From: Hyphococcus flavus
GTDB taxonomy: Bacteria > Pseudomonadota > Alphaproteobacteria > Caulobacterales > Parvularculaceae
DNA: 64,000 nt
Direction: 5' to 3'
Assembly: GCF_028748065.1 (NCBI RefSeq)
Contig: NZ_CP118166.1
Span: 1,441,501-1,505,500, forward strand
This document shows positions 1 through 64,000 of the stretch, piece by piece. The stretch's first letter is position 1, and the number at the start of each line of letters is the position of its first letter. Both the position numbers and the translations under genes were made by a program. The notes under the pieces are model-generated. The model had not been told where the DNA came from. It saw nothing but the letters and a program-made list of their open reading frames with translations, and made no database searches.

Positions 1-41
1 CATATGTCCAATACGCATTTCGTTTTTTCAAATTACACTCA

Positions 42-1877
42 CTACTCCGCCGCGTTTTTAAAGTCCTTGGAATCGTCATTGGCGGCTTTGGGACTTTCAC
101 CGGATTCTTCCGGACCATGCGCAGTTTTCTCTGGTGCCTGCGCAACAGAATTAGCCTCAACCTCTGTCGTTTTAGCTGACTTTTCCGCTTCCTTCGCGGC
201 GGCTTTGGCTTCCTTTACGAGTTTTTTCTTCTCTGCCTTTTCCGCTGCTTCGCGTTTCTTGCGCTCTTTCTTGTCAAAGGCGGTCATGGGTTCGGCTGGG
301 GCCGTTTTCGCTGCTTCCATGGCGATCAGCCCCTCTTCGGCCATGGTTTTGACCTTCAGATAATCAACCTTGCCGGTGCCGAGGACAGGAATTTCATCGA
401 CAATGACGATCTTTTTCGGCACGGCGATTTCCGGCACGCCGTGACTTTGCGCCCAGGTAAGAAGAAGCCCGCGCGGCGCCTCCTTGCGATCGGTGACGAG
501 GATCACCTGTTCGCCTTTTTTTGGGTCCGGCATAATTGCGGCTGCGTGCATGTTGTCGGGCCACACGGCCGAGGCGCAGTTTTCCACGACAGCGAGGGAT
601 ACCATCTCGCCGCCGATTTTCGCGAAGCGTTTCAAACGACCGCGGATCGACATGTAGCCTTCGTCATTGATGGAAACGATATCGCCCGTATCGTGCCACC
701 CTCCCTCCAGCGGGATGACAACACCAGGGTTGTCGGGAGATAAATAGCCCTTCATGACATTCAGGCCGCGTACGAATAATCGTCCGGCGCCTTCCAGCCC
801 TTCGACCGGCTCAAGTCGCGGTTCAATGCCAGGAAGAAGTTTGCCTACCGTGCCGGAGCGGATGTCGCCCGGCTGGTTTGCTGCGATGACGGGCGAGGCT
901 TCGGTAACGCCGTAACCTTCAAGCACTTCAAAGCCGAAGCGTTTTTCCGCCGCCTGCCGCGTTTCATCGCGCACGCGTTCGGCGCCGCAAACCGCGATGC
1001 GTAATGACGACATGCCGCCATCGGGGCTTGCGCGCATATATTGCGACAGGAACGTATCCGTCGCGAAGAGAACCGTTGAGCCGGTCTCGAAAATGCGTTT
1101 CGGGATGATCTTCGTCTGCAGCGGTGAGGGGTGAAAGACCACCGGATAGCCATTGAGCACAGGCCACAGCGCGCCGGCTGTCAGGCCGTAACAATGAAAT
1201 GTCGGCAGCGGGTTGAAAAAGATATCCGTCGGCAACAGCTCTACGTGCTCAGAAATCTGTTCAATATTGGCGATGATGTTGCGGTGAGAAAGAACGACGC
1301 CTTTCGGCGCGCCCTCGGTTCCTGACGTGAAAAGAATGACGCCCGGCTCTTCCGGATTTGGCGTCGCCGCAAGAATGCTGGGGAATAGCGGCCCCGCCAA
1401 AGCTAGCGCTTTGTCTTGCGGTTTGATCTGTTCACGAACATCTTCGAGGTGGATGATTTCAAGATCATTTTCGAGTTCGCCGATCAGCTTTTCGAGCCCG
1501 GCAAGTTCAATAAACTTTTTTGCTGTGACGATTTTCGTCACCTCGGCGGCTTTACAGGCGGCGATAAGGTTTTTGGAGCCAGCGGTGAAGTTCAGCATCG
1601 CCGGAACGCGCCCGCGCGACAGCAACGCAAAAAGTGCGATGACGGCGCCTGCGCCAGTCGGCAGCAAAATGCCGACGCGCTCTTCTTTTGATGTTTGCCT
1701 CGCGAGCGCCCCACCGAGCGCGAATGCGCCGCGTGTTATTTCCTTGTGAGTGAGTTTTCGTCCATCACCGTCAGTAACGGCGATTTTGTCTGCTTTTTCC
1801 TTACGCGCATTTTCCAGATAGGCCTGAAAAATGGCTCTTCGCGACCGGCGCTCAACGCGCTTTACCGGATCACCCAT
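42..1877 (-). CDS. AMP-dependent acyl-CoA/acyl-ACP synthetase
   Basis: This 611-residue protein belongs to the ANL superfamily, which activates a carboxylic (here probably fatty) acid as acyl-AMP and passes it to a thiol. The phosphate-binding loop SGTEGAPKG is at about residues 185-193, GYGVTEASP at 321-329, the ribose-binding DTGD at 396-399, the hinge region GRLKRFAKIGGE at 413-424 and the catalytic lysine in GTGKVDY at 503. The closest family I recall is the acyl-ACP synthetase half of Aas (2-acylglycerophosphoethanolamine acyltransferase), but no MFS or PlsC domain is attached. From residue 515 on there is an unusual tail of about 95 residues rich in Lys, Ala and Glu, probably a disordered or coiled extension. 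Substrate is inferred only from family resemblance. Confidence 0.85.
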   Translation of the reverse strand: MGDPVKRVERRSRRAIFQAYLENARKEKADKIAVTDGDGRKLTHKEITRGAFALGGALARQTSKEERVGILLPTGAGAVIALFALLSRGRVPAMLNFTAGSKNLIAACKAAEVTKIVTAKKFIELAGLEKLIGELENDLEIIHLEDVREQIKPQDKALALAGPLFPSILAATPNPEEPGVILFTSGTEGAPKGVVLSHRNIIANIEQISEHVELLPTDIFFNPLPTFHCYGLTAGALWPVLNGYPVVFHPSPLQTKIIPKRIFETGSTVLFATDTFLSQYMRASPDGGMSSLRIAVCGAERVRDETRQAAEKRFGFEVLEGYGVTEASPVIAANQPGDIRSGTVGKLLPGIEPRLEPVEGLEGAGRLFVRGLNVMKGYLSPDNPGVVIPLEGGWHDTGDIVSINDEGYMSIRGRLKRFAKIGGEMVSLAVVENCASAVWPDNMHAAAIMPDPKKGEQVILVTDRKEAPRGLLLTWAQSHGVPEIAVPKKIVIVDEIPVLGTGKVDYLKVKTMAEEGLIAMEAAKTAPAEPMTAFDKKERKKREAAEKAEKKKLVKEAKAAAKEAEKSAKTTEVEANSVAQAPEKTAHGPEESGESPKAANDDSKDFKNAAE

Positions 1878-1969
1878 ATCCCTGAAATGTCCTCACCTGT
1901 TCGGCGCATGTCCCCACGCCTTTCTTTCCCGTAATGTTAGGGCATTAGGACGGAAACTTCCAGAAAAAC

Positions 1970-2003
1970 GAAAAAAGCCGCCGCCAGTGGGGCTGGCGGC
2001 GGC
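1970..2003 (-). terminator. Intrinsic terminator of the outer-membrane barrel gene
   Basis: An 11-bp perfect stem (GCCGCCGCCAG with its complement, 1977-1987 and 1993-2003) with a 5-nt loop is followed on the minus strand by a run of six T. It lies 55 bp past the stop of the 2058-2828 gene. Confidence 0.85.
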
Positions 2004-2057
2004 AAGACAAGCGCTTTGCGGGTCAGGGGGGAGGGCGAAAAAGCGCTTGCAGTAAGC

Positions 2058-2828
2058 TTAAAACCTGAAGCGCAATCCCGCTTCGACCAAAGACGCTCGA
2101 TTCTCGATATCGAAGTCTGCTGAAAAGAGGTCAGCTTCAACCGAAACGTCAGTTGTCGCGCGATAGCGATAAGCGACAAAAAGATCAGTTGCTGGCGACA
2201 CTTCATAGGCAAGGCCTGCAATGCCCTGATAGGCGAAAGCTGTGGCGTCGTCCTGTATGATTGGCGTCGCTGAAGGTGAATAGTCCACATCAACAAAACC
2301 AACACCAACGCCAGCGCCTATATAAGGCTTCAGCGGGCCGCCCGTGTCGAAATCATAAAACACGTTAGCCATGACAAACAGGTTTGACAGATCACCCTGC
2401 CCGTCCGCGACAAGGTCGCCCACGGTAACGCCGAGGTTTGGTGAACCGGTGATCAAAACACCGGCGTCTTCGCCATCAAGGGCGATGCCAGCCGCTGTCA
2501 CGCCTGTGTGCGTACCGACATCATTTGTCTGATAGGCGATTTCTATTTCACCCCGGAACGCTCCGTAGGATTTGCCGATAGCGCCTGATACAGCGTAACC
2601 CGTATCGAAATCCGTTTCCCAGCCAACGTCAGTACCGTCCGGTAGCACCGTGCCGCCGGGGATGGTCGTGCCTTCGCCGGTGGTGAAGTCGCCATCAAAT
2701 GCGCCTTCATTGTCTGAATCGCCGAGCAGCGATACACCGCCGGAGAGTGATACGTAGTAATCATTCGCGTGCGCGGCGGCTGTCATCGCCAGAGCTGACG
2801 CCGCTGCGGTCAAAGCAAGTTTGTTCAC
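2058..2828 (-). CDS. Outer-membrane beta-barrel protein, OmpA/opacity-porin-like
   Basis: This is a 256-residue exported protein with a Sec signal peptide (about residues 1-21, ending in AHA). The rest alternates short hydrophobic strands with long polar loops rich in Asp and Gly, and it ends LRFRF with the C-terminal phenylalanine that the BAM complex recognises. The segment around PYIGAGVGVGFV and the late AYRYR strand are typical of eight-stranded OmpA-like/opacity-type barrels. The start is GTG at 2828, with GGGAGC about seven bases upstream. It lies downstream of the fasciclin gene in the same direction, 124 bp away, and has its own terminator. Its function (structural porin or adhesin) cannot be told. 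A similar barrel is encoded at 38417. Confidence 0.8.
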   Translation of the reverse strand: MNKLALTAAASALAMTAAAHANDYYVSLSGGVSLLGDSDNEGAFDGDFTTGEGTTIPGGTVLPDGTDVGWETDFDTGYAVSGAIGKSYGAFRGEIEIAYQTNDVGTHTGVTAAGIALDGEDAGVLITGSPNLGVTVGDLVADGQGDLSNLFVMANVFYDFDTGGPLKPYIGAGVGVGFVDVDYSPSATPIIQDDATAFAYQGIAGLAYEVSPATDLFVAYRYRATTDVSVEADLFSADFDIENRASLVEAGLRFRF

Positions 2829-2874
2829 AAGAAAGCTCCCTCAATTCCTGATGTTTATTTGGTAATCTTTTCGG

Positions 2875-2915
2875 AACCGCCGCTCACAATGTAATATTCA
2901 TGGCAAGCGGCGGTT
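2875..2915. repeat. Inverted repeat between the fasciclin and barrel genes
   Basis: AACCGCCGCT (2875-2884) and AGCGGCGGTT (2906-2915) form a perfect 10-bp stem with a 21-nt loop. There is no T tract, so it may be a weak terminator of the fasciclin gene or a processing hairpin in a shared transcript. Confidence 0.5.
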
Positions 2916-2952
2916 GGCCAAAGTGAGTCACGCCTCGGGTGAAGCCTGACAA

Positions 2953-3456
2953 TTAGTTGCTTGGCGGCATGATCACTTTATCGATGACATGGATGACGCC
3001 ATTCGATGCTTTGACGTCTGCAGTCGTAACTGTTGCGTCATTGATCATCACCGTGCCGTTGTCGACAGAAATTGAAATGTCAGCGCCATTAACAGTCGTC
3101 GCGCTTTCAAGATTGACGACATCAGCTGCTTTCACCTTGCCGGGTACGACGTGGTAAGTAAGAATCGCTGTTAGCTGATCTTTGTTTTCAGGCATCAACA
3201 GCGTATCGACTGTACCTGCCGGTAAGGCCGCGAACGCCGCATCAGTTGGCGCAAACACCGTAAAAGGACCATCGCCTTTCAGCGTCTCAACAAGACCTGC
3301 CGCTGTTAGCGCTGTGGCTAATGTTTCGAACTGACCGGCTTCAACGGCCGTATCCACGATATCTTTTTTATCAGCGCCGTAGTTTCCGGCGTTAGCTGCG
3401 CCCAACGCGACAGTCACCGAGGCAACCGCAGCAATCGCATTACGAATAATAGTCAT
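2953..3456 (-). CDS. Secreted fasciclin (FAS1) domain protein
   Basis: This is a single-FAS1 protein of 167 residues with a Sec signal peptide (about residues 1-23, cleaved after AANA). The FAS1 H1 region ([15 protein letters not shown]) and the H2-type segment [10 protein letters not shown] are present, followed by a hydrophobic end IDKVIMPP. Bacterial single-FAS1 proteins are periplasmic or surface proteins linked to adhesion or biofilm; the exact role is unknown. The start is ATG at 3456, chosen because AGGAGG lies seven bases upstream; a TTG 15 bases earlier overlaps that Shine-Dalgarno and is unlikely. The gene is divergent from the XRE-cupin regulator, and a long palindrome lies between them (3571-3606), which suggests it may be a target of that regulator. 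Confidence 0.92.
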
Positions 3457-3570
3457 TGATAACCTCCTCAAAATTCATCGCTGCTTTCTGGCGGGAAATT
3501 GGTGGGGGTATTAGTTGCCCGCCTCAGCGAGCTTTCACATAATGAAAAAATATTTTAATACCAATAAAAA

Positions 3571-3606
3571 TTTCGTGAAAAGAAATACATATTTCTTTAC
3601 ATGAAA
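3571..3606. promoter_or_regulatory. Candidate operator palindrome, fasciclin / XRE-cupin divergent promoters
   Basis: Two 16-bp arms (3571-3586 and 3591-3606) are complementary at 14 of 16 positions around a 4-bp centre; the inner 8 bp are perfect. It lies in the AT-rich 197-bp divergent region, 115 bp from the fasciclin start and 48 bp from the regulator start. Binding of the adjacent XRE regulator is inference. Confidence 0.6.
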
Positions 3607-3653
3607 AATCGATATGGCTATTTTGAGCAGCAGGAAAATTTCAGGCGAAATCA

Positions 3654-4244
3654 ATGCTTTCAGAAACTCTAACCGATGGTCTTGAGCAATACGAAATCGG
3701 ATCCAAGGTCCGCCAGCTACGGCTGAACAAGGGTATGGCGCTCGCGCAATTGAGCGAACATTCGGGCCTTTCTACAGCGATGCTCTCGAAAATTGAGCGT
3801 GGGCAGATTTTTCCAACTCTGCCCACATTGCTCAGGATAGCAATGGTGTTCGGTGTCGGCCTTGATCATTTCTTCGCCAACGACGCCAATCAGCCGGTAA
3901 TGGCGATCACGCGCAAAGGAGAAAGGATGCGATTTCCGGAGCAGCAAGGCTCGGAGGACGAAACATATTTTTTTGAAAGTTTAAACTTTCCGGCTACGGA
4001 CAGTAAGATCAATGGATATCTTGCGAATTTTTCAATGAACTCTCATCCGTCTGAGCCGCATGCTCATGAAGGGGTTGAGATGATTTTCGTTCTATCGGGA
4101 GAGCTTGCTGTCGATGTTGGAGGTAATCTGCAAGTGCTCAGCGAAGGCGATGCGATTTATTTTGAAAGCACTACCCCACACACTTACGCGAGGTCAGGCG
4201 ATCAGCCCTGTTCTGCGCTCATTATTGTTACAGCGGAACAATAA
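3654..4244 (+). CDS. XRE-family regulator with C-terminal cupin sensor
   Basis: This 196-residue transcription factor has an N-terminal lambda-repressor-like helix-turn-helix (residues about 14-70; LSEHSGLSTAMLSKIERGQ is the recognition region) and a C-terminal cupin domain (about 120-194, with SEPHAHEGVEMIFVLSGEL as the His-rich first cupin motif and PHTYAR as the second). Such XRE-cupin proteins typically sense a small metabolite through the cupin and control a neighbouring gene. It is divergent from the fasciclin gene, with a long palindrome between them that could serve both promoters. It converges with pyrF, leaving only 7 bp between the two stops, so no terminator separates them. Ligand and regulon are unknown. 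Confidence 0.9.
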   Translation: MLSETLTDGLEQYEIGSKVRQLRLNKGMALAQLSEHSGLSTAMLSKIERGQIFPTLPTLLRIAMVFGVGLDHFFANDANQPVMAITRKGERMRFPEQQGSEDETYFFESLNFPATDSKINGYLANFSMNSHPSEPHAHEGVEMIFVLSGELAVDVGGNLQVLSEGDAIYFESTTPHTYARSGDQPCSALIIVTAEQ

Positions 4245-4251
4245 TCGGAAC

Positions 4252-4953
4252 CTATCCATTCAATGCTCGTTCAATTTCACGCAGTATATTTTCAGCAGCA
4301 GATTTAGGATCGTCCGCCGCGATGATCGGGCGGCCAACAACCAGGTTATCAGCGCCAGCCGTGATGGCGTCGGCGGGCGTCACTACGCGTTTTTGATCGT
4401 CAGCGCTCGCGCCTTTTGGCCGAACCCCGGGTGTGACGATGGCGAGCGCATCGCCAAAACGGGATTTAATGGCGGCGGCTTCCTTGGCTGACGCAACCAC
4501 GCCATCGGCGCCAGCCTCCGCTGCAAACTCAGCGCGTTTCAGAACAAGGTCTTCGATATTCATCTCAATGCCGGCGCGGGAAAGACTGTCCTGATTGAGG
4601 CTTGTTAGCACAGTGACGCCCAGGATTTTAAGGCGCGTGTCGTCCCCCTTTCCATCGACCGCACCCTTGAGGACGTCCGGCTCCGCATGAACGGTCAAAA
4701 AGTCACCGCCGAGTTCGCAGACGCTTTTGACGCCGCGCTCTACTGTTGCGCCGATGTCGTGGAACTTGAAATCGAGAAAAACCTTTTTGCCCTGGCTGGA
4801 TAGTTTGCGAGCGAGGTCGAGCCCGCCAACCGGCATCAACTGATAACCGATTTTATAAAATGTTCCTGCATCACCGATGGCGTTAATGGCTTTCTCCGCT
4901 TCCTCCGTTGACGGCAGATCGAGAGCGATGATGAGACGGTCTTTTAGATTCAT
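4252..4953 (-). CDS. pyrF: Orotidine 5'-phosphate decarboxylase
   Basis: PyrF decarboxylates OMP to UMP, the last step of de novo pyrimidine synthesis. The 233-residue protein starts LIIALDLPS with the first substrate aspartate. It carries the catalytic FLDFKFHDIGATV motif (Lys-Asp network) near residue 60, and the phosphate-binding VTPGVRP near 183 and VVGRPI near 214. Length is normal for the bacterial short type. No other pyrimidine gene is nearby. Upstream lies a palindromic intergenic repeat. Confidence 0.97.
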   Translation of the reverse strand: MNLKDRLIIALDLPSTEEAEKAINAIGDAGTFYKIGYQLMPVGGLDLARKLSSQGKKVFLDFKFHDIGATVERGVKSVCELGGDFLTVHAEPDVLKGAVDGKGDDTRLKILGVTVLTSLNQDSLSRAGIEMNIEDLVLKRAEFAAEAGADGVVASAKEAAAIKSRFGDALAIVTPGVRPKGASADDQKRVVTPADAITAGADNLVVGRPIIAADDPKSAAENILREIERALNG

Positions 4954-4970
4954 CAGGTTATCCCTTAATC

Positions 4971-5072
4971 CGTTCGCCCCGGCGAAAGCCGGGGTCCAGT
5001 TACACTAAAATGTCGGGCTTTGCCCGGCTTGTTTTCGTTGCTGGGTCCCGGCTTTCGCCGGGATGAACGGGG
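4971..5072. repeat. Intergenic palindromic repeat unit (REP-like)
   Basis: CCCCGGCGAAAGCCGGGGTC near 4977 and the inverted copy GGGTCCCGGCTTTCGCCGGG near 5043 are outward mirror images that also share CGTTC/GAACG ends. A smaller hairpin (CGGGCTTTGCCCG) sits between them. This sequence type is a widespread intergenic palindrome in alphaproteobacteria. It fills most of the gap between nth and pyrF and can fold as one long cruciform or transcript hairpin. Confidence 0.8.
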
Positions 5073-5089
5073 GAGCGCTCGTGCATAGC

Positions 5090-5854
5090 TCATTTCGCAA
5101 CCGCTTTCTTTTTTGCTGCTCTCAGTTTCGGCTGGCCTGCTAGTTTCTTTTTCGGCGCGGCCTTTGTTGTTTTTACATTCTTTTTCTTCGCGGGTTTCGG
5201 CTTGTCAGGCGACATCACCTTGTCTTTAAAACCGCAAAACTCGAGGATTGGGCAACGCCAGCATTCAGGTTTGCGCGCCTTGCAGATATATCGGCCCTGA
5301 AGGATCAGCCAGTGATGGGCGTGAAGGAGGAACTCTGCGGGCACGATTTTTTCAAGGCCAAGCTCGACTTCCAAAGGATTCTTGCCGGGAGCGAGGCCAG
5401 TGCGGTTGCCGACACGAAAAATGTGGGTATCGACGGCGATGGTCGGCTGACCGAAAGCAACGTTCATGACAACATTCGCCGTCTTGCGCCCGACGCCGGG
5501 CAGGCGTTCAAGTTGCTCACGGGTTTCGGGCACTTTTCCGTCAAACTCGTCGATCAACATCTTTGAAAGCGCAATCACGTTCTTTGCCTTGTTGCGCCAC
5601 AGCCCGATGGTTTTGATGTAATCGCCCAGTTTTTTCTCGCCCAGCGCGGCCATTTTTTCAGGCGTGTCCGCCAGATCGAACAGGGTCTTCGTCGCTTTAT
5701 TGACGCCTTCGTCAGTCGCCTGCGCAGAAAGAGCAACGGCCACGACCAGCGTGAAAGGGTTTTTGTAATAGAGTTCCGTTTGCGGCGCGGGCGCAGCGGT
5801 GGAAAGGCGTTCGAAAATTTTCTGCGCTGTTGCGCGCGTCATTTTACGGGGCAT
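5090..5854 (-). CDS. nth: Endonuclease III
   Basis: This bifunctional DNA glycosylase/AP lyase removes oxidised pyrimidines in base-excision repair. The helix-hairpin-helix LPGVGRKTANVVMN holds the catalytic lysine, and VDTHIFRVGNR supplies the catalytic aspartate. The C-terminal [4Fe-4S] cluster ligands are in the canonical C-x6-C-x2-C-x5-C spacing (CKARKPECWRCPILEFC). The catalytic part is of normal length, but about 40 extra residues rich in Lys, Ala and Pro follow the cluster, a basic tail that could add DNA affinity. The start is ATG at 5854; a TTG immediately before it is less likely. Confidence 0.96.
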   Translation of the reverse strand: MPRKMTRATAQKIFERLSTAAPAPQTELYYKNPFTLVVAVALSAQATDEGVNKATKTLFDLADTPEKMAALGEKKLGDYIKTIGLWRNKAKNVIALSKMLIDEFDGKVPETREQLERLPGVGRKTANVVMNVAFGQPTIAVDTHIFRVGNRTGLAPGKNPLEVELGLEKIVPAEFLLHAHHWLILQGRYICKARKPECWRCPILEFCGFKDKVMSPDKPKPAKKKNVKTTKAAPKKKLAGQPKLRAAKKKAVAK

Positions 5855-5956
5855 CAAGTTTCTCTATTTGCGGCGCGACCATAGCGCGCGCCGCGCTCGC
5901 GTAAAGTTCACCTTCTTCTCGTTGCCTGGGGAAAACCTGCCGCCTAAGGTGCCCGT

Positions 5957-6508
5957 ATGAACCATGCGAAACAGATGGAAACGCTTGCGCCTTATCAAAA
6001 AGGGCGCGCGTCGGATGCTTCCGGTCTGGATTTATTGGGCGAGGATGAGGGGGCCGCGCTGTTTGATGCGGTGCTCTATCCCAACCGTTCGTTGCCCAAT
6101 GCCGGGTTCATCGCCGTGATGACTGTGGTGATCGGCGCCAACATCCTGTTCGGAACGTACTTTTATGCAATCGGCGCTTGGCCGGTGATCGGGTTTTGCG
6201 GGCTTGATGTCCTGGCTGTCTGGCTGGCGTTCAAACTGAGTTACAGGCAAGGGCGATTACGGGAGCGCGTTCGCGTGACCAAGGATGAAATGCTTGTCGC
6301 GCGCGTGTTGCCGTCGGGCCACGAAACACGCTGGCGGTTGCAGCCCTTCTGGACGCGGGTTTCCATTGACCAGCCGGTGCGCCACGAAAGTCAGGTGCGG
6401 GTCACGTCAAAAGGCGGCGTGCTTATTCTTGGATCCTTTTTGTCCCCGAAAGAGAGGGCGCGTTTTGCGGACGCCCTTAGCGGCGCCTTGGGCAAAGCGC
6501 GCGGATAG
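5957..6508 (+). CDS. DUF2244 family membrane protein
   Basis: This 183-residue protein is recognised as the alphaproteobacterial DUF2244 family. It has a cytoplasmic N-terminus (residues 1-48), two membrane helices forming a hairpin (about 50-72 and 76-94) and a C-terminal region with the family pattern RVTKDEMLVARVLPSGHETRW. It ends with a conserved LGSFLSPKERARFADAL stretch. No biochemical function is known for the family. It begins 103 bp from nth on the opposite strand, so the two are probably driven by divergent promoters. It is followed 36 bp later by another small membrane protein gene and then gloA, which may form one transcript. Confidence 0.85.
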   Translation: MNHAKQMETLAPYQKGRASDASGLDLLGEDEGAALFDAVLYPNRSLPNAGFIAVMTVVIGANILFGTYFYAIGAWPVIGFCGLDVLAVWLAFKLSYRQGRLRERVRVTKDEMLVARVLPSGHETRWRLQPFWTRVSIDQPVRHESQVRVTSKGGVLILGSFLSPKERARFADALSGALGKARG

Positions 6509-6544
6509 GGTAACAGGGCGCCTCAGGTTTTATCGGATTATTCC

Positions 6545-7087
6545 ATGCTCGGCTTTTTTCTTGGTGTCGTCGGACTTCTTTCCGTCATGGGCGCGCTCTA
6601 TTGGCGCTGGCGGAAACAAATCGATGAGGAACTTGCCGAGGGCGCCAGTATCGAATGGGCGCATTTCAACAAGCATGAGCCGGAGTTCATAAAAGATATG
6701 GACGAAGCGAAGTTTCGCGAGATTTACAAGCGTGTTCACGAGCCGCGCTTTCCCGGCTACGCATTTGCGGCATTCGCAACCTTTTTGCTGTCATTGCCGA
6801 TTACCCTGATGGCGCTTACAGCCATTATCTGGGGCGCGCAGGCCACGGGTGTCATTCCTGAACCCGTTGACGTCGCCGACCGGTTGTTGATTGACGATGG
6901 CGAATTGCGATTTTTCCGTGATACGCCGCCGGAAGCGGCGCTCTATTATGTGCGCGATCTCGGCGGCTTCTATTACTTCTTCGGTGTACTGATAGTCTGG
7001 CTGTTTATTGTCGCATTTTACATGCGGCGATTTCATGCGCGCAGGCCCGGCTATTTGCGTGATGAAATTATCCGTTCAAGAGAGTAG
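6545..7087 (+). CDS. Small membrane protein of unknown function
   Basis: I do not recognise this 180-residue protein. It has an N-terminal helix (residues 1-18) and then an acidic soluble stretch with Trp and His ([13 protein letters not shown]) to about residue 70. A second hydrophobic helix follows (about 76-98), then a periplasmic-type loop and a third helix (about 140-160) before the basic tail [13 protein letters not shown]. It sits between DUF2244 and gloA in the same direction, with 36 bp before it and 10 bp to the next gene, so cotranscription is likely. Confidence 0.75.
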
Positions 7088-7097
7088 GGGCAGCGTT

Positions 7098-7538
7098 ATG
7101 CAATATCTTCATACAATGGTTCGGGTGAAGGACCTCAATGCGTCGCTGGACTTTTACTGCCAAAAGCTCGGTTTGGTTGAGGTAAACAGACACGAGAGTG
7201 AGAAGGGGCGATTTACTCTCGTTTTTCTTGCTGCGCCTGAAGATGTTGAACGCGCAAAAGAAGACAAGGCGCCGCTGGTGGAACTCACCTATAACTGGGA
7301 TCCGGAAGAGTATCAGGGCGGGCGTAACTTTGGTCATCTCGCCTATCGCGTCGACGATATTTATGCGCTTTGCCAAAAGCTGATGGATGCGGGCGTGACC
7401 ATCAACCGCCCCCCGCGCGACGGTCACATGGCGTTTGTGCGGTCGCCTGATGGCATTTCAATCGAACTGCTGCAAAAGGGCGATAGCCTTCCTGCCGCTG
7501 AACCCTGGGCGAGCATGGAAAACACCGGAAGCTGGTAG
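7098..7538 (+). CDS. gloA: Lactoylglutathione lyase (glyoxalase I)
   Basis: GloA converts the hemithioacetal of methylglyoxal and glutathione to S-lactoylglutathione. The 146-residue protein is a two-module VOC-fold enzyme. The four metal ligands expected of GlxI are visible: His5 in [10 protein letters not shown], Glu in LVELTYNW near 58, His in NFGHLAYRV near 77 and Glu in SIELLQKG near 125. The ATG at 7098 is preceded by AGGGGCAG; in-frame upstream starts would only add unrelated residues from the preceding gene. It closes the operon begun by the DUF2244 gene. Confidence 0.93.
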
Positions 7539-7599
7539 TTTTTATCGTTCCTTAACGCCGCCCAAGGCAAAAAAGTCTTGTTGAATTTGAAAGCGCCTG

Positions 7600-8553
7600 A
7601 TGCCGTCCAGTCCTGTTCTTCTTGAAAACGTCACCAAAAAATACGGCGCCTTCACAGCGGTCAATGACCTCTCGTTTGAAGTGCTACAGGGGGAAATCTA
7701 CGGATTTCTAGGGCCCAATGGCGCAGGCAAAACGACGACCTTGCGCATGATGCTGGACATCGTTCAGCCGAGCGAAGGCCGCGTTCTGGTGTTGGGATCG
7801 GAATCGGCGATCCCGGTGCGGCGGCGCATTGGCTATCTGCCCGAAGAGCGCGGGCTATACCGAAAGATGAAGGCGGCGGACTCTATTGCGTATTTCGCGC
7901 AGTTGCGCGGGCTTTCCTCACGGGATGCAAAAAAGCGTGCTTATGAGTTGCTCGAGCAATTCGGGCTTGAAAAATTTGCGCGTGCAAAAAACGAGGCGCT
8001 ATCGAAAGGCATGGCGCAGAAGGTGCAATTGCTGGCGACGATCGCGCATGAGCCGGAATTGTTGATCCTCGACGAACCCTTTTCCGGCCTTGATCCGATC
8101 AACCAGCAGACCCTTGAAACGCTCATCAGAGACCAGCGCGCGGCGGGGCGGACGATTATTTTTTCAACCCATGTCATGCAGCATGCGGAGCGGCTGTGTG
8201 ATCGTTTTTTGATTATTGCGGGCGGCAGAAAGCGGTTCGAAGGAACGCTCTCCGAGGCGCGGGCCGACTATGGCAGCCGCATTCACCTGCGCACGACGGC
8301 GCCTGAAAGCGCTTTGAAGGCTTTGCCGGATGTCGTTTCCATAAGGATCGAGGATGTTTCTGGCGCTGAGACGACGTATGAGATCGAACTTGATGACGAT
8401 GCCGACCCGCAGGCCTTTTTGACACGCCTTGTGGAAGCCGGCGTTCCCGTGACGCGTTTCGAGCAGGCCGGCGCCACGCTTCACGATATTTTTGTCGCCC
8501 TTGCCGGCGAAGAAGCGGCGCCGCCGCAAACTAAGCTGGAGGCGGCGGAATGA
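7600..8553 (+). CDS. ABC transporter ATP-binding protein, NatA-like
   Basis: This is the ATPase subunit of a two-gene ABC-2 exporter. In 317 residues it has Walker A GPNGAGKTT (near 39), a degenerate signature LSKGMAQKVQ (near 134) and Walker B LLILDEPF (near 154). The H-loop lies in FSTHVMQHAE, and a C-terminal DUF4162-type domain occupies about residues 220-305. The LSKGM signature and the C-terminal domain are typical of the NatA/YhaQ group, which in Bacillus exports sodium. It overlaps the permease gene by four bases (ATGA), so the two are translationally coupled. Confidence 0.9.
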   Translation: MPSSPVLLENVTKKYGAFTAVNDLSFEVLQGEIYGFLGPNGAGKTTTLRMMLDIVQPSEGRVLVLGSESAIPVRRRIGYLPEERGLYRKMKAADSIAYFAQLRGLSSRDAKKRAYELLEQFGLEKFARAKNEALSKGMAQKVQLLATIAHEPELLILDEPFSGLDPINQQTLETLIRDQRAAGRTIIFSTHVMQHAERLCDRFLIIAGGRKRFEGTLSEARADYGSRIHLRTTAPESALKALPDVVSIRIEDVSGAETTYEIELDDDADPQAFLTRLVEAGVPVTRFEQAGATLHDIFVALAGEEAAPPQTKLEAAE

Positions 8554-10121
8554 GGCAGGTCTTTCTCATCGCCTGGCGCGAATACAAGCAATACGTTTTC
8601 TCGCGCGGGTTCTTGCTGTTCATTGTGATGTTCCCGCTTGGGCTGGTGGCGTTTACGGCTGCGATGGGGCTGATTGAACGGACGAAGCCGACGCGCGCCT
8701 TTGTGGTTTATGATCAGACGGGCGCCTATGCTGATGACATCGATCGCGAAGTAGAGCGGCGATATCTGCTCGAAGCGCTTGCCGGTTGGGATGCGTATTT
8801 GCGCGTCAACGCGCGCGAAGGCGTCCTTGCCGATGAAATTTTGCCGGGCCTTCCTGTCGGCGGCGCTAGCGATGACAGTAGTCCTATTCCGTCGCCGTTT
8901 GCACCGGACGAAATCAGCGATGCACGTTTGCGCGCATTTCAAGAGGCTGGCGGCTTTGATGCTGCACAAGCGGCGGCGCGACCGTTTTTGAAGTCTAACA
9001 TTGCTAACTTCACCATGCCGCGCCCTCAATTTGAGCGCATTGATCTGCCTACTGATGTCTCAGAATCTGAAACGCTTGCCCAAGCCGAAGAACGCCTCCG
9101 GCCATATCTCCTCGAGCAAAAGGGCGTGCGCCTGAATGACGGCGAAGTCGGGAAACTTTTTGCTGCGATTCTCATTCCTGAAGGATTTAGCGCCGCGCCG
9201 GAGGCGCCAGCGGCGCAATACTGGAGCCGCAATCTCACCGACAATGCGCTTGAAAGTCTAGTCGATAACGCTCTTGAAACGGCGCTGAAACGCGAAGCTG
9301 TTGCCGAACTTGGTCTGTCACAGGCGGCGCTAGACGAGGTATCTGCCATTGCGGCGCCATTTGATTCCTTCCGCCCAGACCGAGAGGCGGAAGAAGCTCA
9401 GCTCGGAATACAGGACCGGATCGAAACAGCGATGCCCGCAGCGCTGACTTACATGCTGCTTGTCATCATATTCGGCGTTGGAAATCTGTTGCTCACCAAC
9501 ACAATTGAAGAGCGTTCAAACAAGATTGTTGAAATATTGCTGTCTTCGGTCACCGCTGGACAATTGATGATGGGCAAGCTGATCGGCATTGCGGCTGTCG
9601 GCCTTACCATGCCGGCGATCTTTCTCATCGGCGGGCTAGGGGCGTCGTTTATCGGCGCAAGCGGCGACGAAAATTTCATCGCCATCGCCATCGGGTCATT
9701 GTTCTCATCGCCGTTGCTGTTGATTTATTTCTTCTATTTCTTCTGCGCGTATCTGATTTTCGCGATGATTTTTCTCGCCATTGGCGCGGTGTCGAATTCA
9801 CTGCAGGATGCGCAATCCTACATGGGACCGGTGATGCTCCTGGTATTCGCGCCGCTGCCCTTCATGATCATGGTGTTTCAAAATCCGAACGGATTTATTG
9901 CATCGGTGCTGACCTGGATCCCCATCTACACTCCTTATGCGGTGATGATGCGCGCCGCCGCCGATCCGCCGCTTTGGGAAATTGTCGGCGCCACGGCGCT
10001 GATGCTGGCGTTCGCGCTTGTGCTGATCCGTTTCATGGGCCGGATATTCCGCAACGCAATCCTGCAGGCCTCACCGCCAAAAATGCGCGAGGTCTGGAGG
10101 CTGGCGCGCAAACAGGCTTGA
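8550..10121 (+). CDS. ABC-2 type permease, NatB-like
   Basis: This 523-residue membrane subunit partners the NatA-like ATPase encoded immediately upstream. One membrane helix (about residues 22-44) precedes a long extracytoplasmic domain (about 45-290). This is followed by six helices in the C-terminal half and the coupling segment NTIEERSNKIVEILLSSVTAGQLMMGKL that marks NatB/YhaP-type ABC-2 permeases. The substrate is unknown; sodium for NatB and unspecified compounds for YhaP are known in relatives. The stop abuts the stop of the convergent CHCC gene with no spacer, so the two transcripts must overlap. Confidence 0.9.
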   Translation: MRQVFLIAWREYKQYVFSRGFLLFIVMFPLGLVAFTAAMGLIERTKPTRAFVVYDQTGAYADDIDREVERRYLLEALAGWDAYLRVNAREGVLADEILPGLPVGGASDDSSPIPSPFAPDEISDARLRAFQEAGGFDAAQAAARPFLKSNIANFTMPRPQFERIDLPTDVSESETLAQAEERLRPYLLEQKGVRLNDGEVGKLFAAILIPEGFSAAPEAPAAQYWSRNLTDNALESLVDNALETALKREAVAELGLSQAALDEVSAIAAPFDSFRPDREAEEAQLGIQDRIETAMPAALTYMLLVIIFGVGNLLLTNTIEERSNKIVEILLSSVTAGQLMMGKLIGIAAVGLTMPAIFLIGGLGASFIGASGDENFIAIAIGSLFSSPLLLIYFFYFFCAYLIFAMIFLAIGAVSNSLQDAQSYMGPVMLLVFAPLPFMIMVFQNPNGFIASVLTWIPIYTPYAVMMRAAADPPLWEIVGATALMLAFALVLIRFMGRIFRNAILQASPPKMREVWRLARKQA

Positions 10122-10313
10122 TTATTCCGCCGTACTATCAGCTTTAAAAATAAACTTGCGGTCGCAATAACCGCATTCGGCTTCGCCGTCTTCAAGTGAA
10201 TACCATACCACTGGATGGCCGAGCGCGCCGCCGCCGCCGTCGCAGGAGACGCGGCGTTTATCCACATAAATGACTTCCGGATCGGGTGTCGGGGCAGGCG
10301 GTTGTTCGCTCAT
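10122..10313 (-). CDS. CHCC zinc-finger protein (NDUFS6-like)
   Basis: This 63-residue protein has the zf-CHCC pattern, with Cys24, His33, Cys47 and Cys50 as likely zinc ligands. The family includes the mitochondrial complex I subunit NDUFS6/NDUFA-type zinc protein and small free-standing alphaproteobacterial homologues. Whether this one associates with NADH dehydrogenase is unknown; no nuo genes are in the window. It converges with the NatB-like gene with zero spacing, and its start is 179 bp from the divergent ABC ATPase start. Confidence 0.9.
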   Translation of the reverse strand: MSEQPPAPTPDPEVIYVDKRRVSCDGGGGALGHPVVWYSLEDGEAECGYCDRKFIFKADSTAE

Positions 10314-10503
10314 GGCTTTGTCTTTGTCTTAGGGCAAATTTTGCTTCTGCTGGATTGCCGTTGATGGCCTGCGCCGTCAAGAGCATGGATGAAGCCGCGT
10401 TCAGCAGAGCGAAAGCTTCGGGCGGAAATTCTCTTCCGCCAAGCTGAACGGGCTGGTTGACCGGAGCGGGGCCGGGCGCGATAAGCCGCAACATGGATTT
10501 CAA
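10258..10503 (-). CDS. Possible small ORF upstream of the CHCC gene
   Basis: This 81-codon frame could start at either of two close ATG codons and overlaps the CHCC gene start by 56 bp in another frame. Codons in its first 60 positions look like normal coding usage for this genome (LIAPGPAPVNQPVQLGGREF; then an Ala/Leu-rich helix AFALLNAASSMLLTAQAING). However, it has no clear Shine-Dalgarno, overlaps the first codons of the divergent ABC gene and has no family I know. It may be a real small protein, or the divergent promoter region only. Confidence 0.3.
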   Translation of the reverse strand: MKSMLRLIAPGPAPVNQPVQLGGREFPPEAFALLNAASSMLLTAQAINGNPAEAKFALRQRQSHERTTACPDTRSGSHLCG

Positions 10504-11443
10504 CCCAAATCAGGAATACGCCATCGCCGCCCGTGGGGTTAGAAAAACCTATCGCGCATCGGGCAAATCGCCTGCGAAAGAAGCCCTCAAGGGCATTGAT
10601 ATTCACGTCAAGCGTGGCTCAATCTTTGGTTTGCTGGGTCCGAACGGCGCCGGCAAGTCGACATTTATTAATATTCTCGCAGGTCTAGTGGGTAAGACCG
10701 CCGGGGAGGTTTCCGTATGGGGCTTCGATCTGGATGCGAACCCGCGCCAGGTGCGTGCGGCGCTCGGCGTCGTGCCGCAGGAAATCAATATGGAGGTGTT
10801 TTTCACGCCTCTCGAGGGGCTGGAGATTCAGGCCGGGCTTTACGGCGTGCCGAAATCGAAACGCCGGTCCATGGAAATTCTTCGCGCGCTCGGGCTCGAG
10901 GAAAAAGCCGACGCTTATGTGCGCAATCTTTCAGGCGGCATGAAGCGGCGGCTTCTCGTGGCGAAAGCCATGGTGCATTCGCCGCCAATCCTGATTCTTG
11001 ATGAACCGACTGCCGGCGTCGATATCGAATTGCGCAAACAGCTCTGGGAATATGTGATGGAGCTGCACGCGCAAGGCGTCACAATTGTTCTGACCACGCA
11101 CTACCTGGAAGAAGCGCAGGAGCTTTGCGAGGAAATCGCCATCATCCACAACGGCGAGGTTGTCGCCTGCGAGCCGACGGAAAAGCTGATCTCATCTCTC
11201 GACCGCAAAATGTTGATGGTGACGCCAGCTGAGGAGCTGAACGGTCATTTAGATCTCGGCGCCTTCGACGTTGAAATCAAACAGGACGGACGCCTCGCCA
11301 TTCCTTATCAGCCAAGCAAAACGCAAGTGGCCGAAATCCTTGAAAGCCTTTCCAGTGCTGGCGTTATGGTGAAAGACCTTTCTACGGTCGAATCAGATCT
11401 GGAAGACGTCTTCCTTGAGTTGACCTACCGCAAATCCGCTTAA
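10493..11443 (+). CDS. ABC transporter ATP-binding protein without adjacent permease
   Basis: This ATPase of about 316 residues has Walker A GPNGAGKST (near 50), signature LSGGMKRRL (near 146), Walker B LILDEPTAGVD (near 166), and the H-loop in LTTHYLEEAQ. It resembles YadG/CcmA-type ATPases that work with an ABC-2 permease such as YadH. Such a permease gene normally follows directly, but here the next gene is a VWA protein, so the partner must lie elsewhere or be the NatB-like protein upstream. The ATG at 10493 gives MDFNPNQEYAIAARGV; a GTG/ATG 36 bases upstream is less likely. Confidence 0.9.
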   Translation: MDFNPNQEYAIAARGVRKTYRASGKSPAKEALKGIDIHVKRGSIFGLLGPNGAGKSTFINILAGLVGKTAGEVSVWGFDLDANPRQVRAALGVVPQEINMEVFFTPLEGLEIQAGLYGVPKSKRRSMEILRALGLEEKADAYVRNLSGGMKRRLLVAKAMVHSPPILILDEPTAGVDIELRKQLWEYVMELHAQGVTIVLTTHYLEEAQELCEEIAIIHNGEVVACEPTEKLISSLDRKMLMVTPAEELNGHLDLGAFDVEIKQDGRLAIPYQPSKTQVAEILESLSSAGVMVKDLSTVESDLEDVFLELTYRKSA

Positions 11444-11535
11444 ATCCTCGGTTGCAACCATTGGCGGAAAAAGCTCTTTCGAATACGTGCGGCGCCCGCT
11501 AAGTTGATCTCCGCCATGCCATAGAGGGGGAGATC

Positions 11536-13782
11536 ATGGGTTCGCGCACGCTCGTTGCTTGTTTGTCATTTCTGTTTGCATTCGGTTCATTCGCCGCCGC
11601 CGATGAAGGTGATTCAATACTGGTGCTCGACGCTTCCGGTTCCATGTGGGGCCAGATCGAGGGCGAGGCGAAAATCACTATCGCAAAGCAGGTGTTGGGC
11701 GACCTTTTGAATGATTTGCCAGCGGAACGGCGCCTCGGGCTTATCGCCTATGGCCATAACCGCAAGGGCGATTGCACCGATATCGAAGAACTTGCCGCTG
11801 TCGGCGCCGAGCGTGCGGCCATCGCCAGCGCTGTTCAGGGATTAAACCCCAAGGGCAAAACGCCCATGGCGGACTCGATCAAGCTGGCTGCCGACAAGCT
11901 CAAATTCACTGAAGAAAAAGCAACGGTCATACTGGTCAGCGACGGCATCGAGACCTGCGAGCCGGATCCGTGCGGCGTTGCGGCATCGCTCGAGCAAGCC
12001 AGCGTCGATCTGACCGTGCATGTTGTCGGTTTCGATGTGACGGAAGAAAACGAACAGGCTCAATTGCGCTGCATCGCAGAGAATACTGGCGGCAAATATG
12101 TTTCCGCCTCCGATGCGGGCGAGCTTGGCGATGCGCTGGAAGAGACAGTTGCGGCGGCGCCTGAAGTCGTAACGGAAACGAAAGTGCGTTTGCGCGCCAC
12201 CGAACTTGAGGGCGGTCTGGTCATCGAAGAGGGGCTTTCATGGACCGTGCTGCCGCGCACTGGCCCAGGCGAAAATGGCGAAGCGGTGTTCAGTGAAGAC
12301 AACGCTGGAACGGTTGATATCGAAATTGCTCCAGGCGCCTACGACATTATGGTGGAGCGCGTGTCTGACGGGCTTAAGGGCAAACAGGAAGCTGTCGTGA
12401 TCCGTGAGAACTCGTGGAAGACGGTCACGATTGCGCTCACCTTTCCCGTGGAGGCAACGGTGACGCCGGACCCAGGCGGTGAGGTCATGGCCGGCACGAA
12501 TATTCTCATCCACTGGACAGGGCCTGACCGTCAGGGGGACTACATCACCATTGTTGAAAAGGGCGCGGAAAACGGCAAGTTCGGCACGTATTCCTATACG
12601 CGTCAGGGTGATCCGGCGGAATTGAGAATGCCGGTGGAGCCGGGCGAATATGAAATCCGTTATATGCTGGGCCGGCCGATTCGTACGCTGGCGAGCGTAG
12701 AGATTACAGCGACGGCGGCGGAAGCGACGCTCGTCGCTCCGGAAGAGGTTGTTGCTGGTTCGGAATTCAGTGTTGAGTTCACCGGCCCGCCAGCCGGGTC
12801 GGGCGACTGGATCACGATTGTGAAACCTGACGCGCGCGACAACAAGTTCACAAACTATCATTATACGAAGCAGGGAAGTCCAGGTTCGTTGCGCGCGCCG
12901 CTGGAAGCGGGTGATTATGAAATCCGCTTCGTGCAAGGCAACAAAAAAGTGCTGGCGCGAAAACCCATTACTGTAACAGCGGCCCTGGCGACGTTGAGCG
13001 GGCCTGAGACGGCTGTTGCCGGTGAAACCGTAATGGTAGAATTTTCGGGTCCCGAACCGGCCTCAGGCGACTGGATTACGGTGACAAAACCTGATGATCG
13101 GCCCAACAAGTATAATGATTATCATTACTCGAAATCCGGCACGCCGGCGGATATCCGTATGCCGCTTGAGCCCGGAACGTATGAGCTGCGTTTCGTACAG
13201 GGAAACAAGAAAGTCCTTGCGCGCCAGACGATCACTGTAACTGAAGCGACTGCAACCCTGTCTGCGAAAGATACGGCGATTGCCGGTGAAACGATCAATG
13301 TGGAATTTACCGGTCCGGCGCCGGGGTCGGGCGACTGGGTGACAGTCACCGCGCCGGATGCGCCTGGTAATAAGTACACAGACTATCATTACACCAAGTC
13401 TGGTAGTCCTGCTGATCTCCGGATGCCGCTGGATGCTGGCGAGTACGAGTTGCGTTTCGTGCAGGCCAACAAGAAAGTGCTGGCGCGCCGGACGATCACG
13501 GTTTCGCCTGCAACGGCGACGCTGAACGGCCCGACATCCGCTGTCGCAGGAACGACTGTGCAAGTGGAGTTTACAGGTCCCCCGCCAGGTAGTGGCGATT
13601 ATGTCGCCATTTCAAAAGTCGGATCGGACGACAAAAAGTACGAGCGCTACGCCTATACGAAAAGCGGTAGTCCAGCCAATTTACGCATGCCGAACGAACC
13701 CGGCGAGTATGAGTTGCGCTTTATCCATGGCAACAAAAATGTGCTCGCGCGTGCGCCAATCACGGTGACGCCGAAAGAATAA
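11536..13782 (+). CDS. Secreted VWA-domain protein with five C-terminal repeats
   Basis: This 748-residue exported protein has a signal peptide (residues about 1-22, ending FAAA). A von Willebrand A domain (about 28-205) carries an intact MIDAS: DASGSMWG supplies DxSxS, TPMAD the threonine and VSDGIETC the aspartate. VWA-MIDAS domains bind metal-dependent protein partners. A linker domain (about 215-300) precedes five repeats of 85-90 residues (about 304-748), each with the pattern GP..GSGDW.TI..P....K...YHY.K.GSP..LRMP...GEYE.RF..GNKKVLAR..ITV. These look like Ig-like beta domains. The ATG follows GGGGGAG. It stands alone between an ABC ATPase gene and a convergent operon. Its role may be adhesion or envelope scaffolding; this is inference. 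Confidence 0.88.
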   Translation: MGSRTLVACLSFLFAFGSFAAADEGDSILVLDASGSMWGQIEGEAKITIAKQVLGDLLNDLPAERRLGLIAYGHNRKGDCTDIEELAAVGAERAAIASAVQGLNPKGKTPMADSIKLAADKLKFTEEKATVILVSDGIETCEPDPCGVAASLEQASVDLTVHVVGFDVTEENEQAQLRCIAENTGGKYVSASDAGELGDALEETVAAAPEVVTETKVRLRATELEGGLVIEEGLSWTVLPRTGPGENGEAVFSEDNAGTVDIEIAPGAYDIMVERVSDGLKGKQEAVVIRENSWKTVTIALTFPVEATVTPDPGGEVMAGTNILIHWTGPDRQGDYITIVEKGAENGKFGTYSYTRQGDPAELRMPVEPGEYEIRYMLGRPIRTLASVEITATAAEATLVAPEEVVAGSEFSVEFTGPPAGSGDWITIVKPDARDNKFTNYHYTKQGSPGSLRAPLEAGDYEIRFVQGNKKVLARKPITVTAALATLSGPETAVAGETVMVEFSGPEPASGDWITVTKPDDRPNKYNDYHYSKSGTPADIRMPLEPGTYELRFVQGNKKVLARQTITVTEATATLSAKDTAIAGETINVEFTGPAPGSGDWVTVTAPDAPGNKYTDYHYTKSGSPADLRMPLDAGEYELRFVQANKKVLARRTITVSPATATLNGPTSAVAGTTVQVEFTGPPPGSGDYVAISKVGSDDKKYERYAYTKSGSPANLRMPNEPGEYELRFIHGNKNVLARAPITVTPKE
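12442..13779 (+). repeat. Five tandem Ig-like repeats in the VWA protein
   Basis: Repeat units of about 260 bp begin near 12442, 12720, 12984, 13245 and 13509. The first is the most divergent; units 2 to 4 share GDW[IV]T and RFVQ[GA]NKKVLAR, and unit 5 keeps GDYVA and GNKNVLAR. DNA identity is visibly lower than protein identity, so the duplications are old and under selection for the fold. Confidence 0.85.
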
Positions 13783-13810
13783 CGCGGCCGCTTTCCTGCG
13801 TCGCTATGGG

Positions 13811-13827
13811 GCCGGGCATCGCCCGGC
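13811..13827. terminator. Bidirectional hairpin between convergent genes
   Basis: GCCGGGC and GCCCGGC form a perfect 7-bp stem with a 3-nt loop between the VWA gene stop (13782) and the convergent SMP-30 gene stop (13829). The following bases are only moderately T-rich, so it is a weak intrinsic terminator at best. Confidence 0.55.
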
Positions 13828-13828
13828 T

Positions 13829-14734
13829 CTATTGCGTTGTCAAAGGGTTTTCTATTTCCCGCATTTTGCCGGGAAATGGTTTGCGCTGCGATCTCTTTGA
13901 GCCGGTAATGAAAAGCGTTCGTTCATCGGCCGATAGCGCGACATTGGTCGTCAGTTGTTCGGGGACGTCTATGCGGGCGAGGATATCGCCATCTGGAGCG
14001 AGAGCGAGGACTAGGGCCGCACCGTAATAAGCGACAAACAGGTTGCCCGCATCGTCTGTTTCAAGTCCATCGGGCCCCGCGCGATCATATCGGATTGTTT
14101 TTCCAAGGCTCTCGACGGCAAGCTCTGCGAACACTTCCGAAGGCCCAGCTTCGCCGGGCGAAAAAACCGGAAAACGAAGTATGCGCTGCTCGAGATGTTC
14201 GCTCAAATAGACAGCTTGTTGCGCCGCGTCGAAATAAACGCCGTTGGCGTAATGCAGACCGGACGCAAGTCTTGTGATTTTCCCTTTGCTATCGAGATAA
14301 AGCAACGCGCCATCATGCGGTGCGGTGAGGGAAAAATCGCCCGATGCAGAAAAATAAACCCCGCCCTTGTCGTCGGCGGAAGCGTCATTTGGATTTTCGA
14401 ACGCCAACCCTTCCTCGTCGCGTGTGAACTTGCGAACAAGGGCGCCGGTTGCGGAAAGCTGGTGCAGTTCATTCGTCAGATGGCAGAGGACGATAAACCC
14501 ATCCTGATACGGTGCTAATGCTGTCGGGCCGCAGCCGTTGTCTTCATACAGGGTTCTTTGATCGTCATTTGTGACGGTCACCACCCGATCTTTATGCATT
14601 TCAGCAAAGTGTACCGCCCCGCTATGGATCAGCGGCCCTTCGGGGTAGTGGGCGCGGATAGATATTTCTTCAGCTATGGCAGCGCCGCCGCTTAGAGACG
14701 CAAATGCGAGTGCGCATGTGAGTGCGCGCCTCAT
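13829..14734 (-). CDS. Secreted SMP-30/gluconolactonase-like beta-propeller protein
   Basis: The protein has 301 residues with a signal peptide (about 1-21, ending AIA). Its body is built from repeated propeller blades of the SMP-30/gluconolaconase-like type: ENPNDASADDKGGVYFSASG, GLHYANGVYFDAAQQAVYLSEH and GPDGLETDDAGNLFVAYYG show the N-D/D-G pattern near the central metal site. The family hydrolyses lactones or organophosphates; the substrate here is unknown. The ATG at 14734 overlaps the stop of the upstream gene (TAATG), so translation is coupled; a longer in-frame start inside that gene is unlikely. It is the last gene of a four-gene operon. Confidence 0.82.
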   Translation of the reverse strand: MRRALTCALAFASLSGGAAIAEEISIRAHYPEGPLIHSGAVHFAEMHKDRVVTVTNDDQRTLYEDNGCGPTALAPYQDGFIVLCHLTNELHQLSATGALVRKFTRDEEGLAFENPNDASADDKGGVYFSASGDFSLTAPHDGALLYLDSKGKITRLASGLHYANGVYFDAAQQAVYLSEHLEQRILRFPVFSPGEAGPSEVFAELAVESLGKTIRYDRAGPDGLETDDAGNLFVAYYGAALVLALAPDGDILARIDVPEQLTTNVALSADERTLFITGSKRSQRKPFPGKMREIENPLTTQ

Positions 14735-15390
14735 TAATGTTCTTCTTTCCAGAGGCGCGATAAAAATAGATGCGAGACCGCGCAAGCCAGTACGATAAAC
14801 GCGAAGATGGTGGTGATGTCGCGCGAGCCAATCATAGGGATCAGGAAAAACGTCGTCGCCAGTGTGCCGGTGATGCTGCCAAAGGTGGATGTCGCGTTGA
14901 TAGAGCCAACAAGCCTTCCTGCGCCCTTGGAATGTTGCAACAGCAGCCGCACGGCGAACGGCGTATAAACGCCCAGCACCGTCACAGGGATGATGTTGAG
15001 CAAGAAAGCGGCCACGAGGACGCCTGCCCGAACATTCTCAATAGAATCGATGAGCGCGCCGAATAATGGATCAGCAATAAACGGTAGCAAAAATAAAAAC
15101 ACCGCTGCCGCGACGATGATCAAGCCAAGTAGTGTTGTCGACGGCCGCTTGTCGGCGACATGTCCGCCCACATAGGCGCCGAGCATCAACGCCATCAAAA
15201 CGGTTGAAATGAGTGCGCCCCAGGTGAAGATATCGCCGCCGAAATAGGGCGCTAGATAGCGGCTCCCGAGCATTTCAAAGCCCATGATAATGGAACCAAG
15301 CGCAAAAGCGTTGACGTAAATGGCGCCAATGAAGATTTTGAGTTTGCGTGCGTCGTCCGCAGCCTTTTTATCGGTCACTCGTTTTCCCAT
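14734..15390 (-). CDS. Membrane domain of spermidine-synthase-like system, separate gene
   Basis: This 218-residue protein has about six membrane helices. It matches the N-terminal membrane part of the so-called fused MFS/spermidine synthases: GFEMLGSRYLAPYFGGDIFTWG near residue 37 is the family signature, followed by GAYVGGHVADK. In the fused proteins this part is joined N-terminally to a SpeE-like domain. Here the SpeE-like domain is a separate gene upstream, overlapping by 16 bp. The order is thus enzyme first, membrane part second, the reverse of the fusion. Function of the system is not established; aminopropyl transfer to an exported or membrane substrate is a guess. Confidence 0.85.
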   Translation of the reverse strand: MGKRVTDKKAADDARKLKIFIGAIYVNAFALGSIIMGFEMLGSRYLAPYFGGDIFTWGALISTVLMALMLGAYVGGHVADKRPSTTLLGLIIVAAAVFLFLLPFIADPLFGALIDSIENVRAGVLVAAFLLNIIPVTVLGVYTPFAVRLLLQHSKGAGRLVGSINATSTFGSITGTLATTFFLIPMIGSRDITTIFAFIVLACAVSHLFLSRLWKEEH

Positions 15391-16319
15391 TTCCGGTTAT
15401 GGTTCTCGACCGACTTTAAATAATTTGCGGGAGCAAAATCGTCTGTCAGGATTTTATCGTCGCCAAATTCCGGCGTGCGGACGCGTTCGTCAATCATGGC
15501 GGCGATATCGTAGCGGAAACCGTGTTTGTCCTGTTGTGCTTGGGCCGCCGCTAACAGGTCATCCTTTTCGCGGTGTGGCCCGTTATAGGCCACAGCGACC
15601 ATATTGCCGCCAGCTTTATAAAGATCGACATTGTCAAACACCGCACCGATAGTGGCGATCGCATGGTCGAATAGCATGGTTGAAGGCGCAATATTTTGCA
15701 CCACAACGCCGCCGTCATTCATGCGCTCTTCTACCATTTCGTAAAACTCTTTGGTCAGCAAATGAAACGGTACGAAATGGCCGCGATAGGCGTCTACAAT
15801 GATAAAGTCGAATGTCTCTTTTGTGCGGCGTATGAAAGTGCGTCCGTCGCTTGTAACGACGTTAATCTGGTCGTTAGCGCGCACATCAAAATATTTGTCA
15901 GCGATTTTGACAATTTCCGGATCGAGTTCGACCGCCGTTACTTTCAGGTCAGGCATGTAATGCGAAAGATACCACGTCATGCGTCCGCCGCCCATGCCGA
16001 TGACCGCAGCGTGTTTGACGTCCTGTGGGTACGCGGCGCCGACGGTGACATATTGTGTGTAGGTTGACGGAAGTTCAGTCGGGTCGGCAGGGTTATAAGT
16101 AGACTCGCGATAGTGCCGATCCTTGTGACCAAAACGAAGCGTTCGGTAAGGCCCCTCTTGCAGTACGAACAAGGAATTATAAAGAGATTCCTTTTTCAGG
16201 ATGAGCTCGACCTCAACTTGCGCGAAGGCATGGCTGGTAAAGGCTGCGGTCAGGAATGCAACGCCTGCCATCGTTTGAAAAAATTTGCTGCCTATCATCG
16301 CTATAAAACTTTGGCGCAT
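15375..16319 (-). CDS. Spermidine-synthase-like (SpeE) protein with N-terminal export or anchor helix
   Basis: The protein has about 314 residues. After a hydrophobic N-terminus ending in SHAFA (signal peptide or anchor, residues about 12-34) comes a SpeE-type domain. It shows VIGMGGGRMTWYLSH (SAM/decarboxy-SAM loop, near 105), VTAVELDPEIVKIA (acidic ribose ligand), SDGRTFIRR and the catalytic-loop-like VDAYRGHFVPFHL (near 180). Canonical spermidine synthases are cytosolic, so the exported-looking N-terminus is odd. It may be an anchor corresponding to the last helix of fused homologues. The ATG at 16319 has GGAG nine bases upstream. It is coupled to the membrane-domain gene by a 16-bp overlap. 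Confidence 0.85.
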   Translation of the reverse strand: MRQSFIAMIGSKFFQTMAGVAFLTAAFTSHAFAQVEVELILKKESLYNSLFVLQEGPYRTLRFGHKDRHYRESTYNPADPTELPSTYTQYVTVGAAYPQDVKHAAVIGMGGGRMTWYLSHYMPDLKVTAVELDPEIVKIADKYFDVRANDQINVVTSDGRTFIRRTKETFDFIIVDAYRGHFVPFHLLTKEFYEMVEERMNDGGVVVQNIAPSTMLFDHAIATIGAVFDNVDLYKAGGNMVAVAYNGPHREKDDLLAAAQAQQDKHGFRYDIAAMIDERVRTPEFGDDKILTDDFAPANYLKSVENHNRKWENE

Positions 16320-16379
16320 GATCTGACGCTCCAATCGCACGAGTACGGTCGGCACTTTAAGGGCAAGCGTGCGCGCAAT

Positions 16380-17303
16380 CTAGTCGTGGGGATTGGCGTT
16401 GTTTTTGATGGCGGCAGGGGAGGCGGGGCTCCACTTAATCTCTCCAGCCCCCAGCTTTGACGCATGCCGTCTCAGGGCTTCCGCGACCTCTGGCGGCTCG
16501 CCATTGAGCTGGTCAGGCGAGATCGCCTCGCCGAAAGTGATCTTGTACGTTTTACCCTTTTTGTTGAGGAGCTCATGGAACAGCGTAATGTCACGCAGTT
16601 CTGAATTCAGCTTCCAGAACCAATAGTATAGCCATGAGTTCCGCATCTCGATACGCACCGGCACGATCGGGCAATTATACTTTCGCGCAAATATTGCGAC
16701 TGACGGCAGCCATTCTTGCTCGACCTGTTCTTTCTGATCGTTCATCATCGCCAGCCTGCCGGATGGAAACAGGACCACGCATTTTTCTTCCTGAAATGCC
16801 TTGATCGCGCCAGCTAACGTTTCGCGGGAACGCAATCGGGAACGTTTTTGCGCTACCCACTCGACAGGGATGACAACTTCTTCAAGCCCGGGCGAAACAC
16901 GAATAGCGTCGCGATTGGCGAAGAATGTCATGTCCGGGCGTCGGCCTTTAAGCGCATCATACATAGCAACGCCATCGGGAATCCCCGTCGGGTGGGTTGA
17001 GGCAATCAGCACACGCCCTTTTGGCGGCAGATTTTCCAACCCGGTGACGCGGGTATCAAGCCGCAGGAGGTCGCTGACATAATCCATGACGCCGGCGCCG
17101 GATAAAGCGGCAATGGCGTCAGCCATTTTTACGGCGGAGCCATGCAGCAGCAGCGGGTAAAGAATTGTCCGATAGAGAGGCCAAAGCGGCGAAGCGACGA
17201 GCCTTTGAGCACGCTCTTCGATCAGCACATCGACAATATGTTTGTCGTCTTTGCCGCCGGTATTTGTATGCGAGACGTCAGAATTTTCCGCAGATGAATT
17301 CAT
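16380..17303 (-). CDS. PlsC-like lysophospholipid acyltransferase
   Basis: This 307-residue protein is of the 1-acyl-glycerol-phosphate acyltransferase superfamily. The catalytic block is STHPTGIPDG, where His and Asp are five residues apart instead of the usual four; this spacing is seen in the hemolysin-like acyltransferase branch. LFPSGRLA is the second conserved block (FPEG-like, with Ser for Glu), and CPIVPVRIE the later one. An N-terminal polar stretch precedes a probable membrane-associated helix (about 45-80). ATG at 17303 was preferred; an in-frame ATG at 17339 would add 12 residues. It is the first gene of the leftward operon with the SpeE-like genes, 60 bp upstream of them. Confidence 0.85.
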   Translation of the reverse strand: MNSSAENSDVSHTNTGGKDDKHIVDVLIEERAQRLVASPLWPLYRTILYPLLLHGSAVKMADAIAALSGAGVMDYVSDLLRLDTRVTGLENLPPKGRVLIASTHPTGIPDGVAMYDALKGRRPDMTFFANRDAIRVSPGLEEVVIPVEWVAQKRSRLRSRETLAGAIKAFQEEKCVVLFPSGRLAMMNDQKEQVEQEWLPSVAIFARKYNCPIVPVRIEMRNSWLYYWFWKLNSELRDITLFHELLNKKGKTYKITFGEAISPDQLNGEPPEVAEALRRHASKLGAGEIKWSPASPAAIKNNANPHD

Positions 17304-17375
17304 AGCAAAGCGAGTTCCGGCGCGTGAAAGCGCACACATACGACGATTTGTGATGCTGGTAAAACGAGCGCGCTC

Positions 17376-17630
17376 TTAACGCGACGACTCCTCAGGGTCG
17401 TCATGGTAAGGCTGGCTGGCGAGATGGAGGGTCAGGAACGCGGCCGCCATCATCAGGGCCACGGCGGCGACGCCGCCGCCATTGTTGCCTAGCCAATTAC
17501 CGACGACACTGACGAGGGCAATGACCAGATAGGGCGCCAGCGGCGGGTCTTCATGGCGAAACCTGAGCATGAACAACCCGGCGGCCGCGATGAATAGCGC
17601 CAATGACAGTAGGTCGTAGATGGACTCCAT
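17376..17630 (-). CDS. Small membrane protein resembling XrtV accessory proteins
   Basis: The protein has 84 residues and three hydrophobic segments (about 5-22, 32-46 and 54-70). It starts MESIYDLLSLALFIAAAGLF and contains PYLVIALVSVVGNWLGN. From memory this resembles the short protein annotated as accessory to the XrtV exosortase system, which has a YDW...ALFAGL start and a VGNWLGN-like middle, but no exosortase gene is in the window. The gene ends 36 bp before the acyltransferase start region and could be in the same transcript. Function is unknown. Confidence 0.6.
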   Translation of the reverse strand: MESIYDLLSLALFIAAAGLFMLRFRHEDPPLAPYLVIALVSVVGNWLGNNGGGVAAVALMMAAAFLTLHLASQPYHDDPEESSR

Positions 17631-17837
17631 AAACCCAGTAGTCTCCCAACCCTAAGTTCCGCGATTGAGCTTAATGAGAGCTTAGGAAACATGGTTAATC
17701 CGCGGTTGACCGAGCCTGTCCGGGATTTGCGCCCGGAGAGCAGTGGCCATAGTGGAATTTTGAGGCTATTAGCGGTTCGCCGGGCGGCGCTAATGATCGT
17801 CCGGCCCTCATTATGGTGAGGTCTCGGGAGGAAATTG

Positions 17838-19433
17838 ATGAGCCTATCTGCGAAGGCGGCGCTGGCGACGGCGGGCCGCTTTGAACATTGTGCGCCAGCG
17901 GAATTGACCAATTTAACCGCGGCTTCCCTTTACGAACTGGCGGTTGAGCGCGGCGAAGGAGAGATCGCGGCGGGCGGACCGCTCGTGGTCAAGACCGGCG
18001 AACACACGGGCCGCTCGGCGCAGGACAAGTTCATCGTCCGCCACCCGGAGATTGAGGATAAAATCTGGTGGGACGCAAACAAGTCCATGAGCGTTGAAGC
18101 GTTCGACCGGCTCCATGCAGATATGCTTGCCTATGCGAGCGAGCGCCAGCTTATCAAACAGGATCTCGCCGGCGGCGCTGACAAAACTTATGGCATTAAG
18201 GTGCGGGTTTTTACGGAATACGCATGGCATGGGCTTTTCATCCAGCATCTGCTGGTTCGCCCGCCAATGAATGAACGCGGCGGCGAGCCGGACTTCACCG
18301 TGGTTGATATGCCCGGTTTTGTTGCCGATCCTGAAGTCCACGGGTGCCGCTCGAAAACCGTCATCGCTGTCGATTTCGTTCGCCGCATCGTTCTGATCGG
18401 CGGGACGTCCTACGCCGGTGAAATGAAGAAGTCTGTCTTTACCATTTTGAATTTCCTCCTGCCTGAAAAAGACGTCATGCCGATGCATTGCTCGGTCAAT
18501 GTTGGCCGTAATGATGATCCGGCGATCTTCTTTGGCCTTTCCGGCACTGGAAAAACGACTCTGTCCGCTGATCCGAACCGCACGTTAATCGGTGATGACG
18601 AACATGGCTGGGGGCCGAACGGCCTCTTCAATTTTGAAGGCGGCTGCTACGCGAAAATGATCCGGCTCTCACCGTCAGCAGAACCGGAAATTTATGCAAC
18701 GACGAAACGTTTCGGCACAGTGCTGGAAAATGTGGTGATGGATCCGGCGACGCGCGAGCTTGATCTTGATGACGCAACCCTGGCGGAAAATTCCCGCGGC
18801 GCCTATCCGATTCATTACATTCCCAACGCCAGCCTTGATGGCGTCACGACCCATCCGAAAAACATCATCATGTTGACTTGCGATGCTTTTGGCGTCATGC
18901 CGCCGATCGCAAAACTGACCCCGGCGCAGGCCATGTATATGTTCCTGTCGGGCTACACCGCGAAAGTTGCAGGTACGGAAAAAGGTCTCGGCAAAGATCC
19001 GGAAGCAACATTTTCAACCTGTTTCGGTGCGCCGTTCATGCCTCGTCACCCGTCTGAATATGGCGCGCTGCTCGGCAAGTTGATCGACAAGCACGATGTC
19101 AATTGCTGGCTGGTTTCAACCGGCTGGACCGGCGGGCCGCATGGGGAAGGCCGCCGCATGCCGATCAAGGAAACGCGCGCGCTGTTGACGGCGGCGCTGA
19201 ACGGGTCGCTGAATAACGCGCCCATGCGCAAGGATGAAGTTTTCGGATTTGATGTGCCGACGGATGTGCAGGGCGTTGATAAACGTATTCTGACGCCGCG
19301 AGATACATGGGACGATGCAAGCGCTTATGACGCGCAAGCTGACAAGCTTGCCGCAATGTTTGTCGAAAATTTCAAAGTTTACGAGCCTTACGTAAGCGAT
19401 GAAGTGAAAGTGGCGGGCCCCAAAGCGAGTTGA
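17838..19433 (+). CDS. pckA: Phosphoenolpyruvate carboxykinase (ATP)
   Basis: PckA converts oxaloacetate and ATP to phosphoenolpyruvate, the entry step of gluconeogenesis. The 531-residue length is normal. Visible sites are the substrate loop [10 protein letters not shown] (near 53), the metal/lysine region PLLVRPP.. to SYAGEMKKS (near 195), the kinase-1a P-loop [11 protein letters not shown] (near 235), the kinase-2 DDEHGWG (near 255) and the adenine-binding [11 protein letters not shown]-type segment ([10 protein letters not shown], near 440). The start is ATG at 17838 with GGGAGGAA five bases upstream; the TTG directly before it was rejected. It is not next to the chvG/chvI genes often found beside pckA in rhizobia. 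The 197 bp upstream are free of genes. Confidence 0.97.
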
Positions 19434-19483
19434 CGCTTTTGAAATGACCGGACAGACTCAAGCAAGACGTTGAAGGTGTTGCT

Positions 19484-20158
19484 TTGGATGTAAGCTTGGT
19501 CATTAACGATGAAAAGGCGGCGCTGCCGGTTCATCGTCATGAAGATGCGCGGATCATCGTTGTTCTTGAAGGCGAGGTTTGTGAGCACGACCTCTCCGGA
19601 AAACATGTCTACCGGAAAGGTGACGTACTTTTCCGCCCGCCCTATTGCGCACACGGGAATGCGCCATCCGGCGTGCCCACGTCATTCTTGAGATTACCAG
19701 TATCGCGCCAAAACTGGGTTGGATATGTTCGCAAGTATGGCTGGCGGGGGATACGTGGCGAACTGGACCTTCGGGGGCGTGACCAACGCGCTATGCTTCG
19801 GGGAAAACATGCCGGGGACAGAATCCTCTTTTCGATGCTTGAGAATAAATCGCCGGCCCACATCTGTGAGGAAATAGGAATATCAGGAGGGTCGTCTCTG
19901 CGCGCGCTAGCGATACAGAACGGGCTGAAGCCATATCAACTGACCAGACGTTTCCAGAAGCGTTTCGGTCTCACGCCAACAGCCTGGCGATGTGAATGGC
20001 GGCTGCGAAGAGCCCTGGAACTCATCATACAAGGCGGCAGCGGGCTCGCAGAGATCGCATCCGATTGCGGATATTCAGATCAAAGCCACCTAAGCAGGGA
20101 TATGAAACAATGCACCGGCATGACGCCTATGGCTTTTAGGCGGTCCACACAAGTTTGA
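19484..20158 (+). CDS. AraC-family regulator with cupin sensor
   Basis: This 224-residue transcription factor has an N-terminal cupin-like arm (about 1-70: LPVHRHEDARIIVVLEGEV and PYCAHGNAPSG hold the histidines) and a C-terminal AraC DNA-binding domain with two helix-turn-helices (about 130-220: LRRALELI, IASDCGYSDQSHLSRDMKQCTGMTPMAFR). The only start in the open frame is TTG at 19484, with GAAGG six bases upstream. It begins 50 bp after pckA and is followed, 80 bp later, by a serine hydrolase gene, the most likely target. Inducer unknown. Confidence 0.87.
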   Translation: MDVSLVINDEKAALPVHRHEDARIIVVLEGEVCEHDLSGKHVYRKGDVLFRPPYCAHGNAPSGVPTSFLRLPVSRQNWVGYVRKYGWRGIRGELDLRGRDQRAMLRGKHAGDRILFSMLENKSPAHICEEIGISGGSSLRALAIQNGLKPYQLTRRFQKRFGLTPTAWRCEWRLRRALELIIQGGSGLAEIASDCGYSDQSHLSRDMKQCTGMTPMAFRRSTQV

Positions 20159-20238
20159 CCGGTCATTTGCAACTGCGTTCAAGACCTGACCTGCGTCATG
20201 TTGAAAACTGTGGGTTTTGGTGATTGAGCGGAGCCAAT

Positions 20239-21345
20239 ATGAAGAAGATACTATTTTCCTTAGCAACCGTGTTGTTGCTTACGGCATGTGGAGTGGAGGC
20301 CGAGCGTGGCTCTGTAAAAAGCGGCAAGTGCGTGCCCCCTCAAGAGAGCCCCGACCCGTCACTCACCGCAAAAATCGATCCTTTGATTAACGATGCTGCT
20401 GATCGGGGCTTTGCGGGCGGCGTAACGGTAATGCGTGATGGCGTTATCGTTTACAGCCGGACTGTTGGCAGCGCATCATTGTCAGAAAATATTCCAATTA
20501 CTGACAGCACTCTATTTCAGGTCTCATCGATTGCAAAATACTTCACCGCTGCACTCGTATTGAAAGCAGCGGAGGATGGCAAGTTTACTATAGATGACTC
20601 TATCGAAATGTATGCGCCCGGAACGCGACTTGCGACGCGCGGCGTAACTTATGCGGACCTCATGGCGCACAAGTCCGGCCTTGGCGCCTCGTATGTTGCA
20701 GAAGCGACAACCGATCCAGACGAAGCTGCATCTGCAATAGACGCTGCTGATATTGATGAAGAAAAGGTTGGCCAGTTTAAGTACTCAAACGACGGATACG
20801 ATCTGCTTGGGATACTCCTGGAGCGCGCTTACGTCAGTCCTTATGAAGCTTTGCTAGCTGAAGAAATATTCGCTTCAGCGTGTCTTTCAAATGCAAGCCA
20901 TTGGGCGCTTGTCGATGTTACGGATCCCCACATTGTCTCACAGCCATTGGACGGGTTTCCAGACAGTCTGCTTGCACGTAATTACGGAATGTTATCGACC
21001 GCAGGCCTGCTAATCACTGCTCAAGAGCTTGCGGTATATCAGCATGCATTGGTGCAGGGAGGCATTCTGTCGCCAGCATCGCTTGAGGCGTTGTTCGCTC
21101 CACACGGCGACACATCTATCGGGAAGGCGACTTTTGGCGCCTTCTTATCTGAAATTGACGGTCTCGGCAGGCGCCTGAGCGCGAGAGGGGCCGAGTCCTG
21201 GGGAGACAACGCCATCATGAATCATTACATGGATATGGATGTCATCGTGACAGTCGTAACGAGCCGCGGGCCAGCTGAAGATTCGGGACAGCCCTTGTTC
21301 CGTAACGAATTGTCTGAGGCTATTGAAGCTTTGTTGTTTCGTTAA
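20239..21345 (+). CDS. Beta-lactamase-family serine hydrolase lipoprotein
   Basis: This 368-residue class C beta-lactamase/esterase-fold protein has a lipoprotein signal (LLLTAC, Cys at about residue 17). The nucleophile motif S-x-x-K is SIAK (near 100) and the second motif Y-x-N is YSN (near 183); the third (KTG/HxG) motif is not obvious. Family members are esterases, D-aminopeptidases or peptidases of cell-wall fragments; true beta-lactamase activity is not implied. The ATG at 20239 is preferred to an in-frame TTG 15 bases before. It follows the AraC regulator gene and converges with grpE with only 2 bp between stops. Confidence 0.87.
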   Translation: MKKILFSLATVLLLTACGVEAERGSVKSGKCVPPQESPDPSLTAKIDPLINDAADRGFAGGVTVMRDGVIVYSRTVGSASLSENIPITDSTLFQVSSIAKYFTAALVLKAAEDGKFTIDDSIEMYAPGTRLATRGVTYADLMAHKSGLGASYVAEATTDPDEAASAIDAADIDEEKVGQFKYSNDGYDLLGILLERAYVSPYEALLAEEIFASACLSNASHWALVDVTDPHIVSQPLDGFPDSLLARNYGMLSTAGLLITAQELAVYQHALVQGGILSPASLEALFAPHGDTSIGKATFGAFLSEIDGLGRRLSARGAESWGDNAIMNHYMDMDVIVTVVTSRGPAEDSGQPLFRNELSEAIEALLFR

Positions 21346-21347
21346 AG

Positions 21348-21992
21348 TTAGACAGTCGTATCAACGCGAGGCGGTAATTCGCCACCAGGATCTTCATCGT
21401 TTGACGGTCCGGTTTGTCCCGGGCCGCTTGAAACGGTAACCATTGCAGCGCGTAATACGCGTTCGCCGATGGTAAACCCTGGCTGCGCCACATCGACCAC
21501 ATGATCTTTTGGAATATCTGGGTGCGGTACTTGCGCGACTGCCTGATGAAGATTGGGGTCGAACTTTTCGCGCGCCGGCGACACACGGTGCACGCCGTGC
21601 CGTCCGAGCGTTGATAAAAGTTCCTTTTCGGTCATCCGCAATCCGTCGACAAGACTTTTGACTGACGGATCCTCGCTGTCGCCGGCAGCGTGCAACGCGC
21701 GTTCAAAATTATCGAGTGCGCTGATAAGATCCCGGGCGAAACCGGAAATGGCGTATTTGCCGGCGTCAACCTTATCTCTTTCAGCGCGGCGGCGCGTGTT
21801 TTCAAGTTCTGCCGCAAGGCGCAGGACGCGATCGTTAAGATTGCTGATCTCTTCCTTCGCCGCGACGAGGGCGGACCCTCCCTCGCTCTCCAATTCATCT
21901 TCTGCGAGGTCGTCTTCGTTCAGTTGTTCCGGGTCGTCGAAAAGCTCGTTTTCAGAACCGGCTTTAGGCGTGGAATCGTGTTGTTCACTCAT
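21348..21992 (-). CDS. grpE: Nucleotide exchange factor GrpE
   Basis: GrpE releases ADP from DnaK in the DnaK-DnaJ-GrpE chaperone cycle. The 214-residue protein has an acidic N-terminus (about 1-45), a long coiled-coil (about 48-115, including LAAELENTRRRAERD) and the C-terminal beta domain with HQAVAQVPHPDIPKDHVVDVAQPGFTIGERVLR signature pieces. ATG at 21992 (MSEQ..) was preferred; an in-frame ATG at 22034 would add 14 residues, and neither has a strong Shine-Dalgarno. It lies directly downstream of hrcA in the same operon. dnaK and dnaJ are not in the window. Confidence 0.95.
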   Translation of the reverse strand: MSEQHDSTPKAGSENELFDDPEQLNEDDLAEDELESEGGSALVAAKEEISNLNDRVLRLAAELENTRRRAERDKVDAGKYAISGFARDLISALDNFERALHAAGDSEDPSVKSLVDGLRMTEKELLSTLGRHGVHRVSPAREKFDPNLHQAVAQVPHPDIPKDHVVDVAQPGFTIGERVLRAAMVTVSSGPGQTGPSNDEDPGGELPPRVDTTV

Positions 21993-22051
21993 GAGGGCGT
22001 CACTGGTTGTCGGGAAACTGTTGTTGAGCGCCATGTACGCGCCGCGAACGA

Positions 22052-23077
22052 TTATTTCAACATCCGGGAGAGGACCTCGGCCGTATAATCCACAATCGGC
22101 ACCACCCTGGCGTAATTCAGCCGTGTCGGCCCGATAACACCCAGAACGCCAACGATCTTGCGCTGTTCGTCCCGATAGGGTGCGGTGATCACCGATGAAC
22201 CGGAAAGCGAGAACAGGCGGTTTTCCGACCCGATGAAGACTTTTACCCCCTCGCCGTCGCGGGCTGCGGTAAGGAGTTCGATGACTTCACGTTTTTTCTC
22301 AAGATCGTCGAGGAGCATGCGCACGCGCTCGACATCCTGAGCGGCTTCATCAATCAGATGTCCGCGGCCACGGACGACCATGGTCCAGTTTTCATCGCCG
22401 GACAGGTGGGCAACCCCGTCCCTGACAAGTCGTGTGGTTAATTCGTCAAGTTCCGCCCGGTTCGTTTCAATTTCTTCAAGGATGGTTGAGCGGGTCTCGG
22501 ACAATGTCCGTCCGCGAAGTCGTGCATTGAGATAATTTCCGGCGGCGACGAGGGCTGATGACGGCAGATTGTCCGGCGCGGCGATAACGCGGTTTTCGAC
22601 CCGGCCGTCCTCGAACACCATCACTACCAGCGCTTGTCCAGCACCAGTTTTGACGAACTCGATCTGACGAAGGGGAGCGTCTGACTTTTGCGTGACAATC
22701 AGGCTGGCGGTGTTGGTCAGCCCGGATAGTTTCGACGCGGCCGCCTCCAACAAAGTTTCCGCACTGCCGGCTTCCGCTTCCGACTCAATGGCGCGCCGCT
22801 CCTCAGGCGTCAGGTCGCCAACCTGCATCAACCCGTCGACGAAAAGCCGCAATCCAAGATCAGTTGGCAACCGGCCTGCCGAGATGTGCGGCGCGTGAAG
22901 CAAACCCATATCCGTCAGGTCAGCCATCACATTGCGGACAGTCGCGGCGGAGACTGATATGCGCATGTCGTTGCTCAGGGTGCGCGAGCCAACGGGTTCA
23001 CCAGTTGTCAGGTATGTCTCGACAAGGCGTCGGAAAATTTCCCGTGATCGCTGATCGATATCGTCAAGCAAGTTCAT
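22052..23077 (-). CDS. hrcA: Heat-inducible transcription repressor HrcA
   Basis: HrcA represses class I heat-shock genes by binding CIRCE elements and needs GroEL for activity. The 341-residue length is normal. The N-terminal winged helix holds LVETYLTTGEPVGSRTL (near 18) and VSAATVRNVMADLTDMGLL (near 43), and the C-terminal segment GVLGVIGPTRLNYARVVPIVDYTAEVL is the family signature. It is the first gene of hrcA-grpE and is divergent from rph. No CIRCE element (TTAGCACTC-N9-GAGTGCTAA) is seen in the 145 bp upstream, so its targets must be elsewhere. Confidence 0.96.
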   Translation of the reverse strand: MNLLDDIDQRSREIFRRLVETYLTTGEPVGSRTLSNDMRISVSAATVRNVMADLTDMGLLHAPHISAGRLPTDLGLRLFVDGLMQVGDLTPEERRAIESEAEAGSAETLLEAAASKLSGLTNTASLIVTQKSDAPLRQIEFVKTGAGQALVVMVFEDGRVENRVIAAPDNLPSSALVAAGNYLNARLRGRTLSETRSTILEEIETNRAELDELTTRLVRDGVAHLSGDENWTMVVRGRGHLIDEAAQDVERVRMLLDDLEKKREVIELLTAARDGEGVKVFIGSENRLFSLSGSSVITAPYRDEQRKIVGVLGVIGPTRLNYARVVPIVDYTAEVLSRMLK

Positions 23078-23222
23078 TTCGATTACGCGTCGCTCTTCTT
23101 GATTCCGTTATATTCAAAGATAAGCCAAGCAGTTTGCCGGGCAAGGTCTGCCGGCGCCTAAACAGGCGGCGGTCGACATCTGGCGGCATATAGCGGTAGG
23201 AAGCGTGAAAAAGGAGATCCCC

Positions 23223-23933
23223 ATGAGACCGTCCGGCCGCGCATTCAACGAATTACGCGCTGTTTCTTTCGAAACAGGCTTCACCAAACATGCGGAAGGG
23301 TCATGCCTTGTCCGTTTCGGCGACACCCATGTGCTGTGCACGGCGAGTTGGGATGAAACAACGCCGCCCTGGCTCAGGGGCGCTGGGCGCGGCTGGGTGA
23401 CGGCAGAGTATGGCATGCTGCCGCGCTCCACCAATGAGCGCATGCGGCGGGAAGCGAAAAACGGCCAGTCCGGCAGAACGCAGGAAATCCAGCGCTTGAT
23501 CGGCCGGTCCTTGCGGGCCGTCGTCGACCTAAAAGCACTTGGCGAACGGCAGATATTGATTGATTGCGATGTCATACAGGCCGACGGCGGTACGCGAACA
23601 GCCTCGATCACAGGCGCGTGGGTCGCGCTCAATCAGGCATGCGCGTGGGCGGTTGAGCAGGGCATTATAAAATCCTCGCCCGTGCGTGACAGGGTTGCGG
23701 CTATTTCCTGCGGCCTTGTTTCTGGCGCGCCAGCGCTCGATCTTGATTATGATGAAGATTCTACTGCGCAGGCCGATGCGAACTTCGTGATCACGGGAAA
23801 TGGCGGGCTTGTAGAGATCCAGGCGACGGCGGAAGGCGATCCGTTTACGGATGAACAGTTCCAGGCGCTCTTAGGCTTGGCGAAAGATGGCTGTGCAACT
23901 TTGTCGGCACAGCAAGCTGAGCTGTTTTCGTGA
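23223..23933 (+). CDS. rph: Ribonuclease PH
   Basis: RNase PH is a phosphorolytic 3'-5' exoribonuclease that trims tRNA precursors. The 236-residue protein begins [12 protein letters not shown], then shows the [26 protein letters not shown] and [18 protein letters not shown] blocks. The latter two line the phosphate site and hexamer interface. DADGGTRTA-type residues appear as [15 protein letters not shown]. The ATG at 23223 has AAGGAG six bases upstream; the longer GTG start is unlikely. It is divergent from hrcA, an arrangement common in alphaproteobacteria (hrcA-grpE next to rph). Confidence 0.96.
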
Positions 23934-23995
23934 GTTTGATCGTGGCTTGAACGATGCTAGAAGGTTCTGGTCGCGAAACTCAATAGAAGCCCCGC

Positions 23996-25477
23996 ATGCA
24001 GGATCAACAGCCGGAAGCAGAGCAATCACAAGCACCTGAACAATCTACTGATCAATCGGATCAACAGGTCGAGCAACCCGAACCCGCCGCTTCGGGGACT
24101 GAGGAGCTTGAAGACGAAATTGTCGATGTCGAGGGCGTGCGCGCCTGGCTTTCGGACCGTCTCGACTGGCTGCAAAACCAGATGTTCACGCTGGGCGTCG
24201 CCATCGAAGCGGCGATCCTTCTGGCGGCGATCGTGCCGGCGGCCTTTTTCGGCCCGCGCCTCAGGAAAATAATTCAAAGCCAGATTGCGCCGCGCGCGCC
24301 TTATGGCGTTTTGCGCAGGGCTGCGAATGCGTTTGCTCACATTGCGACACCCATCGCGCTTTACGTCGTTTTGCAAATCGCCGTCATCGCTCTGCAGGCG
24401 GCGGGCAGTTCCACCGGGCTGATTTCCGCTGGCGTTAGCCTCCTCACCGCGTGGATCGTGATCCGGCTTGTCACGCTGGTCATTCGTTCGCCCTTTTGGT
24501 CGCGGGTTGCATTTTACGTGGTCTGGCCAATTGCGGCGCTCGACGCATTTGGCGTGCTGGATGATGTTGTTCGGCAGCTCGATTCTTTCGCCTTCCCCAT
24601 TGGTGAAAGCGAGGATGGTGTACAGCAGCGGTACTCAGCTCTTGATCTGGTGCGGACTATTATCGTGTTTGGCGTCCTGTTCTGGGGCGCACGCCTTCTT
24701 AATTCGCTGATCACAGGTCGCATCAACGCCATTGATGAGCTGACGGTTTCGTTCAAGGCGCTTCTTTCCAAAATTCTCGACGTATTGTTGCCGATTATCG
24801 CGCTGGTGGCGGCGCTGCAGATTGTCGGCTTTCCGTTCGCCACGCTGGCGATTTTCGGCGGCGCTGTCGGTCTCGGCATCGGCCTCGGCATGCAGCGCAC
24901 GGTGTCGAATTTCTTCGCCGGTTTTACGCTGATCGCGGACAAGTCAATTAAGCCGGGAGACGTCATCGAAATCGACGGCGCTTATGGGTGGGTGACGCAA
25001 ATGAATGCGCGCTACGTGTCGCTGCGTACGCGTGACGGCACCGCCTATCTTGTCCCGAATGACAGGTTCATCGAGGAAGGCGTCGTCAACTGGTCTCACG
25101 ATGATCGTGTTGTTCGTCTGCATGCGCCATTCGGGGTTGCATACAGTACAAAAGATTTGCGCGGGCTTGCACGAAAAGTCGAAGAAACAGCGCTGACCAT
25201 AGACCGGGTTCTAAAAACACCGGCGCCGCGATGTAATTTGATGGAATTCGGCGACAGCTCGGTGAACTTCGATTTGCGCTTCTGGATCAACGATCCAGCG
25301 AACGGCACAAAAAATGTCACCAGTGACGTGATGATGGCGATCTGGGACTTGCTGCACGAACTGGAAATAGAAATTCCCTTTCCGCAGCGTGACTTGCACA
25401 TAAAATCGACCCCTGATGGGGTGAAAATGGTCTCGGAAACACGAGAGGCGGCCCTATCAAAGCCGCGTGAGGAATAG
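23996..25477 (+). CDS. MscS-type mechanosensitive ion channel
   Basis: This 493-residue protein has an acidic, Gln/Glu/Pro-rich cytoplasmic N-terminus (about 1-45) and five to six membrane helices (about 65-310). The conserved MscS pore and beta domain follow: GIGLGMQRTVSNFFAGFTLI (near 295), KPGDVIEIDG, VTQMNARYVSLRTRDG and VPNDRFIEEGVVNWS. The C-terminal alpha/beta part runs to about 475. Channels of this class release solutes on hypo-osmotic shock. It begins 62 bp after rph in the same direction; the N-terminal repetition of QSxxPEQSxDQSDQQ is low-complexity. Confidence 0.93.
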   Translation: MQDQQPEAEQSQAPEQSTDQSDQQVEQPEPAASGTEELEDEIVDVEGVRAWLSDRLDWLQNQMFTLGVAIEAAILLAAIVPAAFFGPRLRKIIQSQIAPRAPYGVLRRAANAFAHIATPIALYVVLQIAVIALQAAGSSTGLISAGVSLLTAWIVIRLVTLVIRSPFWSRVAFYVVWPIAALDAFGVLDDVVRQLDSFAFPIGESEDGVQQRYSALDLVRTIIVFGVLFWGARLLNSLITGRINAIDELTVSFKALLSKILDVLLPIIALVAALQIVGFPFATLAIFGGAVGLGIGLGMQRTVSNFFAGFTLIADKSIKPGDVIEIDGAYGWVTQMNARYVSLRTRDGTAYLVPNDRFIEEGVVNWSHDDRVVRLHAPFGVAYSTKDLRGLARKVEETALTIDRVLKTPAPRCNLMEFGDSSVNFDLRFWINDPANGTKNVTSDVMMAIWDLLHELEIEIPFPQRDLHIKSTPDGVKMVSETREAALSKPREE

Positions 25478-25582
25478 GCCTGAAAGCGGCTGTTCGCCGT
25501 TGCAGCGCGGCGTCTGCGCAGTATAATTCACTTGGGCGATGAAACTTCACCTGACGGGCCGCACGCGGCCGGGAGACGCGAA

Positions 25583-26140
25583 ATGATACGTATGATCATA
25601 CTTGGGGGTGTGGCGCTTATCCTCGCCGCATGCGCGACCGCAACGCCTTACGGTCCTGCCGCCACGGGCGGCGGTTATGGATTTTCCGATCAACGAATAG
25701 AGGAAAACCGGTACCGGATTACCTTCCGGGGAAACTCACTGACATCGCGGGAAACAGTTGAAAACTCGCTTCTGTTTCGCGCCGCTGAGCTCACGGTTGA
25801 GCGTGGCTATGACTACTTCATCGTCATCGAAAACGAGACCGAAGCAAACACCAGCTATCAGAGCTCCGGGCCTGCTTTTTACGGCCGATACGGATACGGT
25901 CACCCATTCCACCGTCCGTACTATGCGTTTCCCTATTACGCATATGGGTTTGGTTGGGGTTACCCGTATGACGACTATTATGCGCGGGAGGTCACGCGTT
26001 ATTCAGCCGTCGCATTTGTTGTTATGTATCGCGGTGAAAAGCCGGATGACAATCCGCGCGCCTTTACAGCACGCGATGTCATAGACAACCTGGCGCCTAT
26101 CGTTCTTGGCGACTTGGAGAACAATCAGCCGGGTTACTGA
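25583..26140 (+). CDS. CC0125/CC1285-family lipoprotein
   Basis: This 185-residue lipoprotein has a signal ending LAACAT (lipid-modified Cys near residue 16). The mature part has the family pattern of GYGFSDQRIEENRYRITFRGN, AAELTVERGYDYFIVI, then an aromatic low-complexity stretch full of Tyr, Gly, Phe and Pro (about 105-145). The end with YSAVAFVVMYRGEKP matches as well. Homologues are known in Caulobacter and relatives, without a function. ATG at 25583 is preceded by GGGAG; upstream in-frame starts lack one. Its stop is directly followed by the stop of the convergent PilZ gene. Confidence 0.85.
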   Translation: MIRMIILGGVALILAACATATPYGPAATGGGYGFSDQRIEENRYRITFRGNSLTSRETVENSLLFRAAELTVERGYDYFIVIENETEANTSYQSSGPAFYGRYGYGHPFHRPYYAFPYYAYGFGWGYPYDDYYAREVTRYSAVAFVVMYRGEKPDDNPRAFTARDVIDNLAPIVLGDLENNQPGY

Positions 26141-26728
26141 CTAGACGGCGCGAAGGATTTTATCCTGGCCGGTCTGTGTGGTTTGCGTGTCATAAGCGAC
26201 AACAAACCCCCGCGCCGTATGACGCATGATAACCCCCATGCGCCGGCCGACATGAATGGTTGAGCCGACGTCAGGCTTTCGCGGTGCGTCCACGGATACG
26301 CCGTTTACAGCTGTGTCGATAATCTTCACGAACAAAGATGACCCGTCTTCCAGGCGGCAGACTGTGCGTGAATTTCCTTTTCGATGTCGAGGGGACGTCC
26401 GTCTGTCGCCCAGACCATCAGCAAAATCCGGGTTCGCCCGAAGCATGAGTTGCTCGATCAGCAATGTCCGGCGACGTTTCGACAGCAGAAAAGACGTGGC
26501 GAAACCATCGGGAAAAGTGCGCGCCACAGTGCTTTCGATAACGTCGAGACCGTCAATGGAAATGACCGCTGCGTCCCCGACCATGACGGTGGCGTCACAG
26601 ATGAGCGCCATGTCGCCTGGCGAGATGTTCAAAAGGCGGCCTTCATATTCGTCAGTTGCGTTAATGACGATGCGCGCTGGCAGATTAAGGCTGATCCGCC
26701 GATAACGTCGTGCATCCGTTTTGAACAT
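26141..26728 (-). CDS. Double PilZ-domain protein
   Basis: This 195-residue protein is made of two PilZ-like halves. The first begins RRYRRISLNLPARI (residues about 7-20) with NISPGD further on. The second begins RRTSPRHRKGNSRTVCRL (about 112-129) with the DTAVNGVSVD segment (about 140-149), close to the canonical RxxxR ... D/N-x-S-x-x-G c-di-GMP-binding pattern but with Ala for Ser. PilZ proteins bind c-di-GMP to control motility, polysaccharide or adhesion. Whether both halves bind is doubtful; degenerate PilZ domains often serve in dimerisation. It is a single gene convergent with the lipoprotein gene. Confidence 0.83.
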   Translation of the reverse strand: MFKTDARRYRRISLNLPARIVINATDEYEGRLLNISPGDMALICDATVMVGDAAVISIDGLDVIESTVARTFPDGFATSFLLSKRRRTLLIEQLMLRANPDFADGLGDRRTSPRHRKGNSRTVCRLEDGSSLFVKIIDTAVNGVSVDAPRKPDVGSTIHVGRRMGVIMRHTARGFVVAYDTQTTQTGQDKILRAV

Positions 26729-27107
26729 GGAATGGTTGTCCCGTTTTGCTTAATTGCTCCGTAGCGTTGCAAACTACCGGCCAGCCGCGAATGTTTTTCT
26801 AAACGGGTCCGCGTAATTTTATCGATCTCCGCAGAAAGCCGCCTTTGCTGCAGTGCGCCTTTGCAGGCCTGTCAGGGGCTTGTATGGTTAAGAGAGTTGA
26901 GACCCATCTAAACAAGATCAAGACGAAGTATCTATCAGGCGGGCGACTAATGCGGCCTGTCAACAAGGCGGGGCCCTCGGAAAGCCTGGCTCGTTTCGCT
27001 GGCCTTATGATTTTTGAATAAGGATTATCGGGCTTACATCGTGCGGCGAGCCGCATTAATCTGACAACAAAATATCTGTGGACGCGAAGAAGAAAAAAGG
27101 GGGCCAA
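26729..27107. other. Intergenic region between pilZ-type gene and symporter
   Basis: These 379 bp hold the divergent promoters of the PilZ gene and the DAACS symporter. I see a short hairpin TGCGGC-GA-GCCGCA near 27040 and no convincing gene; minus-strand frames here are basic, Arg-rich shadows. Confidence 0.6.
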
Positions 27108-28376
27108 ATGGCTTGGTGGTTTGGGATTAAACTGTGGAAACGCGTTTTTCTGGGTCTCATTCTTGGTGTTGCATTTGGTCTTGCGGTTTCGCAGTCCATG
27201 GACGCCGCCGCCGCTGAATCGCTGCTTTCAAAAGTCAAAGTCATTGGCGATATTTTTATCCGCTTGATACGGATGATTGTCGTTCCCCTCGTCTTTTTCA
27301 CTTTGGTCGCCGGCATTTACGCCATGGGCGATCCTAAAAAGCTTGGGACGATCGGCATCAAGGCGTTCCTGCTTTACCTGTTTACGACGTTTTTCGCCAA
27401 CCTCATTGGCCTTAGCATGGGAACGCTGTTCCGGCCGGGCGAGGGCGTCGATCTCGGCGGGGCCGAACCGCGCCAGATGGGCGAGGCCCAACCGATCGGC
27501 GAACGCCTGATGGCGATCATCCCGGAAAATCCCTTCATGGCCTTGGTCGAGGGCGATATTCTCGCCGTGATCTTTTTTGCCCTTCTTCTTGGTGTCGGAC
27601 TTTTGATGGCCCGTGAAGCCGGTCAGGCGGCCGGGCGCTTTTTCGAAGCGACGGCGGAGGGCATCCTCAAGATGACGCATATCATCATGGAGCTGGCGCC
27701 ATTTGGCGTTTTCGGCCTCATCGCTTATGTTGCCGGTACGCAAGGCGTTGCGACTTTTACAGCGATATTGAGTCTGACGCTCGCGGTTTATCTCGGATGC
27801 GCTGTGCACATGCTGGTCGTTTACGGCGGGCTGGTAAGGCTCATTTTACGGCTGCCTTTTGTTGATTACTTCCGTGGCATTCTCGACCCGATGATGGTGG
27901 CTTATTCGACATCGTCATCATCGGCGACGCTACCCGTCACCATTCGCGCTGCGACGGAAAACCTTGGTATCAAAAAGTCCGTCGCCGGTTCCGTGCTGCC
28001 GCTGGGGGCGACCATCAACATGGACGGAACGTCGCTTTATCTCGGGATCGTGGCGTTGTTCACCGCACAGGCGTTTGGCTACACCCTTGAGCCGCAGCAT
28101 TATTTCCTGATTGCGCTTACCTGCGCGCTCGTATCCATTGGTACTGCGGGCGTGCCGTCGGCATCGCTGTTTTTACTTTCCATCGTGCTTGATGTTTTCG
28201 AAGTGACGCCTGAGCATACCGCGCTTGTTATCGGGTTTATCTTCCCGTTCGACCGGCTGCTCGATATGATGCGTACAGTGACGAATGTGACTGGGGATAC
28301 AGCGGTGGCCACGGCGGTGGCGAAATGGGAAGGCGAACTCGATGAGGAAGTCTTCAGGCAAAAACCGCTAAGTTAA
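27108..28376 (+). CDS. Dicarboxylate/amino acid:cation symporter (DAACS)
   Basis: This inner-membrane symporter of about 422 residues imports glutamate/aspartate or C4-dicarboxylates with Na+ or H+. The re-entrant loop signature YSTSSSSATLPVT (near 275) and the TNMDG motif (as INMDGTSLY, near 312) are intact, as is the second hairpin SIGTAGVPSASLFLL. The membrane topology of eight helices plus two hairpins fits GltP/DctA. The ATG at 27108 has AAGGGGG six bases upstream; a GTG 30 bases before is possible. Substrate cannot be settled from sequence alone. Confidence 0.93.
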   Translation: MAWWFGIKLWKRVFLGLILGVAFGLAVSQSMDAAAAESLLSKVKVIGDIFIRLIRMIVVPLVFFTLVAGIYAMGDPKKLGTIGIKAFLLYLFTTFFANLIGLSMGTLFRPGEGVDLGGAEPRQMGEAQPIGERLMAIIPENPFMALVEGDILAVIFFALLLGVGLLMAREAGQAAGRFFEATAEGILKMTHIIMELAPFGVFGLIAYVAGTQGVATFTAILSLTLAVYLGCAVHMLVVYGGLVRLILRLPFVDYFRGILDPMMVAYSTSSSSATLPVTIRAATENLGIKKSVAGSVLPLGATINMDGTSLYLGIVALFTAQAFGYTLEPQHYFLIALTCALVSIGTAGVPSASLFLLSIVLDVFEVTPEHTALVIGFIFPFDRLLDMMRTVTNVTGDTAVATAVAKWEGELDEEVFRQKPLS

Positions 28377-28387
28377 GCTCCATGATC

Positions 28388-28406
28388 TGCGGCGCTTGGC
28401 GCCGCA
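28388..28406. terminator. Perfect 8-bp hairpin after the symporter gene
   Basis: TGCGGCGC and GCGCCGCA with a TTG loop lie 12 bp after the DAACS stop and 17 bp before the next ATG. There is no T tract, so it may be a partial terminator, an mRNA-stability hairpin or a translational control element for the next gene. Confidence 0.45.
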
Positions 28407-28422
28407 GGCAAGGGCCTGGTTT

Positions 28423-29016
28423 ATGGCGAATAACTTAAAAGAACTGCGAATTGCGTTACTGCTCAGTCCGCGAGAGCTTGCGAGACTTATTGGCATCTAT
28501 CCGGAATACATATCCCGGCTTGAAAGTCAGGATCGCCCGATTGGCGAACTCTGGGCTGAGGCGATTACAAAAGCGCTTGGCGTTCCTGCGTATGCGCTGA
28601 CGGATTCGGAGGTTGATATCGCGGCAATCGCGGCACGCGCCAAACCGCGTGTTGAGCGCCCCCCGGTTTTATGTCCGATTGCAGCGCGTTACGCGATTAT
28701 GGCGCTGGTGGCGAAGATGGGCGGACTATGGCGCGCAGAAGCCATTGAAGAAGATGATATAGCTGATGCGGTGCAGAATCTGGTGGCGTATGTGGATGAT
28801 GAAACGCCAAACTTGCCTGGTGAAAAGGCCGGAGAGGTAAGAGCTAGTCGTCTTTTGCGAGGTCTTCAAATATCCGCTTTAACAATCCTTCAATACCACG
28901 AGGCTGATCTGACGCCTGATTTTCAGAATCAGCTTGAGATTGCCGTTCTAGGGGCAGTGCAACTGCTTGAGGCGTTTTCGAGCGTTGACGAGACCGTTCA
29001 GCTCCCGGGAATATGA
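28423..29016 (+). CDS. HTH (XRE-like) protein with unknown C-terminal domain
   Basis: This 197-residue protein has an N-terminal helix-turn-helix of the Cro/C1 type (about 5-55: LRIALLLSPRELARLIGIYPEYISRLESQ). A helical C-terminal domain (about 85-190) is rich in Ala and Leu and of no family I know. ATG at 28423 is chosen because it starts the HTH region and follows AAGGGCC. It lies close behind the symporter gene and could be cotranscribed as its regulator. The last 170 bp overlap an opposite-strand frame (28844-29128) whose reality is uncertain. Confidence 0.7.
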   Translation: MANNLKELRIALLLSPRELARLIGIYPEYISRLESQDRPIGELWAEAITKALGVPAYALTDSEVDIAAIAARAKPRVERPPVLCPIAARYAIMALVAKMGGLWRAEAIEEDDIADAVQNLVAYVDDETPNLPGEKAGEVRASRLLRGLQISALTILQYHEADLTPDFQNQLEIAVLGAVQLLEAFSSVDETVQLPGI

Positions 29017-29128
29017 CGACATTATCGGCGTGCCGCTTGGGAAACACCCGCAACAGCCGGCGATATAGCGCCTCGGCCCGTTTTTTCTCTTCTTCTCCCA
29101 CCTGCGCCCCTGTTTTCGTCTTAATCAT
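28844..29128 (-). CDS. Possible antisense-overlapping small gene
   Basis: This 94-codon minus-strand frame has a sensible helical, charged product: it begins MIKTKTGAQVGEEEKKRAEAL, continues YRRLLRVFPKRHADNVVIFPG and ends GIEGLLKRIFEDLAKDD. About 110 bp of it lie outside any other gene, with normal codon use. The rest overlaps the end of the HTH gene tail to tail. No Shine-Dalgarno is visible and no family is recognised. It could equally be a shadow. Confidence 0.3.
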   Translation of the reverse strand: MIKTKTGAQVGEEEKKRAEALYRRLLRVFPKRHADNVVIFPGAERSRQRSKTPQAVALPLERQSQADSENQASDQPRGIEGLLKRIFEDLAKDD

Positions 29129-29463
29129 ACGAGACTGCGTTAATACTTATATCGGCTTCTTGAAAAAAGTTAAAGACTTCTTCGGGCGCCGTTACGGCTT
29201 GGCTGCCTGCTTTTTTTGAGGCGTGAAAATCGCAAGCATGTATTGATTGTTTCGATGCCGAACACATCTGGCGCCGCTAGCGCGCATGAGCATCGATTGC
29301 GTATGCTGAAATTGTTGCCTTATTCAGTCACTAATAAAGTTAATACACGGATGAAAAATCGGTGAAAGCAATCATTCAGAAAGTCAATTTAACGCAAGTT
29401 TAACAGCTTTTTCCTCTTCTTGTTGCATAGGCCGGAGGTCCGGCCATCAGCAAGGAGAGGGTG
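29129..29463. other. Intergenic region with leader hairpin
   Basis: This 335-bp AT-richer stretch has no convincing gene and probably carries the promoter of the 29464 gene. GGCCGG-AGGT-CCGGCC at 29430-29445 forms a 6-bp hairpin ending six bases before AAGGAGAGG, the ribosome-binding site of that gene. Confidence 0.6.
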
Positions 29464-29859
29464 ATGACCAAAAAAGATTTGAGACCTGAGCAGATCAAAC
29501 TTCTTCGTTTTGAGAAGATTCTTAAAGAAACCGCCGAAGAGAAAGCTGCCGGGAAACCACTTAACAAGGCGCCGGTTCTGGCGGGTCTTGCAGTGGTTGC
29601 GGCCGCTGGCGCAGGCGCGGCGGCCAAGCTGGGAAATGAAGCGCCGTTGCAATTTGCAGCGGATATCGAAGCGGCGGCGAAGGCGCCCATTGCAGGCGAT
29701 GCATGGCTGATTAACCTTGCCGAAGTCGTTACGAAGAGTCACAGTGTAGTCGAAAGCCTGGCAGAGCAGGGCGCGTTTGCATTGCTGCAGGCGAATGGGA
29801 CGCCTAAGAGCCCGCCAGCGGAGGTAGTGCAATCTCTCCTGACGAATGGACTGTTCTAA
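29464..29859 (+). CDS. Small Ala-rich protein of unknown function
   Basis: I do not recognise this 131-residue protein. It starts with a charged helix (LRPEQIKLLRFEKILKETAEEKAAGKP), followed by a hydrophobic Ala/Gly/Val stretch (residues about 38-57) that could be a membrane helix or a helix-helix packing segment. An Ala-rich amphipathic C-terminal half follows. The ribosome-binding site is strong (AAGGAGAGG, two to four bases before GTGATG). A small hairpin lies just upstream of it. The next gene begins about 30 bp later in another frame, so the two may be cotranscribed. Confidence 0.7.
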   Translation: MTKKDLRPEQIKLLRFEKILKETAEEKAAGKPLNKAPVLAGLAVVAAAGAGAAAKLGNEAPLQFAADIEAAAKAPIAGDAWLINLAEVVTKSHSVVESLAEQGAFALLQANGTPKSPPAEVVQSLLTNGLF

Positions 29860-29888
29860 TACGATTTGGGGCCTTCCTCTTTATCGGG

Positions 29889-30347
29889 GTGGGCCTCAGC
29901 TTCCTGTCCGGGTCCAAAAACTTGCGGCTGGCGGCGATGGTTATCGTCGCCCATTGGACTTTGGCGAATGTCCTTTATTATTTTTTCAAGAACGGCGCCG
30001 TTAATTACATAGCGCCTTTCATCATTATTTTTCTGGCGCTTTTTTATACATTCTCGAAATCCAAGACTCTGAATGGCGCATTCATCCACAGGGTTTTTTT
30101 CGGATATTACTCTTTATACTTCTTGATAAATCTCTGGCACCTGCTGGGGCGGTTTCTATTTCCAGAAACACTTCTGGCGAATTACTGGTTTTCGCTTGCC
30201 GCATCCAACATTGTTTTCATCTTGATCGTGTTGACCATGTGGGGTTTAGCGATTCTGAAATTCCTGGACAATCACTCCGATGGCGGGTTGATGGGCGTAT
30301 ACAAGCGCAACATTCATCACTGGCGAAAATGGTTCGGCGGCAAATGA
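29889..30347 (+). CDS. Polytopic membrane protein of unknown function
   Basis: This 152-residue protein has four likely membrane helices (about 13-30, 36-52, 62-80 and 98-122) and a basic C-terminus ending NIHHWRKWFGGK. The frame is open upstream back into the previous gene, with further hydrophobic residues (IRFGAFLFIGVGLSFL). The true start may therefore lie before the GTG at 29889; no ATG or good Shine-Dalgarno is available. It may be translated by coupling to the preceding gene. No family is recognised. Confidence 0.6.
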   Translation: MGLSFLSGSKNLRLAAMVIVAHWTLANVLYYFFKNGAVNYIAPFIIIFLALFYTFSKSKTLNGAFIHRVFFGYYSLYFLINLWHLLGRFLFPETLLANYWFSLAASNIVFILIVLTMWGLAILKFLDNHSDGGLMGVYKRNIHHWRKWFGGK

Positions 30348-30425
30348 AACGGAAAATATCTACCGACAACGCCATTAATCATTTGGAATTGGCGTTCAAG
30401 AAATTAGATATTTCATGAGGCGGGT

Positions 30426-30926
30426 ATGGGCATTCGATTAATAGTAACGTGTAGTCTGGCGTTCGGGGCTCTGATTTACAGTGACGCAGTTGCTGCGCCT
30501 TTTCTGGTCAAGCGCATAAAAACCGTGCGTGATTACATACACACGCGTTGCATGGTGAATTACTTGATCAATCCCGGAGAGCTCACCCAGGATGGCGATA
30601 GGCGGGTTATAACAATTCAGAACGTTGAGACACCCGGTCAGGATACGGAAACCACAGACCCCGAACAGATCGTTGATGAAATCTACCGTTTTAATTATCG
30701 AAGTGGCGACAGTGCTTATGGTGTTGAGCTTGTGATTTATAGAGCAAGAAAAAGCGACTTTGTCGTGAGCCGCAGCTTCAATGAGGAACCATCCGCGGAC
30801 CAGTTTTTTGACGCTGTAGAGGTCATGCGGGCCATAGCCGATCGGGCAGAAGCAAGGTGTGATATAAGCCTTGGCCGGGGCGCCGTCGTGACATGCGAAG
30901 GGTTTTCCTGCCCTGTAGATTACTAA
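30426..30926 (+). CDS. Secreted protein of unknown function
   Basis: This 166-residue protein has a Sec signal peptide (about 1-23, ending VAA). The mature part is acidic, with four cysteines: one near residue 42 and three clustered near the C-terminus (EARCDISL, VVTCEGFSCPVDY). It has no transmembrane helix beyond the signal. ATG follows GAGGCGGGT closely. It stands 78 bp after the membrane protein gene in the same direction. The family is unknown to me. Confidence 0.7.
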   Translation: MGIRLIVTCSLAFGALIYSDAVAAPFLVKRIKTVRDYIHTRCMVNYLINPGELTQDGDRRVITIQNVETPGQDTETTDPEQIVDEIYRFNYRSGDSAYGVELVIYRARKSDFVVSRSFNEEPSADQFFDAVEVMRAIADRAEARCDISLGRGAVVTCEGFSCPVDY

Positions 30927-30970
30927 GCTTTTTTTTGAGTGCGGCGGCGCTTGCTTTTCAGTGGTAATGC

Positions 30971-32125
30971 CTACCGGTAACGAAGCATGTCTCGATCGAG
31001 GTCGGTGATTTTCCTGACGCCCATCAGTTTCATGTCGCGTTCGATTTCGGCGCGCAAAAGCCTGAGCGCGTGTTCAACGCCGGGCTGGCCGGCGGCGGCG
31101 AGCGCATAAAGATACATGCGCCCGCCGGAACATGCTTTAGCACCGGCAGCGAGCGCCTTCAAAACATGGCTGCCGCGCCGGACCCCGCCGTCGAGAATAA
31201 TATCGAGCCTGTCGCCGACAGCGTCGGCGATCTCCGCGATCTGGTCGAAGGGTGAGCGGCTTCCGTCGAGTTGCCGTCCGCCATGGTTTGAAACCATGAT
31301 GGCGTCGCATCCCATCTCGGCGGCGCGGCGCGCATCCTCAACGCTCATGACGCCCTTAAGGCAGAACTTGCCGCCCCATTGGGCTTTCAGTTCCGCGGCG
31401 GCGTCCCAGTCCATGGTTTGATCGAGCAGTGTTGAGAAGTAATCGCCGATCGACATCGCCTTGTTGGACCCTTCAGCCACATAATCCACCAACTCGGCGA
31501 GGGCGAATTTTTCATGTGTGAGGAAGTTCATGGTCCATGCGGGGTGGGCGGCGAAGCTTAAAAGGCTTGCGGGCGTCAGCTTCGGCGGCGTCGTGAATCC
31601 CGTACGCTGGTCGCGTTCGCGGTTTCCGCCGACAATCGTATCGACGGTCAACGCCAGCACGTCGAATCTCGCGGCTTTCGCCCGCTCCAAAAGATGGGCG
31701 TTCAGCGCCTTGTCCTTAAAATAATAGAACTGGAACATTTTCGGCGTGCTGATCATCTTGCTGATCTCGGCAAGGCGAACGGAGGTCAGGGATGAGACGC
31801 CGAAAAGCGTGCCGAATTTTTCCGCCGCCCGCCCCACGGCGCGCTCGCCGTCATGATGGAAAAGCCGTTGCAGCGCCGTCGGCGAACAAAACAGTGGCAT
31901 GGCGAGTTTCTTACCGAAAACCTCGACCGACAAATCGATGTTTTCGACGCTGGCGAGGACATTCGGCACCAGATCGCACGTCTCAAAGCTTTCCGTATTG
32001 CGCCGGTAGGTCGTCTCATCCTCCGCCGCGCCGTCAATATAGTGAAAGATCGGCGCCGGGAGCCGCCTCTTCGCGAGTGTTCGCAAGTCATCGATATTCA
32101 GGCAGGACTTAAGGGAAGAGGTCAT
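30971..32125 (-). CDS. lldD: FMN-dependent L-lactate/alpha-hydroxy-acid dehydrogenase
   Basis: This 384-residue protein is of the FMN-dependent alpha-hydroxy-acid oxidoreductase family. The active-site block SNHGGRQLDGSRSP (near 270) has the catalytic His and substrate Arg. IFHYIDGAAEDE (near 27) and LTVDTIVGGNRERD (near 160) are further family marks, and ILDGGVRRGSHVLKALAAGA binds the FMN phosphate. LldD-type enzymes oxidise L-lactate to pyruvate at the membrane and feed the quinone pool; mandelate or glycolate are alternatives. ATG at 32125 was chosen over the TTG just before it. It lies 43 bp downstream of the RHH-LOV gene in the same direction, so the two probably share a transcript. Confidence 0.88.
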   Translation of the reverse strand: MTSSLKSCLNIDDLRTLAKRRLPAPIFHYIDGAAEDETTYRRNTESFETCDLVPNVLASVENIDLSVEVFGKKLAMPLFCSPTALQRLFHHDGERAVGRAAEKFGTLFGVSSLTSVRLAEISKMISTPKMFQFYYFKDKALNAHLLERAKAARFDVLALTVDTIVGGNRERDQRTGFTTPPKLTPASLLSFAAHPAWTMNFLTHEKFALAELVDYVAEGSNKAMSIGDYFSTLLDQTMDWDAAAELKAQWGGKFCLKGVMSVEDARRAAEMGCDAIMVSNHGGRQLDGSRSPFDQIAEIADAVGDRLDIILDGGVRRGSHVLKALAAGAKACSGGRMYLYALAAAGQPGVEHALRLLRAEIERDMKLMGVRKITDLDRDMLRYR

Positions 32126-32168
32126 CAATGTATTCGCGATACGTTTTTCGCAGATCCTACTGTAATTT

Positions 32169-32720
32169 TCAGTCGATCTTAAACTGTCGTCCGATAAAAA
32201 ACAGAAGCTCGGCGGTGTCGGGATTTACAACAGGTTCGATATGCAACTGAAACCGGATTGGGGTTCCGTCCTTGTGGTAATTAAGTATTTGCGTATCAAC
32301 AATGCGTTCGTCGTTTAAATTGTTACGGATATCACTTACGGTGGACCTATCCGTTTCGGCGCCTTGAAGAAACCTGCAGTTCCGGCCGATTACCTCTTTT
32401 TCCGTGTATCCCGTCGTTTTGTAAAAACCGGGCGAGGCGTAAAGAATTGGATTGTCATACATATGTGGATTGGTGATGACAAAGCATTCATTGGTCGCGC
32501 GCGTTAGGGCGCTCGCGAGCACGCCTATATTTTTAGTAGATTGGACGATGCTCGTATCAACTTCGGGTGAATCGACACTCATGCCCCGGCCGATAAGTTC
32601 GCGTATCGCGGCAGCGCGACTGGGCAATCTGTGCTTGAACCGCCAATCGTCGATTGCCTCCATTTCTTCGTCGTTGACGATGACATTTAGTTTGGACTCG
32701 CGCGTTTTTGCTGGCGTCAC
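32169..32720 (-). CDS. RHH-LOV protein: blue-light sensor fused to ribbon-helix-helix DNA-binding domain
   Basis: This 183-residue protein has two domains. Residues about 8-47 are ribbon-helix-helix-like (LNVIVNDEEMEAIDDWRF, then LPSRAAAIRELIGRGM), the fold of small DNA-binding proteins such as Arc and CopG. Residues about 62-183 form a LOV-type PAS domain with the flavin motif GRNCRFLQ: Cys115 is the expected photo-adduct cysteine, with Asn114 and Gln119 beside it. ILNYHKDGTP keeps the first flavin-contacting Asn (147). The second Asn, usual in plant phototropins, is Phe157 here, as bacterial LOVs often vary. Gln179 matches the signalling glutamine. Together this predicts a light-controlled dimeric DNA-binding regulator, probably of its own operon with lldD. 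That function is inference. Confidence 0.87.
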   Translation of the reverse strand: MTPAKTRESKLNVIVNDEEMEAIDDWRFKHRLPSRAAAIRELIGRGMSVDSPEVDTSIVQSTKNIGVLASALTRATNECFVITNPHMYDNPILYASPGFYKTTGYTEKEVIGRNCRFLQGAETDRSTVSDIRNNLNDERIVDTQILNYHKDGTPIRFQLHIEPVVNPDTAELLFFIGRQFKID

Positions 32721-33064
32721 GATCTCAGGGGCCTTTCTTGGATGAGTATTTGGGTGATACTTTATCTAGCCATCATGCGGAAGATGCGCCGGTATAAATC
32801 CCTTTCGCTTGCCATCTGCATGCCCAGCCTCTATATGCCCCTCGAATTTCGGGAAAATTGATCTTTCCCGTCTCTGCCTGAACGACCCCCAGCAGATACA
32901 TGGGACGGGTCAGGGGAGCGCCGCCGCCGGAGTAATGCTCTCGCGGCGGTTAGTCGTGTTTTGCGCGCCTTCGCGCGCGGGAGGGGTAATTCCCTCATGG
33001 CGGTATTTGGCGTTTGGCGGTTTTTATGGCTGTCAGGCAAGGTTTCGAGACCGAAAGGGCATCG
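32721..33064. other. Divergent intergenic region with three consecutive hairpins
   Basis: These 344 bp separate the RHH-LOV gene from the ffh leader ORF and hold no convincing gene. Three hairpins stand in a row: CCGCCGC/GCGGCGG (32921-32927 with 32943-32949, with an inner GAG/CTC), GCGCGC-CTTC-GCGCGC (32963-32978) and GAGGG/CCCTC (32981-32995). They could lie in the ffh leader transcript. I looked for the 4.5S SRP RNA core and did not find it. Confidence 0.6.
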
Positions 33065-33184
33065 ATGTTTGAAAGCTTAAGCGACCGGCTTGGGAGTATT
33101 TTTGAGAGCCTGCGTGCCCCGAGCGCGAATGCGCTCAGTTTATTATTTTGCCGCGAAGGCGTTGACGCCGAAACGATTGGATGA
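33026..33184 (+). CDS. ffh leader ORF whose product mimics the Ffh N-terminus
   Basis: This 39-codon ORF begins at ATG 33065 (AAAGGG five bases upstream) or at ATG 33026 (13 more codons, poor Shine-Dalgarno). From 33065 the product starts MFESLSDRLGSIFESLR, matching the Ffh start MFESLSDRLSSIFEGLR at 15 of 17 residues. The DNA matches at only 33 of 51 bases, and 10 of the 15 shared residues use different codons, including Ser AGC against TCG. This argues for selection on the peptide, not recent duplication. The remaining 22 residues do not resemble Ffh. The stop TGA (33182-33184) is in frame with ffh and three bases from its ATG, so ffh is probably translated by coupling. Such a mimic leader is new to me. 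Confidence 0.7.
   Translation: MAVRQGFETERASMFESLSDRLGSIFESLRAPSANALSLLFCREGVDAETIG
33121..33150 (+). promoter_or_regulatory. Attenuator-like hairpin inside the ffh leader ORF
   Basis: GAGCGC-GAAT-GCGCTC (33121-33136) is a perfect 6-bp stem followed by AGTTTATTATTTTG, which resembles an intrinsic terminator with an interrupted T tract. It lies within codons 19-24 and beyond of the leader ORF, so ribosomes translating the leader would melt it. A second small stem (GGCG-TTGA-CGCC, 33158-33169) precedes the ffh start. Confidence 0.5.
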
Positions 33185-33187
33185 CGC

Positions 33188-34711
33188 ATGTTCGAATCGC
33201 TGAGCGATAGATTAAGCAGTATTTTCGAAGGCCTTCGCGGCAGGGGCGCGCTCGAGGAGAAAGATGTCACTGAGGCCCTGCGCGAGGTGCGCGTGGCCCT
33301 GCTTGAGGCTGACGTCGCCCTGCCGGTCGCCAAGGATTTCATTTCCAAAGTCAAGGAACGCGCCGTTGGCGCCGAGGTCCTGCGCTCGGTGACGCCCGGC
33401 CAGCAGGTCGTCAAAATTGTCCATGACGCCCTCGTCGATATGCTCGGCGGGGATGCGGATCCGTCGCTTTCATTCGCCACAACGCCGCCGGCCGCGATCA
33501 TGATGGTGGGCCTGCAAGGGTCGGGTAAGACAACCTCAACAGCGAAGATCGCCCTGCGCTTGCAAAAGCGTGACAAGAAACGCGTCCTTATGGCGTCGCT
33601 CGACACGCGCCGTCCGGCAGCGCAGGAGCAACTCGCCATCCTCGGCGAACAAGCGGAGGTAAAAACCCTTCCGATCATCGCTGGTCAGACCCCGCGCGAT
33701 ATCGCCAAGCGCGCCATGGAGGCGGGCAAGCTCGGCGGCTTCGACGTCGTCATGCTCGACACGGCGGGGCGCCTTTCCATCGATGAACAGTTGATGGCCG
33801 AAGTCGCCGATATTCATAAAACTACCAACCCTGTCGAAACGCTGCTGGTTGTTGATGCGCTCACCGGTCAGGACGCTGTGACGACGGCGGAGAAATTTAA
33901 AGAACGCCTCAATATCACCGGGGTCGTCATGACCCGGATCGATGGCGATGCCCGCGGCGGCGCCGCGCTTTCCATGCGCGCGGTCACCGGCGCGCCGATC
34001 AAGTTTGTCGGCGTCGGTGAAAAGATCGATGCGCTCGACACCTTCGAGCCTGAACGCATGGCCGGCCGTATTCTCGGCATGGGCGACATCGTCAGTCTTG
34101 TCGAAAAAGCTTCTCAGGAAATGGACGAGGCCAAGGCCAAGAAAGCCGCGAAGAAAATGGCCAAGGGCGAGTTCGACATGGACGATCTCGCCGACCAGTT
34201 CAAACAGATGCGCAAGATGGGCGGCATGGGCGCGATCCTCGGTCTCATGCCTGGCATGGGCAAGATGAAAAAGATGGTCGATCAGGCCGGCGGCCTCGAC
34301 GACAAGGAAATTATTCATCAGGAAGCGATCATCTCGTCCATGACGAAACAGGAGCGCAAAAAGCCCGCGCTCATGAACGCCAAACGCAAAAAGCGCGTCG
34401 CCGCCGGTTCCGGCACGTCGGTGCAGGAGGTCAACAAGCTTCTGAAAGCCCACCGCCAGATGGCCGATATGATGAAAAAGATGGGCAAGGGCGGCATGAA
34501 AGGCATGGCCAAACAACTGGGTATGATGGGCGGTATGCCGGGTGGTGGCGCACCGGACCCCGCGATGCTTGAAGCCGCCAAAGCAAGCAAGAAGGATAAA
34601 GGCGGTCAGGGTACGGAAGACCTGGATTTTGACGCCATCGAAAAAGCGCTGTCCGGTCAGGCGCCGATGCCGCCGGGATTGGGAATGCCGGGCATGGGGA
34701 AAAAGAAATGA
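33188..34711 (+). CDS. ffh: Signal recognition particle protein Ffh (SRP54)
   Basis: Ffh is the GTPase of the bacterial SRP; it binds 4.5S RNA and hydrophobic nascent chains and docks with FtsY at the membrane. In 507 residues it shows the N domain (LREVRVALLEADVALPVAKDF), the GTPase P-loop GLQGSGKTT (near 107), DTRRPAAQEQL, DTAGRL (near 190), TRIDGDARGGAAL (near 248), and a Met-rich M domain (about 330-480: MKKMGKGGMKGMAKQLGMMGGMPGGG pieces) that forms the signal-sequence groove. There is no clear Shine-Dalgarno; its ATG follows the leader-ORF stop by three bases, which implies coupled translation. It overlaps the next gene by four bases (ATGA). Confidence 0.97.
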   Translation: MFESLSDRLSSIFEGLRGRGALEEKDVTEALREVRVALLEADVALPVAKDFISKVKERAVGAEVLRSVTPGQQVVKIVHDALVDMLGGDADPSLSFATTPPAAIMMVGLQGSGKTTSTAKIALRLQKRDKKRVLMASLDTRRPAAQEQLAILGEQAEVKTLPIIAGQTPRDIAKRAMEAGKLGGFDVVMLDTAGRLSIDEQLMAEVADIHKTTNPVETLLVVDALTGQDAVTTAEKFKERLNITGVVMTRIDGDARGGAALSMRAVTGAPIKFVGVGEKIDALDTFEPERMAGRILGMGDIVSLVEKASQEMDEAKAKKAAKKMAKGEFDMDDLADQFKQMRKMGGMGAILGLMPGMGKMKKMVDQAGGLDDKEIIHQEAIISSMTKQERKKPALMNAKRKKRVAAGSGTSVQEVNKLLKAHRQMADMMKKMGKGGMKGMAKQLGMMGGMPGGGAPDPAMLEAAKASKKDKGGQGTEDLDFDAIEKALSGQAPMPPGLGMPGMGKKK

Positions 34712-35121
34712 CGCAATCCGAAGAGTTGCATTGGAAAGGCTTATCCGAGCTTGTCGATAGTTCTTTAAAGTCGCGCGTTATTGCGCTTGCTGACAAACCG
34801 AAGAGTCGGCCAAAGCTCGTAGAAATGTTCCATCATAAAATTTTCTTTGAGCCATCATTTGTTCGTGAAATCGGAAAGAAAGGAACCGAGAAGCAAACGC
34901 TCAATCTCCTGAAACATCTCGGCGCTCCGAGTGAAGCGCTAATGTTAAACAATTCCAATAATTGCGCCGGCGAGTGGAGGTTATTGGAAGACGCTGTGTC
35001 AGGATGTTTTGGATGGTGCGGCGGGCAAATCGTATCGTGCATCGCGGGCCAGCTCCTGTTTCATGAATCCGACGAACCGGAAATGCGCTCGGTAATTTTT
35101 AAACCTCAAAAAACAATCTGA
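34708..35121 (+). CDS. Unknown protein encoded between ffh and rpsP
   Basis: I do not recognise this 137-residue protein. It starts MTQSEELHWKGLSEL, has a basic helical middle (SFVREIGKKGTEKQTLNLLKHL) and ends with a cysteine-containing segment (SGCFGWCGGQIVSCIAG). It overlaps ffh by four bases (ATGA) and ends 21 bp before rpsP, so it is translated within the SRP/ribosomal operon. In most alphaproteobacteria I know, nothing or chorismate mutase-like genes lie here. Its base composition looks more AT-rich than ffh and rpsP, hinting at later acquisition. Confidence 0.75.
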   Translation: MTQSEELHWKGLSELVDSSLKSRVIALADKPKSRPKLVEMFHHKIFFEPSFVREIGKKGTEKQTLNLLKHLGAPSEALMLNNSNNCAGEWRLLEDAVSGCFGWCGGQIVSCIAGQLLFHESDEPEMRSVIFKPQKTI

Positions 35122-35142
35122 GAAAGAAGGAAAGAAACCAAC

Positions 35143-35571
35143 ATGTCGTTGAAAATCAGACTGGCCCGGGGCGGGGCGAAAAAACGTCCGTTCTATTCGA
35201 TTGTCGTTGCTGACTCGCGCTCTCCGCGCGACGGCCGCTTTATCGAAAAGATTGGCACCTACAACCCGCTACTCGGCAAAACCGATGAAAATCGCGTTCA
35301 GTATGACGCCGAACGCGCCAAGCATTGGCTCGACAAAGGCGCCAAGCCGTCGGATCGCGTTGCGCGCTTCCTGTCGGCGCAAGGCCTTGTAAAATGGGAA
35401 CACGGCAACAACCCAAACAAAGCGAAGCCGGGCCAGAAGGCGCAGGAACGCGAACAGGAAAAGAAAGACAAGGAAGAAGCCGCCAAGGCCGCAGCCGCTG
35501 AAGCCGCCGCCGCACCGGCCGAGGAGGCCCCAGCCGAAGAGCCTGCTGCGGAAGAAGCAAAAGCTGAATAA
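35143..35571 (+). CDS. rpsP: 30S ribosomal protein S16
   Basis: S16 is a primary 30S assembly protein. The first 85 residues are canonical: [40 protein letters not shown] and [20 protein letters not shown] tail of about 55 residues follows, first Lys/Glu-rich and then Ala/Glu/Pro-rich, giving 142 residues against about 82 in E. coli; extended S16 tails are common in alphaproteobacteria. GAAGGAAAG precedes the ATG. The gene follows the unknown ORF downstream of ffh. rimM, trmD and rplS, which usually come next, are at 53.6-55.7 kb on the other strand. Confidence 0.97.
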
Positions 35572-35622
35572 TCGGGCCTTTCAGGCAGTTAATCTTTCGT
35601 CGGGAACCCTTACGCTCCTGCA

Positions 35623-35691
35623 TTGTTTGCCCGTCATACCGTTTTTTGACGCGCCCGGACGCGCGGCGTTATGCGCGCGGCGGGCAAACAA
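35623..35691. repeat. Long-range inverted repeat before the small lipoprotein gene
   Basis: TTGTTTGCCCG (35623-35633) and CGGGCAAACAA (35681-35691) are perfect 11-bp complements enclosing 47 bp that include GC-rich inner repeats (GCGCG runs). The right arm ends just before AGGAGC, the ribosome-binding site of the lipoprotein gene. The structure may be a leader fold that controls translation or the end of the rpsP transcript. Confidence 0.6.
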
Positions 35692-35703
35692 AGGAGCTAA
35701 GCG

Positions 35704-35898
35704 ATGAAACTTATCGCAACATTTGCCGCTTTGACGTTGATGAGTACGTCTTTATCAGGCTGCCTTTTAGGTGCGGCGGCGGGCGCTGGCGCGATTGGCT
35801 ATGATGAAGCGACAGAAGGCGACGGCGAATTCGATCCGCTTGAGGAAGCCTACGACGGAGATCCGGACACGAAAGGTCCGCTCGACGACGATGATTAA
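35704..35898 (+). CDS. Small acidic lipoprotein
   Basis: This 64-residue protein has a lipoprotein signal with lipobox LSGC (Cys20). The mature part is a Gly/Ala stretch (LLGAAAGAGAIGYDEA) and then a strongly acidic C-terminus rich in Asp and Glu (ending GPLDDDD). AGGAGC stands seven bases before the ATG. It stands alone between the rpsP operon and a strong terminator. Family unknown; small acidic lipoproteins of this kind occur in related alphaproteobacteria. Confidence 0.8.
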   Translation: MKLIATFAALTLMSTSLSGCLLGAAAGAGAIGYDEATEGDGEFDPLEEAYDGDPDTKGPLDDDD

Positions 35899-35929
35899 TC
35901 AATAGCCGGATTATTTCGGCAACAACTAA

Positions 35930-35988
35930 AGAGAACGGCCCTGAAGGTTAGCGTCATACGCAGCATCCCTTCAGGGCCGTCTCTTTTT
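35930..35988 (+). terminator. Strong intrinsic terminator
   Basis: CGGCCCTGAAGG (35936-35947) pairs perfectly with CCTTCAGGGCCG (35968-35979). The flanking GAGA/TCTC extends the stem with one bulge, and TCTCTTTTTG follows. It ends the small-lipoprotein (and possibly rpsP) transcript. Confidence 0.9.
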
Positions 35989-35989
35989 G

Positions 35990-36030
35990 AAAAGCGTAAC
36001 TGGCTTGGGCGACTTATCAGTTACGCTTTT
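35990..36030. terminator. Second hairpin, tandem to the terminator
   Basis: AAAAGCGTAACTG (35990-36002) and CAGTTACGCTTTT (36018-36030) form a perfect 13-bp stem with A/T ends, so it can terminate transcription on both strands. On the minus strand it would serve the 36156-36566 gene. Confidence 0.8.
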
Positions 36031-36155
36031 CTCCCCCAGCTCTCCCAACCAAAACTCAAACTATTGGGGCTTTCTTGGAACTCTCCTCCGGGCGATGCGC
36101 GTCGCGTGGCTTGCGCTTCCGCGCGGCGCGTCGCCGAGAGGAGAGAACCCCGGGA

Positions 36156-36566
36156 TTAATAGCCCTCATTATCAAAGGCGATCATAACCGGTGGCATTGG
36201 CAAGCGCGGCTGGAACGGGTCTTCGATGTTCGCAACCTTCTTCGAAACTTCGAATTCAGCTTTCTCAAGCGCTGCGAATTCGACATTCATCTTCGTGTTC
36301 TCGGCTGTAGCCGCGAAGTCGTAAGATGAAGGTTCAGTCAGGGGCGCGAAAACATTTTCGATTTTCGCCATGCGGGACTGAACGTTTGCGTCGGCCTGAT
36401 TAACAACAGCCAGGGTAAAGTTCTGGTTGCGTGCATCGAGATCGGCATTGATTTTTTGCATCAGGGAAGCGCTGTCGAATTGAGCTTCCTGGGCCTGGGC
36501 GCCGTTGTGCATGGTTGCTGCTGCGGCGAATGCCAAAACGCTGGCGTAAAAGGTTCGGTTCGTCAT
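36156..36566 (-). CDS. Secreted protein of unknown function
   Basis: This 136-residue exported protein has a signal peptide (about 1-25, ending AQA). Its mature part is mostly helical (MQKINADLDARNQNFTLAV, NVEFAALEKAEFEVSKKVA), with a proline-rich end (EDPFQPRLPMPPVMIA). There are no cysteines. AGGAGAGA is the ribosome-binding site before the ATG at 36566. It is a single gene divergent from the alanine symporter. I do not recognise the family. Confidence 0.75.
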   Translation of the reverse strand: MTNRTFYASVLAFAAAATMHNGAQAQEAQFDSASLMQKINADLDARNQNFTLAVVNQADANVQSRMAKIENVFAPLTEPSSYDFAATAENTKMNVEFAALEKAEFEVSKKVANIEDPFQPRLPMPPVMIAFDNEGY

Positions 36567-36882
36567 TTTCTCTCTCCTCTGGTGGGTCAGAACGTTTCGT
36601 CGTCCTGATGTTGTTAACCATAACGAGATCTGAAAAATCCGATGTGATGGGCGTCACAGCTTTGTTTCAGTTCACAAAATTGCCGTTTTTGAGACCAAAT
36701 TCGCCGTAATTTGAATAAGCTGGCGGGCCCGGTCCGTTTTGGTCCCGATGTTTTCGTGCTGTCAGGCCAATGATTTCAAAGAGATGCGACGAATGACCTT
36801 GCTACGCATGCCCGGCCCCGCCTAAGCTTTGGCGAATTTTTTAAACAGCGCCGGCAAGGCGCGAGTAGGGGTTCTTACTGAA
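36567..36882. other. Divergent intergenic region
   Basis: This 316-bp region holds the promoters of the secreted-protein gene (minus) and the alanine symporter (plus). I see nothing else in it: no hairpin of note and no plausible gene. Confidence 0.6.
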
Positions 36883-38316
36883 ATGGAAGTTTTTTACGGG
36901 TTCATCGACAACCTCAGCAACTTTATCTGGGGCGGTTATTGGGGGCTAAATCCGGACGGGACGGAGAATAAGATTCTTCCGCTCGCGCCGATGGTGTTCA
37001 TTCTGTTGGGCAGCGGCCTCTTTTTCATGATCCGGTTAAAAGCGCTTCCGTTGCGCCGATTGGGGCCGGCGTTCGTCAATCTTTTTACCGGCAGCCGCAA
37101 ATCCAGCACTGATCCGAACGCAAGCGGCGAAATCACGCCGTGGAATGCGTTGTCGACGGCGCTGTCCGGCCAGGTCGGCACTGGCAATCTCGCCGGTGTG
37201 GCGACCGCAATCACGCTTGGCGGGCCCGGCGCTATCTTCTGGATGTGGGTGACGGCGTTGTTCGGCATGGCGCTCGCCTTTTCCGAATCAAGTCTTGCAG
37301 TGAAATATCGTGAAGAACATCCGGATGGTCATATTCATGGCGGCCCGATGTTTTACATCAAGAACGGTCTGCCGCCCTTCTGGCGATGGCTGGCTGTATT
37401 CTTTGCTATCGGTACGATTTTCTCCGCCATCGTTACCGGCAACATGACGCAATCGAATTCGATTGCGACGGCGCTGGCGTCGGAAACGCCGATACCGCAA
37501 TGGGTTTCGGGGCTTGTGATTGCCGGGCTTGCTTTTGTCGTCATTATCGGCGGCATCAAGTCTATCGGCTCCGTTGCGGGCAAGGTCGTGCCGGCTATGG
37601 CGGGCGGATACATCCTCATCGCCATCATCATGCTGATCATGAATATTGAGCATGTGGGCGACAGCTTCCTGATGATTTTCCAGTATGCGTTCGGCCTTGA
37701 GCAGGCTGCTGGCGGTCTTGTCGGTTACTCCGTATTGCAGGCGATCCGTTTCGGCGTGGACCGTGGATTGTTCTCAAATGAAGCGGGCCAGGGGTCGACG
37801 CCAATTGCTCACGCCGCCGCGAAAACGGATGATCCTGTGCGTCAGGGTGAAATCGCCATGCTTGGCACCTTCATCGACACGATCGTTATCTGCACCATGA
37901 CGGCGCTCGTTATTTTGTCAGTTCAGGGGCAATTCGCCGCTGAGAATGGTTTCGTCGAGTATGCATGGCAGGGAACGCTGCAAGGCGCGGAAGTGACAAC
38001 CGCTGTCTTCAGTCAGGGTATACCATATGGCGGCCTCTTCATTGCCATCGCGCTGGCGGTGTTCGCTTTCACCACTATTCTGGGCTGGTCTTACTATATC
38101 GAGCAGGCGGTGACCTATCTCGTTGGCGACTGGGCGGCGAAGCCTATGCGTTATGTATGGGTGGTGATGGTGTTCATCGGCGCGCTTCAGGAAATCGACT
38201 TTATCTGGAAACTTGGCGGCATCGCCAACGCCTCCATGGCGCTGCCGAACCTGATCGCCATTTTGCTGTTGAGCGGCGTTGTCATCGCCATGGCGAAAGA
38301 GAAGGGCCGGCTTTAG
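36883..38316 (+). CDS. Sodium:alanine symporter (AGCS family)
   Basis: This 477-residue inner-membrane carrier is of the alanine/glycine:cation symporter family, importing alanine or glycine with Na+. Family marks are WGGYWGL.. near the start, GQVGTGNLAGVATAI (near 105), GGPMFYIKNGL, and DRGLFSNEAGQGSTPIAHAAA (near 300). About eleven membrane helices are expected. ATG at 36883 gives MEVFYGFIDNLSNFIWG, the normal family start; an earlier in-frame TTG adds an unrelated 18 residues. A GC-rich hairpin follows the gene (38341-38374). Confidence 0.95.
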   Translation: MEVFYGFIDNLSNFIWGGYWGLNPDGTENKILPLAPMVFILLGSGLFFMIRLKALPLRRLGPAFVNLFTGSRKSSTDPNASGEITPWNALSTALSGQVGTGNLAGVATAITLGGPGAIFWMWVTALFGMALAFSESSLAVKYREEHPDGHIHGGPMFYIKNGLPPFWRWLAVFFAIGTIFSAIVTGNMTQSNSIATALASETPIPQWVSGLVIAGLAFVVIIGGIKSIGSVAGKVVPAMAGGYILIAIIMLIMNIEHVGDSFLMIFQYAFGLEQAAGGLVGYSVLQAIRFGVDRGLFSNEAGQGSTPIAHAAAKTDDPVRQGEIAMLGTFIDTIVICTMTALVILSVQGQFAAENGFVEYAWQGTLQGAEVTTAVFSQGIPYGGLFIAIALAVFAFTTILGWSYYIEQAVTYLVGDWAAKPMRYVWVVMVFIGALQEIDFIWKLGGIANASMALPNLIAILLLSGVVIAMAKEKGRL

Positions 38317-38340
38317 GCTTTTTAGGTCAAGCATTTGCGC

Positions 38341-38374
38341 CCTGAACGCCGCGACGGTTGCAGCGGCGTTCAGG
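38341..38374 (+). terminator. Hairpin after the alanine symporter gene
   Basis: CCTGAACGCCGC (38341-38352) and GCGGCGTTCAGG (38363-38374) form a perfect 12-bp stem with a 10-nt loop, 25 bp past the stop. No T tract follows, so termination may need Rho, or the hairpin may stabilise the message. Confidence 0.6.
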
Positions 38375-38416
38375 CGCGGGCTATTCTCCATGCGAGATGC
38401 GGCAAAGGAGTTTCCG

Positions 38417-39112
38417 GTGAGATTGGTGCTGGCGTTATTGACGATTGCAGGAACAGCGGTTGCAACTGGCGCCGCGGCTCAGGATGACGACTCTTTAGGC
38501 AGTGTTTATGTCCGTGCGAGCGCTGGCTACAGCTTCGTCAGTGATTGGGAACAGGATTTCGCCTATAATCCCGATGCGGTTTTTGCCGTTGCGCCGCCAA
38601 CCGGCCAAACAATCGACAACACTGACGGCTTTATCTTCGGCGCCGCGCTTGGGTTCGATTATCATGACGGCATCCGCACTGAGCTGGAATACCGCTATGC
38701 CGCGACGGAATTCGAGAGCGTCACCCTTGCTGATCCGGTTCTGGGTCCGACCCCTGGCGCGCCGATGAATGATGATATTGCTGGTCATTTTCTGATGACG
38801 AATTTTTATTTCGATTTCGCCAATGACTCGCCCTTCACGCCGTTTATTGGCGGCGGCGTCGGCGGCGCATTCATGGAAAACGAAAACGCGCAGCGCGATG
38901 CGGTGTTGGCGTATCAGGGCCGAGCAGGATTTTCATTTGCGATCGCTAGCGGTTTTCTTGCTGACCTCGAATATGTTTACACGCGTACGAATGAACTGTC
39001 GTTCGGCCCTGACATGGATGACTTTGAACCGGGCGGCCCTGTTGGGCCGAATATCAGCAACGAGCGTTATGAATCGTCTTCAGCGATGATTTCGCTGCGC
39101 AAACATTTCTGA
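38417..39112 (+). CDS. Outer-membrane beta-barrel protein
   Basis: This 231-residue exported barrel has a signal peptide (about 1-21, ending AAA) and amphipathic strands such as VYVRASAGYSFV, IRTELEYRYAATEF and NFYFDF. PFIGGGVGGAFM is the hallmark OmpA/opacity-type strand, and the C-terminus ends in Phe (SLRKHF). The likely start is GTG at 38417 with AAGGAG six bases upstream; in-frame ATG at 38390 lies ahead of that site. The product is related in style to the barrel at 2058. It is followed by the lysE-type gene after 10 bp. Confidence 0.82.
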   Translation: MRLVLALLTIAGTAVATGAAAQDDDSLGSVYVRASAGYSFVSDWEQDFAYNPDAVFAVAPPTGQTIDNTDGFIFGAALGFDYHDGIRTELEYRYAATEFESVTLADPVLGPTPGAPMNDDIAGHFLMTNFYFDFANDSPFTPFIGGGVGGAFMENENAQRDAVLAYQGRAGFSFAIASGFLADLEYVYTRTNELSFGPDMDDFEPGGPVGPNISNERYESSSAMISLRKHF

Positions 39113-39122
39113 TCGCTGCGTC

Positions 39123-39734
39123 ATGACAATTGAGCTTTATCTTGCATTTGTCGCCGCGACAGCGCTCCTGGTGTTAACGCCAGGCCCGATGGTTGCTTAC
39201 ATTGTCGCGACGACGCTTTCGCATGGGCTGCGGCATGGATTGATGGCGTTGATCGGTTCAGCCGCCGCGTCGGCCGTGCAGCTTGCAGTTGTGGTGGCGG
39301 GGCTTGCGCTGATTTTGACGGCGGCGGGCGAGCTCTTCTTCTGGATCAAATGGGTGGGCGTCGCTTATCTGGTTTATCTCGGGGTGAAGGCCTTGCGCCA
39401 ACCGAACGATGAGCTGGAGCCAGCATTGGCGCCGCAGCGTTCCGGCCGGCGCACGATTGTCGAGGCCTTTGTTGTCAACCTGACGAACCCCAAAGGGCTC
39501 TTATTCCACGGCGCATTTCTGCCGCTCTTTGTCTCGCCTGCTGCGCCAGCGACGCCGCAGCTTGTTCTCCTGGCGGTTACCTTTGTCGTCGTCGCAGCAT
39601 TGCTGGATGGATGCTGGGCAGTTTTCGCGGCCCGCGTGAAGCCGTGGCTTGCGCGCATTGGCCGCTGGCGCCACCGGATTACCGGCGGCGTCATGCTGGG
39701 CGCTGCCGCCGGGCTCGCCCTGGTGCGGAAATAA
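39123..39734 (+). CDS. LysE/RhtB-family exporter
   Basis: This 203-residue inner-membrane protein has six helices and exports amino acids or similar small molecules. The family motif LTPGPMVAYIVATTLSHGLRHGL is at residues about 19-42 and NLTNPKGLLFHGAFLPLFV at about 119-137. Substrate is unknown; lysine, threonine and homoserine are exported by characterised members. It starts 10 bp after the barrel gene, and the AAA ATPase gene starts 13 bp after its stop. Confidence 0.92.
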   Translation: MTIELYLAFVAATALLVLTPGPMVAYIVATTLSHGLRHGLMALIGSAAASAVQLAVVVAGLALILTAAGELFFWIKWVGVAYLVYLGVKALRQPNDELEPALAPQRSGRRTIVEAFVVNLTNPKGLLFHGAFLPLFVSPAAPATPQLVLLAVTFVVVAALLDGCWAVFAARVKPWLARIGRWRHRITGGVMLGAAAGLALVRK

Positions 39735-39747
39735 GCGCTGCTGCTTC

Positions 39748-41073
39748 ATGTTTTTTGATACGATAGATGAAGAATTAAAAAAGCTGCTGCGCCCTGCCAA
39801 GGCACATAAATTTTCCACTAATAAAAAGATCCTGCCAGCTTACCGCTATGTCGATGTGCGGAACGCCATAAAGAAAAGTCTTGAAGAGTATAATGTAGAA
39901 ACGGTTACGTCATCTCACTATGAGGATCTATCGCCATTGCTGACGGGGGAAGCCCCTGCGCACATGCATAGAAAGCTCAACAAGGCATCGAATATTTCAT
40001 GGAGTATTTCCGAAGACGATGAAGATTATTTTCCAGAAGATCAATTCTGGGTTGGAAAAGCCAGTGACAAGCAAACGGTAATTATCCGCCTGCGTTATTT
40101 TGAACATTCGGACAATGCAATTCTTGAATGTGGTTCAGAACAGGAACTGTCCGGGAAAAATCTGATGAAGGCCGTTCTTGAGCGAAGTGTGCGCACATCT
40201 ATTTATCGCGGAAATACGCTGAGACTCTCATATGAATCGGGCACGCGAGATGAATATGGCGACATCGAAAAACCCTCGCGGTTTCGGGTTCTGTTTCAAT
40301 CGTTGCCCGCTGTCGATAAAGACGAATTTGTCCTGGAAGCCCAAACACGCGAGACGCTGCAGCGAAATGTAATTGATCTTTTTTCCCGCAAAGACGCGCT
40401 CAACGCTTTGAATGTGCCCATAAGACGCGGTATTCTTTTATACGGCCCGCCAGGTACGGGAAAGACATTCTCCTGCCGATTTCTGGCGCAGCAACTAGAT
40501 AGCGTTACGAAATTTTTTGTTACAGGGCGCGCGCTAAACCAAGTGTCGGCGATCTTCTCAATCGCGCGGTTGTATAAACCGAGCTGTATTTTCCTTGAAG
40601 ACGCGGACTTGGCATTTGCTGCGCGGGATATAAATGTCGATGCAGGCGGATTGGGTGAGCTTCTCGACCAGCTTGATGGACTTCGAACCGATGATGAAAT
40701 CGTTGTGATTGTCACGACAAATTCGATGGAACGCCTTGAATCGGCTTTGAAGGATAGACCGGGGCGCATCAGTCAATGCATATATTTTGGGCCGCCTGTG
40801 GCTGTTATGCGCGAACGGTATTTGCGTCAGTATTTGGCCGGTTTTGAAACCACGGACTTGGACTTTTCAAAATTAGTTTTCGACAGCGAAGGCTCAACCC
40901 AAGCGTTTCTGCGCGAGTGGGTACACAGGGCTCTGCAGATAGGATCCGAAGAAAAGACGAGCCGGTCTCTAAGGTTGACCAACACCGACTTCGACCGCGC
41001 TATGGACGAAATGACCCGTGATGCGGATTATTTCGGTCAATCCTTAATCGGATTTACGCCGTCTCGCACATAA
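39748..41073 (+). CDS. BCS1-like AAA+ ATPase
   Basis: This 441-residue protein has a unique N-terminal region (about 1-210, no signal peptide or membrane helix) and a single AAA+ domain: Walker A YGPPGTGKTFSC (near 231), Walker B CIFLEDADLAF (near 280), sensor 1 VIVTTNSMERL and arginine-finger region DRPGRISQ (near 335). The AAA part is closest to the BCS1/26S-proteasome-like classic clade, whose members unfold or thread proteins. ATG at 39748 lies just after the lysE stop; longer frames run into that gene. The target is unknown. Confidence 0.85.
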   Translation: MFFDTIDEELKKLLRPAKAHKFSTNKKILPAYRYVDVRNAIKKSLEEYNVETVTSSHYEDLSPLLTGEAPAHMHRKLNKASNISWSISEDDEDYFPEDQFWVGKASDKQTVIIRLRYFEHSDNAILECGSEQELSGKNLMKAVLERSVRTSIYRGNTLRLSYESGTRDEYGDIEKPSRFRVLFQSLPAVDKDEFVLEAQTRETLQRNVIDLFSRKDALNALNVPIRRGILLYGPPGTGKTFSCRFLAQQLDSVTKFFVTGRALNQVSAIFSIARLYKPSCIFLEDADLAFAARDINVDAGGLGELLDQLDGLRTDDEIVVIVTTNSMERLESALKDRPGRISQCIYFGPPVAVMRERYLRQYLAGFETTDLDFSKLVFDSEGSTQAFLREWVHRALQIGSEEKTSRSLRLTNTDFDRAMDEMTRDADYFGQSLIGFTPSRT

Positions 41074-41108
41074 TTGCTGCAGTTGCTCAGTTTAATTGAA
41101 CGCGCTAG

Positions 41109-42134
<1,026 letters not shown>

Positions 42135-42156
42135 ATCGGTTTCATAATACAGAATT

Positions 42157-42188
42157 AAGGGCGTCCTTTGGGGCGCCTTTTTTTGTTT
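42157..42188 (+). terminator. Intrinsic terminator of mdh
   Basis: AAGGGCG (42157-42163) pairs with CGCCTT (42174-42179) with one bulged G, followed by a run of seven T and further T-rich sequence, 23 bp after the mdh stop. Confidence 0.8.
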
Positions 42189-42357
42189 TTGCGCTGCTGA
42201 TTTCGCATTGAGGCAAGCGTTTCGATATGAGCATAAATTAAAGTTCGTACACGGTTGAAACCTACTTGATGGTTAAGAGATTGGTGACGTCATTACGATA
42301 ATCGTTGTTCCGAAACCGGCAGTGGGTAGCTGCAGCTTATGAGTGACGAGAGTTTGT

Positions 42358-42855
42358 ATGGCGGTGTTTTCATGTATGCGGGCAGGCGCGATTTTGGGAA
42401 TTGCCAGCCTTGTCATGTTTGCGGTTGATGCGCGCGCGCAAACCAGCGGCAATGTTCAATTTGACGGTCTTATTCTGGACGTGTGCGTCTTGTTGATCAC
42501 CGGTTCGGGAACGATAGCGCCCAACGCCACTTATACGCAGTTGTCGAGCGAAATTGGCGGCGGGTCCCGAGGCGGCGCAACGGTAACAACGACCAGCACG
42601 AATTTTAACCTTGTGGTTGATACGCCGACGGGTTTTTCATCAATGCCCGCCGGCGGCGATGCCAACGTGACCTATAGCGCGCTTTTCAGCGCGACAGGCG
42701 TGACGATCCTGAATGATGTTCTTGAGGGCGTATTATCGCCGCTGGGTCTCGGCCTATCGACCGTCAGTGTTGGCGTAACGGCGGATAAATCCGCAGGTGT
42801 TTTCCCGGCGGGCGCATACCAGCTTCCGGTGACGGTCCGATGCGAATCTTCTTGA
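42358..42855 (+). CDS. Secreted pilin-like/DUF4402-like protein
   Basis: This 165-residue exported protein has a signal peptide (about 1-27, ending ARA). The mature part is beta-rich, with short strands of small residues, and ends AGVFPAGAYQLPVTVRCE. That is the type of terminal strand found in spore-coat-U and DUF4402 pilin-like proteins, which are chaperone-assembled. Only two cysteines are present (near 47 and 163), positioned to form one disulphide. It overlaps the next gene by 16 bp. The assignment to a fibre subunit is an inference from fold-like features, not from a recognised family. Confidence 0.68.
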   Translation: MAVFSCMRAGAILGIASLVMFAVDARAQTSGNVQFDGLILDVCVLLITGSGTIAPNATYTQLSSEIGGGSRGGATVTTTSTNFNLVVDTPTGFSSMPAGGDANVTYSALFSATGVTILNDVLEGVLSPLGLGLSTVSVGVTADKSAGVFPAGAYQLPVTVRCESS

Positions 42856-43220
42856 TGGCCTGCTCGATCATGTTGTCGGCAAGCGGCGCATTTGCGCAAG
42901 CGCTGGCGCCGATGGAAAAGTCTGTCACAACCTATACGGATCGGTTTGCGGTCCAGCTAAAGGCCTACAATCCGTACCCGTCAGCGCAACGGTTTCAAGT
43001 GCGCATTTTAAATGAAGACGGCGGCCCGGCGCGTGGCGTCGCTGCGACGGCGCATACTCTCATCGTGCCGCCAAATGATATCGCAGGGTTTTATGTGTGG
43101 GGAGAAAGCCCTGTCAGCCGGCATATTGAAGTGTGTTTGACGTCACAATTTTTTGCCACCGGCGAAGGCGCCATGATGCGGGGGGAGGTATGCGGAAAGT
43201 ACATTATTACGCGGCGATAA
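42840..43220 (+). CDS. Secreted Ig-like protein, chaperone-like
   Basis: This 126-residue exported protein has a signal peptide (about 1-19, ending AFA) and a single beta-sandwich: MEKSVTTYTDRFAVQLKAYNPYP, FQVRILNEDGGPARGVAA and IVPPNDIAGFYVW. The sequence recalls the N-terminal half of a PapD-like chaperone or a small Ig domain such as in curli accessory proteins, but it is too short for a two-domain chaperone. It starts inside the previous gene and the next gene starts within its last 31 bp, so all three are translationally coupled. The partner role is inference. Confidence 0.65.
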   Translation: MRIFLMACSIMLSASGAFAQALAPMEKSVTTYTDRFAVQLKAYNPYPSAQRFQVRILNEDGGPARGVAATAHTLIVPPNDIAGFYVWGESPVSRHIEVCLTSQFFATGEGAMMRGEVCGKYIITRR

Positions 43221-43828
43221 CATCACTAATGATGGCGTTTGAAATTGAAGCGCAAGCGCAACAACAGAATGTGCAAGGCTATAACCCGGCTTTGGTCGTT
43301 CCGTCGCAAAGTTCGGTTTACAACCAGAACAGCGTCTACCTGCCAAGCCCGCCGATCGTGCACGGTCAGGACATTGTTCGCGGCGCATCCGGCATGTCGT
43401 GCCAAACGGCTGTGGCGAGTGGCGGGGCTTACCTAGACGTTGGCCTCATCGGTTCCCAGGATGTTTATAATCGCGACACAGCGGCGCTCTACGGGCGTGT
43501 TGTGGTGCCGCTCGGGGACCGGCCAGAGCGGCCTGATTGCACCAAGCTCTACAAGCTTGAAATTGCGCGATTGAGCCTCGAGCTAGAAATGCTGCGTATG
43601 GGGTTGCCGGCAAACCTGCATGGAGCGCGTCAGACGCCGCCTCAAGGCGTCGCAGCGGTTCAGCCAACTGATGTGTCTGCAGCGCCGTTAATAGTGAATC
43701 CAAATTCTGGGGAGAACACCGCCGCGCGATCAATTGACAACATCAATGTCGTAGCGCCGCCGGCACTGAAACCAAAGAAAGAGACCAAACAGCCGCCAGC
43801 TCAGCGGCCGCCCATGGGCCCGCTATAA
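43190..43828 (+). CDS. Secreted protein, third gene of the pilin-like cluster
   Basis: This 212-residue exported protein has a short signal (about 1-25, ending AQA). It has a Gln/Asn/Tyr-rich region (QQQNVQGYNPALVVPSQSSV), then a region with Cys pair (SCQTAV, PDCTKLYKL), a short helix (IARLSLELEMLRMGLP) and a Pro-rich Lys end (ALKPKKETKQPPAQRPPMGPL). The ATG at 43190 stands one base after GGGGGAGG, too close for an ideal site, so coupling with the overlapping upstream gene probably matters. Gln/Asn/Tyr-rich stretches occur in amyloid-like surface proteins. The 3' end overlaps the convergent gene by 28 bp. Confidence 0.65.
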   Translation: MRKVHYYAAITSLMMAFEIEAQAQQQNVQGYNPALVVPSQSSVYNQNSVYLPSPPIVHGQDIVRGASGMSCQTAVASGGAYLDVGLIGSQDVYNRDTAALYGRVVVPLGDRPERPDCTKLYKLEIARLSLELEMLRMGLPANLHGARQTPPQGVAAVQPTDVSAAPLIVNPNSGENTAARSIDNINVVAPPALKPKKETKQPPAQRPPMGPL

Positions 43829-44166
43829 AATCCTTGGGTGTAACGGCGGGACGGATGTGCGGCGCCGGAATAAAAACCTTGCGTCCGCAGGCTCCTGATC
43901 CGGCGGAAAGGCGTACGTTCAATTTTGATTTCAATCCGCTTGCTCATAAGCGGTTCGTAATCGGATCCGCCAAGGAGTACATCTTCTTGCGGCGCTGACC
44001 CGCCGCGAAAAATATGAACGCCGTTGACATCTTCATAATGCACGCTGCCTGTCATCGCCGTGCGATCACCGGAGCCTGTCGTCAGGATTTTCGATCCGGG
44101 ATGCGCGTATAAAGGCGAAGTAGAAAAACCAGCTACGCATGATGCAACAATTAATAAACGGCGCAT
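43801..44166 (-). CDS. Small secreted protein with repeated TQGFYSG motif
   Basis: This 121-residue exported protein has a signal peptide (about 1-21, ending LYA). It contains KILTTGSGDRTAMTGSVHYEDVNGVHIF, then a basic part (KRIEIKIERTPFRRIRSL) and a C-terminus with the motif TQGFYSG twice (near 95 and 110). It converges with and overlaps the third gene of the pilin-like cluster by 28 bp. Family unknown. The overlapping position suggests that it may be connected with the cluster, but this is unproven. Confidence 0.6.
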   Translation of the reverse strand: MRRLLIVASCVAGFSTSPLYAHPGSKILTTGSGDRTAMTGSVHYEDVNGVHIFRGGSAPQEDVLLGGSDYEPLMSKRIEIKIERTPFRRIRSLRTQGFYSGAAHPSRRYTQGFYSGPMGGR

Positions 44167-44354
44167 TTTGATTCCCCGGTCTTATAACAACGTTCATGTT
44201 GCTAGCGTGGGGATGAGCATGCAAGTCCTATTCATGACGCTGGCATGATGTTCTTTCGCTTTTTGATGCATTTACGCTTTTCGCTTGTGAACGATTGTTG
44301 ATTTTCGCCTTTTTGACGTATGCGGGCGGATCGCATCAGGATAAAACGCGCCTT

Positions 44355-45503
44355 ATGAAAGTGCTCTATTCCCATCGTACTCAATCTGCAGACGGTCAGT
44401 GGGTCCATATTGAGGCGCTGACTCGCGCGCTGGAGGCGCGCGGGCACGAGATTATCATGGCAGGGCCGGCGTCTGCAGGCGCAAAGCAGCTTGATGCAAA
44501 GAAGCCGGGCCTTCGCGCACACTTGCCCGGTGCGATTTATGAGTGTGCGGAGTTTGCTTATTCGGCGCGCGGGTATGTCCGGATGGCGAAATGCGCTCAA
44601 GCACAAAGTCCGGATGTGCTTTATGAGCGTTATAATCTCCACTACTTTGCGGGCGTCTGGTTGCGGCGGCGAACCGGCGTTCCGCTGATTTTAGAGGTCA
44701 ACAGCCCGCTTGCCGAAGAACGCAAAGTGCACGGGAATTTAGCGTTCAAAGGATTCGCCCGACGCAATGAGGCTATGATCTGGCGTGCGGCGGATAAAGT
44801 CTTGCCGGTGACGAATACGCTTGCCGAATATGTCCGCGCTGCTGGCGTTGCTGAAGAGAACATTGAAGTTATCCAGAATGGTGTGGATCAGGCGTTTCTT
44901 GAACACGTCGACCCTTCGCCCGTTCGCGAGCGGTACGGGCTTCAAGGCAAGTTGGTCCTGGGCTTCAGCGGTTTTGTACGCGAATGGCACGGCGTTGATC
45001 GCGCCTTGCGATACCTGGCGCAATCGGGAAGAGAAGATTTGCACTTGTTGGTGGTCGGCGATGGTCCCGCCATTGCGCCTTTGCAGTCTCTCGCGCAGGA
45101 GCTGGGGGTGGCGCAACAGTTAACCGTGACCGGCGTTGTTCAACGCGATGCGATGCCGACTTATGTGTCCGCTTTTGACATTGCGCTTCAGCCGGCGGTG
45201 GTCGAATATGCGTCGCCGCTTAAATTGTTCGAATACATGGCGCTCGGCAAACCTGTTTTGGCCCCGGACGCCCCAAACATCATGGAAGTGCTCAAGGATG
45301 GTGAGGACGGCCTGCTTTTTCGCGGCGAGGGATTCGCGGCGGCGCTTGATATGCTGGTGAATAAAGCAGACTTACGGCGTAAGCTTGGCGCAGGCGCGCG
45401 TGAGACTATTCAGCGTCAGGATTATACCTGGGCAGGAAACGCCCGGCGCGTGGAAACAATCATGGAAAAACTGGCAAGGCAAAGGCATGACAATCGAAAT
45501 TGA
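44355..45503 (+). CDS. Family 4 glycosyltransferase
   Basis: This 382-residue GT-B enzyme has an N-terminal acceptor domain (VLYSHRTQSADGQWVHIEAL at the start) and a C-terminal Glycos_transf_1 domain (about 180-365). The latter holds GLQGKLVLGFSGFVREWHGVDRAL, VVGDGPAIAPL and the nucleotide-sugar motif ALQPAVVEYASPLKLFEYMALGKPVLAPD with the E-x7-E pattern. It transfers a sugar to an unknown acceptor, perhaps in exopolysaccharide or lipid glycosylation. ATG at 44355 lies about 190 bp past the divergent secreted gene. It overlaps the acetyltransferase gene by 17 bp. Confidence 0.9.
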   Translation: MKVLYSHRTQSADGQWVHIEALTRALEARGHEIIMAGPASAGAKQLDAKKPGLRAHLPGAIYECAEFAYSARGYVRMAKCAQAQSPDVLYERYNLHYFAGVWLRRRTGVPLILEVNSPLAEERKVHGNLAFKGFARRNEAMIWRAADKVLPVTNTLAEYVRAAGVAEENIEVIQNGVDQAFLEHVDPSPVRERYGLQGKLVLGFSGFVREWHGVDRALRYLAQSGREDLHLLVVGDGPAIAPLQSLAQELGVAQQLTVTGVVQRDAMPTYVSAFDIALQPAVVEYASPLKLFEYMALGKPVLAPDAPNIMEVLKDGEDGLLFRGEGFAAALDMLVNKADLRRKLGAGARETIQRQDYTWAGNARRVETIMEKLARQRHDNRN

Positions 45504-46026
45504 AACTGAGCGGCTGGTTCTAAGGCCGATGGCTGCCGAAGATGTGGAAAATCACATCGTCATGATGCAGGATCCGGCTGTCGCTGCGAGTTTGACGCCT
45601 GACCAAAAACCACGTTCTCGGGCTGAGGAGTGGCGCGCCGCCGCGTCCATTCTGGGACACTGGCAAATCCGCGGCTATGGCTGGTTTTCCGTTTTTGAAA
45701 AGAAAACAGGAAATTGGGCAGGCCGGGTCGGCCCATGGTATCCGGAAGGTTGGCCCGGTCTGGAATGCGGCTGGGCGGTGAAATCGGAACATTGGGGAAA
45801 AGGCTACGCCCCGGAAGCAGCAATTGCGACAATCCGCTGGACTTTTGATCAGTTCCCTGACCTTCCCAGGATCGTTTCCGTGATCGATCCTGAAAACAGT
45901 AATTCCCAGGCGGTGGCGGAAAAAGTCGGTGAGACGAAATCAGGCGAGATTTTTGAGTATTGGAGTTTCAAGCTTGACGTCTGGGCAGCCGACCGGGCAG
46001 CATGGCTGGACCGGTTCGGCGGTTAG
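45487..46026 (+). CDS. GNAT-family N-acetyltransferase
   Basis: This 179-residue acetyltransferase is of the RimJ/RimL-like group (Acetyltransf_3): ETERLVLRPMAAEDVEN at the start and WGKGYAPEAAIATIRWTF (near 100) as the acetyl-CoA-binding beta4-alpha3 region. VISVIDPENSNSQAVAEKVGE follows, and the end WAADRAAWLDRF is typical. It overlaps the glycosyltransferase gene by 17 bp, indicating coupling; substrate could be a protein N-terminus, an antibiotic or a sugar amine. ATG at 45487 has GGCAAAGG upstream. Confidence 0.9.
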   Translation: MTIEIETERLVLRPMAAEDVENHIVMMQDPAVAASLTPDQKPRSRAEEWRAAASILGHWQIRGYGWFSVFEKKTGNWAGRVGPWYPEGWPGLECGWAVKSEHWGKGYAPEAAIATIRWTFDQFPDLPRIVSVIDPENSNSQAVAEKVGETKSGEIFEYWSFKLDVWAADRAAWLDRFGG

Positions 46027-46248
46027 GTGGTTCCCATTCGGAACATTTTGAGACGCACCTCATTTTTCCTCTTGAATTTTTCCCTGACTTGACGATTTGA
46101 TTTTATCGCCATCGAGGCAATCGCGGGCAACCTTTGCGTAGGCGGTGGTTGCTGTCGAATGCCTGCGGGTGGCTGATCGCGATGGCGATTGAAACTGAAT
46201 TTTGCGGGCACGGGCGCCCGATCGCAAAGGCGATCACTTCTAAAATTT

Positions 46249-46274
46249 GCGCGCATGGGCGCGCAGGGGCAGCC
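46249..46274. repeat. Two short hairpins before the SET gene
   Basis: GCGCGC-ATGG-GCGCGC (46249-46264) is followed by GGGG...CCCC, 30-50 bp ahead of the SET-domain start. The 282 bp between the acetyltransferase and this gene show no convincing gene. Confidence 0.4.
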
Positions 46275-46308
46275 GTCCCCATTTGTCCGGCCTGGAGACC
46301 GACATCTC

Positions 46309-46743
46309 ATGATGCTTGTTTCAACACACGTCGCCGCAAGCGACGTCGAAGGCGTGGGCGTTTTCGCCTCTGAACCCATTAAAGCAGGCGCCCTGATCTG
46401 GCGATACGATCCAGGCTTTGACCGGCTCGTGCCGTCTTCCTGGCTGCAGGAGCAAACGCCGATGATGCGAGATTTCCTGACGAAGTATGCCTATCCCGCT
46501 CATGACCAGCCGGAGATGCTGGTGATTGAAATCGACAATGGCCGGTTCATGAACCATTCCCTGACGCCCAATACGGACTTCACCAAGATCATCGAAGGGT
46601 ATGCCCTCCGTGACATTGCTGCTGGTGAGGAGCTGATCTGCAATTATTCAGAGTTCGATCCAGGGTTCGAACTGTTGCCATCGGTTGTCGCTGCATTCGC
46701 ACAGCGAAGAAAAACAAAGGCGAACGGTCTCGCCTCTCACTAG
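46309..46743 (+). CDS. SET-domain protein, probable protein lysine methyltransferase
   Basis: This 144-residue protein consists of a SET domain only: GVGVFASEPIKAGALIWRYDPG (residues about 14-35, SET-N motif I), NGRFMNHSLTPNT (near 78-90, the NHS motif that closes the SAM pseudoknot), YALRDIAAGEELICNYSEFD (near 97-116, the catalytic tyrosine region). Bacterial SET proteins are uncommon, and some methylate ribosomal or histone-like proteins; no substrate can be named. ATG at 46309 is preceded by CTGGAGA; the next codon is also ATG. An upstream in-frame start adds Arg-rich noise. It stands alone. Confidence 0.85.
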   Translation: MMLVSTHVAASDVEGVGVFASEPIKAGALIWRYDPGFDRLVPSSWLQEQTPMMRDFLTKYAYPAHDQPEMLVIEIDNGRFMNHSLTPNTDFTKIIEGYALRDIAAGEELICNYSEFDPGFELLPSVVAAFAQRRKTKANGLASH

Positions 46744-46808
46744 GGTAAATTTTCACGAGAGTTGCCCGAAGGCTTCGTTCACCGCTAAGACGTCGGAACG
46801 GAGCCTTT

Positions 46809-47852
46809 ATGCAATTCGAGCCGGTCAATATCATACAAATAGCGATCGCCTCTCCGGCGGCGCTTGCTGGCGTATTCGTCGCGGCCCGTTCGCGTTTTTA
46901 CGCACTGGGGGCGTTGTTGATCGTTTTCGCAATGCACATGGCGTTTAACGTCATCGAAGAGACAGGGGCGGCGCATATGCCTGTTCTGGTGACGCCGGCG
47001 CTGAGCCTGCTCTACGGGCCTTTATTCTTCTTGTTCATTTGCGAACTCATCTTCATAAATCGAAAGCCGAGGGTGCAGGACTTGTTGCATTTGGCCCCTT
47101 TCGCGGTCGCTTTGTTTTTGAGTAACGGGCTGCAGCTTGTGCGCTTGATGTCTGCGGTCAGTCTGGTTGCCTATGGCGGGGCTTGCCTTTTCTACATTTG
47201 GCGCTTTCATCGCGCCGCGGACGCAACGCGGTCCGATTCCCAAACTATTCGGTTAAACTGGATTGTTGCTGTATTCGCCGTTTTCGCCGGACTGACGGCA
47301 ATCGATGTCTTGCGAATGATGACCATCGATATGCACCCCGCAGGTTTCCGGCAAATTTTTTACGCCGTGAACTTGCTGGCGGCGGCAGGCTTGTTCGCGG
47401 TTATTGTTTATTATGCGTTCAATCGCCCCGCCTATTTCGAAGGGCTGACGGATACGGAATTCCGTTCTGTCCATGCTGGCGGCGCGGTAGGGATAACGCC
47501 GCATGAGCGATCTTCATTTGAGCGCCTTGACGAAACGATCAAGCGTCAAGCGCTGTATCGTCGGCCCCATCTGACGCTTTTCGATCTTGCGAATGAGACA
47601 GGCATACCGGAACGTGATGTCTCGCGTTTGGTCAATCAGGTCAGCGGCCGTAATTTCTGCGACTATATCAATACATTCCGGGTTCAAGAGGCTGCGCGCC
47701 GGCTGACCGCGCCCGAAGATGCCGACACCACGATTCTGACAATCGCCTTTGAGTCAGGTTTCTCCTCAAAATCGACGTTCAACGCAGTTTTCAAACGCGC
47801 ATATGGTGTGACGCCCTCAACGTTTCGAAAGCCGAGGCAGGATAATTCATGA
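46809..47852 (+). CDS. AraC-family regulator with N-terminal membrane domain
   Basis: This 347-residue protein has seven membrane helices (about 8-200) and a C-terminal AraC helix-turn-helix pair (about 250-340: HLTLFDLANETGIPERDVSRLVNQVSGRNFCDYIN and ILTIAFESGFSSKSTFNAVFKRAYGVTPSTFRK). The layout matches membrane-bound AraC regulators that sense a signal in the membrane, but the ligand is unknown. A perfect 22-bp palindrome begins at its stop codon and may be the operator for the next gene or for itself. The target is probably the downstream lipoprotein gene. Confidence 0.88.
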   Translation: MQFEPVNIIQIAIASPAALAGVFVAARSRFYALGALLIVFAMHMAFNVIEETGAAHMPVLVTPALSLLYGPLFFLFICELIFINRKPRVQDLLHLAPFAVALFLSNGLQLVRLMSAVSLVAYGGACLFYIWRFHRAADATRSDSQTIRLNWIVAVFAVFAGLTAIDVLRMMTIDMHPAGFRQIFYAVNLLAAAGLFAVIVYYAFNRPAYFEGLTDTEFRSVHAGGAVGITPHERSSFERLDETIKRQALYRRPHLTLFDLANETGIPERDVSRLVNQVSGRNFCDYINTFRVQEAARRLTAPEDADTTILTIAFESGFSSKSTFNAVFKRAYGVTPSTFRKPRQDNS

Positions 47853-47871
47853 ATTCGGACGTCCGAATTCA
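47850..47871. promoter_or_regulatory. Perfect 22-bp palindrome at the AraC gene stop, candidate operator
   Basis: GAATTCGGAC and GTCCGAATTC abut without spacer (47851-47870), extended by one base pair (T/A) to 22 bp. A further half-like copy (ATTCGGACG) lies 15 bp downstream. It sits 70 bp before the lipoprotein start. A binding protein is inferred from position only; it could also be a termination or stability hairpin. Confidence 0.5.
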
Positions 47872-47939
47872 CGTATTCGGACGACGTTGATGTGCGGATA
47901 GGGGCAGGTTCGGAACTTTAGCCTCGCAAGGAGATTGAC

Positions 47940-48449
47940 GTGCAAGCCCAAAAAGTAATGTCAACGGCGGCGATGAGCCTCTGCATCGCTATTGTTCTTA
48001 GCGGTTGTGCGACCGCTCAAGATGTCACGAAGCCGGCGGTCCTCACATTCGGCGCATCTGCAGCAGATATGACTGCTGCCTTGGAGACGCACTGCACTGA
48101 ACAGAATTTGCGGGAAATCAGCCCGCCGTCTATGCCGGGGGTATCAAGCCAAACCCAGATTGACTGCGAAGGGTTTTCCTATTTCGGCGCGCCGAGACTG
48201 GCGGAGTTTGTATTCGGTGATGATGCGTTGACGCTGGTCTGGATTTTGACGGAAAAGTCAGAGGAGGAGGCGTTAATTGCCGCCTTCAAGAACGCCTATG
48301 GCGCCCCGAGCCATGAGACGACGATGTTCACAGCTTTCGCCGATGACTGCGCTGCAGTGCGAAAAGACGTGCCTGAGGCGCTCTATTACGCACCCGCTGC
48401 GTCTGACGGGTTTCAAGCCTGGTTCGATCAGCAGGCGGCTCAGGAATAG
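47940..48449 (+). CDS. Small lipoprotein of unknown function
   Basis: This 169-residue lipoprotein has a signal ending LSGCAT (Cys near residue 23). The mature part is acidic, with DDCAAV and DCEGFSYFGAPRLAEFVFGDDAL, and helical (SEEEALIAAFKNAYGAP); it has further cysteines in HCTEQN and IDCEGF. The start is GTG at 47940, which has AAGGAG seven bases upstream. It follows the AraC regulator and the palindrome. The family is unknown to me. Confidence 0.75.
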   Translation: MQAQKVMSTAAMSLCIAIVLSGCATAQDVTKPAVLTFGASAADMTAALETHCTEQNLREISPPSMPGVSSQTQIDCEGFSYFGAPRLAEFVFGDDALTLVWILTEKSEEEALIAAFKNAYGAPSHETTMFTAFADDCAAVRKDVPEALYYAPAASDGFQAWFDQQAAQE

Positions 48450-48522
48450 GCGCGGCTCAAAGGCTTGACCATGCCGCGCGAAGGCGAAACAACGGGTTTT
48501 CGAGATTCAAGAGGACGCGTTC

Positions 48523-49920
48523 ATGAAAACCTTTGTCGCTGCGGCTTTTGTCGCATCTTTGTCAGTTGCCGCCGCTGTAGCGCAATCGCCAGAACTTTCA
48601 TCGCAACAACAGCGCACTGTCGACCGACTTATCGACCAGGGCCTCGAAGATGATGTCGGCTGGGAGCTACTTGAAAGCCTGACGACTGAAATTGGCCCCC
48701 GTCTAGGGGGTTCGCCGGATGAGGCCCGCGCCAGAGAGTGGGGTGCGCGAAAACTTAAACAGCTCGGTTTCAAAAATGTTCGCATAGAAACATTTGAAAT
48801 GCCGTATTGGGAACGTGTTACCGAGACGGCTGAAATCGTTTCACCATACCCGCAAGAATTAAAGATAACAGCGCTCGGCAATTCAGTTGCGACGCCTGAG
48901 GGCGGAGTTGCTGCGGAAGTCGTACGATTTAGGACCCTCCTTGATCTGCAGGATGCGCCGCTTGAGGGGTATGAAGGAAAGATTATTTTTGTCGATGAAG
49001 TCATGTCGCGCACGCAGGATGGGTCCGGCTATGGCTGGGCGGTGGCAAAACGTTCCGGCGCGGCGAATGAAGCAGCAAAACGAGGCGCCGTGGCGGCGAT
49101 CATCCGGTCTGCTGGAACCAGCCACGGCCGAACGCCGCACACAGGCAATATGCGGTATAGCGATGACGTTAGTCCGGTGCCGATTGCGGCGCTCTCAAAT
49201 CCGGATGCTGATCTGCTCGGGCTCGCCATGAAGCGAGCCGATGGTCCCGTCACTGTCAGCGTCGATATTTCGGTTCATACAAAAACGGTTGTGGAGTCAG
49301 GCAACGTGATCGGAGAAATCCCCGGCAAAAGCGATGAGATCATCCTTATTGGCGGCCATCTCGATAGTTGGGACCTTGGCACTGGCGCCGTTGACGACGG
49401 CGCGGGCATCGCCATTACGACCGCCGCCGCAAAACTCATCGACGATTTGCCGGGAAAGCCGAACCGCACGATCCGCGTTATCATGTGGGGTTCTGAGGAA
49501 GTGGGGCTTCTCGGCGCTTTCGCTTATGCAGAGGCTCATGCCGACGAACTTGACCGTCATTTGCTTGCTTCCGAATCCGACTTTGGCGCCGGCAAGGTCT
49601 GGCAGTTCCGCACCGGCTTCGCCGAAGAGCATTTGCCGAAAGCGCAAGTTTATCAAAAGGCGTTGCGCCGGCTCGGGATCGGGCCCGGAAATAACCAGGC
49701 TGGCGGTGGTCCGGATGTAACGCCGCTGCGCCGCGCTGGCGTTCCCGTGTTCCGTCTTTATCAGGATGGCAGCGATTATTTCGATCTCCACCACACGATG
49801 GAAGACACGCTCGACAAAGTTGACCCGGAAGCGCTCCGTCAAAATATCGCCGCGTGGGCGGCGACAGTTTATGTCGCTTCGGAACTTGAGGGCGACTATC
49901 GGGCGTCTGAAAGCGAGTAG
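48523..49920 (+). CDS. Secreted M28-family metallopeptidase
   Basis: This 465-residue exported aminopeptidase/carboxypeptidase-like enzyme has a signal peptide (about 1-20, ending AVA), a PA-type insertion (about 100-220) and the M28 two-zinc domain. GGHLDSWDLG (His, Asp), GAVDDGAGIA (bridging Asp), WGSEEVGLLG (catalytic and ligand Glu), SESDFGAG (Asp) and HHTMEDTLD (His) are present, so all metal ligands are intact. It probably degrades peptides in the periplasm or outside the cell. It has no operon partner apparent; the phosphatase gene follows 70 bp later. Confidence 0.92.
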   Translation: MKTFVAAAFVASLSVAAAVAQSPELSSQQQRTVDRLIDQGLEDDVGWELLESLTTEIGPRLGGSPDEARAREWGARKLKQLGFKNVRIETFEMPYWERVTETAEIVSPYPQELKITALGNSVATPEGGVAAEVVRFRTLLDLQDAPLEGYEGKIIFVDEVMSRTQDGSGYGWAVAKRSGAANEAAKRGAVAAIIRSAGTSHGRTPHTGNMRYSDDVSPVPIAALSNPDADLLGLAMKRADGPVTVSVDISVHTKTVVESGNVIGEIPGKSDEIILIGGHLDSWDLGTGAVDDGAGIAITTAAAKLIDDLPGKPNRTIRVIMWGSEEVGLLGAFAYAEAHADELDRHLLASESDFGAGKVWQFRTGFAEEHLPKAQVYQKALRRLGIGPGNNQAGGGPDVTPLRRAGVPVFRLYQDGSDYFDLHHTMEDTLDKVDPEALRQNIAAWAATVYVASELEGDYRASESE

Positions 49921-49990
49921 CATCCTGCGGGGCTTTGCATAACCGTCATGTTCGCAGTCTAGTCTTGGCGAAAAGCAGGAGGGCAAGGTG

Positions 49991-51175
49991 ATGGTGAAGA
50001 TGAACTTGTTGATGTTAGGGGCTGCGTCGATTGGATTAGCGGCGTGTGCGTCAACTCACCAACAGCAGGTAGATGGCGGCAACGATTCCTTTAAGGGCGA
50101 TCGATATCTTTCGATAGCGCCTGAAGAGCCACAGGGTTGGATCCAAGCAGTTCCGATGCCGTCCGCGCCTTTGGATCAATCTAAAACCTTGACCCGCATC
50201 GTCTTCGCGTCCTGCGCGCAACAAAACGAAGACCAGTCCATCTGGGATCAGATCGCATCAGAGAACCCGGACTTGACGCTCTATATCGGCGACAATGTTT
50301 ACGGCGATGTTCGTTCAAACGACCTGTCATTGCCGGAACTGAAAGCAGCCTATATGCGGCTTGCACAGTCTGAGCCCTTTTCGCGCGTTCGCGCCGCAGC
50401 GCCCATGCTCACCACATGGGACGATCATGATTACGGCATGAACGACGCTGGCGGCGAATACGAATACAAGGAATCTGCTGAAGCCCTGTTCGAGTATGTC
50501 TGGGCTGTGCCTGACGATGATCCGCGCCGCTCGCGCCCTGGCATATATGGTTCATGGATAGTCGGCGAAGATAGCAAGCGCGTGCAGATCATTATGCTCG
50601 ATACGCGCTTTTTCCGCTCAAAGCTGAAACCGACTGACGAGCGCGGCGCGCCGGGAAAGGAACGTTATATTCCGGACAGCGATCCAGCGAAAACGATGCT
50701 TGGTGAGGAGCAATGGGCGTGGCTTGCAGAGGAATTGCAAAAGCCTGCAGACCTGCGTCTTCTTGTTTCATCCGTACAGGTCATTGCCGATGGGCATGGC
50801 TGGGAAGCATGGAAGATGCTCCCCGCCGAACGCGCGCGGCTTTACAAGCTGATTGCCGAAACGGATGCGAACGGCGTTATCATGCTCACCGGCGACCGCC
50901 ACTCGGCGGCGCTCTACCGGAAAGAGGGCGTCAACGATTACCCGCTGTTTGAGGCGACCTCGTCGTCACTCAACCTGCCCTTGCGCGCATGGCTTGATCC
51001 AAACGAGCCCTATGAGCAGGAACCCGGGCCGAACCGTCTCGGCGATATGATCATTGATGCAAATTACGGCCTTGTTGAAATCGACTGGGCCGCCGGCGAC
51101 GTCGAGGTGACTATTCGCGGCGAGAACGGAGAAACCTTGCAAGGCGAGGTGGTCGCCCTGGAGAGCTTGCGCTAG
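49991..51175 (+). CDS. PhoD-like phosphatase lipoprotein
   Basis: This 394-residue protein is of the metallophosphatase PhoD family. A lipoprotein signal (LAAC, Cys near 18) precedes the phosphoesterase domain. The metal-binding motifs appear as [35 protein letters not shown] and [12 protein letters not shown]. PhoD-like enzymes act on phosphodiesters or monoesters; some homologues are called alkaline phosphatase D. The ATG at 49991 has AGGAGG eight bases upstream; a GTG precedes it. No pho box is evident from reading. bioB follows 31 bp later. Confidence 0.9.
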
Positions 51176-51206
51176 ACAATCCATTCAAACGCCAAAGGAG
51201 CGGAGA

Positions 51207-52163
51207 ATGGACGGCGACGCTAGGCTGACGCAGAAATCGTGGACTCGAGACGAAGTAGAAGCGTTGTTGGCGCTGCCTTTCGCGGATCTGATCTTTCGTG
51301 CTGCAAAAATTCACCGTCAAAATTTCAACCCGAACGAGGTTCAGGCATCGCGGCTGCTGTCTATTAAAACCGGCGGCTGTCCGGAAGATTGCGGTTACTG
51401 CAGCCAGTCGGCGCACTTCAAAACCGGCCTGAAAGCCTCAAAGTTGATGGAAAAGGAAGCCGTCATTGCTGAGGCAAAGCGCGCCAAGGCCGAAGGCGCC
51501 TCCCGGTTTTGCATGGGCGCTGCATGGCGCTCACCCAAAGACAAGGACATGGAAGCGCTTTGCGACATGGTCGCGGAAGTAAAATCGCTTGGGCTTGAAA
51601 CCTGCATGACGCTAGGCATGCTGAGCGAAGAACAAGCCAGCCGGCTTAGTGAAGCCGGGCTCGATTATTACAACCACAATATCGATACGTCGCCGGAATA
51701 CTATGAACAAGTGATCACGACACGGACATTTAAGGACCGTATCGACACGCTGGAGACGGTGCGTCGTTCAGGCATGAAAGTCTGTTGCGGCGGCATTGTC
51801 GGGATGGGCGAAAAAATCGAAGACCGCGCAGGATTTCTTCTCGCGCTGGCGAATATGACGCCGCCGCCTGAATCCGTGCCGATCAACGCGCTGATGCCGA
51901 TCAAGGGTACGCCGTTAAGTGACTCCCAACCAGTTTCGGGGCTGGAGTTCGCCAGACTCATTGCTGTTGCGCGCATTTTGATGCCGAAATCCTTTGTGCG
52001 CCTATCGGCTGGGCGCGAAAACATGAGCGAAGAAACGCAAGCCTTGTGCTTTCTCGCCGGCGCCAATTCGATCTTCGTCGGGGATGAGCTATTAACGACC
52101 AATAATCCGGGTCAGGACAAAGATGCAAAATTGTTTGAGGATCTTGGTGTAAAGCTGATCTGA
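51207..52163 (+). CDS. bioB: Biotin synthase
   Basis: BioB is a radical-SAM enzyme that inserts sulphur into dethiobiotin. In 318 residues the CPEDCGYC motif (near 56-63) carries the three [4Fe-4S] cysteines, with [11 protein letters not shown] (near 152), [10 protein letters not shown] (near 190) holding the [2Fe-2S] cysteines and RLSAGRENM (near 263) with the cluster arginine. Length is slightly shorter than in E. coli (346). GGAGCGGAGA precedes the ATG. It is alone: no bioF, bioD or bioA gene is in the window, so the pathway must be scattered. Confidence 0.97.
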
Positions 52164-52167
52164 ATGA

Positions 52168-52884
52168 TCAAACTTTAACAATATCAATATAAGTCAGCCG
52201 CCAGTCGATGACGGCTTCGCCATCTTCCTCGCTGACATCGATACCGTATTGCTGTAATGCGTCGATAACGCGTTTTGGTTCATCCAGTTGAAGGCCGAAC
52301 AAGGCAATGCAAAACCTGCCCGCGTCATCCTTGGACGAAAAGCGCCATGGCGTTGCTACCGTTTTGTGACGTGTGATCTGATACGGAATATAAAAAGCAT
52401 CGCCCTTTGGCGGGAGATAATGCCCGGCATGGCCTGTCGGCGTGTGGGCGCCGACAAACCCGTCTAAAAAGGCGCCTACCGGTGATTCAACATCGACATC
52501 GGCGAGGTGGAGAACGCCGCCGGGGCGTAATGCGGCAAGCGCGCGATCGATAGCGCGAGCGTGATCATGAAAGTGGTGTGTTGCAGCGAGGGTGACCACA
52601 TGATCGGCAAGGGGCGCCTCCCAGTCGCCAGACCAGTTGACGAGCATGGCGTCCTTTGAGAACCCCGGCGTGATCTCGCGCGGAAAATAACGTATGTATT
52701 CGGGCAGGTATTCTAAAAGATACGCGCCGCCTGCCGGAATATCGATGATGACATCGCTTTCAGTAAATTGCGTGGCTGCGAATACGGCCTCAAATTCAGC
52801 ACGACGCGCATGTGGGAACGCCCGCATGGCGGCGTGATAAGACCCGCCGCGTTTATCGAATATTTCTTTGTATTCGGGGTTCAA
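52168..52884 (-). CDS. Class I SAM-dependent methyltransferase
   Basis: This 238-residue protein has the Rossmann-like methyltransferase fold. VIIDIPAGGAYLLEYLPEY (near 45) is the glycine-rich motif I, VVTLAATHHFHDHARAIDRALAALRPGGVLHLADV (near 95-130) contains motifs II and III. No N-terminal signal peptide is seen. Substrate unknown. It converges with bioB, with 4 bp between the stops. Confidence 0.85.
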   Translation of the reverse strand: MNPEYKEIFDKRGGSYHAAMRAFPHARRAEFEAVFAATQFTESDVIIDIPAGGAYLLEYLPEYIRYFPREITPGFSKDAMLVNWSGDWEAPLADHVVTLAATHHFHDHARAIDRALAALRPGGVLHLADVDVESPVGAFLDGFVGAHTPTGHAGHYLPPKGDAFYIPYQITRHKTVATPWRFSSKDDAGRFCIALFGLQLDEPKRVIDALQQYGIDVSEEDGEAVIDWRLTYIDIVKV

Positions 52885-52958
52885 CGCACTGCTCTCATGT
52901 ATGCAATATCTGAACGCTAGAGTTCAGATGGGCATGAAGCAAGAAATGGCAACTGCGA

Positions 52959-53501
52959 CTAATCCGCTTCTGCTGCGCGCTTAAGATTGGCGAGGCCTTG
53001 TTCGTAGGTAGGGCTTAACAGCGGTGTGGTTAGATAACCCATGTAGGTAGCGATCGGCTGCAGGTAGAAAGGCACGTTCTCGCGTTTTTGCGCATGGTAT
53101 GTCCATGTGACTTTGGTGCGGCCATCAGCGAGTGGTGAAAGCGAAAACGCGGCGTCCGCCTCGCCCATGGGGCCAAGATCGAGTCTTGTCACAACATGGC
53201 CGGGCGCTGCTAAAGCGACAATCTCATGCCGGCTGCCTGCCAGTTCCGGATACCCGCCATGCCAGATCATCTGCTGGCCAATGCCGCCTTCAACGGCGAC
53301 ATTCTCCGTTGGCTGATCAACCTCCGACCATGGAGACCAGGCTTCCCATTCGTGAAAATCGCTGATCAGCGAATAAACGTCTTCGACGGGGGCGTCGACG
53401 ATGATTTCGCGCTGAAACTGGGTCCGATCAGGCAGCGTATAGCCGAGCAGGAAAAGCGCGGCGACAAAGCCTATGAGACCGCCTAGCAGCTTGTTCAACA
53501 T
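52959..53501 (-). CDS. SRPBCC-family (polyketide cyclase-like) membrane-anchored protein
   Basis: This 180-residue protein has one N-terminal helix (about 4-23) as signal anchor followed by a START/SRPBCC ligand-binding domain: IIVDAPVEDVYSLISDFHEWEAWSPWSEV (near 35-62) and KVTWTYHAQKRE (near 125). Domains of this fold bind lipophilic molecules in a hydrophobic cavity. There is no conserved catalytic set to identify the substrate. It lies between the methyltransferase gene and the rplS terminator. Confidence 0.83.
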   Translation of the reverse strand: MLNKLLGGLIGFVAALFLLGYTLPDRTQFQREIIVDAPVEDVYSLISDFHEWEAWSPWSEVDQPTENVAVEGGIGQQMIWHGGYPELAGSRHEIVALAAPGHVVTRLDLGPMGEADAAFSLSPLADGRTKVTWTYHAQKRENVPFYLQPIATYMGYLTTPLLSPTYEQGLANLKRAAEAD

Positions 53502-53573
53502 AACCTCGTCCCCCTGACGACAGTTCTGAGAAAAGGTTAACAGGCCGGGGCGGAGCTGTCATCTTCGCTGGTG

Positions 53574-53604
53574 CAAAAAGAAACGGGGCCCAACAGGCCC
53601 CGTT
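53574..53604 (-). terminator. Intrinsic terminator of the rplS operon
   Basis: On the minus strand AACGGGGCC (53596-53604) pairs with GGCCCCGTT (53582-53590) across a 5-nt loop and is followed by TCTTTTTG. It lies 26 bp after the rplS stop. Confidence 0.9.
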
Positions 53605-53629
53605 AGAACTGGCAACAAGTGCGGCAGAT

Positions 53630-53998
53630 TTACTTGGCTCTGCTGCGATCCACCTTTTCTGCGATACGGGCGGATTTTCCGCGGCGTTCGCGCAGATAGT
53701 AAAGTTTCGCGCGGCGTACCTTGCCGCGGCGTACAACTTCAATGGAATCCACCAGTGGTGAATAGACTGGAAATACGCGCTCAACGCCTTCGCCGAAAGA
53801 AATCTTGCGAACGGTAAAGCTCTCATTGAGGCCGCCGCCGTTTTTCGCGATGCAGACGCCTTCGAACGCCTGAATTCGCTCACGGTCGCCTTCTTTCACT
53901 TTGACGTTGACCTTGACTGTGTCGCCTGCGGCGAACTCCGGCACGGTCTTGCCAAGTTCTTCCATGTGCTCTTTTTCGAGCTGCTCGATGATGTTCAT
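53630..53998 (-). CDS. rplS: 50S ribosomal protein L19
   Basis: L19 is at the 30S-50S interface. The 122-residue protein has [42 protein letters not shown], and [37 protein letters not shown], all typical. Length is normal. The ATG at 53998 overlaps the trmD stop by four bases (ATGA), so translation is coupled. It ends the operon with a strong terminator. Confidence 0.97.
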
Positions 53999-54720
53999 CG
54001 TTTCGGTTCCTTGTTGTTGTCGCGCCGGATAGGACCGTTAGATGAAAACCCCTCGAAAAGGTCCGGTCGTCGCGTCCGCGTTATTTCTTCCGCCATTTTT
54101 TGCCGCCATTCGGCGATTTTCTTGTGATCGCCTGAAAGCAGCACATCCGGGATCGCCCGGCCTTCAAATTCTCTCGGGCGCGTGTACTGGGGGTATTCCA
54201 GCAACCCGTCCTCAAAGCTTTCTTCCCCAAGGGATGAAGCCGAGCCCAATACCCCCGGAATGAGCCGGACGCAAGCCTCGATCAGGGCCATGGCGGCGAT
54301 TTCGCCGCCTGCCAGCACAAAATCCCCGATTGAGACTTCTTCGACGCCCCTAGCCTCGAAAATCCGTTCGTCGATGCCCTCAAACCTGCCGCACAGGGCG
54401 ATCAGCCCGGGTCCCTGTGACAGCGACCTTGCGCGTGCCTGAGTTAGCGGCTTTCCCCGGGGCGAAAGGCAGAGAATTGGCCGGTCGTTTCGGGGTGCAC
54501 TATCAATAGCCGCCGCCAGAATATCGGCCCGCATGACCAGCCCTGCACCGCCGCCTGCCGGTGTATCGTCTACCGACCCGTACTTGTTGTCGGAAAAGTC
54601 CCGAATATTGACCGTGTCGAGCGTCCAGTGGCCGTCCGCTGCGCCGCGCCCAAGGATCGACGCGTTGAGCGGACCGGGAAAGAGTTCCGGATAGAGGGTC
54701 AAAACGGTTGCGCGCCACAT
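53995..54720 (-). CDS. trmD: tRNA (guanine-N1-)-methyltransferase
   Basis: TrmD makes m1G37 in tRNAs reading CNN and GGG codons, preventing frameshifts; it is a SPOUT-class enzyme with a trefoil knot. In 241 residues, [17 protein letters not shown] (near 50), [41 protein letters not shown] (near 110-150, SAM site and knot) and [31 protein letters not shown] are in place. Its ATG at 54720 is 72 bp from the end of a possible small gene and 472 bp from rimM, where rimM usually lies immediately upstream. It overlaps rplS by four bases. Confidence 0.97.
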
Positions 54721-54792
54721 GGACGGTCAAATCGCACGATGGCGGTATGGGCGCAAGAAGTCGTGGTGACGGAGAACGCGCCGGTAGCGGGC

Positions 54793-55029
54793 TTAGGCTG
54801 CTGTCTGTGCGGCTGGACGGGTCAGCCGCCAAAGTCGCCGGCGTCTTGCAGCTTTTACGGATGAAGATTTAGACCTCAACTTGATGTGGCCGCCAGCGAT
54901 CAATAAGCCGGTGATTAAAACCGCGAGACCCAGCCGGTCCAAAAATTCGGGGCGTGCGTGCTCGCGGTTCGCAACCTTGAGTGAATCCGGAAGGCGTGAC
55001 GATGTTGTGTGGGCTGAATAACTGGCCAT
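54793..55029 (-). CDS. Possible small membrane protein between rimM and trmD
   Basis: This 78-codon minus-strand frame starts MASYSAHTTSSRLPDSLKVAN, then has a hydrophobic stretch LGLAVLITGLLIAGG (residues about 33-47) that could cross the membrane, and a basic tail (KLRSKSSSVKAARRRRLW). A Shine-Dalgarno is poor. It fills the unusually large gap between rimM and trmD in the same direction. The basic, Ala-rich end resembles a shadow of GC-rich DNA, so I am unsure. The rest of the gap (55030-55191) shows no gene. Confidence 0.4.
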   Translation of the reverse strand: MASYSAHTTSSRLPDSLKVANREHARPEFLDRLGLAVLITGLLIAGGHIKLRSKSSSVKAARRRRLWRLTRPAAQTAA

Positions 55030-55191
55030 GGAGCTCGACTTTCATCACCGCAAAAGATCAGCATCGATCACATATACGACTGGCAGAGTTCCAGACTCGC
55101 ATAACGCTTACATGACACTTCCGCGTCTCTTTTTTGAAATGCCGCAATCAGTGCGGAAATGTCATGAAACTTTCATCGCGCGCCGGGTTAT

Positions 55192-55722
55192 TTATAGTTT
55201 TGATGCAAGATGCTTCCTGGCAATGGTGATGCGGCGTGCGGCAAGCGCGATTTCAGGAACCGCGTCTTTGGTAAACGCGACAAGCCTGACGCCCTTCACG
55301 CCGGGTATATTTGCAAGTTCAAGAATATCGTCAGCGCCAAAATTATAAACGGCTTTGATGACGCCCAGCTCTTCGCCGAGTTCGTCAACGGCGTTAAGAC
55401 CGATTAGGTCTTCCATGTAGAATTCGTCTTCATCTGGCGGCGGCAAAGCGTCACGAAAGACGTACAGCTTGACGCCTTTGAGGCTTTCTGCATCTTCGCG
55501 CGATTGAATTTCCGGCGCGCGAACCAGGACGATGGCGTTATTCAGTTCCTTTAAGATCGTCAGCGTGAATTGCCGTGAGCCATCTTCTGTTTCGACAGGG
55601 CCATACGTTGCGACACTCTTCGGCATATCTGTAAAAGATTTGATTTTCGCATCGCCTTTAACGCCGTGCGCGCCGGCAAAGGCGCCGAGGCAAATTCGGC
55701 GATCGGCGGAACGGCTTGTCAT
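55192..55722 (-). CDS. rimM: 16S rRNA processing protein RimM
   Basis: RimM helps assemble the 30S head and binds S19. The 176-residue protein has the N-terminal GAFAGAHGVKGDAKIKSFTDMPKSVATYGPV, then the PRC-barrel part with FYMEDLIGLNAVDELGEELGVIKAVYNFGADDILELA. Length is normal. Its ATG at 55722 overlaps the stop of the MFS gene by four bases (ATGA), so in this genome it follows an efflux-pump gene instead of rpsP. Confidence 0.95.
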   Translation of the reverse strand: MTSRSADRRICLGAFAGAHGVKGDAKIKSFTDMPKSVATYGPVETEDGSRQFTLTILKELNNAIVLVRAPEIQSREDAESLKGVKLYVFRDALPPPDEDEFYMEDLIGLNAVDELGEELGVIKAVYNFGADDILELANIPGVKGVRLVAFTKDAVPEIALAARRITIARKHLASKL

Positions 55723-56963
55723 GGCAGTATTTCGTTGGTGCTGTTTTCGCCAATAGCAAACAGCTTGCCCTGTTCTGTCCAGAGAACGATCATTAGGCTG
55801 ATAATTCCCAGGATAGCAAAGCCCAATATGATTGGCATAGTTGTGCCGTCATAGAATTGCCCGATCAATCCGCCAAGAAAGCCGGCGATTGTGGTTCCGG
55901 CAAAACCATTTGCCGCCGCGGCCGGACCTGCGTTGTCGCCTTGCGGTTCCATTGCAAGCGCCATGCAATTCGGGCCAATCAATCCAAGGGCGAAAAAAGA
56001 GATCATCATGAATGACATAAAGAATATGAAGGTCTCACCAGCGGTCGAGGCGATCGCCAGGTGGATGACATTCACGATGATGAATGTCAGCAAAGCGGCG
56101 TGTGTCAGCTTGCGCATGCCAACCCTCGATACTAATCGAGCGTTAATCAACGTGGCGGCGCCAAGTGATGCGGCGACAAAAGCAAAGGCGATCGCGAAGT
56201 TGTTCCCGAGATCGAATGTCTCAAGAAACACTTGCTCTGATGTTGAGATATATCCGAAAAGCGCGCCAAAACACAGCGCCGACGTCAGCGTGTAGCCGAT
56301 GGAAACCCGGTTCCGGAGAAACGCCAGATAGGCAGACATTATCGGGCCCGCCTTTAGCGGCTTGCGTTTTTCCGGCGCCAGAGTTTCTGGCAGCCGCCAG
56401 CCTGTCCAGACGGCCAGGAGAACGCCGTACAAAAGCAGGGCGACAAAAATCCCGCGCCATGGGGCAGCGAACAATATGAGTTGACCAAAGCTTGGCGCCA
56501 GAATGGGGGCCGCCATGAAAATGGTGATGGCGAGCGACATGACCTCAGCCATGCGTCGGCCCGCGCATTGGTCCCGAACAGAGGCCATCACCGAAACGCG
56601 CGTCGCGGCCGTGGCGACGCCTTGAAACGCCCGAGCTGCTAGAAGCAAGGTGAAAGATGACGCGATGATGCTAAGCAACGAACCGGCAACGTAACCGGCA
56701 AGCGACAGCATCAGGACCCGCTTGCGGCCAAAACGATCGACAATCGGACCGAAAAAAAGCTGCGCGATGCCATTTCCAAGAACATAAACGATGATGATCA
56801 GTTGACGGTCATTGTCACGCGCGGCGCCAAGCTCATCGCCGATGGTGCCGAGCGCCGGAAGCATCATATCGATGGCAAGCGCGTTCAGCGCCATCACCGC
56901 TGCGGTGATGGCGACAAGTTCCGCAAATGGAAGACGCAATGATGGTTCAGCTTGGCCGGTCAT
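55719..56963 (-). CDS. Bcr/CflA-family multidrug efflux MFS transporter
   Basis: This 414-residue inner-membrane protein has twelve membrane helices. The Bcr/CflA group is marked by ALAIDMMLPALGTIGDEL (near 28), the loop 2-3 motif FGPIVDRFGRKRVLMLSLAGY (near 70) and LLAARAFQGVATAATRVSVMASVRDQ (near 110), the last being motif C-like in this group. It exports drugs or small metabolites by proton antiport; the substrate is unknown. The stop overlaps the rimM start by four bases (ATGA), so the two are coupled. It is divergent from the DUF4212/symporter pair, with 121 bp between the starts. Confidence 0.92.
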   Translation of the reverse strand: MTGQAEPSLRLPFAELVAITAAVMALNALAIDMMLPALGTIGDELGAARDNDRQLIIIVYVLGNGIAQLFFGPIVDRFGRKRVLMLSLAGYVAGSLLSIIASSFTLLLAARAFQGVATAATRVSVMASVRDQCAGRRMAEVMSLAITIFMAAPILAPSFGQLILFAAPWRGIFVALLLYGVLLAVWTGWRLPETLAPEKRKPLKAGPIMSAYLAFLRNRVSIGYTLTSALCFGALFGYISTSEQVFLETFDLGNNFAIAFAFVAASLGAATLINARLVSRVGMRKLTHAALLTFIIVNVIHLAIASTAGETFIFFMSFMMISFFALGLIGPNCMALAMEPQGDNAGPAAAANGFAGTTIAGFLGGLIGQFYDGTTMPIILGFAILGIISLMIVLWTEQGKLFAIGENSTNEILP

Positions 56964-57084
56964 TGGCTTCGGTTACGCCCGGCGCCGCCTTTTTGCAACC
57001 GCTCAGGGATAGGACATCTCAATGAATCCCGATAGGGTCGCAGGAAACAGCAAAAACAATATTCAAAGCTGCCGGAGGAAGAAG

Positions 57085-57378
57085 ATGGCGAACGCAAAAA
57101 CGCAAGATAGCAATGGCGGCGAAGCGAATGCACAAGCCTATTGGCGAGAGAATGTCAAACTTCTATGCGGGCTTCTTGCTGTCTGGTTCGCCGTATCGTT
57201 TGGCGCAGGGATATTATTCGTAGATGCGCTGAACGCGATTAAAATTGGCGGGTTCAAGCTTGGCTTCTGGTTCGCGCAGCAGGGCTCCATCATCGTTTTT
57301 GTCGTTTTGATCTTCATTTACGCCGCGCGCATGCGCGTCATTGAAAAGCGTTTCGGCGTCAGCGATGAGGATCAGTGA
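57085..57378 (+). CDS. Small subunit of sodium:solute symporter (DUF4212)
   Basis: This 97-residue DUF4212 protein has two membrane helices (about 28-50 and 62-84). WRENVKLLCGLLAVWFAVSFGAGILF and GFWFAQQGSIIVFVVLIFIYA are the family pattern. It is always paired with an SSS-family carrier such as the VC_2705-type, as here. GCCGGAGGAAGAAG before the ATG at 57085 is a strong ribosome-binding site; a start 63 bases earlier is not favoured. The final codon overlaps the next ATG (TGATG). Confidence 0.92.
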   Translation: MANAKTQDSNGGEANAQAYWRENVKLLCGLLAVWFAVSFGAGILFVDALNAIKIGGFKLGFWFAQQGSIIVFVVLIFIYAARMRVIEKRFGVSDEDQ

Positions 57379-59138
57379 TGGACGCGCAGCTTCTCACTTA
57401 TCTTTTTGTTGGCGTATCTTTTGCGCTTTACATCGGTATTGCCATCTGGTCGCGCGCCGGGTCTACGTCTGAGTTTTATATCGCCGGCGGACATGTGCAC
57501 CCCATCGCCAATGGCATGGCGACGGCGGCTGACTGGATGAGCGCCGCCTCTTTTATCTCCATGGCGGGGATTATTGCATTCGCCGGTTATGACGCGAGCG
57601 TTTACCTGATGGGGTGGACTGGCGGCTATGTCTTGCTTGCTTTGCTGCTGGCACCGTATTTGCGCAAGTTCGGGCAATTCACGGTTCCGGATTTTATCGG
57701 CGAGCGGTATTATTCAAAAACAGCGCGTATCGTCGCCGTCATTTGCCTGATCGTTGTTTCATTCACTTACATCGCCGGTCAAATGCGCGGCGTTGGCGTT
57801 GTTTTCTCGCGCTTCCTTGAAATGCCCATTGAATGGGGCGTCATTACCGGCATGGGCGTTGTTTTTTTCTACGCCGTGCTTGGCGGCATGAAGGGCATCA
57901 CCTACACGCAAGTGGCCCAGTATTGCGTCCTAATTTTTGCTTATCTCGTCCCGGCGGTTTTCATTTCCATTTTGATCACCGGCAATCCGATTCCACAGTT
58001 AGGATTGGGATCCGATGTCTCAGGAGACGCTGTTTCAGTTCTTGAAAAACTTGATGGCGCGCTGGTTGATTTAGGATTCACAGCGTTTACCGCCGGGACC
58101 AAATCCACGATAGACGTTTTCGCTATCACGCTCGCGCTGATGGTCGGCACAGCGGGCTTGCCGCATGTGATCGTAAGATTCTTTACGGTCCCGAAAGTTT
58201 CCGATGCAAGAAAGTCCGCTGGTTACGCGCTCGTTTTCATCGCGCTGCTTTATACGACTGCGCCTGCGGTGGGCGCTTTCGCGCGCCTCAACTTCATCGA
58301 TAGCGTCAACGAGAAATCTTACGCCGACGCGCCTGGCTGGGTGAAAAGCTGGGAGGATATCGGCCTAATCGCCTGGACCGACAAGAACAATGACGGCGTC
58401 ATCCAGTATCGCAGCGGCGATGCTTTTGAAGGGCGCCCTGCCTTTTCAGAAATGCGCGGTGCAAGCGGTGAAAGGCTGCTGGCCAATGCGAACACTGATA
58501 GTGGAAACGAGATTTTCGTTGATCGCGATATCATGGTGCTCGCCAACCCTGAAATCGCGCAGCTGCCGGCCTGGGTGATTGCACTGGTCGCGGCCGGCGG
58601 CGTAGCGGCGGCGCTATCGACGGCGGCGGGGCTGTTGCTGGTGATCTCGACGGCGATTAGCCACGATCTGTTGAAGCGAACCTTCCGCCCACAGATTACG
58701 GAAAAAACAGAACTGATGGCGGCGCGCGGGGCCGCTGCGGCCGCCATTCTGGTTGCGGGCTATCTTGGCATTAATCCGCCGGGCTTCGTGGCGCAGGTGG
58801 TTGCGCTTGCCTTTGGCCTAGCGGCTGCATCTCTCTTTCCTGCGATCTTGATGGGCATCTTCTTTAAAGGGATCAACCGCGAGGGCGCCGTTGCCGGCAT
58901 GATCGTTGGGCTGGTGTTTACGCTGTCTTACATTGTCTATTTCAAATCGCCGTGGTTTGGCGCCGTGAATGACGCTGACCATTGGCTATTCGGTATTTCG
59001 CCGGAAGGAATCGGCGCGGTCGGCATGGCGTTGAATGTTGTGACGGCTGTCATCACGGCGCGGTTCACGTCAGCGACCCCGCAATCCGTCAAAGCGATGG
59101 TTGATGACATCAGAACGCCTGCGGCGCGCGCCAATTAG
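57378..59138 (+). CDS. Sodium:solute symporter, VC_2705-type large subunit
   Basis: This 586-residue carrier is of the SSS family with about thirteen membrane helices. Marks are FYIAGGHVHPIANGMATAADWMSAASFI (near 33) and GVVFFYAVLGGMKGITYTQVAQY (near 163), the sodium-binding core of the family. A soluble insertion of about 90 residues (near 310-390) includes TDKNNDGVIQY, an EF-hand-like calcium loop known in this group. Homologues move acetate or other short-chain carboxylates, but the solute here is unknown. It overlaps the DUF4212 gene by one base, so both subunits are made together. Confidence 0.93.
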   Translation: MDAQLLTYLFVGVSFALYIGIAIWSRAGSTSEFYIAGGHVHPIANGMATAADWMSAASFISMAGIIAFAGYDASVYLMGWTGGYVLLALLLAPYLRKFGQFTVPDFIGERYYSKTARIVAVICLIVVSFTYIAGQMRGVGVVFSRFLEMPIEWGVITGMGVVFFYAVLGGMKGITYTQVAQYCVLIFAYLVPAVFISILITGNPIPQLGLGSDVSGDAVSVLEKLDGALVDLGFTAFTAGTKSTIDVFAITLALMVGTAGLPHVIVRFFTVPKVSDARKSAGYALVFIALLYTTAPAVGAFARLNFIDSVNEKSYADAPGWVKSWEDIGLIAWTDKNNDGVIQYRSGDAFEGRPAFSEMRGASGERLLANANTDSGNEIFVDRDIMVLANPEIAQLPAWVIALVAAGGVAAALSTAAGLLLVISTAISHDLLKRTFRPQITEKTELMAARGAAAAAILVAGYLGINPPGFVAQVVALAFGLAAASLFPAILMGIFFKGINREGAVAGMIVGLVFTLSYIVYFKSPWFGAVNDADHWLFGISPEGIGAVGMALNVVTAVITARFTSATPQSVKAMVDDIRTPAARAN

Positions 59139-59147
59139 GCGCCGACG

Positions 59148-60419
59148 TTAGTCATCCGCGCTTTCGCCTATTGCTTCGAGCGCCTGACGGCGATCATGGT
59201 CGGAGTCTATTGTTTCCGCCGAGGCTTTATAAGCGGCCATTAACGAAGGTGCTTGCATGGCGGCGCTGGCAAATGCTTCAAGGGCCCGCCGGTGATCGTG
59301 ATCTGACTCAATTTCACGGGTGATATTAATAAGCCGGGCGATGGTTCCGTGTGAGAGGTCGCGCGTCTCGCCGGTTTCTTCCAGCGCCACGCGCTTGTCG
59401 TGATCGGACTCCATGGCTGAGAACGCCTTAAGCCAGGCATCAGTCGTAACATCGTCAGTCAAAAACCGTACCGAGTCAGAAAGCAACAGTCGTAAATCAT
59501 GATCGCTTTCGATTTGCTCTGCAGCAGCGGTTAAGATGCGTGCGGCGCCAGCGGACGATAGTGATTGGCTCTCCAACAGTTCTTCGCTGGCGCGGCGGAA
59601 ATCATGATCGCCCTCAATGCTTTCCAGAAGATCCAAAATCAGCGGCGTGGTTGAATCGTCGAGTTCCTGATCGGCGAATATCTCCACCAGCCGCCGAAGA
59701 TCGTAATCACTATCGACCTTTCGGGCGGTTGCGATCATCATAGGCAGTTCTGAAGCGGGAACAGCCTCATTCTCGAACACCGCGTCGATCGCGCGACGTA
59801 TGTCATGATCGCTTTCCATCTCCGATATGATGGCCATCAACGATCTAATGTCTTCTGGAGAAAGATCCGCCTGCTCTGTCAGGGCTGATATATAACGCTG
59901 GCGCGCATGATCGCCGTAGAGAAGTTTCATCTCGTCCAGCACAGCCGCTGCAGTGCCGTTACGCATCAGGATGGATACGCGTTCGTCGGCTTTAACGCCG
60001 CTGGCGCGCAGGAACGCTAACAGTATTTCCTGAACAGCGTCGTCTGTAGCGGCGCCTTCGTCTTGTTTGACGTGATCTCGGTAAAAGACGCGCTCAACCG
60101 TATCGCCATCATCTTCAAAGACGGCGCGCTCAGTCGTATCGTCAATTTTGCGTGTAATTTCGAGGCGCTTATCGACGCTCGCGATATCCGTGCCGTCGTC
60201 ACTCAGTTCGTAATCACCGCGCCATGATGCTTCTATGGTAAGGTCATCATCACGTAGCATGAACTCGCCGCGGTCGCCGCTGACGATATGGCGCACCCCT
60301 TCACCGTCTTCGATATCGAAACTGACATTCGTGTCCTTGTCTCCAAACGCGATGCCGTAAAGAACGGCGATCATAAGGGCGCCGCCGACAAGAATGCTTA
60401 AGGATCTGAGGCTGTTCAT
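59148..60419 (-). CDS. Membrane-anchored protein with seven SDHD-type repeats
   Basis: This 423-residue protein has one N-terminal helix (about 6-26) as signal anchor, then a beta-rich adhesin-like part (about 30-150; DIEDGEGVRHIVSGDRGEF, ASWRGDYELSDDG). A helical repeat domain follows (about 165-420). Seven repeats of 33-35 residues share the signature [IMV][ED][SG]D[HY]D.R, for example MESDHDIRR, VDSDYDLRR, IEGDHDFRR, IESDHDLRL, MESDHDKRV, IESDHDHRR and IDSDHDRRQ. Each is followed by an amphipathic pair of helices, which suggests a HEAT-like solenoid. I recall similar SDYD-type repeats in proteins near M56 peptidases, but none is here. The start is ATG at 60419 (MNSLRSLSILVGG); the longer frame upstream is noise. 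Function unknown. Confidence 0.8.
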   Translation of the reverse strand: MNSLRSLSILVGGALMIAVLYGIAFGDKDTNVSFDIEDGEGVRHIVSGDRGEFMLRDDDLTIEASWRGDYELSDDGTDIASVDKRLEITRKIDDTTERAVFEDDGDTVERVFYRDHVKQDEGAATDDAVQEILLAFLRASGVKADERVSILMRNGTAAAVLDEMKLLYGDHARQRYISALTEQADLSPEDIRSLMAIISEMESDHDIRRAIDAVFENEAVPASELPMMIATARKVDSDYDLRRLVEIFADQELDDSTTPLILDLLESIEGDHDFRRASEELLESQSLSSAGAARILTAAAEQIESDHDLRLLLSDSVRFLTDDVTTDAWLKAFSAMESDHDKRVALEETGETRDLSHGTIARLINITREIESDHDHRRALEAFASAAMQAPSLMAAYKASAETIDSDHDRRQALEAIGESADD

Positions 60420-60499
60420 GGGCTTGTTCCTGTTTTGGCCCGAAATTATAAAAGAGATAGTAATTCGCCGGCGCCCGAAAAGCCATCGCCGAAAAGTAG

Positions 60500-61633
60500 T
60501 TATTCCTCTGGGTTTTCCGTCGCAGCGGCAAGGTAATCGGGCGTGCGCATTTCCATCAGCCGAGAGGCTGTGCGCTCGAATTCGAATGCGCCATGGCCTT
60601 CGGTGTAGAGTTGATCCGGCTCTCCATCCGCCGAACAGACCAGCTTTACTTTCGCATCGTAGATCGTATCGACAAGAGTGGAAAACCGCTTTGCCTCGTT
60701 TCTTTTGTCCGCCCCCATGGTTGGTATCCGGTCTATGTAAAGCGCATGATAGCGCCGGATCAGGGCGAGATAATCCGACGCGCCAAGGGGCTGTTCGCAC
60801 AGGGCGGAAAAGTCGAAACGCGCGGCGCCACGCGCGGCGCGTGGTGCCTTTAGCGTCCGCCCCTTTACAGAAATAGTTTCGGGATGTTCATGCGCGCCGC
60901 TGATCATATTTTTCCATGAAGCATCCATGGCGTTGTCCGCGTCAGCACCGAGCGGCTGATAATAAACAGGCGCCTGTTTCAGCTTTGCCAGCCGGTAATC
61001 GTGCACAGCCTTGAGTTCCAGTATGTCAAACCGAGATTTCATTAGATCAATGAAGGGTAAGAATAATTGACGGTTAAGGCCGTCTTTATAAAGATCATCA
61101 GGATGGCGGTTGGATGTCGCCACAGCGACGACGCCATTTTCAAACAGCGCAGTAAAGAGCCGCCCTAAAATCATGGCGTCTGCGATATCGGTGACGTGAA
61201 ATTCGTCGAAACATAACAGTAACGCGTCCTGCGCTATATCATGAGCAACAGGCGGCATGGGGTCATCTGGGCTGTCCCGGTTGAAAGCGCGGTGCTTTTT
61301 CTTCTCGCCCATGTCTGATGCGCGCCAGGCGGCGATCCGCTCATGTATCTCCGCCATGAATTCATGAAAGTGGACGCGGCGCTTTTTTTCGAAGCATGTG
61401 TTGTTATAAAATATGTCCATCAACAGGGTTTTGCCGCGACCAACACCGCCCCACAGGTAAATCCCTTGAGGTGTCTTTTGTGATTTCGAAAACCAGCTTT
61501 GTTTAGGGCCGCGATAATTCTGTAAAGCTTCTGACAGCGCATGCAGCCGCTCCGCCGCTTCCTCCTGCGCTGGATCGGATTCAAGGGCGCGTGTCTCAAC
61601 GAGCTCTAGATATCGTGGAAATGGCCCCTTCAT
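60500..61633 (-). CDS. zapE: Cell division protein ZapE (AFG1-family ATPase)
   Basis: ZapE is a P-loop ATPase related to mitochondrial AFG1, which supports Z-ring constriction. In 377 residues, Walker A GGVGRGKTLLMD (near 55), Walker B LLCFDEFHVTDIADAMIL (near 135), and the AFG1 signatures RVHFHEFMAEIHERI and TSNRHPDDLYKDGLNRQLFLPFI (near 175) are complete. Length is normal. Homologues in alphaproteobacteria lie near mdh-suc operons; here mdh is 18 kb away. It is 80 bp from the repeat-protein gene in the same direction. Confidence 0.95.
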   Translation of the reverse strand: MKGPFPRYLELVETRALESDPAQEEAAERLHALSEALQNYRGPKQSWFSKSQKTPQGIYLWGGVGRGKTLLMDIFYNNTCFEKKRRVHFHEFMAEIHERIAAWRASDMGEKKKHRAFNRDSPDDPMPPVAHDIAQDALLLCFDEFHVTDIADAMILGRLFTALFENGVVAVATSNRHPDDLYKDGLNRQLFLPFIDLMKSRFDILELKAVHDYRLAKLKQAPVYYQPLGADADNAMDASWKNMISGAHEHPETISVKGRTLKAPRAARGAARFDFSALCEQPLGASDYLALIRRYHALYIDRIPTMGADKRNEAKRFSTLVDTIYDAKVKLVCSADGEPDQLYTEGHGAFEFERTASRLMEMRTPDYLAAATENPEE

Positions 61634-61679
61634 TGGCGTACGCTATAAGCTGTTTGCGCCATGACGTCACTGGCGGGCG

Positions 61680-62717
61680 CTATTGATTTTGGACCTCATC
61701 TACAGGGAAGCGTCCCCGGGTGGCGTTGGCGAAGGCGACAAGTGACAGCATCACGGGAACTTCGACAAGAACGCCAACCACGGTGGCGAGCGCTGCGCCG
61801 GAATCAAGCCCGAACAAACTGATAGCGACCGCAACGGCAAGTTCGAAAAAGTTAGATGTGCCAATCAGCGCACACGGCGCCGCGATATTAAAAGGGATGC
61901 GCCACGCCCAGGCAGCGGCATACGCGATGGCGAATATGCCGTATGACTGGATGAAGAGGGGAATGGCGATCAGGGCGATAATTAACGGCCGATCGAGGAT
62001 CACCTGTCCCTGAAAGCCGAACAACAACACCACCGTCGCCAGAAGGCCAATGATGGAATACGGTTTTAACCGGGCGGTGAAGTTGTCAATTGCTTTTGCG
62101 CCTCCGCGTTTGCTGAGCGCATTGCGAGTGGCGGCGCCGGCAATAAGCGGGATCACGACGTAAAGCCCCACGGAAAGAATAAGCGTTTCCCACGGCACCG
62201 AAATCTCAACAATACCAAGCAGCAAAGCGACAAGGGGCGCAAAGGCAACGACCAGGATTGCATCATTCACGCTGACCTGCGCGAGCGTATATGTGGGGTC
62301 CCCTCGGGTGAGTTGCGACCAGACGAACACCATCGCAGTACACGGTGCTGCGCCGAGCAGTATGAGTCCTGCGATGTAACCTTCGGCGTCTTGCGGTGGA
62401 ATGAGGCCGGCGAACACATGCTTGAAGAAAATCACGCCAAGCGCTGCCATAGTGAAAGGTTTTATGAGCCAGTTTACAACAAGGGTGACGGCAAGCCCTT
62501 TTGGCCGGCTTCCTATCCGTTTCAAGCTGGCGAAATCAACGCCGATCATCATCGGATAGACCATCGCCCAGATGAGTATCGCAACGGCGAAATTTACGTT
62601 TGCGGCTTGCCAGGAAGCCAACAAACTAAACAGGCCAGGCATGAGCTTGCCGAGCGCAATGCCTGTCGCGATGCTCAGTGCAACCCACAGCGACAAATAT
62701 CGTTCAAAGATGGGCAA
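61680..62717 (-). CDS. acr3: ACR3-family arsenite efflux transporter
   Basis: This inner-membrane As(OH)3/H+ antiporter has ten helices. [25 protein letters not shown] is the family start, [31 protein letters not shown] holds the essential cysteine (near 125). The later conserved region with [19 protein letters not shown] contains the functional glutamate (near 300). TTG at 62717 is the probable start, with AGAGGGAA eight bases upstream; the frame open to 62783 would overlap arsC by 44 bp. It ends the arsR-arsI-arsC-acr3 operon. Confidence 0.93.
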
Positions 62718-62739
62718 GGCTTTTCCCTCTAAGCTGAGT

Positions 62740-63180
62740 TTAGGATTGCTTGAGATATGCGTCGATCTGTGTGCGGATATCATCGAAGACGGCAGCGAAC
62801 GCTGCGCGTATTTCTTCGTTTGATCCTGTAGCCGCGGCCGGGTCTGGAAAACTCCAGTGGAGTTTCTTCAGCACCTCGCCGTCTCTTGTCGGCCAGATCG
62901 GGCAAACCTCGCTCGCGGCATTATCGCAAACAGTGACGACGGCGTTCATGACGGGCGCGTCAGGCGCCGCGAACTCGTCCCAGGTTTTTGAGCGTGCGTC
63001 CTCTGGCGGTTCGATTCCATGAACGACGAGCGTTTCGATCGCGAAAGGGTTTACCTTGCCAGTTGGCGTTGAGCCGGCAGACCATGCGCGCCAGCGTCCG
63101 CGGCCGGCGTGGTTCATATAACCTTCGGCCATTATTGAGCGCGCCGAATTGCCGGTGCACAAAAACAGAATGTTTTTCAT
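62740..63180 (-). CDS. arsC: Arsenate reductase (low-molecular-weight phosphatase type)
   Basis: This 146-residue ArsC reduces As(V) to As(III), which Acr3 can expel. The active-site loop is C8-TGNSA-R14 (CX5R, near the N-terminus: [10 protein letters not shown]), followed by the [10 protein letters not shown] stretch. [15 protein letters not shown] (near 80) supplies the redox cysteines of the thioredoxin-coupled or related branch, and [10 protein letters not shown] (near 113) the catalytic Asp. ATG at 63180 was preferred to a TTG at 63198. It lies between arsI and acr3 in the operon. Confidence 0.93.
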
Positions 63181-63198
63181 TTGTGGTGCTAGCGGCAA

Positions 63199-63636
63199 TT
63201 ATGAAGCTGGCGAGCAGCAAGCATTATTGCTTGATGCAGCATGTTCAGGATTTTCTCCGCTTTCTCCATAAGTGTCCGAGTCGCCAAATGTGTGAAATAG
63301 TTCCCAGACGGCACCTTGCGGATCGTGAGACCAGTATTTGTTGCTTTTGGCGTAGCAGCAGGTAGCGTCTTCCTGTGGCGTCAGCGGCGCCTCAGCCCCT
63401 TGCAGGCGGTTAGCGACAACATCCAGCTCTTCGCGGGAATTGAGCGAGATGCCCACATGATCGACGCCTGCTTTGCGCCTATGGTTTGAGATCGCCACAT
63501 TGGCGGCGGGATCGTCGAGTAGCCATTTAGCGTAGTCGGATTCGCGCCGGGTCGGTTCGGCGCCGAAAAGGGCGGTGTAATATTTGATCGATGCATCAAG
63601 GTCATCGACATTGATATGGATATGCATTTTTTTCAT
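63199..63636 (-). CDS. arsI: ArsI-type C-As lyase / VOC-family dioxygenase
   Basis: ArsI cleaves the C-As bond of trivalent organoarsenicals such as methylarsenite, releasing As(III). The 145-residue protein is a VOC fold with His5, His60 and Glu112 as likely iron ligands. The vicinal cysteine pair Cys93-Cys94 (ATCCYAKSNK) binds arsenic in characterised ArsI. A second CC pair lies at the very C-terminus. Some relatives are named CadI. The start ATG at 63636 overlaps the arsR stop (TGATG), and the next gene starts 18 bp after its stop. Confidence 0.9.
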   Translation of the reverse strand: MKKMHIHINVDDLDASIKYYTALFGAEPTRRESDYAKWLLDDPAANVAISNHRRKAGVDHVGISLNSREELDVVANRLQGAEAPLTPQEDATCCYAKSNKYWSHDPQGAVWELFHTFGDSDTYGESGENPEHAASSNNACCSPAS

Positions 63637-63965
63637 CAGGCGCTCTCTTTCATGATGACGTAGGGGCCGCACAACCGCTTATCGCCGCCGCAGCAATCGG
63701 CGAGCAGGAAGTCGATGAGTTCGCGCAGGCCCCCATAGTCGGCGGCGTAGATAATTTTTCGGCCCTCGCGACGGGCATGGATCAGGCCGGCCCGCTCAAG
63801 CTCTTTCAGGTGGAAGGACATGGTCGGCGCGGGGACATCCAGGGCTTTGGCAACGTCCCCTGCCGGCGCGCCGCGCGGGCCGAGCTTGATCAGGTGTTTG
63901 ACCGTTGCCAGTCGCGACTCCTGCGAAAGGGCTGAAAATAGCTGTGTTGCCTCTTTAATTTCCAT
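63636..63965 (-). CDS. arsR: ArsR-family arsenic-responsive repressor
   Basis: This 109-residue winged-helix repressor controls the ars operon. The DNA-binding helix is in VAKALDVPAPTMSFHLKELERAGLI (near 38-62). The usual alpha-3 CVC arsenite site is absent; instead there are three cysteines near the C-terminus (Cys91, Cys92, Cys99 in DCCGGDKRLCG). That recalls the C-terminal three-cysteine site described for Acidithiobacillus ArsR. Its stop is shared with the arsI start. An operator-like palindrome overlaps its start codon. Confidence 0.94.
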   Translation of the reverse strand: MEIKEATQLFSALSQESRLATVKHLIKLGPRGAPAGDVAKALDVPAPTMSFHLKELERAGLIHARREGRKIIYAADYGGLRELIDFLLADCCGGDKRLCGPYVIMKESA

Positions 63966-63987
63966 ATTTTCATATATATCGAAATAT
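63964..63987. promoter_or_regulatory. ArsR-type operator of the ars operon
   Basis: The 24-bp sequence has arms ATATTTTCATAT and ATATCGAAATAT that are complementary at 10 of 12 positions. It overlaps the arsR start codon, the place where ArsR/SmtB repressors usually bind. Confidence 0.7.
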
Positions 63988-64000
63988 CAAATCATGTAAA

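Follow-up and report, generated by a model that had tools for sequence, protein, structure and literature searches.

A REP-based insertion unit as the probable origin of a leader ORF resembling the start of ffh in Hyphococcus flavus

The ffh gene of Hyphococcus flavus is preceded by a short open reading frame whose peptide, MFESLSDRLGSIFESLRAPSANALSLLFCREGVDAETIG followed by the stop, repeats the N-terminus of Ffh itself, which raises the question of how a gene comes to be led by a likeness of its own start. The region analysed, here called the window, is a stretch of 64,000 nt (positions 1441501-1505500) of the 3.47-Mb, single-contig genome, labelled G000; other G-numbers denote the genomes compared with it, and L-numbers denote fetched loci. 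The original prediction had described a 39-codon leader sharing the frame of ffh (ATG 33188), and this description was confirmed: 15 of its first 17 residues are identical to Ffh residues 1-17, 33 of 51 bases match and 18 differ, and the codons show ten synonymous and two non-synonymous differences. The window contains the tandem ffh-start pattern once, whereas 0 of 100 dinucleotide shuffles contain it, and a search of G000 for further ffh fragments matched the leader and ffh alone. The ffh-like leader is real, not a product of chance, and is more general than first claimed. Its most convincing explanation, held here with good confidence, is that insertion of a unit based on a REP-like palindrome duplicated and restored the ffh start, leaving the displaced original start as a leader that most likely acts as a coupling ORF. 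The features of the locus are listed in Table 1.

Table 1. Features of ffh and its upstream region, in window coordinates
Feature	Position	Strand	Basis
Conserved promoter-like pair upstream of ffh, CTTGCC - 17 nt - CTATAT	32808..32836	+	By eye on alignment; weak
5' region conserved upstream of ffh, probably structured	32844..32952	+	Alignment and RNAalifold
Inverted REP copy CCCGCGCGCGAAGGCGCGC	32963..32981	-	G000:C1:1474463-1474481
GAAAGGG, ribosome-binding site before leader ATG	33053..33059	+	Box comparison with G003, G008 and G017
Leader ORF of 39 codons ending in TGA, 3 nt ahead of ffh ATG	33065..33184	+	ORF reading
Left (ancestral) copy of ffh start, codons 1-17	33065..33117	+	Copy alignment and upstream match of relatives
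REP-like palindrome CCCGAGCGCGAATGCGCTC	33118..33136	+	Member of genus-wide family
AT-rich linker, REP to inverted segment	33137..33148	+	Unit comparison
Inverted segment ('guide') TGCCGCGAAGGCGTT	33149..33163	+	Reverse complement of 33228-33242 (ffh codons 14-19), across insertion junction
Spacer, probably diverged copy of ribosome-binding region	33164..33187	+	Inference from reading of sequence
Right copy of ffh start, now functional N-terminus	33188..33240	+	Copy alignment; insertion junction 33240^33241
ffh (SRP54), 507 aa	33188..34711	+	Pfam SRP54, SRP54_N, SRP_SPB

The ffh start was read in 30 of 60 genomes, comprising 24 of the 28 genomes of the genus (G000 included), five others of the family and one of the order. 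Upstream copies of the ffh start are present in four of the 24 genus genomes, with one copy in G000, two tandem copies of 127-nt period in G020, one copy and another shortened to MFDSLS in G010, and one decayed copy, MVESLSDRFGPIDEN, in G002; the other 20 have no leader. A scan of 62 genomes of the family, blind to decayed leaders such as that of G002, which it missed, found no more ffh-adjacent leaders; six of these genomes yielded no match of any kind. A global search for the tandem-start pattern, which may omit the window's own genome and excludes both the decayed leader of G002 and start distances above about 138 nt, returned only the records of G010 and G020. The original prediction was to fall if related genomes proved to have no such ORF, and the outcome is mixed: relatives do carry it, but few of them do. 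Carriers are scattered on the Ffh tree, where G027, the sister of G000, has no leader. The idea that the leaders form one orthologous family was rejected, as over 51 nt those of different genomes are not mutually closest and their carriers are scattered on the tree.

Comparison with relatives that have no leader (G003, G008 and G017) involved the box CGAGACCGAAAGG, which lies directly before ffh in these genomes, beginning 19 nt before its ATG, and which precedes the leader in G000. Similarly, the upstream region of G003 ffh agrees at 32 of 40 positions with the 40 nt that precede the leader in G000, versus 14 of 40 with those that precede the G000 ffh ATG. Because both the box and the 40-nt match belong to the leader, it is the leader that stands at the old ffh start. 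The native box of G000 and G010 stands before the first copy only, and plain tandem duplication of the ffh start together with its upstream region was rejected on this ground.

The palindrome beside the left copy belongs to a REP-like family present in most of the genus, the stems of which vary yet stay self-complementary and the members of which often form inverted pairs about 12 nt apart. CCCCGAGCGCGAANGCGCTC with at most two mismatches was found in 22 of the 28 genus genomes, including 39 places in G020, and G000 has four exact foot-and-core copies (the inverted copy upstream of ffh, those in the ffh and era units, and one elsewhere). BIME-like inverted pairs with a short spacer are many, for example in G020, the ffh unit itself not being such a pair. 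The REP foot is CCCG, with no GTAG or CGTC tag at the end. The Y1 transposase family (PF01797, E 0.001), a member of which could act on REPs, was matched in nine of the 28 genus genomes, in seven of them (including G020) over the cut-off, and the same search gave no match in G000. Two other arrangements of these repeats were observed: in loci L130, L137, L138 and L139, REPs in one to three copies, spaced 27 nt apart and in frame by eye, occupy the start of a possible small ORF (ATGTCAAACAGCCCGAGCGCGAAGGCGCTC...) and encode PSAKAL repeats, and in G020 (L159, L160, L162, L163, L166 and L167) REP pairs are nested in a second palindrome-like repeat with flanks such as GTCATCCCGGATGC and GCATCCGGGATGAC.

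The anatomy seen at ffh, which consists of a left gene-end copy abutted by the REP foot, the REP, a linker, an inverted junction segment about 31 nt from the foot and a right copy, recurs at other genes. At era it is present in 7 of 27 readable genus loci, among them that of G000, as a start copy, REP, inverted GCGTTGGG-like segment, second start and era, the gene in G000 being confirmed by Pfam MMR_HSR1 and KH_2. The start-copy peptides are RCAVIAVIGAP in G000 and CAMI-, CIMV- and ISAP-type variants elsewhere, and when 299 genomes of the order were queried with an era leader, leader-type matches with E below 1e-5 came from six genus genomes only, with diverged leaders such as that of G021 (E 0.635) escaping it. 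Units at tRNA-Ser are present in three genomes, at the 3' ends of tRNA-Ser(tga) in G020 and G022 and in the 5' region of tRNA-Ser(cga) in G001. Four further protein genes carry the unit, named from a reading of their translations: a gene of G022 with the twin-arginine (Tat-signal) start MLKRRQLLTGG, for which an 82-aa fragment had no Pfam match, and genes resembling cysteine desulfurase in G001, purK in G004 and nagZ in G010. In each case the unit forms a direct repeat of the gene end and the gene is intact. Unit lengths are 95-143 nt, with longer ones only at era in G026; the units have no recombinase or endonuclease of their own, because this length is too short to code for one. In the G026 era locus (L200/L300), the REP pair in the leader has been multiplied in two 45-nt steps, each a whole number of codons, and the resulting 63-codon leader still ends at the era start.

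Repeats of the flank beside REPs were counted with two criteria. Those scoring at least 36 occur at 14 of 184 REP places versus 1 of 335 control places; a pair of REP tandems, a repetitive region and a repeat that lies 33 nt away from the foot are among the 14. With the looser criterion (score 24), a flank repeat of 22-72 nt, sought in a window of about 73 nt and with its end no more than 6 nt from the foot, was found at 23 of 214 distinct REP places, which are those in the fetched loci and not every REP of every genome. As 8 of 138 shifted control anchors pass too, this criterion is weak when used alone; the REP tandems L204 and L217 still count among the 23, as do L145, which is repetitive, and the weak cases L173 and L348. 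An exact inverted match of at least 7 nt to the unit's own junction is present at 17 of these 23 places versus 30 of 504 swapped-junction pairs, and 13 of the 17 begin 28-32 nt from the REP foot; several units are of common ancestry, and these counts are not of independent events. Outside the coding-unit set, flank repeats near REPs were found at L350, L347, L322, L141 and L136, the last of which may be the end of hisG on our own reading of the sequence. The flank repeats of L141, L322 and L347 contain GCTTCTGTTGC, and these loci hold a permuted tmRNA gene.

The inverted segments match each target, tRNA genes included, and partly follow the synonymous variants of each genome, and were therefore probably made from the target rather than borne by the element. 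At ffh in G000 the arms are 93% complementary, with 12 nt exact, and the segment lies 31 nt from the REP foot. The right copy also seems to derive from the target, because the right copy at tRNA-Ser in G001 is identical at 69 of 73 positions and includes noncoding upstream DNA, and because AGTATTTT is common to both G000 ffh copies at codons 11-13. Some units are recent and duplicate their own flank, noncoding DNA included, as at this tRNA-Ser; the nagZ-like unit of G010 is also recent. The transition to the present ffh locus would have involved insertion of a REP-based unit of about 123 bp after codon 17-18, with the original ribosome-binding site and first 17 codons staying upstream as the leader ORF and a second copy of the start region restoring ffh. 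As a guess at the underlying steps, a REP copy may have been joined to the left flank, target-templated fold-back synthesis (template switching) could have yielded the inverted segment of the junction, and a jump back of about 70 nt could have allowed the gene end to be re-copied as the right copy.

The mean distance to the ffh starts of relatives is smaller for the leader than for the present ffh start both in G000 (0.318 vs 0.37) and in G010 (0.295 vs 0.372), and the G002 leader is nearest to the ffh start of G012, from which it differs at 13 of 51 positions. The G000 and G002 values agree with horizontal replacement, by which an ffh start from a related species would have arrived downstream of the resident one, the synonymous differences predating the event. 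This is very unlikely given that one repeat family, with an inverted segment at a near-fixed distance, stands at unrelated genes and tRNAs, that recent units copy their own flank, and that the two G000 copies have the codon 11-13 sequence in common; furthermore, at era in G006 and G021 the right copies are no less similar to their own close relatives than the left copies are. The generalisation that the left copy is always the native one was rejected, the right copy being more native at era in these two genomes.

The original prediction had argued that neutral decay of a duplicate would not keep the peptide while changing silent sites. Most differences between left and right copies are indeed synonymous, a pattern not predicted by duplication and subsequent neutral decay of the leader: 14 left/right pairs show 27 non-synonymous codon differences, versus 62 expected for a neutral left copy with an identical start and 38 with a left omega of 0.2 (right omega 0.1 in both cases). 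Some constraint on the leader coding sequence is therefore possible if the copies were identical at birth, and this pattern is the best remaining support for the selection argument. The synonymous excess means either that the leader is constrained, or that right copies took most of the changes, or that copies exchanged sequence, or that some already differed at birth. The further step, that selection has shaped the peptide to imitate the N-domain helix of Ffh and that it adjusts SRP levels by acting on SRP RNA, Ffh or FtsY, agrees with the 15 of 17 residues kept despite ten synonymous codon changes and with rejection of a neutral left copy under identical beginnings, but is extremely unlikely, and an action on SRP or FtsY is unsupported. 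The same unit stands at era, tRNA-Ser and four other genes, with peptide copying at the protein genes, and the mimicry is therefore attributed to insertion and gene-end duplication rather than to an SRP-acting peptide; moreover, the leader has decayed in G002, one copy is cut short in G010 and 20 of 24 genus genomes have none. The likeness between leader and Ffh most likely reflects common descent from one gene start, and a peptide function specific to SRP is not needed to account for the leader.

The insertion origin leaves a role for the leader in translation, as the original prediction had also proposed. By script, all 13 units at ffh (six) and era (seven) have an open leader ORF with a stop -8 to +5 nt from the next ATG, and four more stops were placed by hand (twin-arginine gene +4, cysteine-desulfurase-like +5, purK-like +1, nagZ-like -2), so that in all coding units read, 17 of 17 leaders are open and stop within 8 nt of the new start. 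The era leader-to-start distances (95, 98, 98, 104, 122, 122 and 188) are all 2 mod 3 and differ by whole codons. When the insert is shuffled with its length kept, such a stop arises by chance in 5-77% per unit, and no single unit is therefore compelling, the argument being the run of 17 and the frame shared at era. In G002 the stop/start overlap (+5) is kept in a leader whose peptide has decayed. The adjacency of stop and start in 17 of 17 units thus indicates translational coupling, and the constant feature across units is most likely coupling rather than the peptide.

The ffh leader is accordingly read as probably translated and coupled to ffh, which upholds that part of the original prediction as probable. 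In translating the leader, palindrome and inverted segment included, ribosomes loaded at the old site would open a stem closed around the ffh AUG, and would then stop 3 nt before this AUG and reinitiate on ffh. The proposal that read-through of the TGA gives an extended Ffh found no support, since in five of the six ffh units leader and next start are in different frames. The statement that ffh has no Shine-Dalgarno sequence of its own is arguable, as TTGGA lies 6 nt before its ATG, beside the leader stop.

In the predicted RNA fold, the inverted segment closes the stem around the ffh AUG, with a fold z of -4.35 for 33116-33250 and -3.06 for a slightly different stretch. This fold would suit a regulatory RNA switch in which the inverted segment has two alternative pairing partners, the end of the leader and ffh codons 14-19, and leader translation gates the ffh start according to a signal, and so would the ranks of the own junction at ffh, which among 24 are 1 in G000 (tied with G011), 1 in G020 and 3 in G010, where one G-U pair is possible. 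Such a switch is unlikely: the segment is also present at tRNA-Ser, where translation plays no part, its distribution in the genus is patchy, its rank falls to 9 of 24 in the decayed G002 unit, and no signal is known. At era the own-junction ranks among 27 are 2, 17, 1, 2, 3, 7 and 7, weak in three of the seven genomes, and the fold z values of the G020 ffh unit (-1.39) and the G004 era unit (0.0) do not stand out, while one leaderless control reaches -2.07. Because it is present in tRNA-Ser units without translation, the inverted segment is first of all an insertion product.

Integrative elements are known to enter tRNA genes or 5' gene ends, as do ICEs at prfC. The present units resemble them in the direct repeat of the gene end and the restored gene, and differ in having no room for a recombinase or cargo and in containing a REP and an inverted junction segment instead. 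At atp6 of Allomyces, a mobile element with a replacement gene end was reportedly described by Paquin in 1994. According to PMC3630166, the mORFs of Glomus mitochondria are likewise mobile elements that bring a foreign gene end. In both systems, as here, insertion into a gene is accompanied by a second gene-end copy that restores it, and the displaced fragment remains; theirs involve a homing endonuclease gene and foreign C-termini, whereas the present units, of about 95-143 bp, have no endonuclease gene and occupy 5' ends of protein genes or either end of tRNA genes. IS110/IS1111 elements with their seekRNA (PMC11187229) also hold target-matching sequence, whereas the present units have no transposase and a segment that differs for each target.

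The closest likeness is to REP, BIME and REPIN sequences and their RAYTs, which, according to PMC2817692, PMC3116915 and PMC3733652, are dispersed palindromes of about 20 nt, often in inverted pairs about 12 nt apart. Those sources describe REPs that lie within genes, in part at the N-terminal end, and REP dimers enclosed by palindromes (PMC3733652), as well as REPIN excision (PMC3116915); RAYTs are relatives of the IS200/IS605 family, whose known members produce no larger duplications of the target (PMC2817692). Compared with what is given there, the present family has a CCCG foot instead of GTAG or CGTC, its units carry target copies of 25-80 nt and an inverted junction segment, and G000 has no Y1_Tnp match. 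A literature search, most subscription journals lying outside its scope, gave no description of such units among the matches listed. With moderate confidence, we propose that tiny mobile repeats of Hyphococcus/Marinicaulis-type bacteria enter gene ends, those of core genes such as ffh, era and tRNA-Ser included, repair the target in the same act through a target-templated copy and a complementary segment at a near-fixed distance from the hairpin, and make the displaced start a coupled leader, an insertion mechanism that would be undescribed for REPs. REP movement is poorly known, and units with readable left and right boundaries and one anatomy at several genes in several genomes place a strong constraint on its mechanism. 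They also show one way in which core genes tolerate insertions, and that a gene-mimicking leader ORF can arise without selection for mimicry is a warning for annotators of leader peptides.

Further upstream, the alignment and RNAalifold prediction covered 26 of 30 regions from the genus and family, one of them doubtful, the other four not having been located by the script. The stretch 32808-32952 is possibly an uncharacterised ffh leader RNA; Rfam gave no match at E up to 1 in window positions 30000-37000, and a sigma-70 scan of 32000-35500 found no site. In at least 12 of 24 genus genomes (L004, L006, L008, L009, L010, L012, L014, L015, L017, L019, L022 and L023), a small gene that we read as cupin-like lies between the conserved 5' region and ffh and ends at or beside the ffh ATG; it is absent in G000. 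On the opposite strand of the window, positions 32169-32720 hold a 183-aa ORF with the motif NCRFLQG, which we take to recall LOV photosensor domains.
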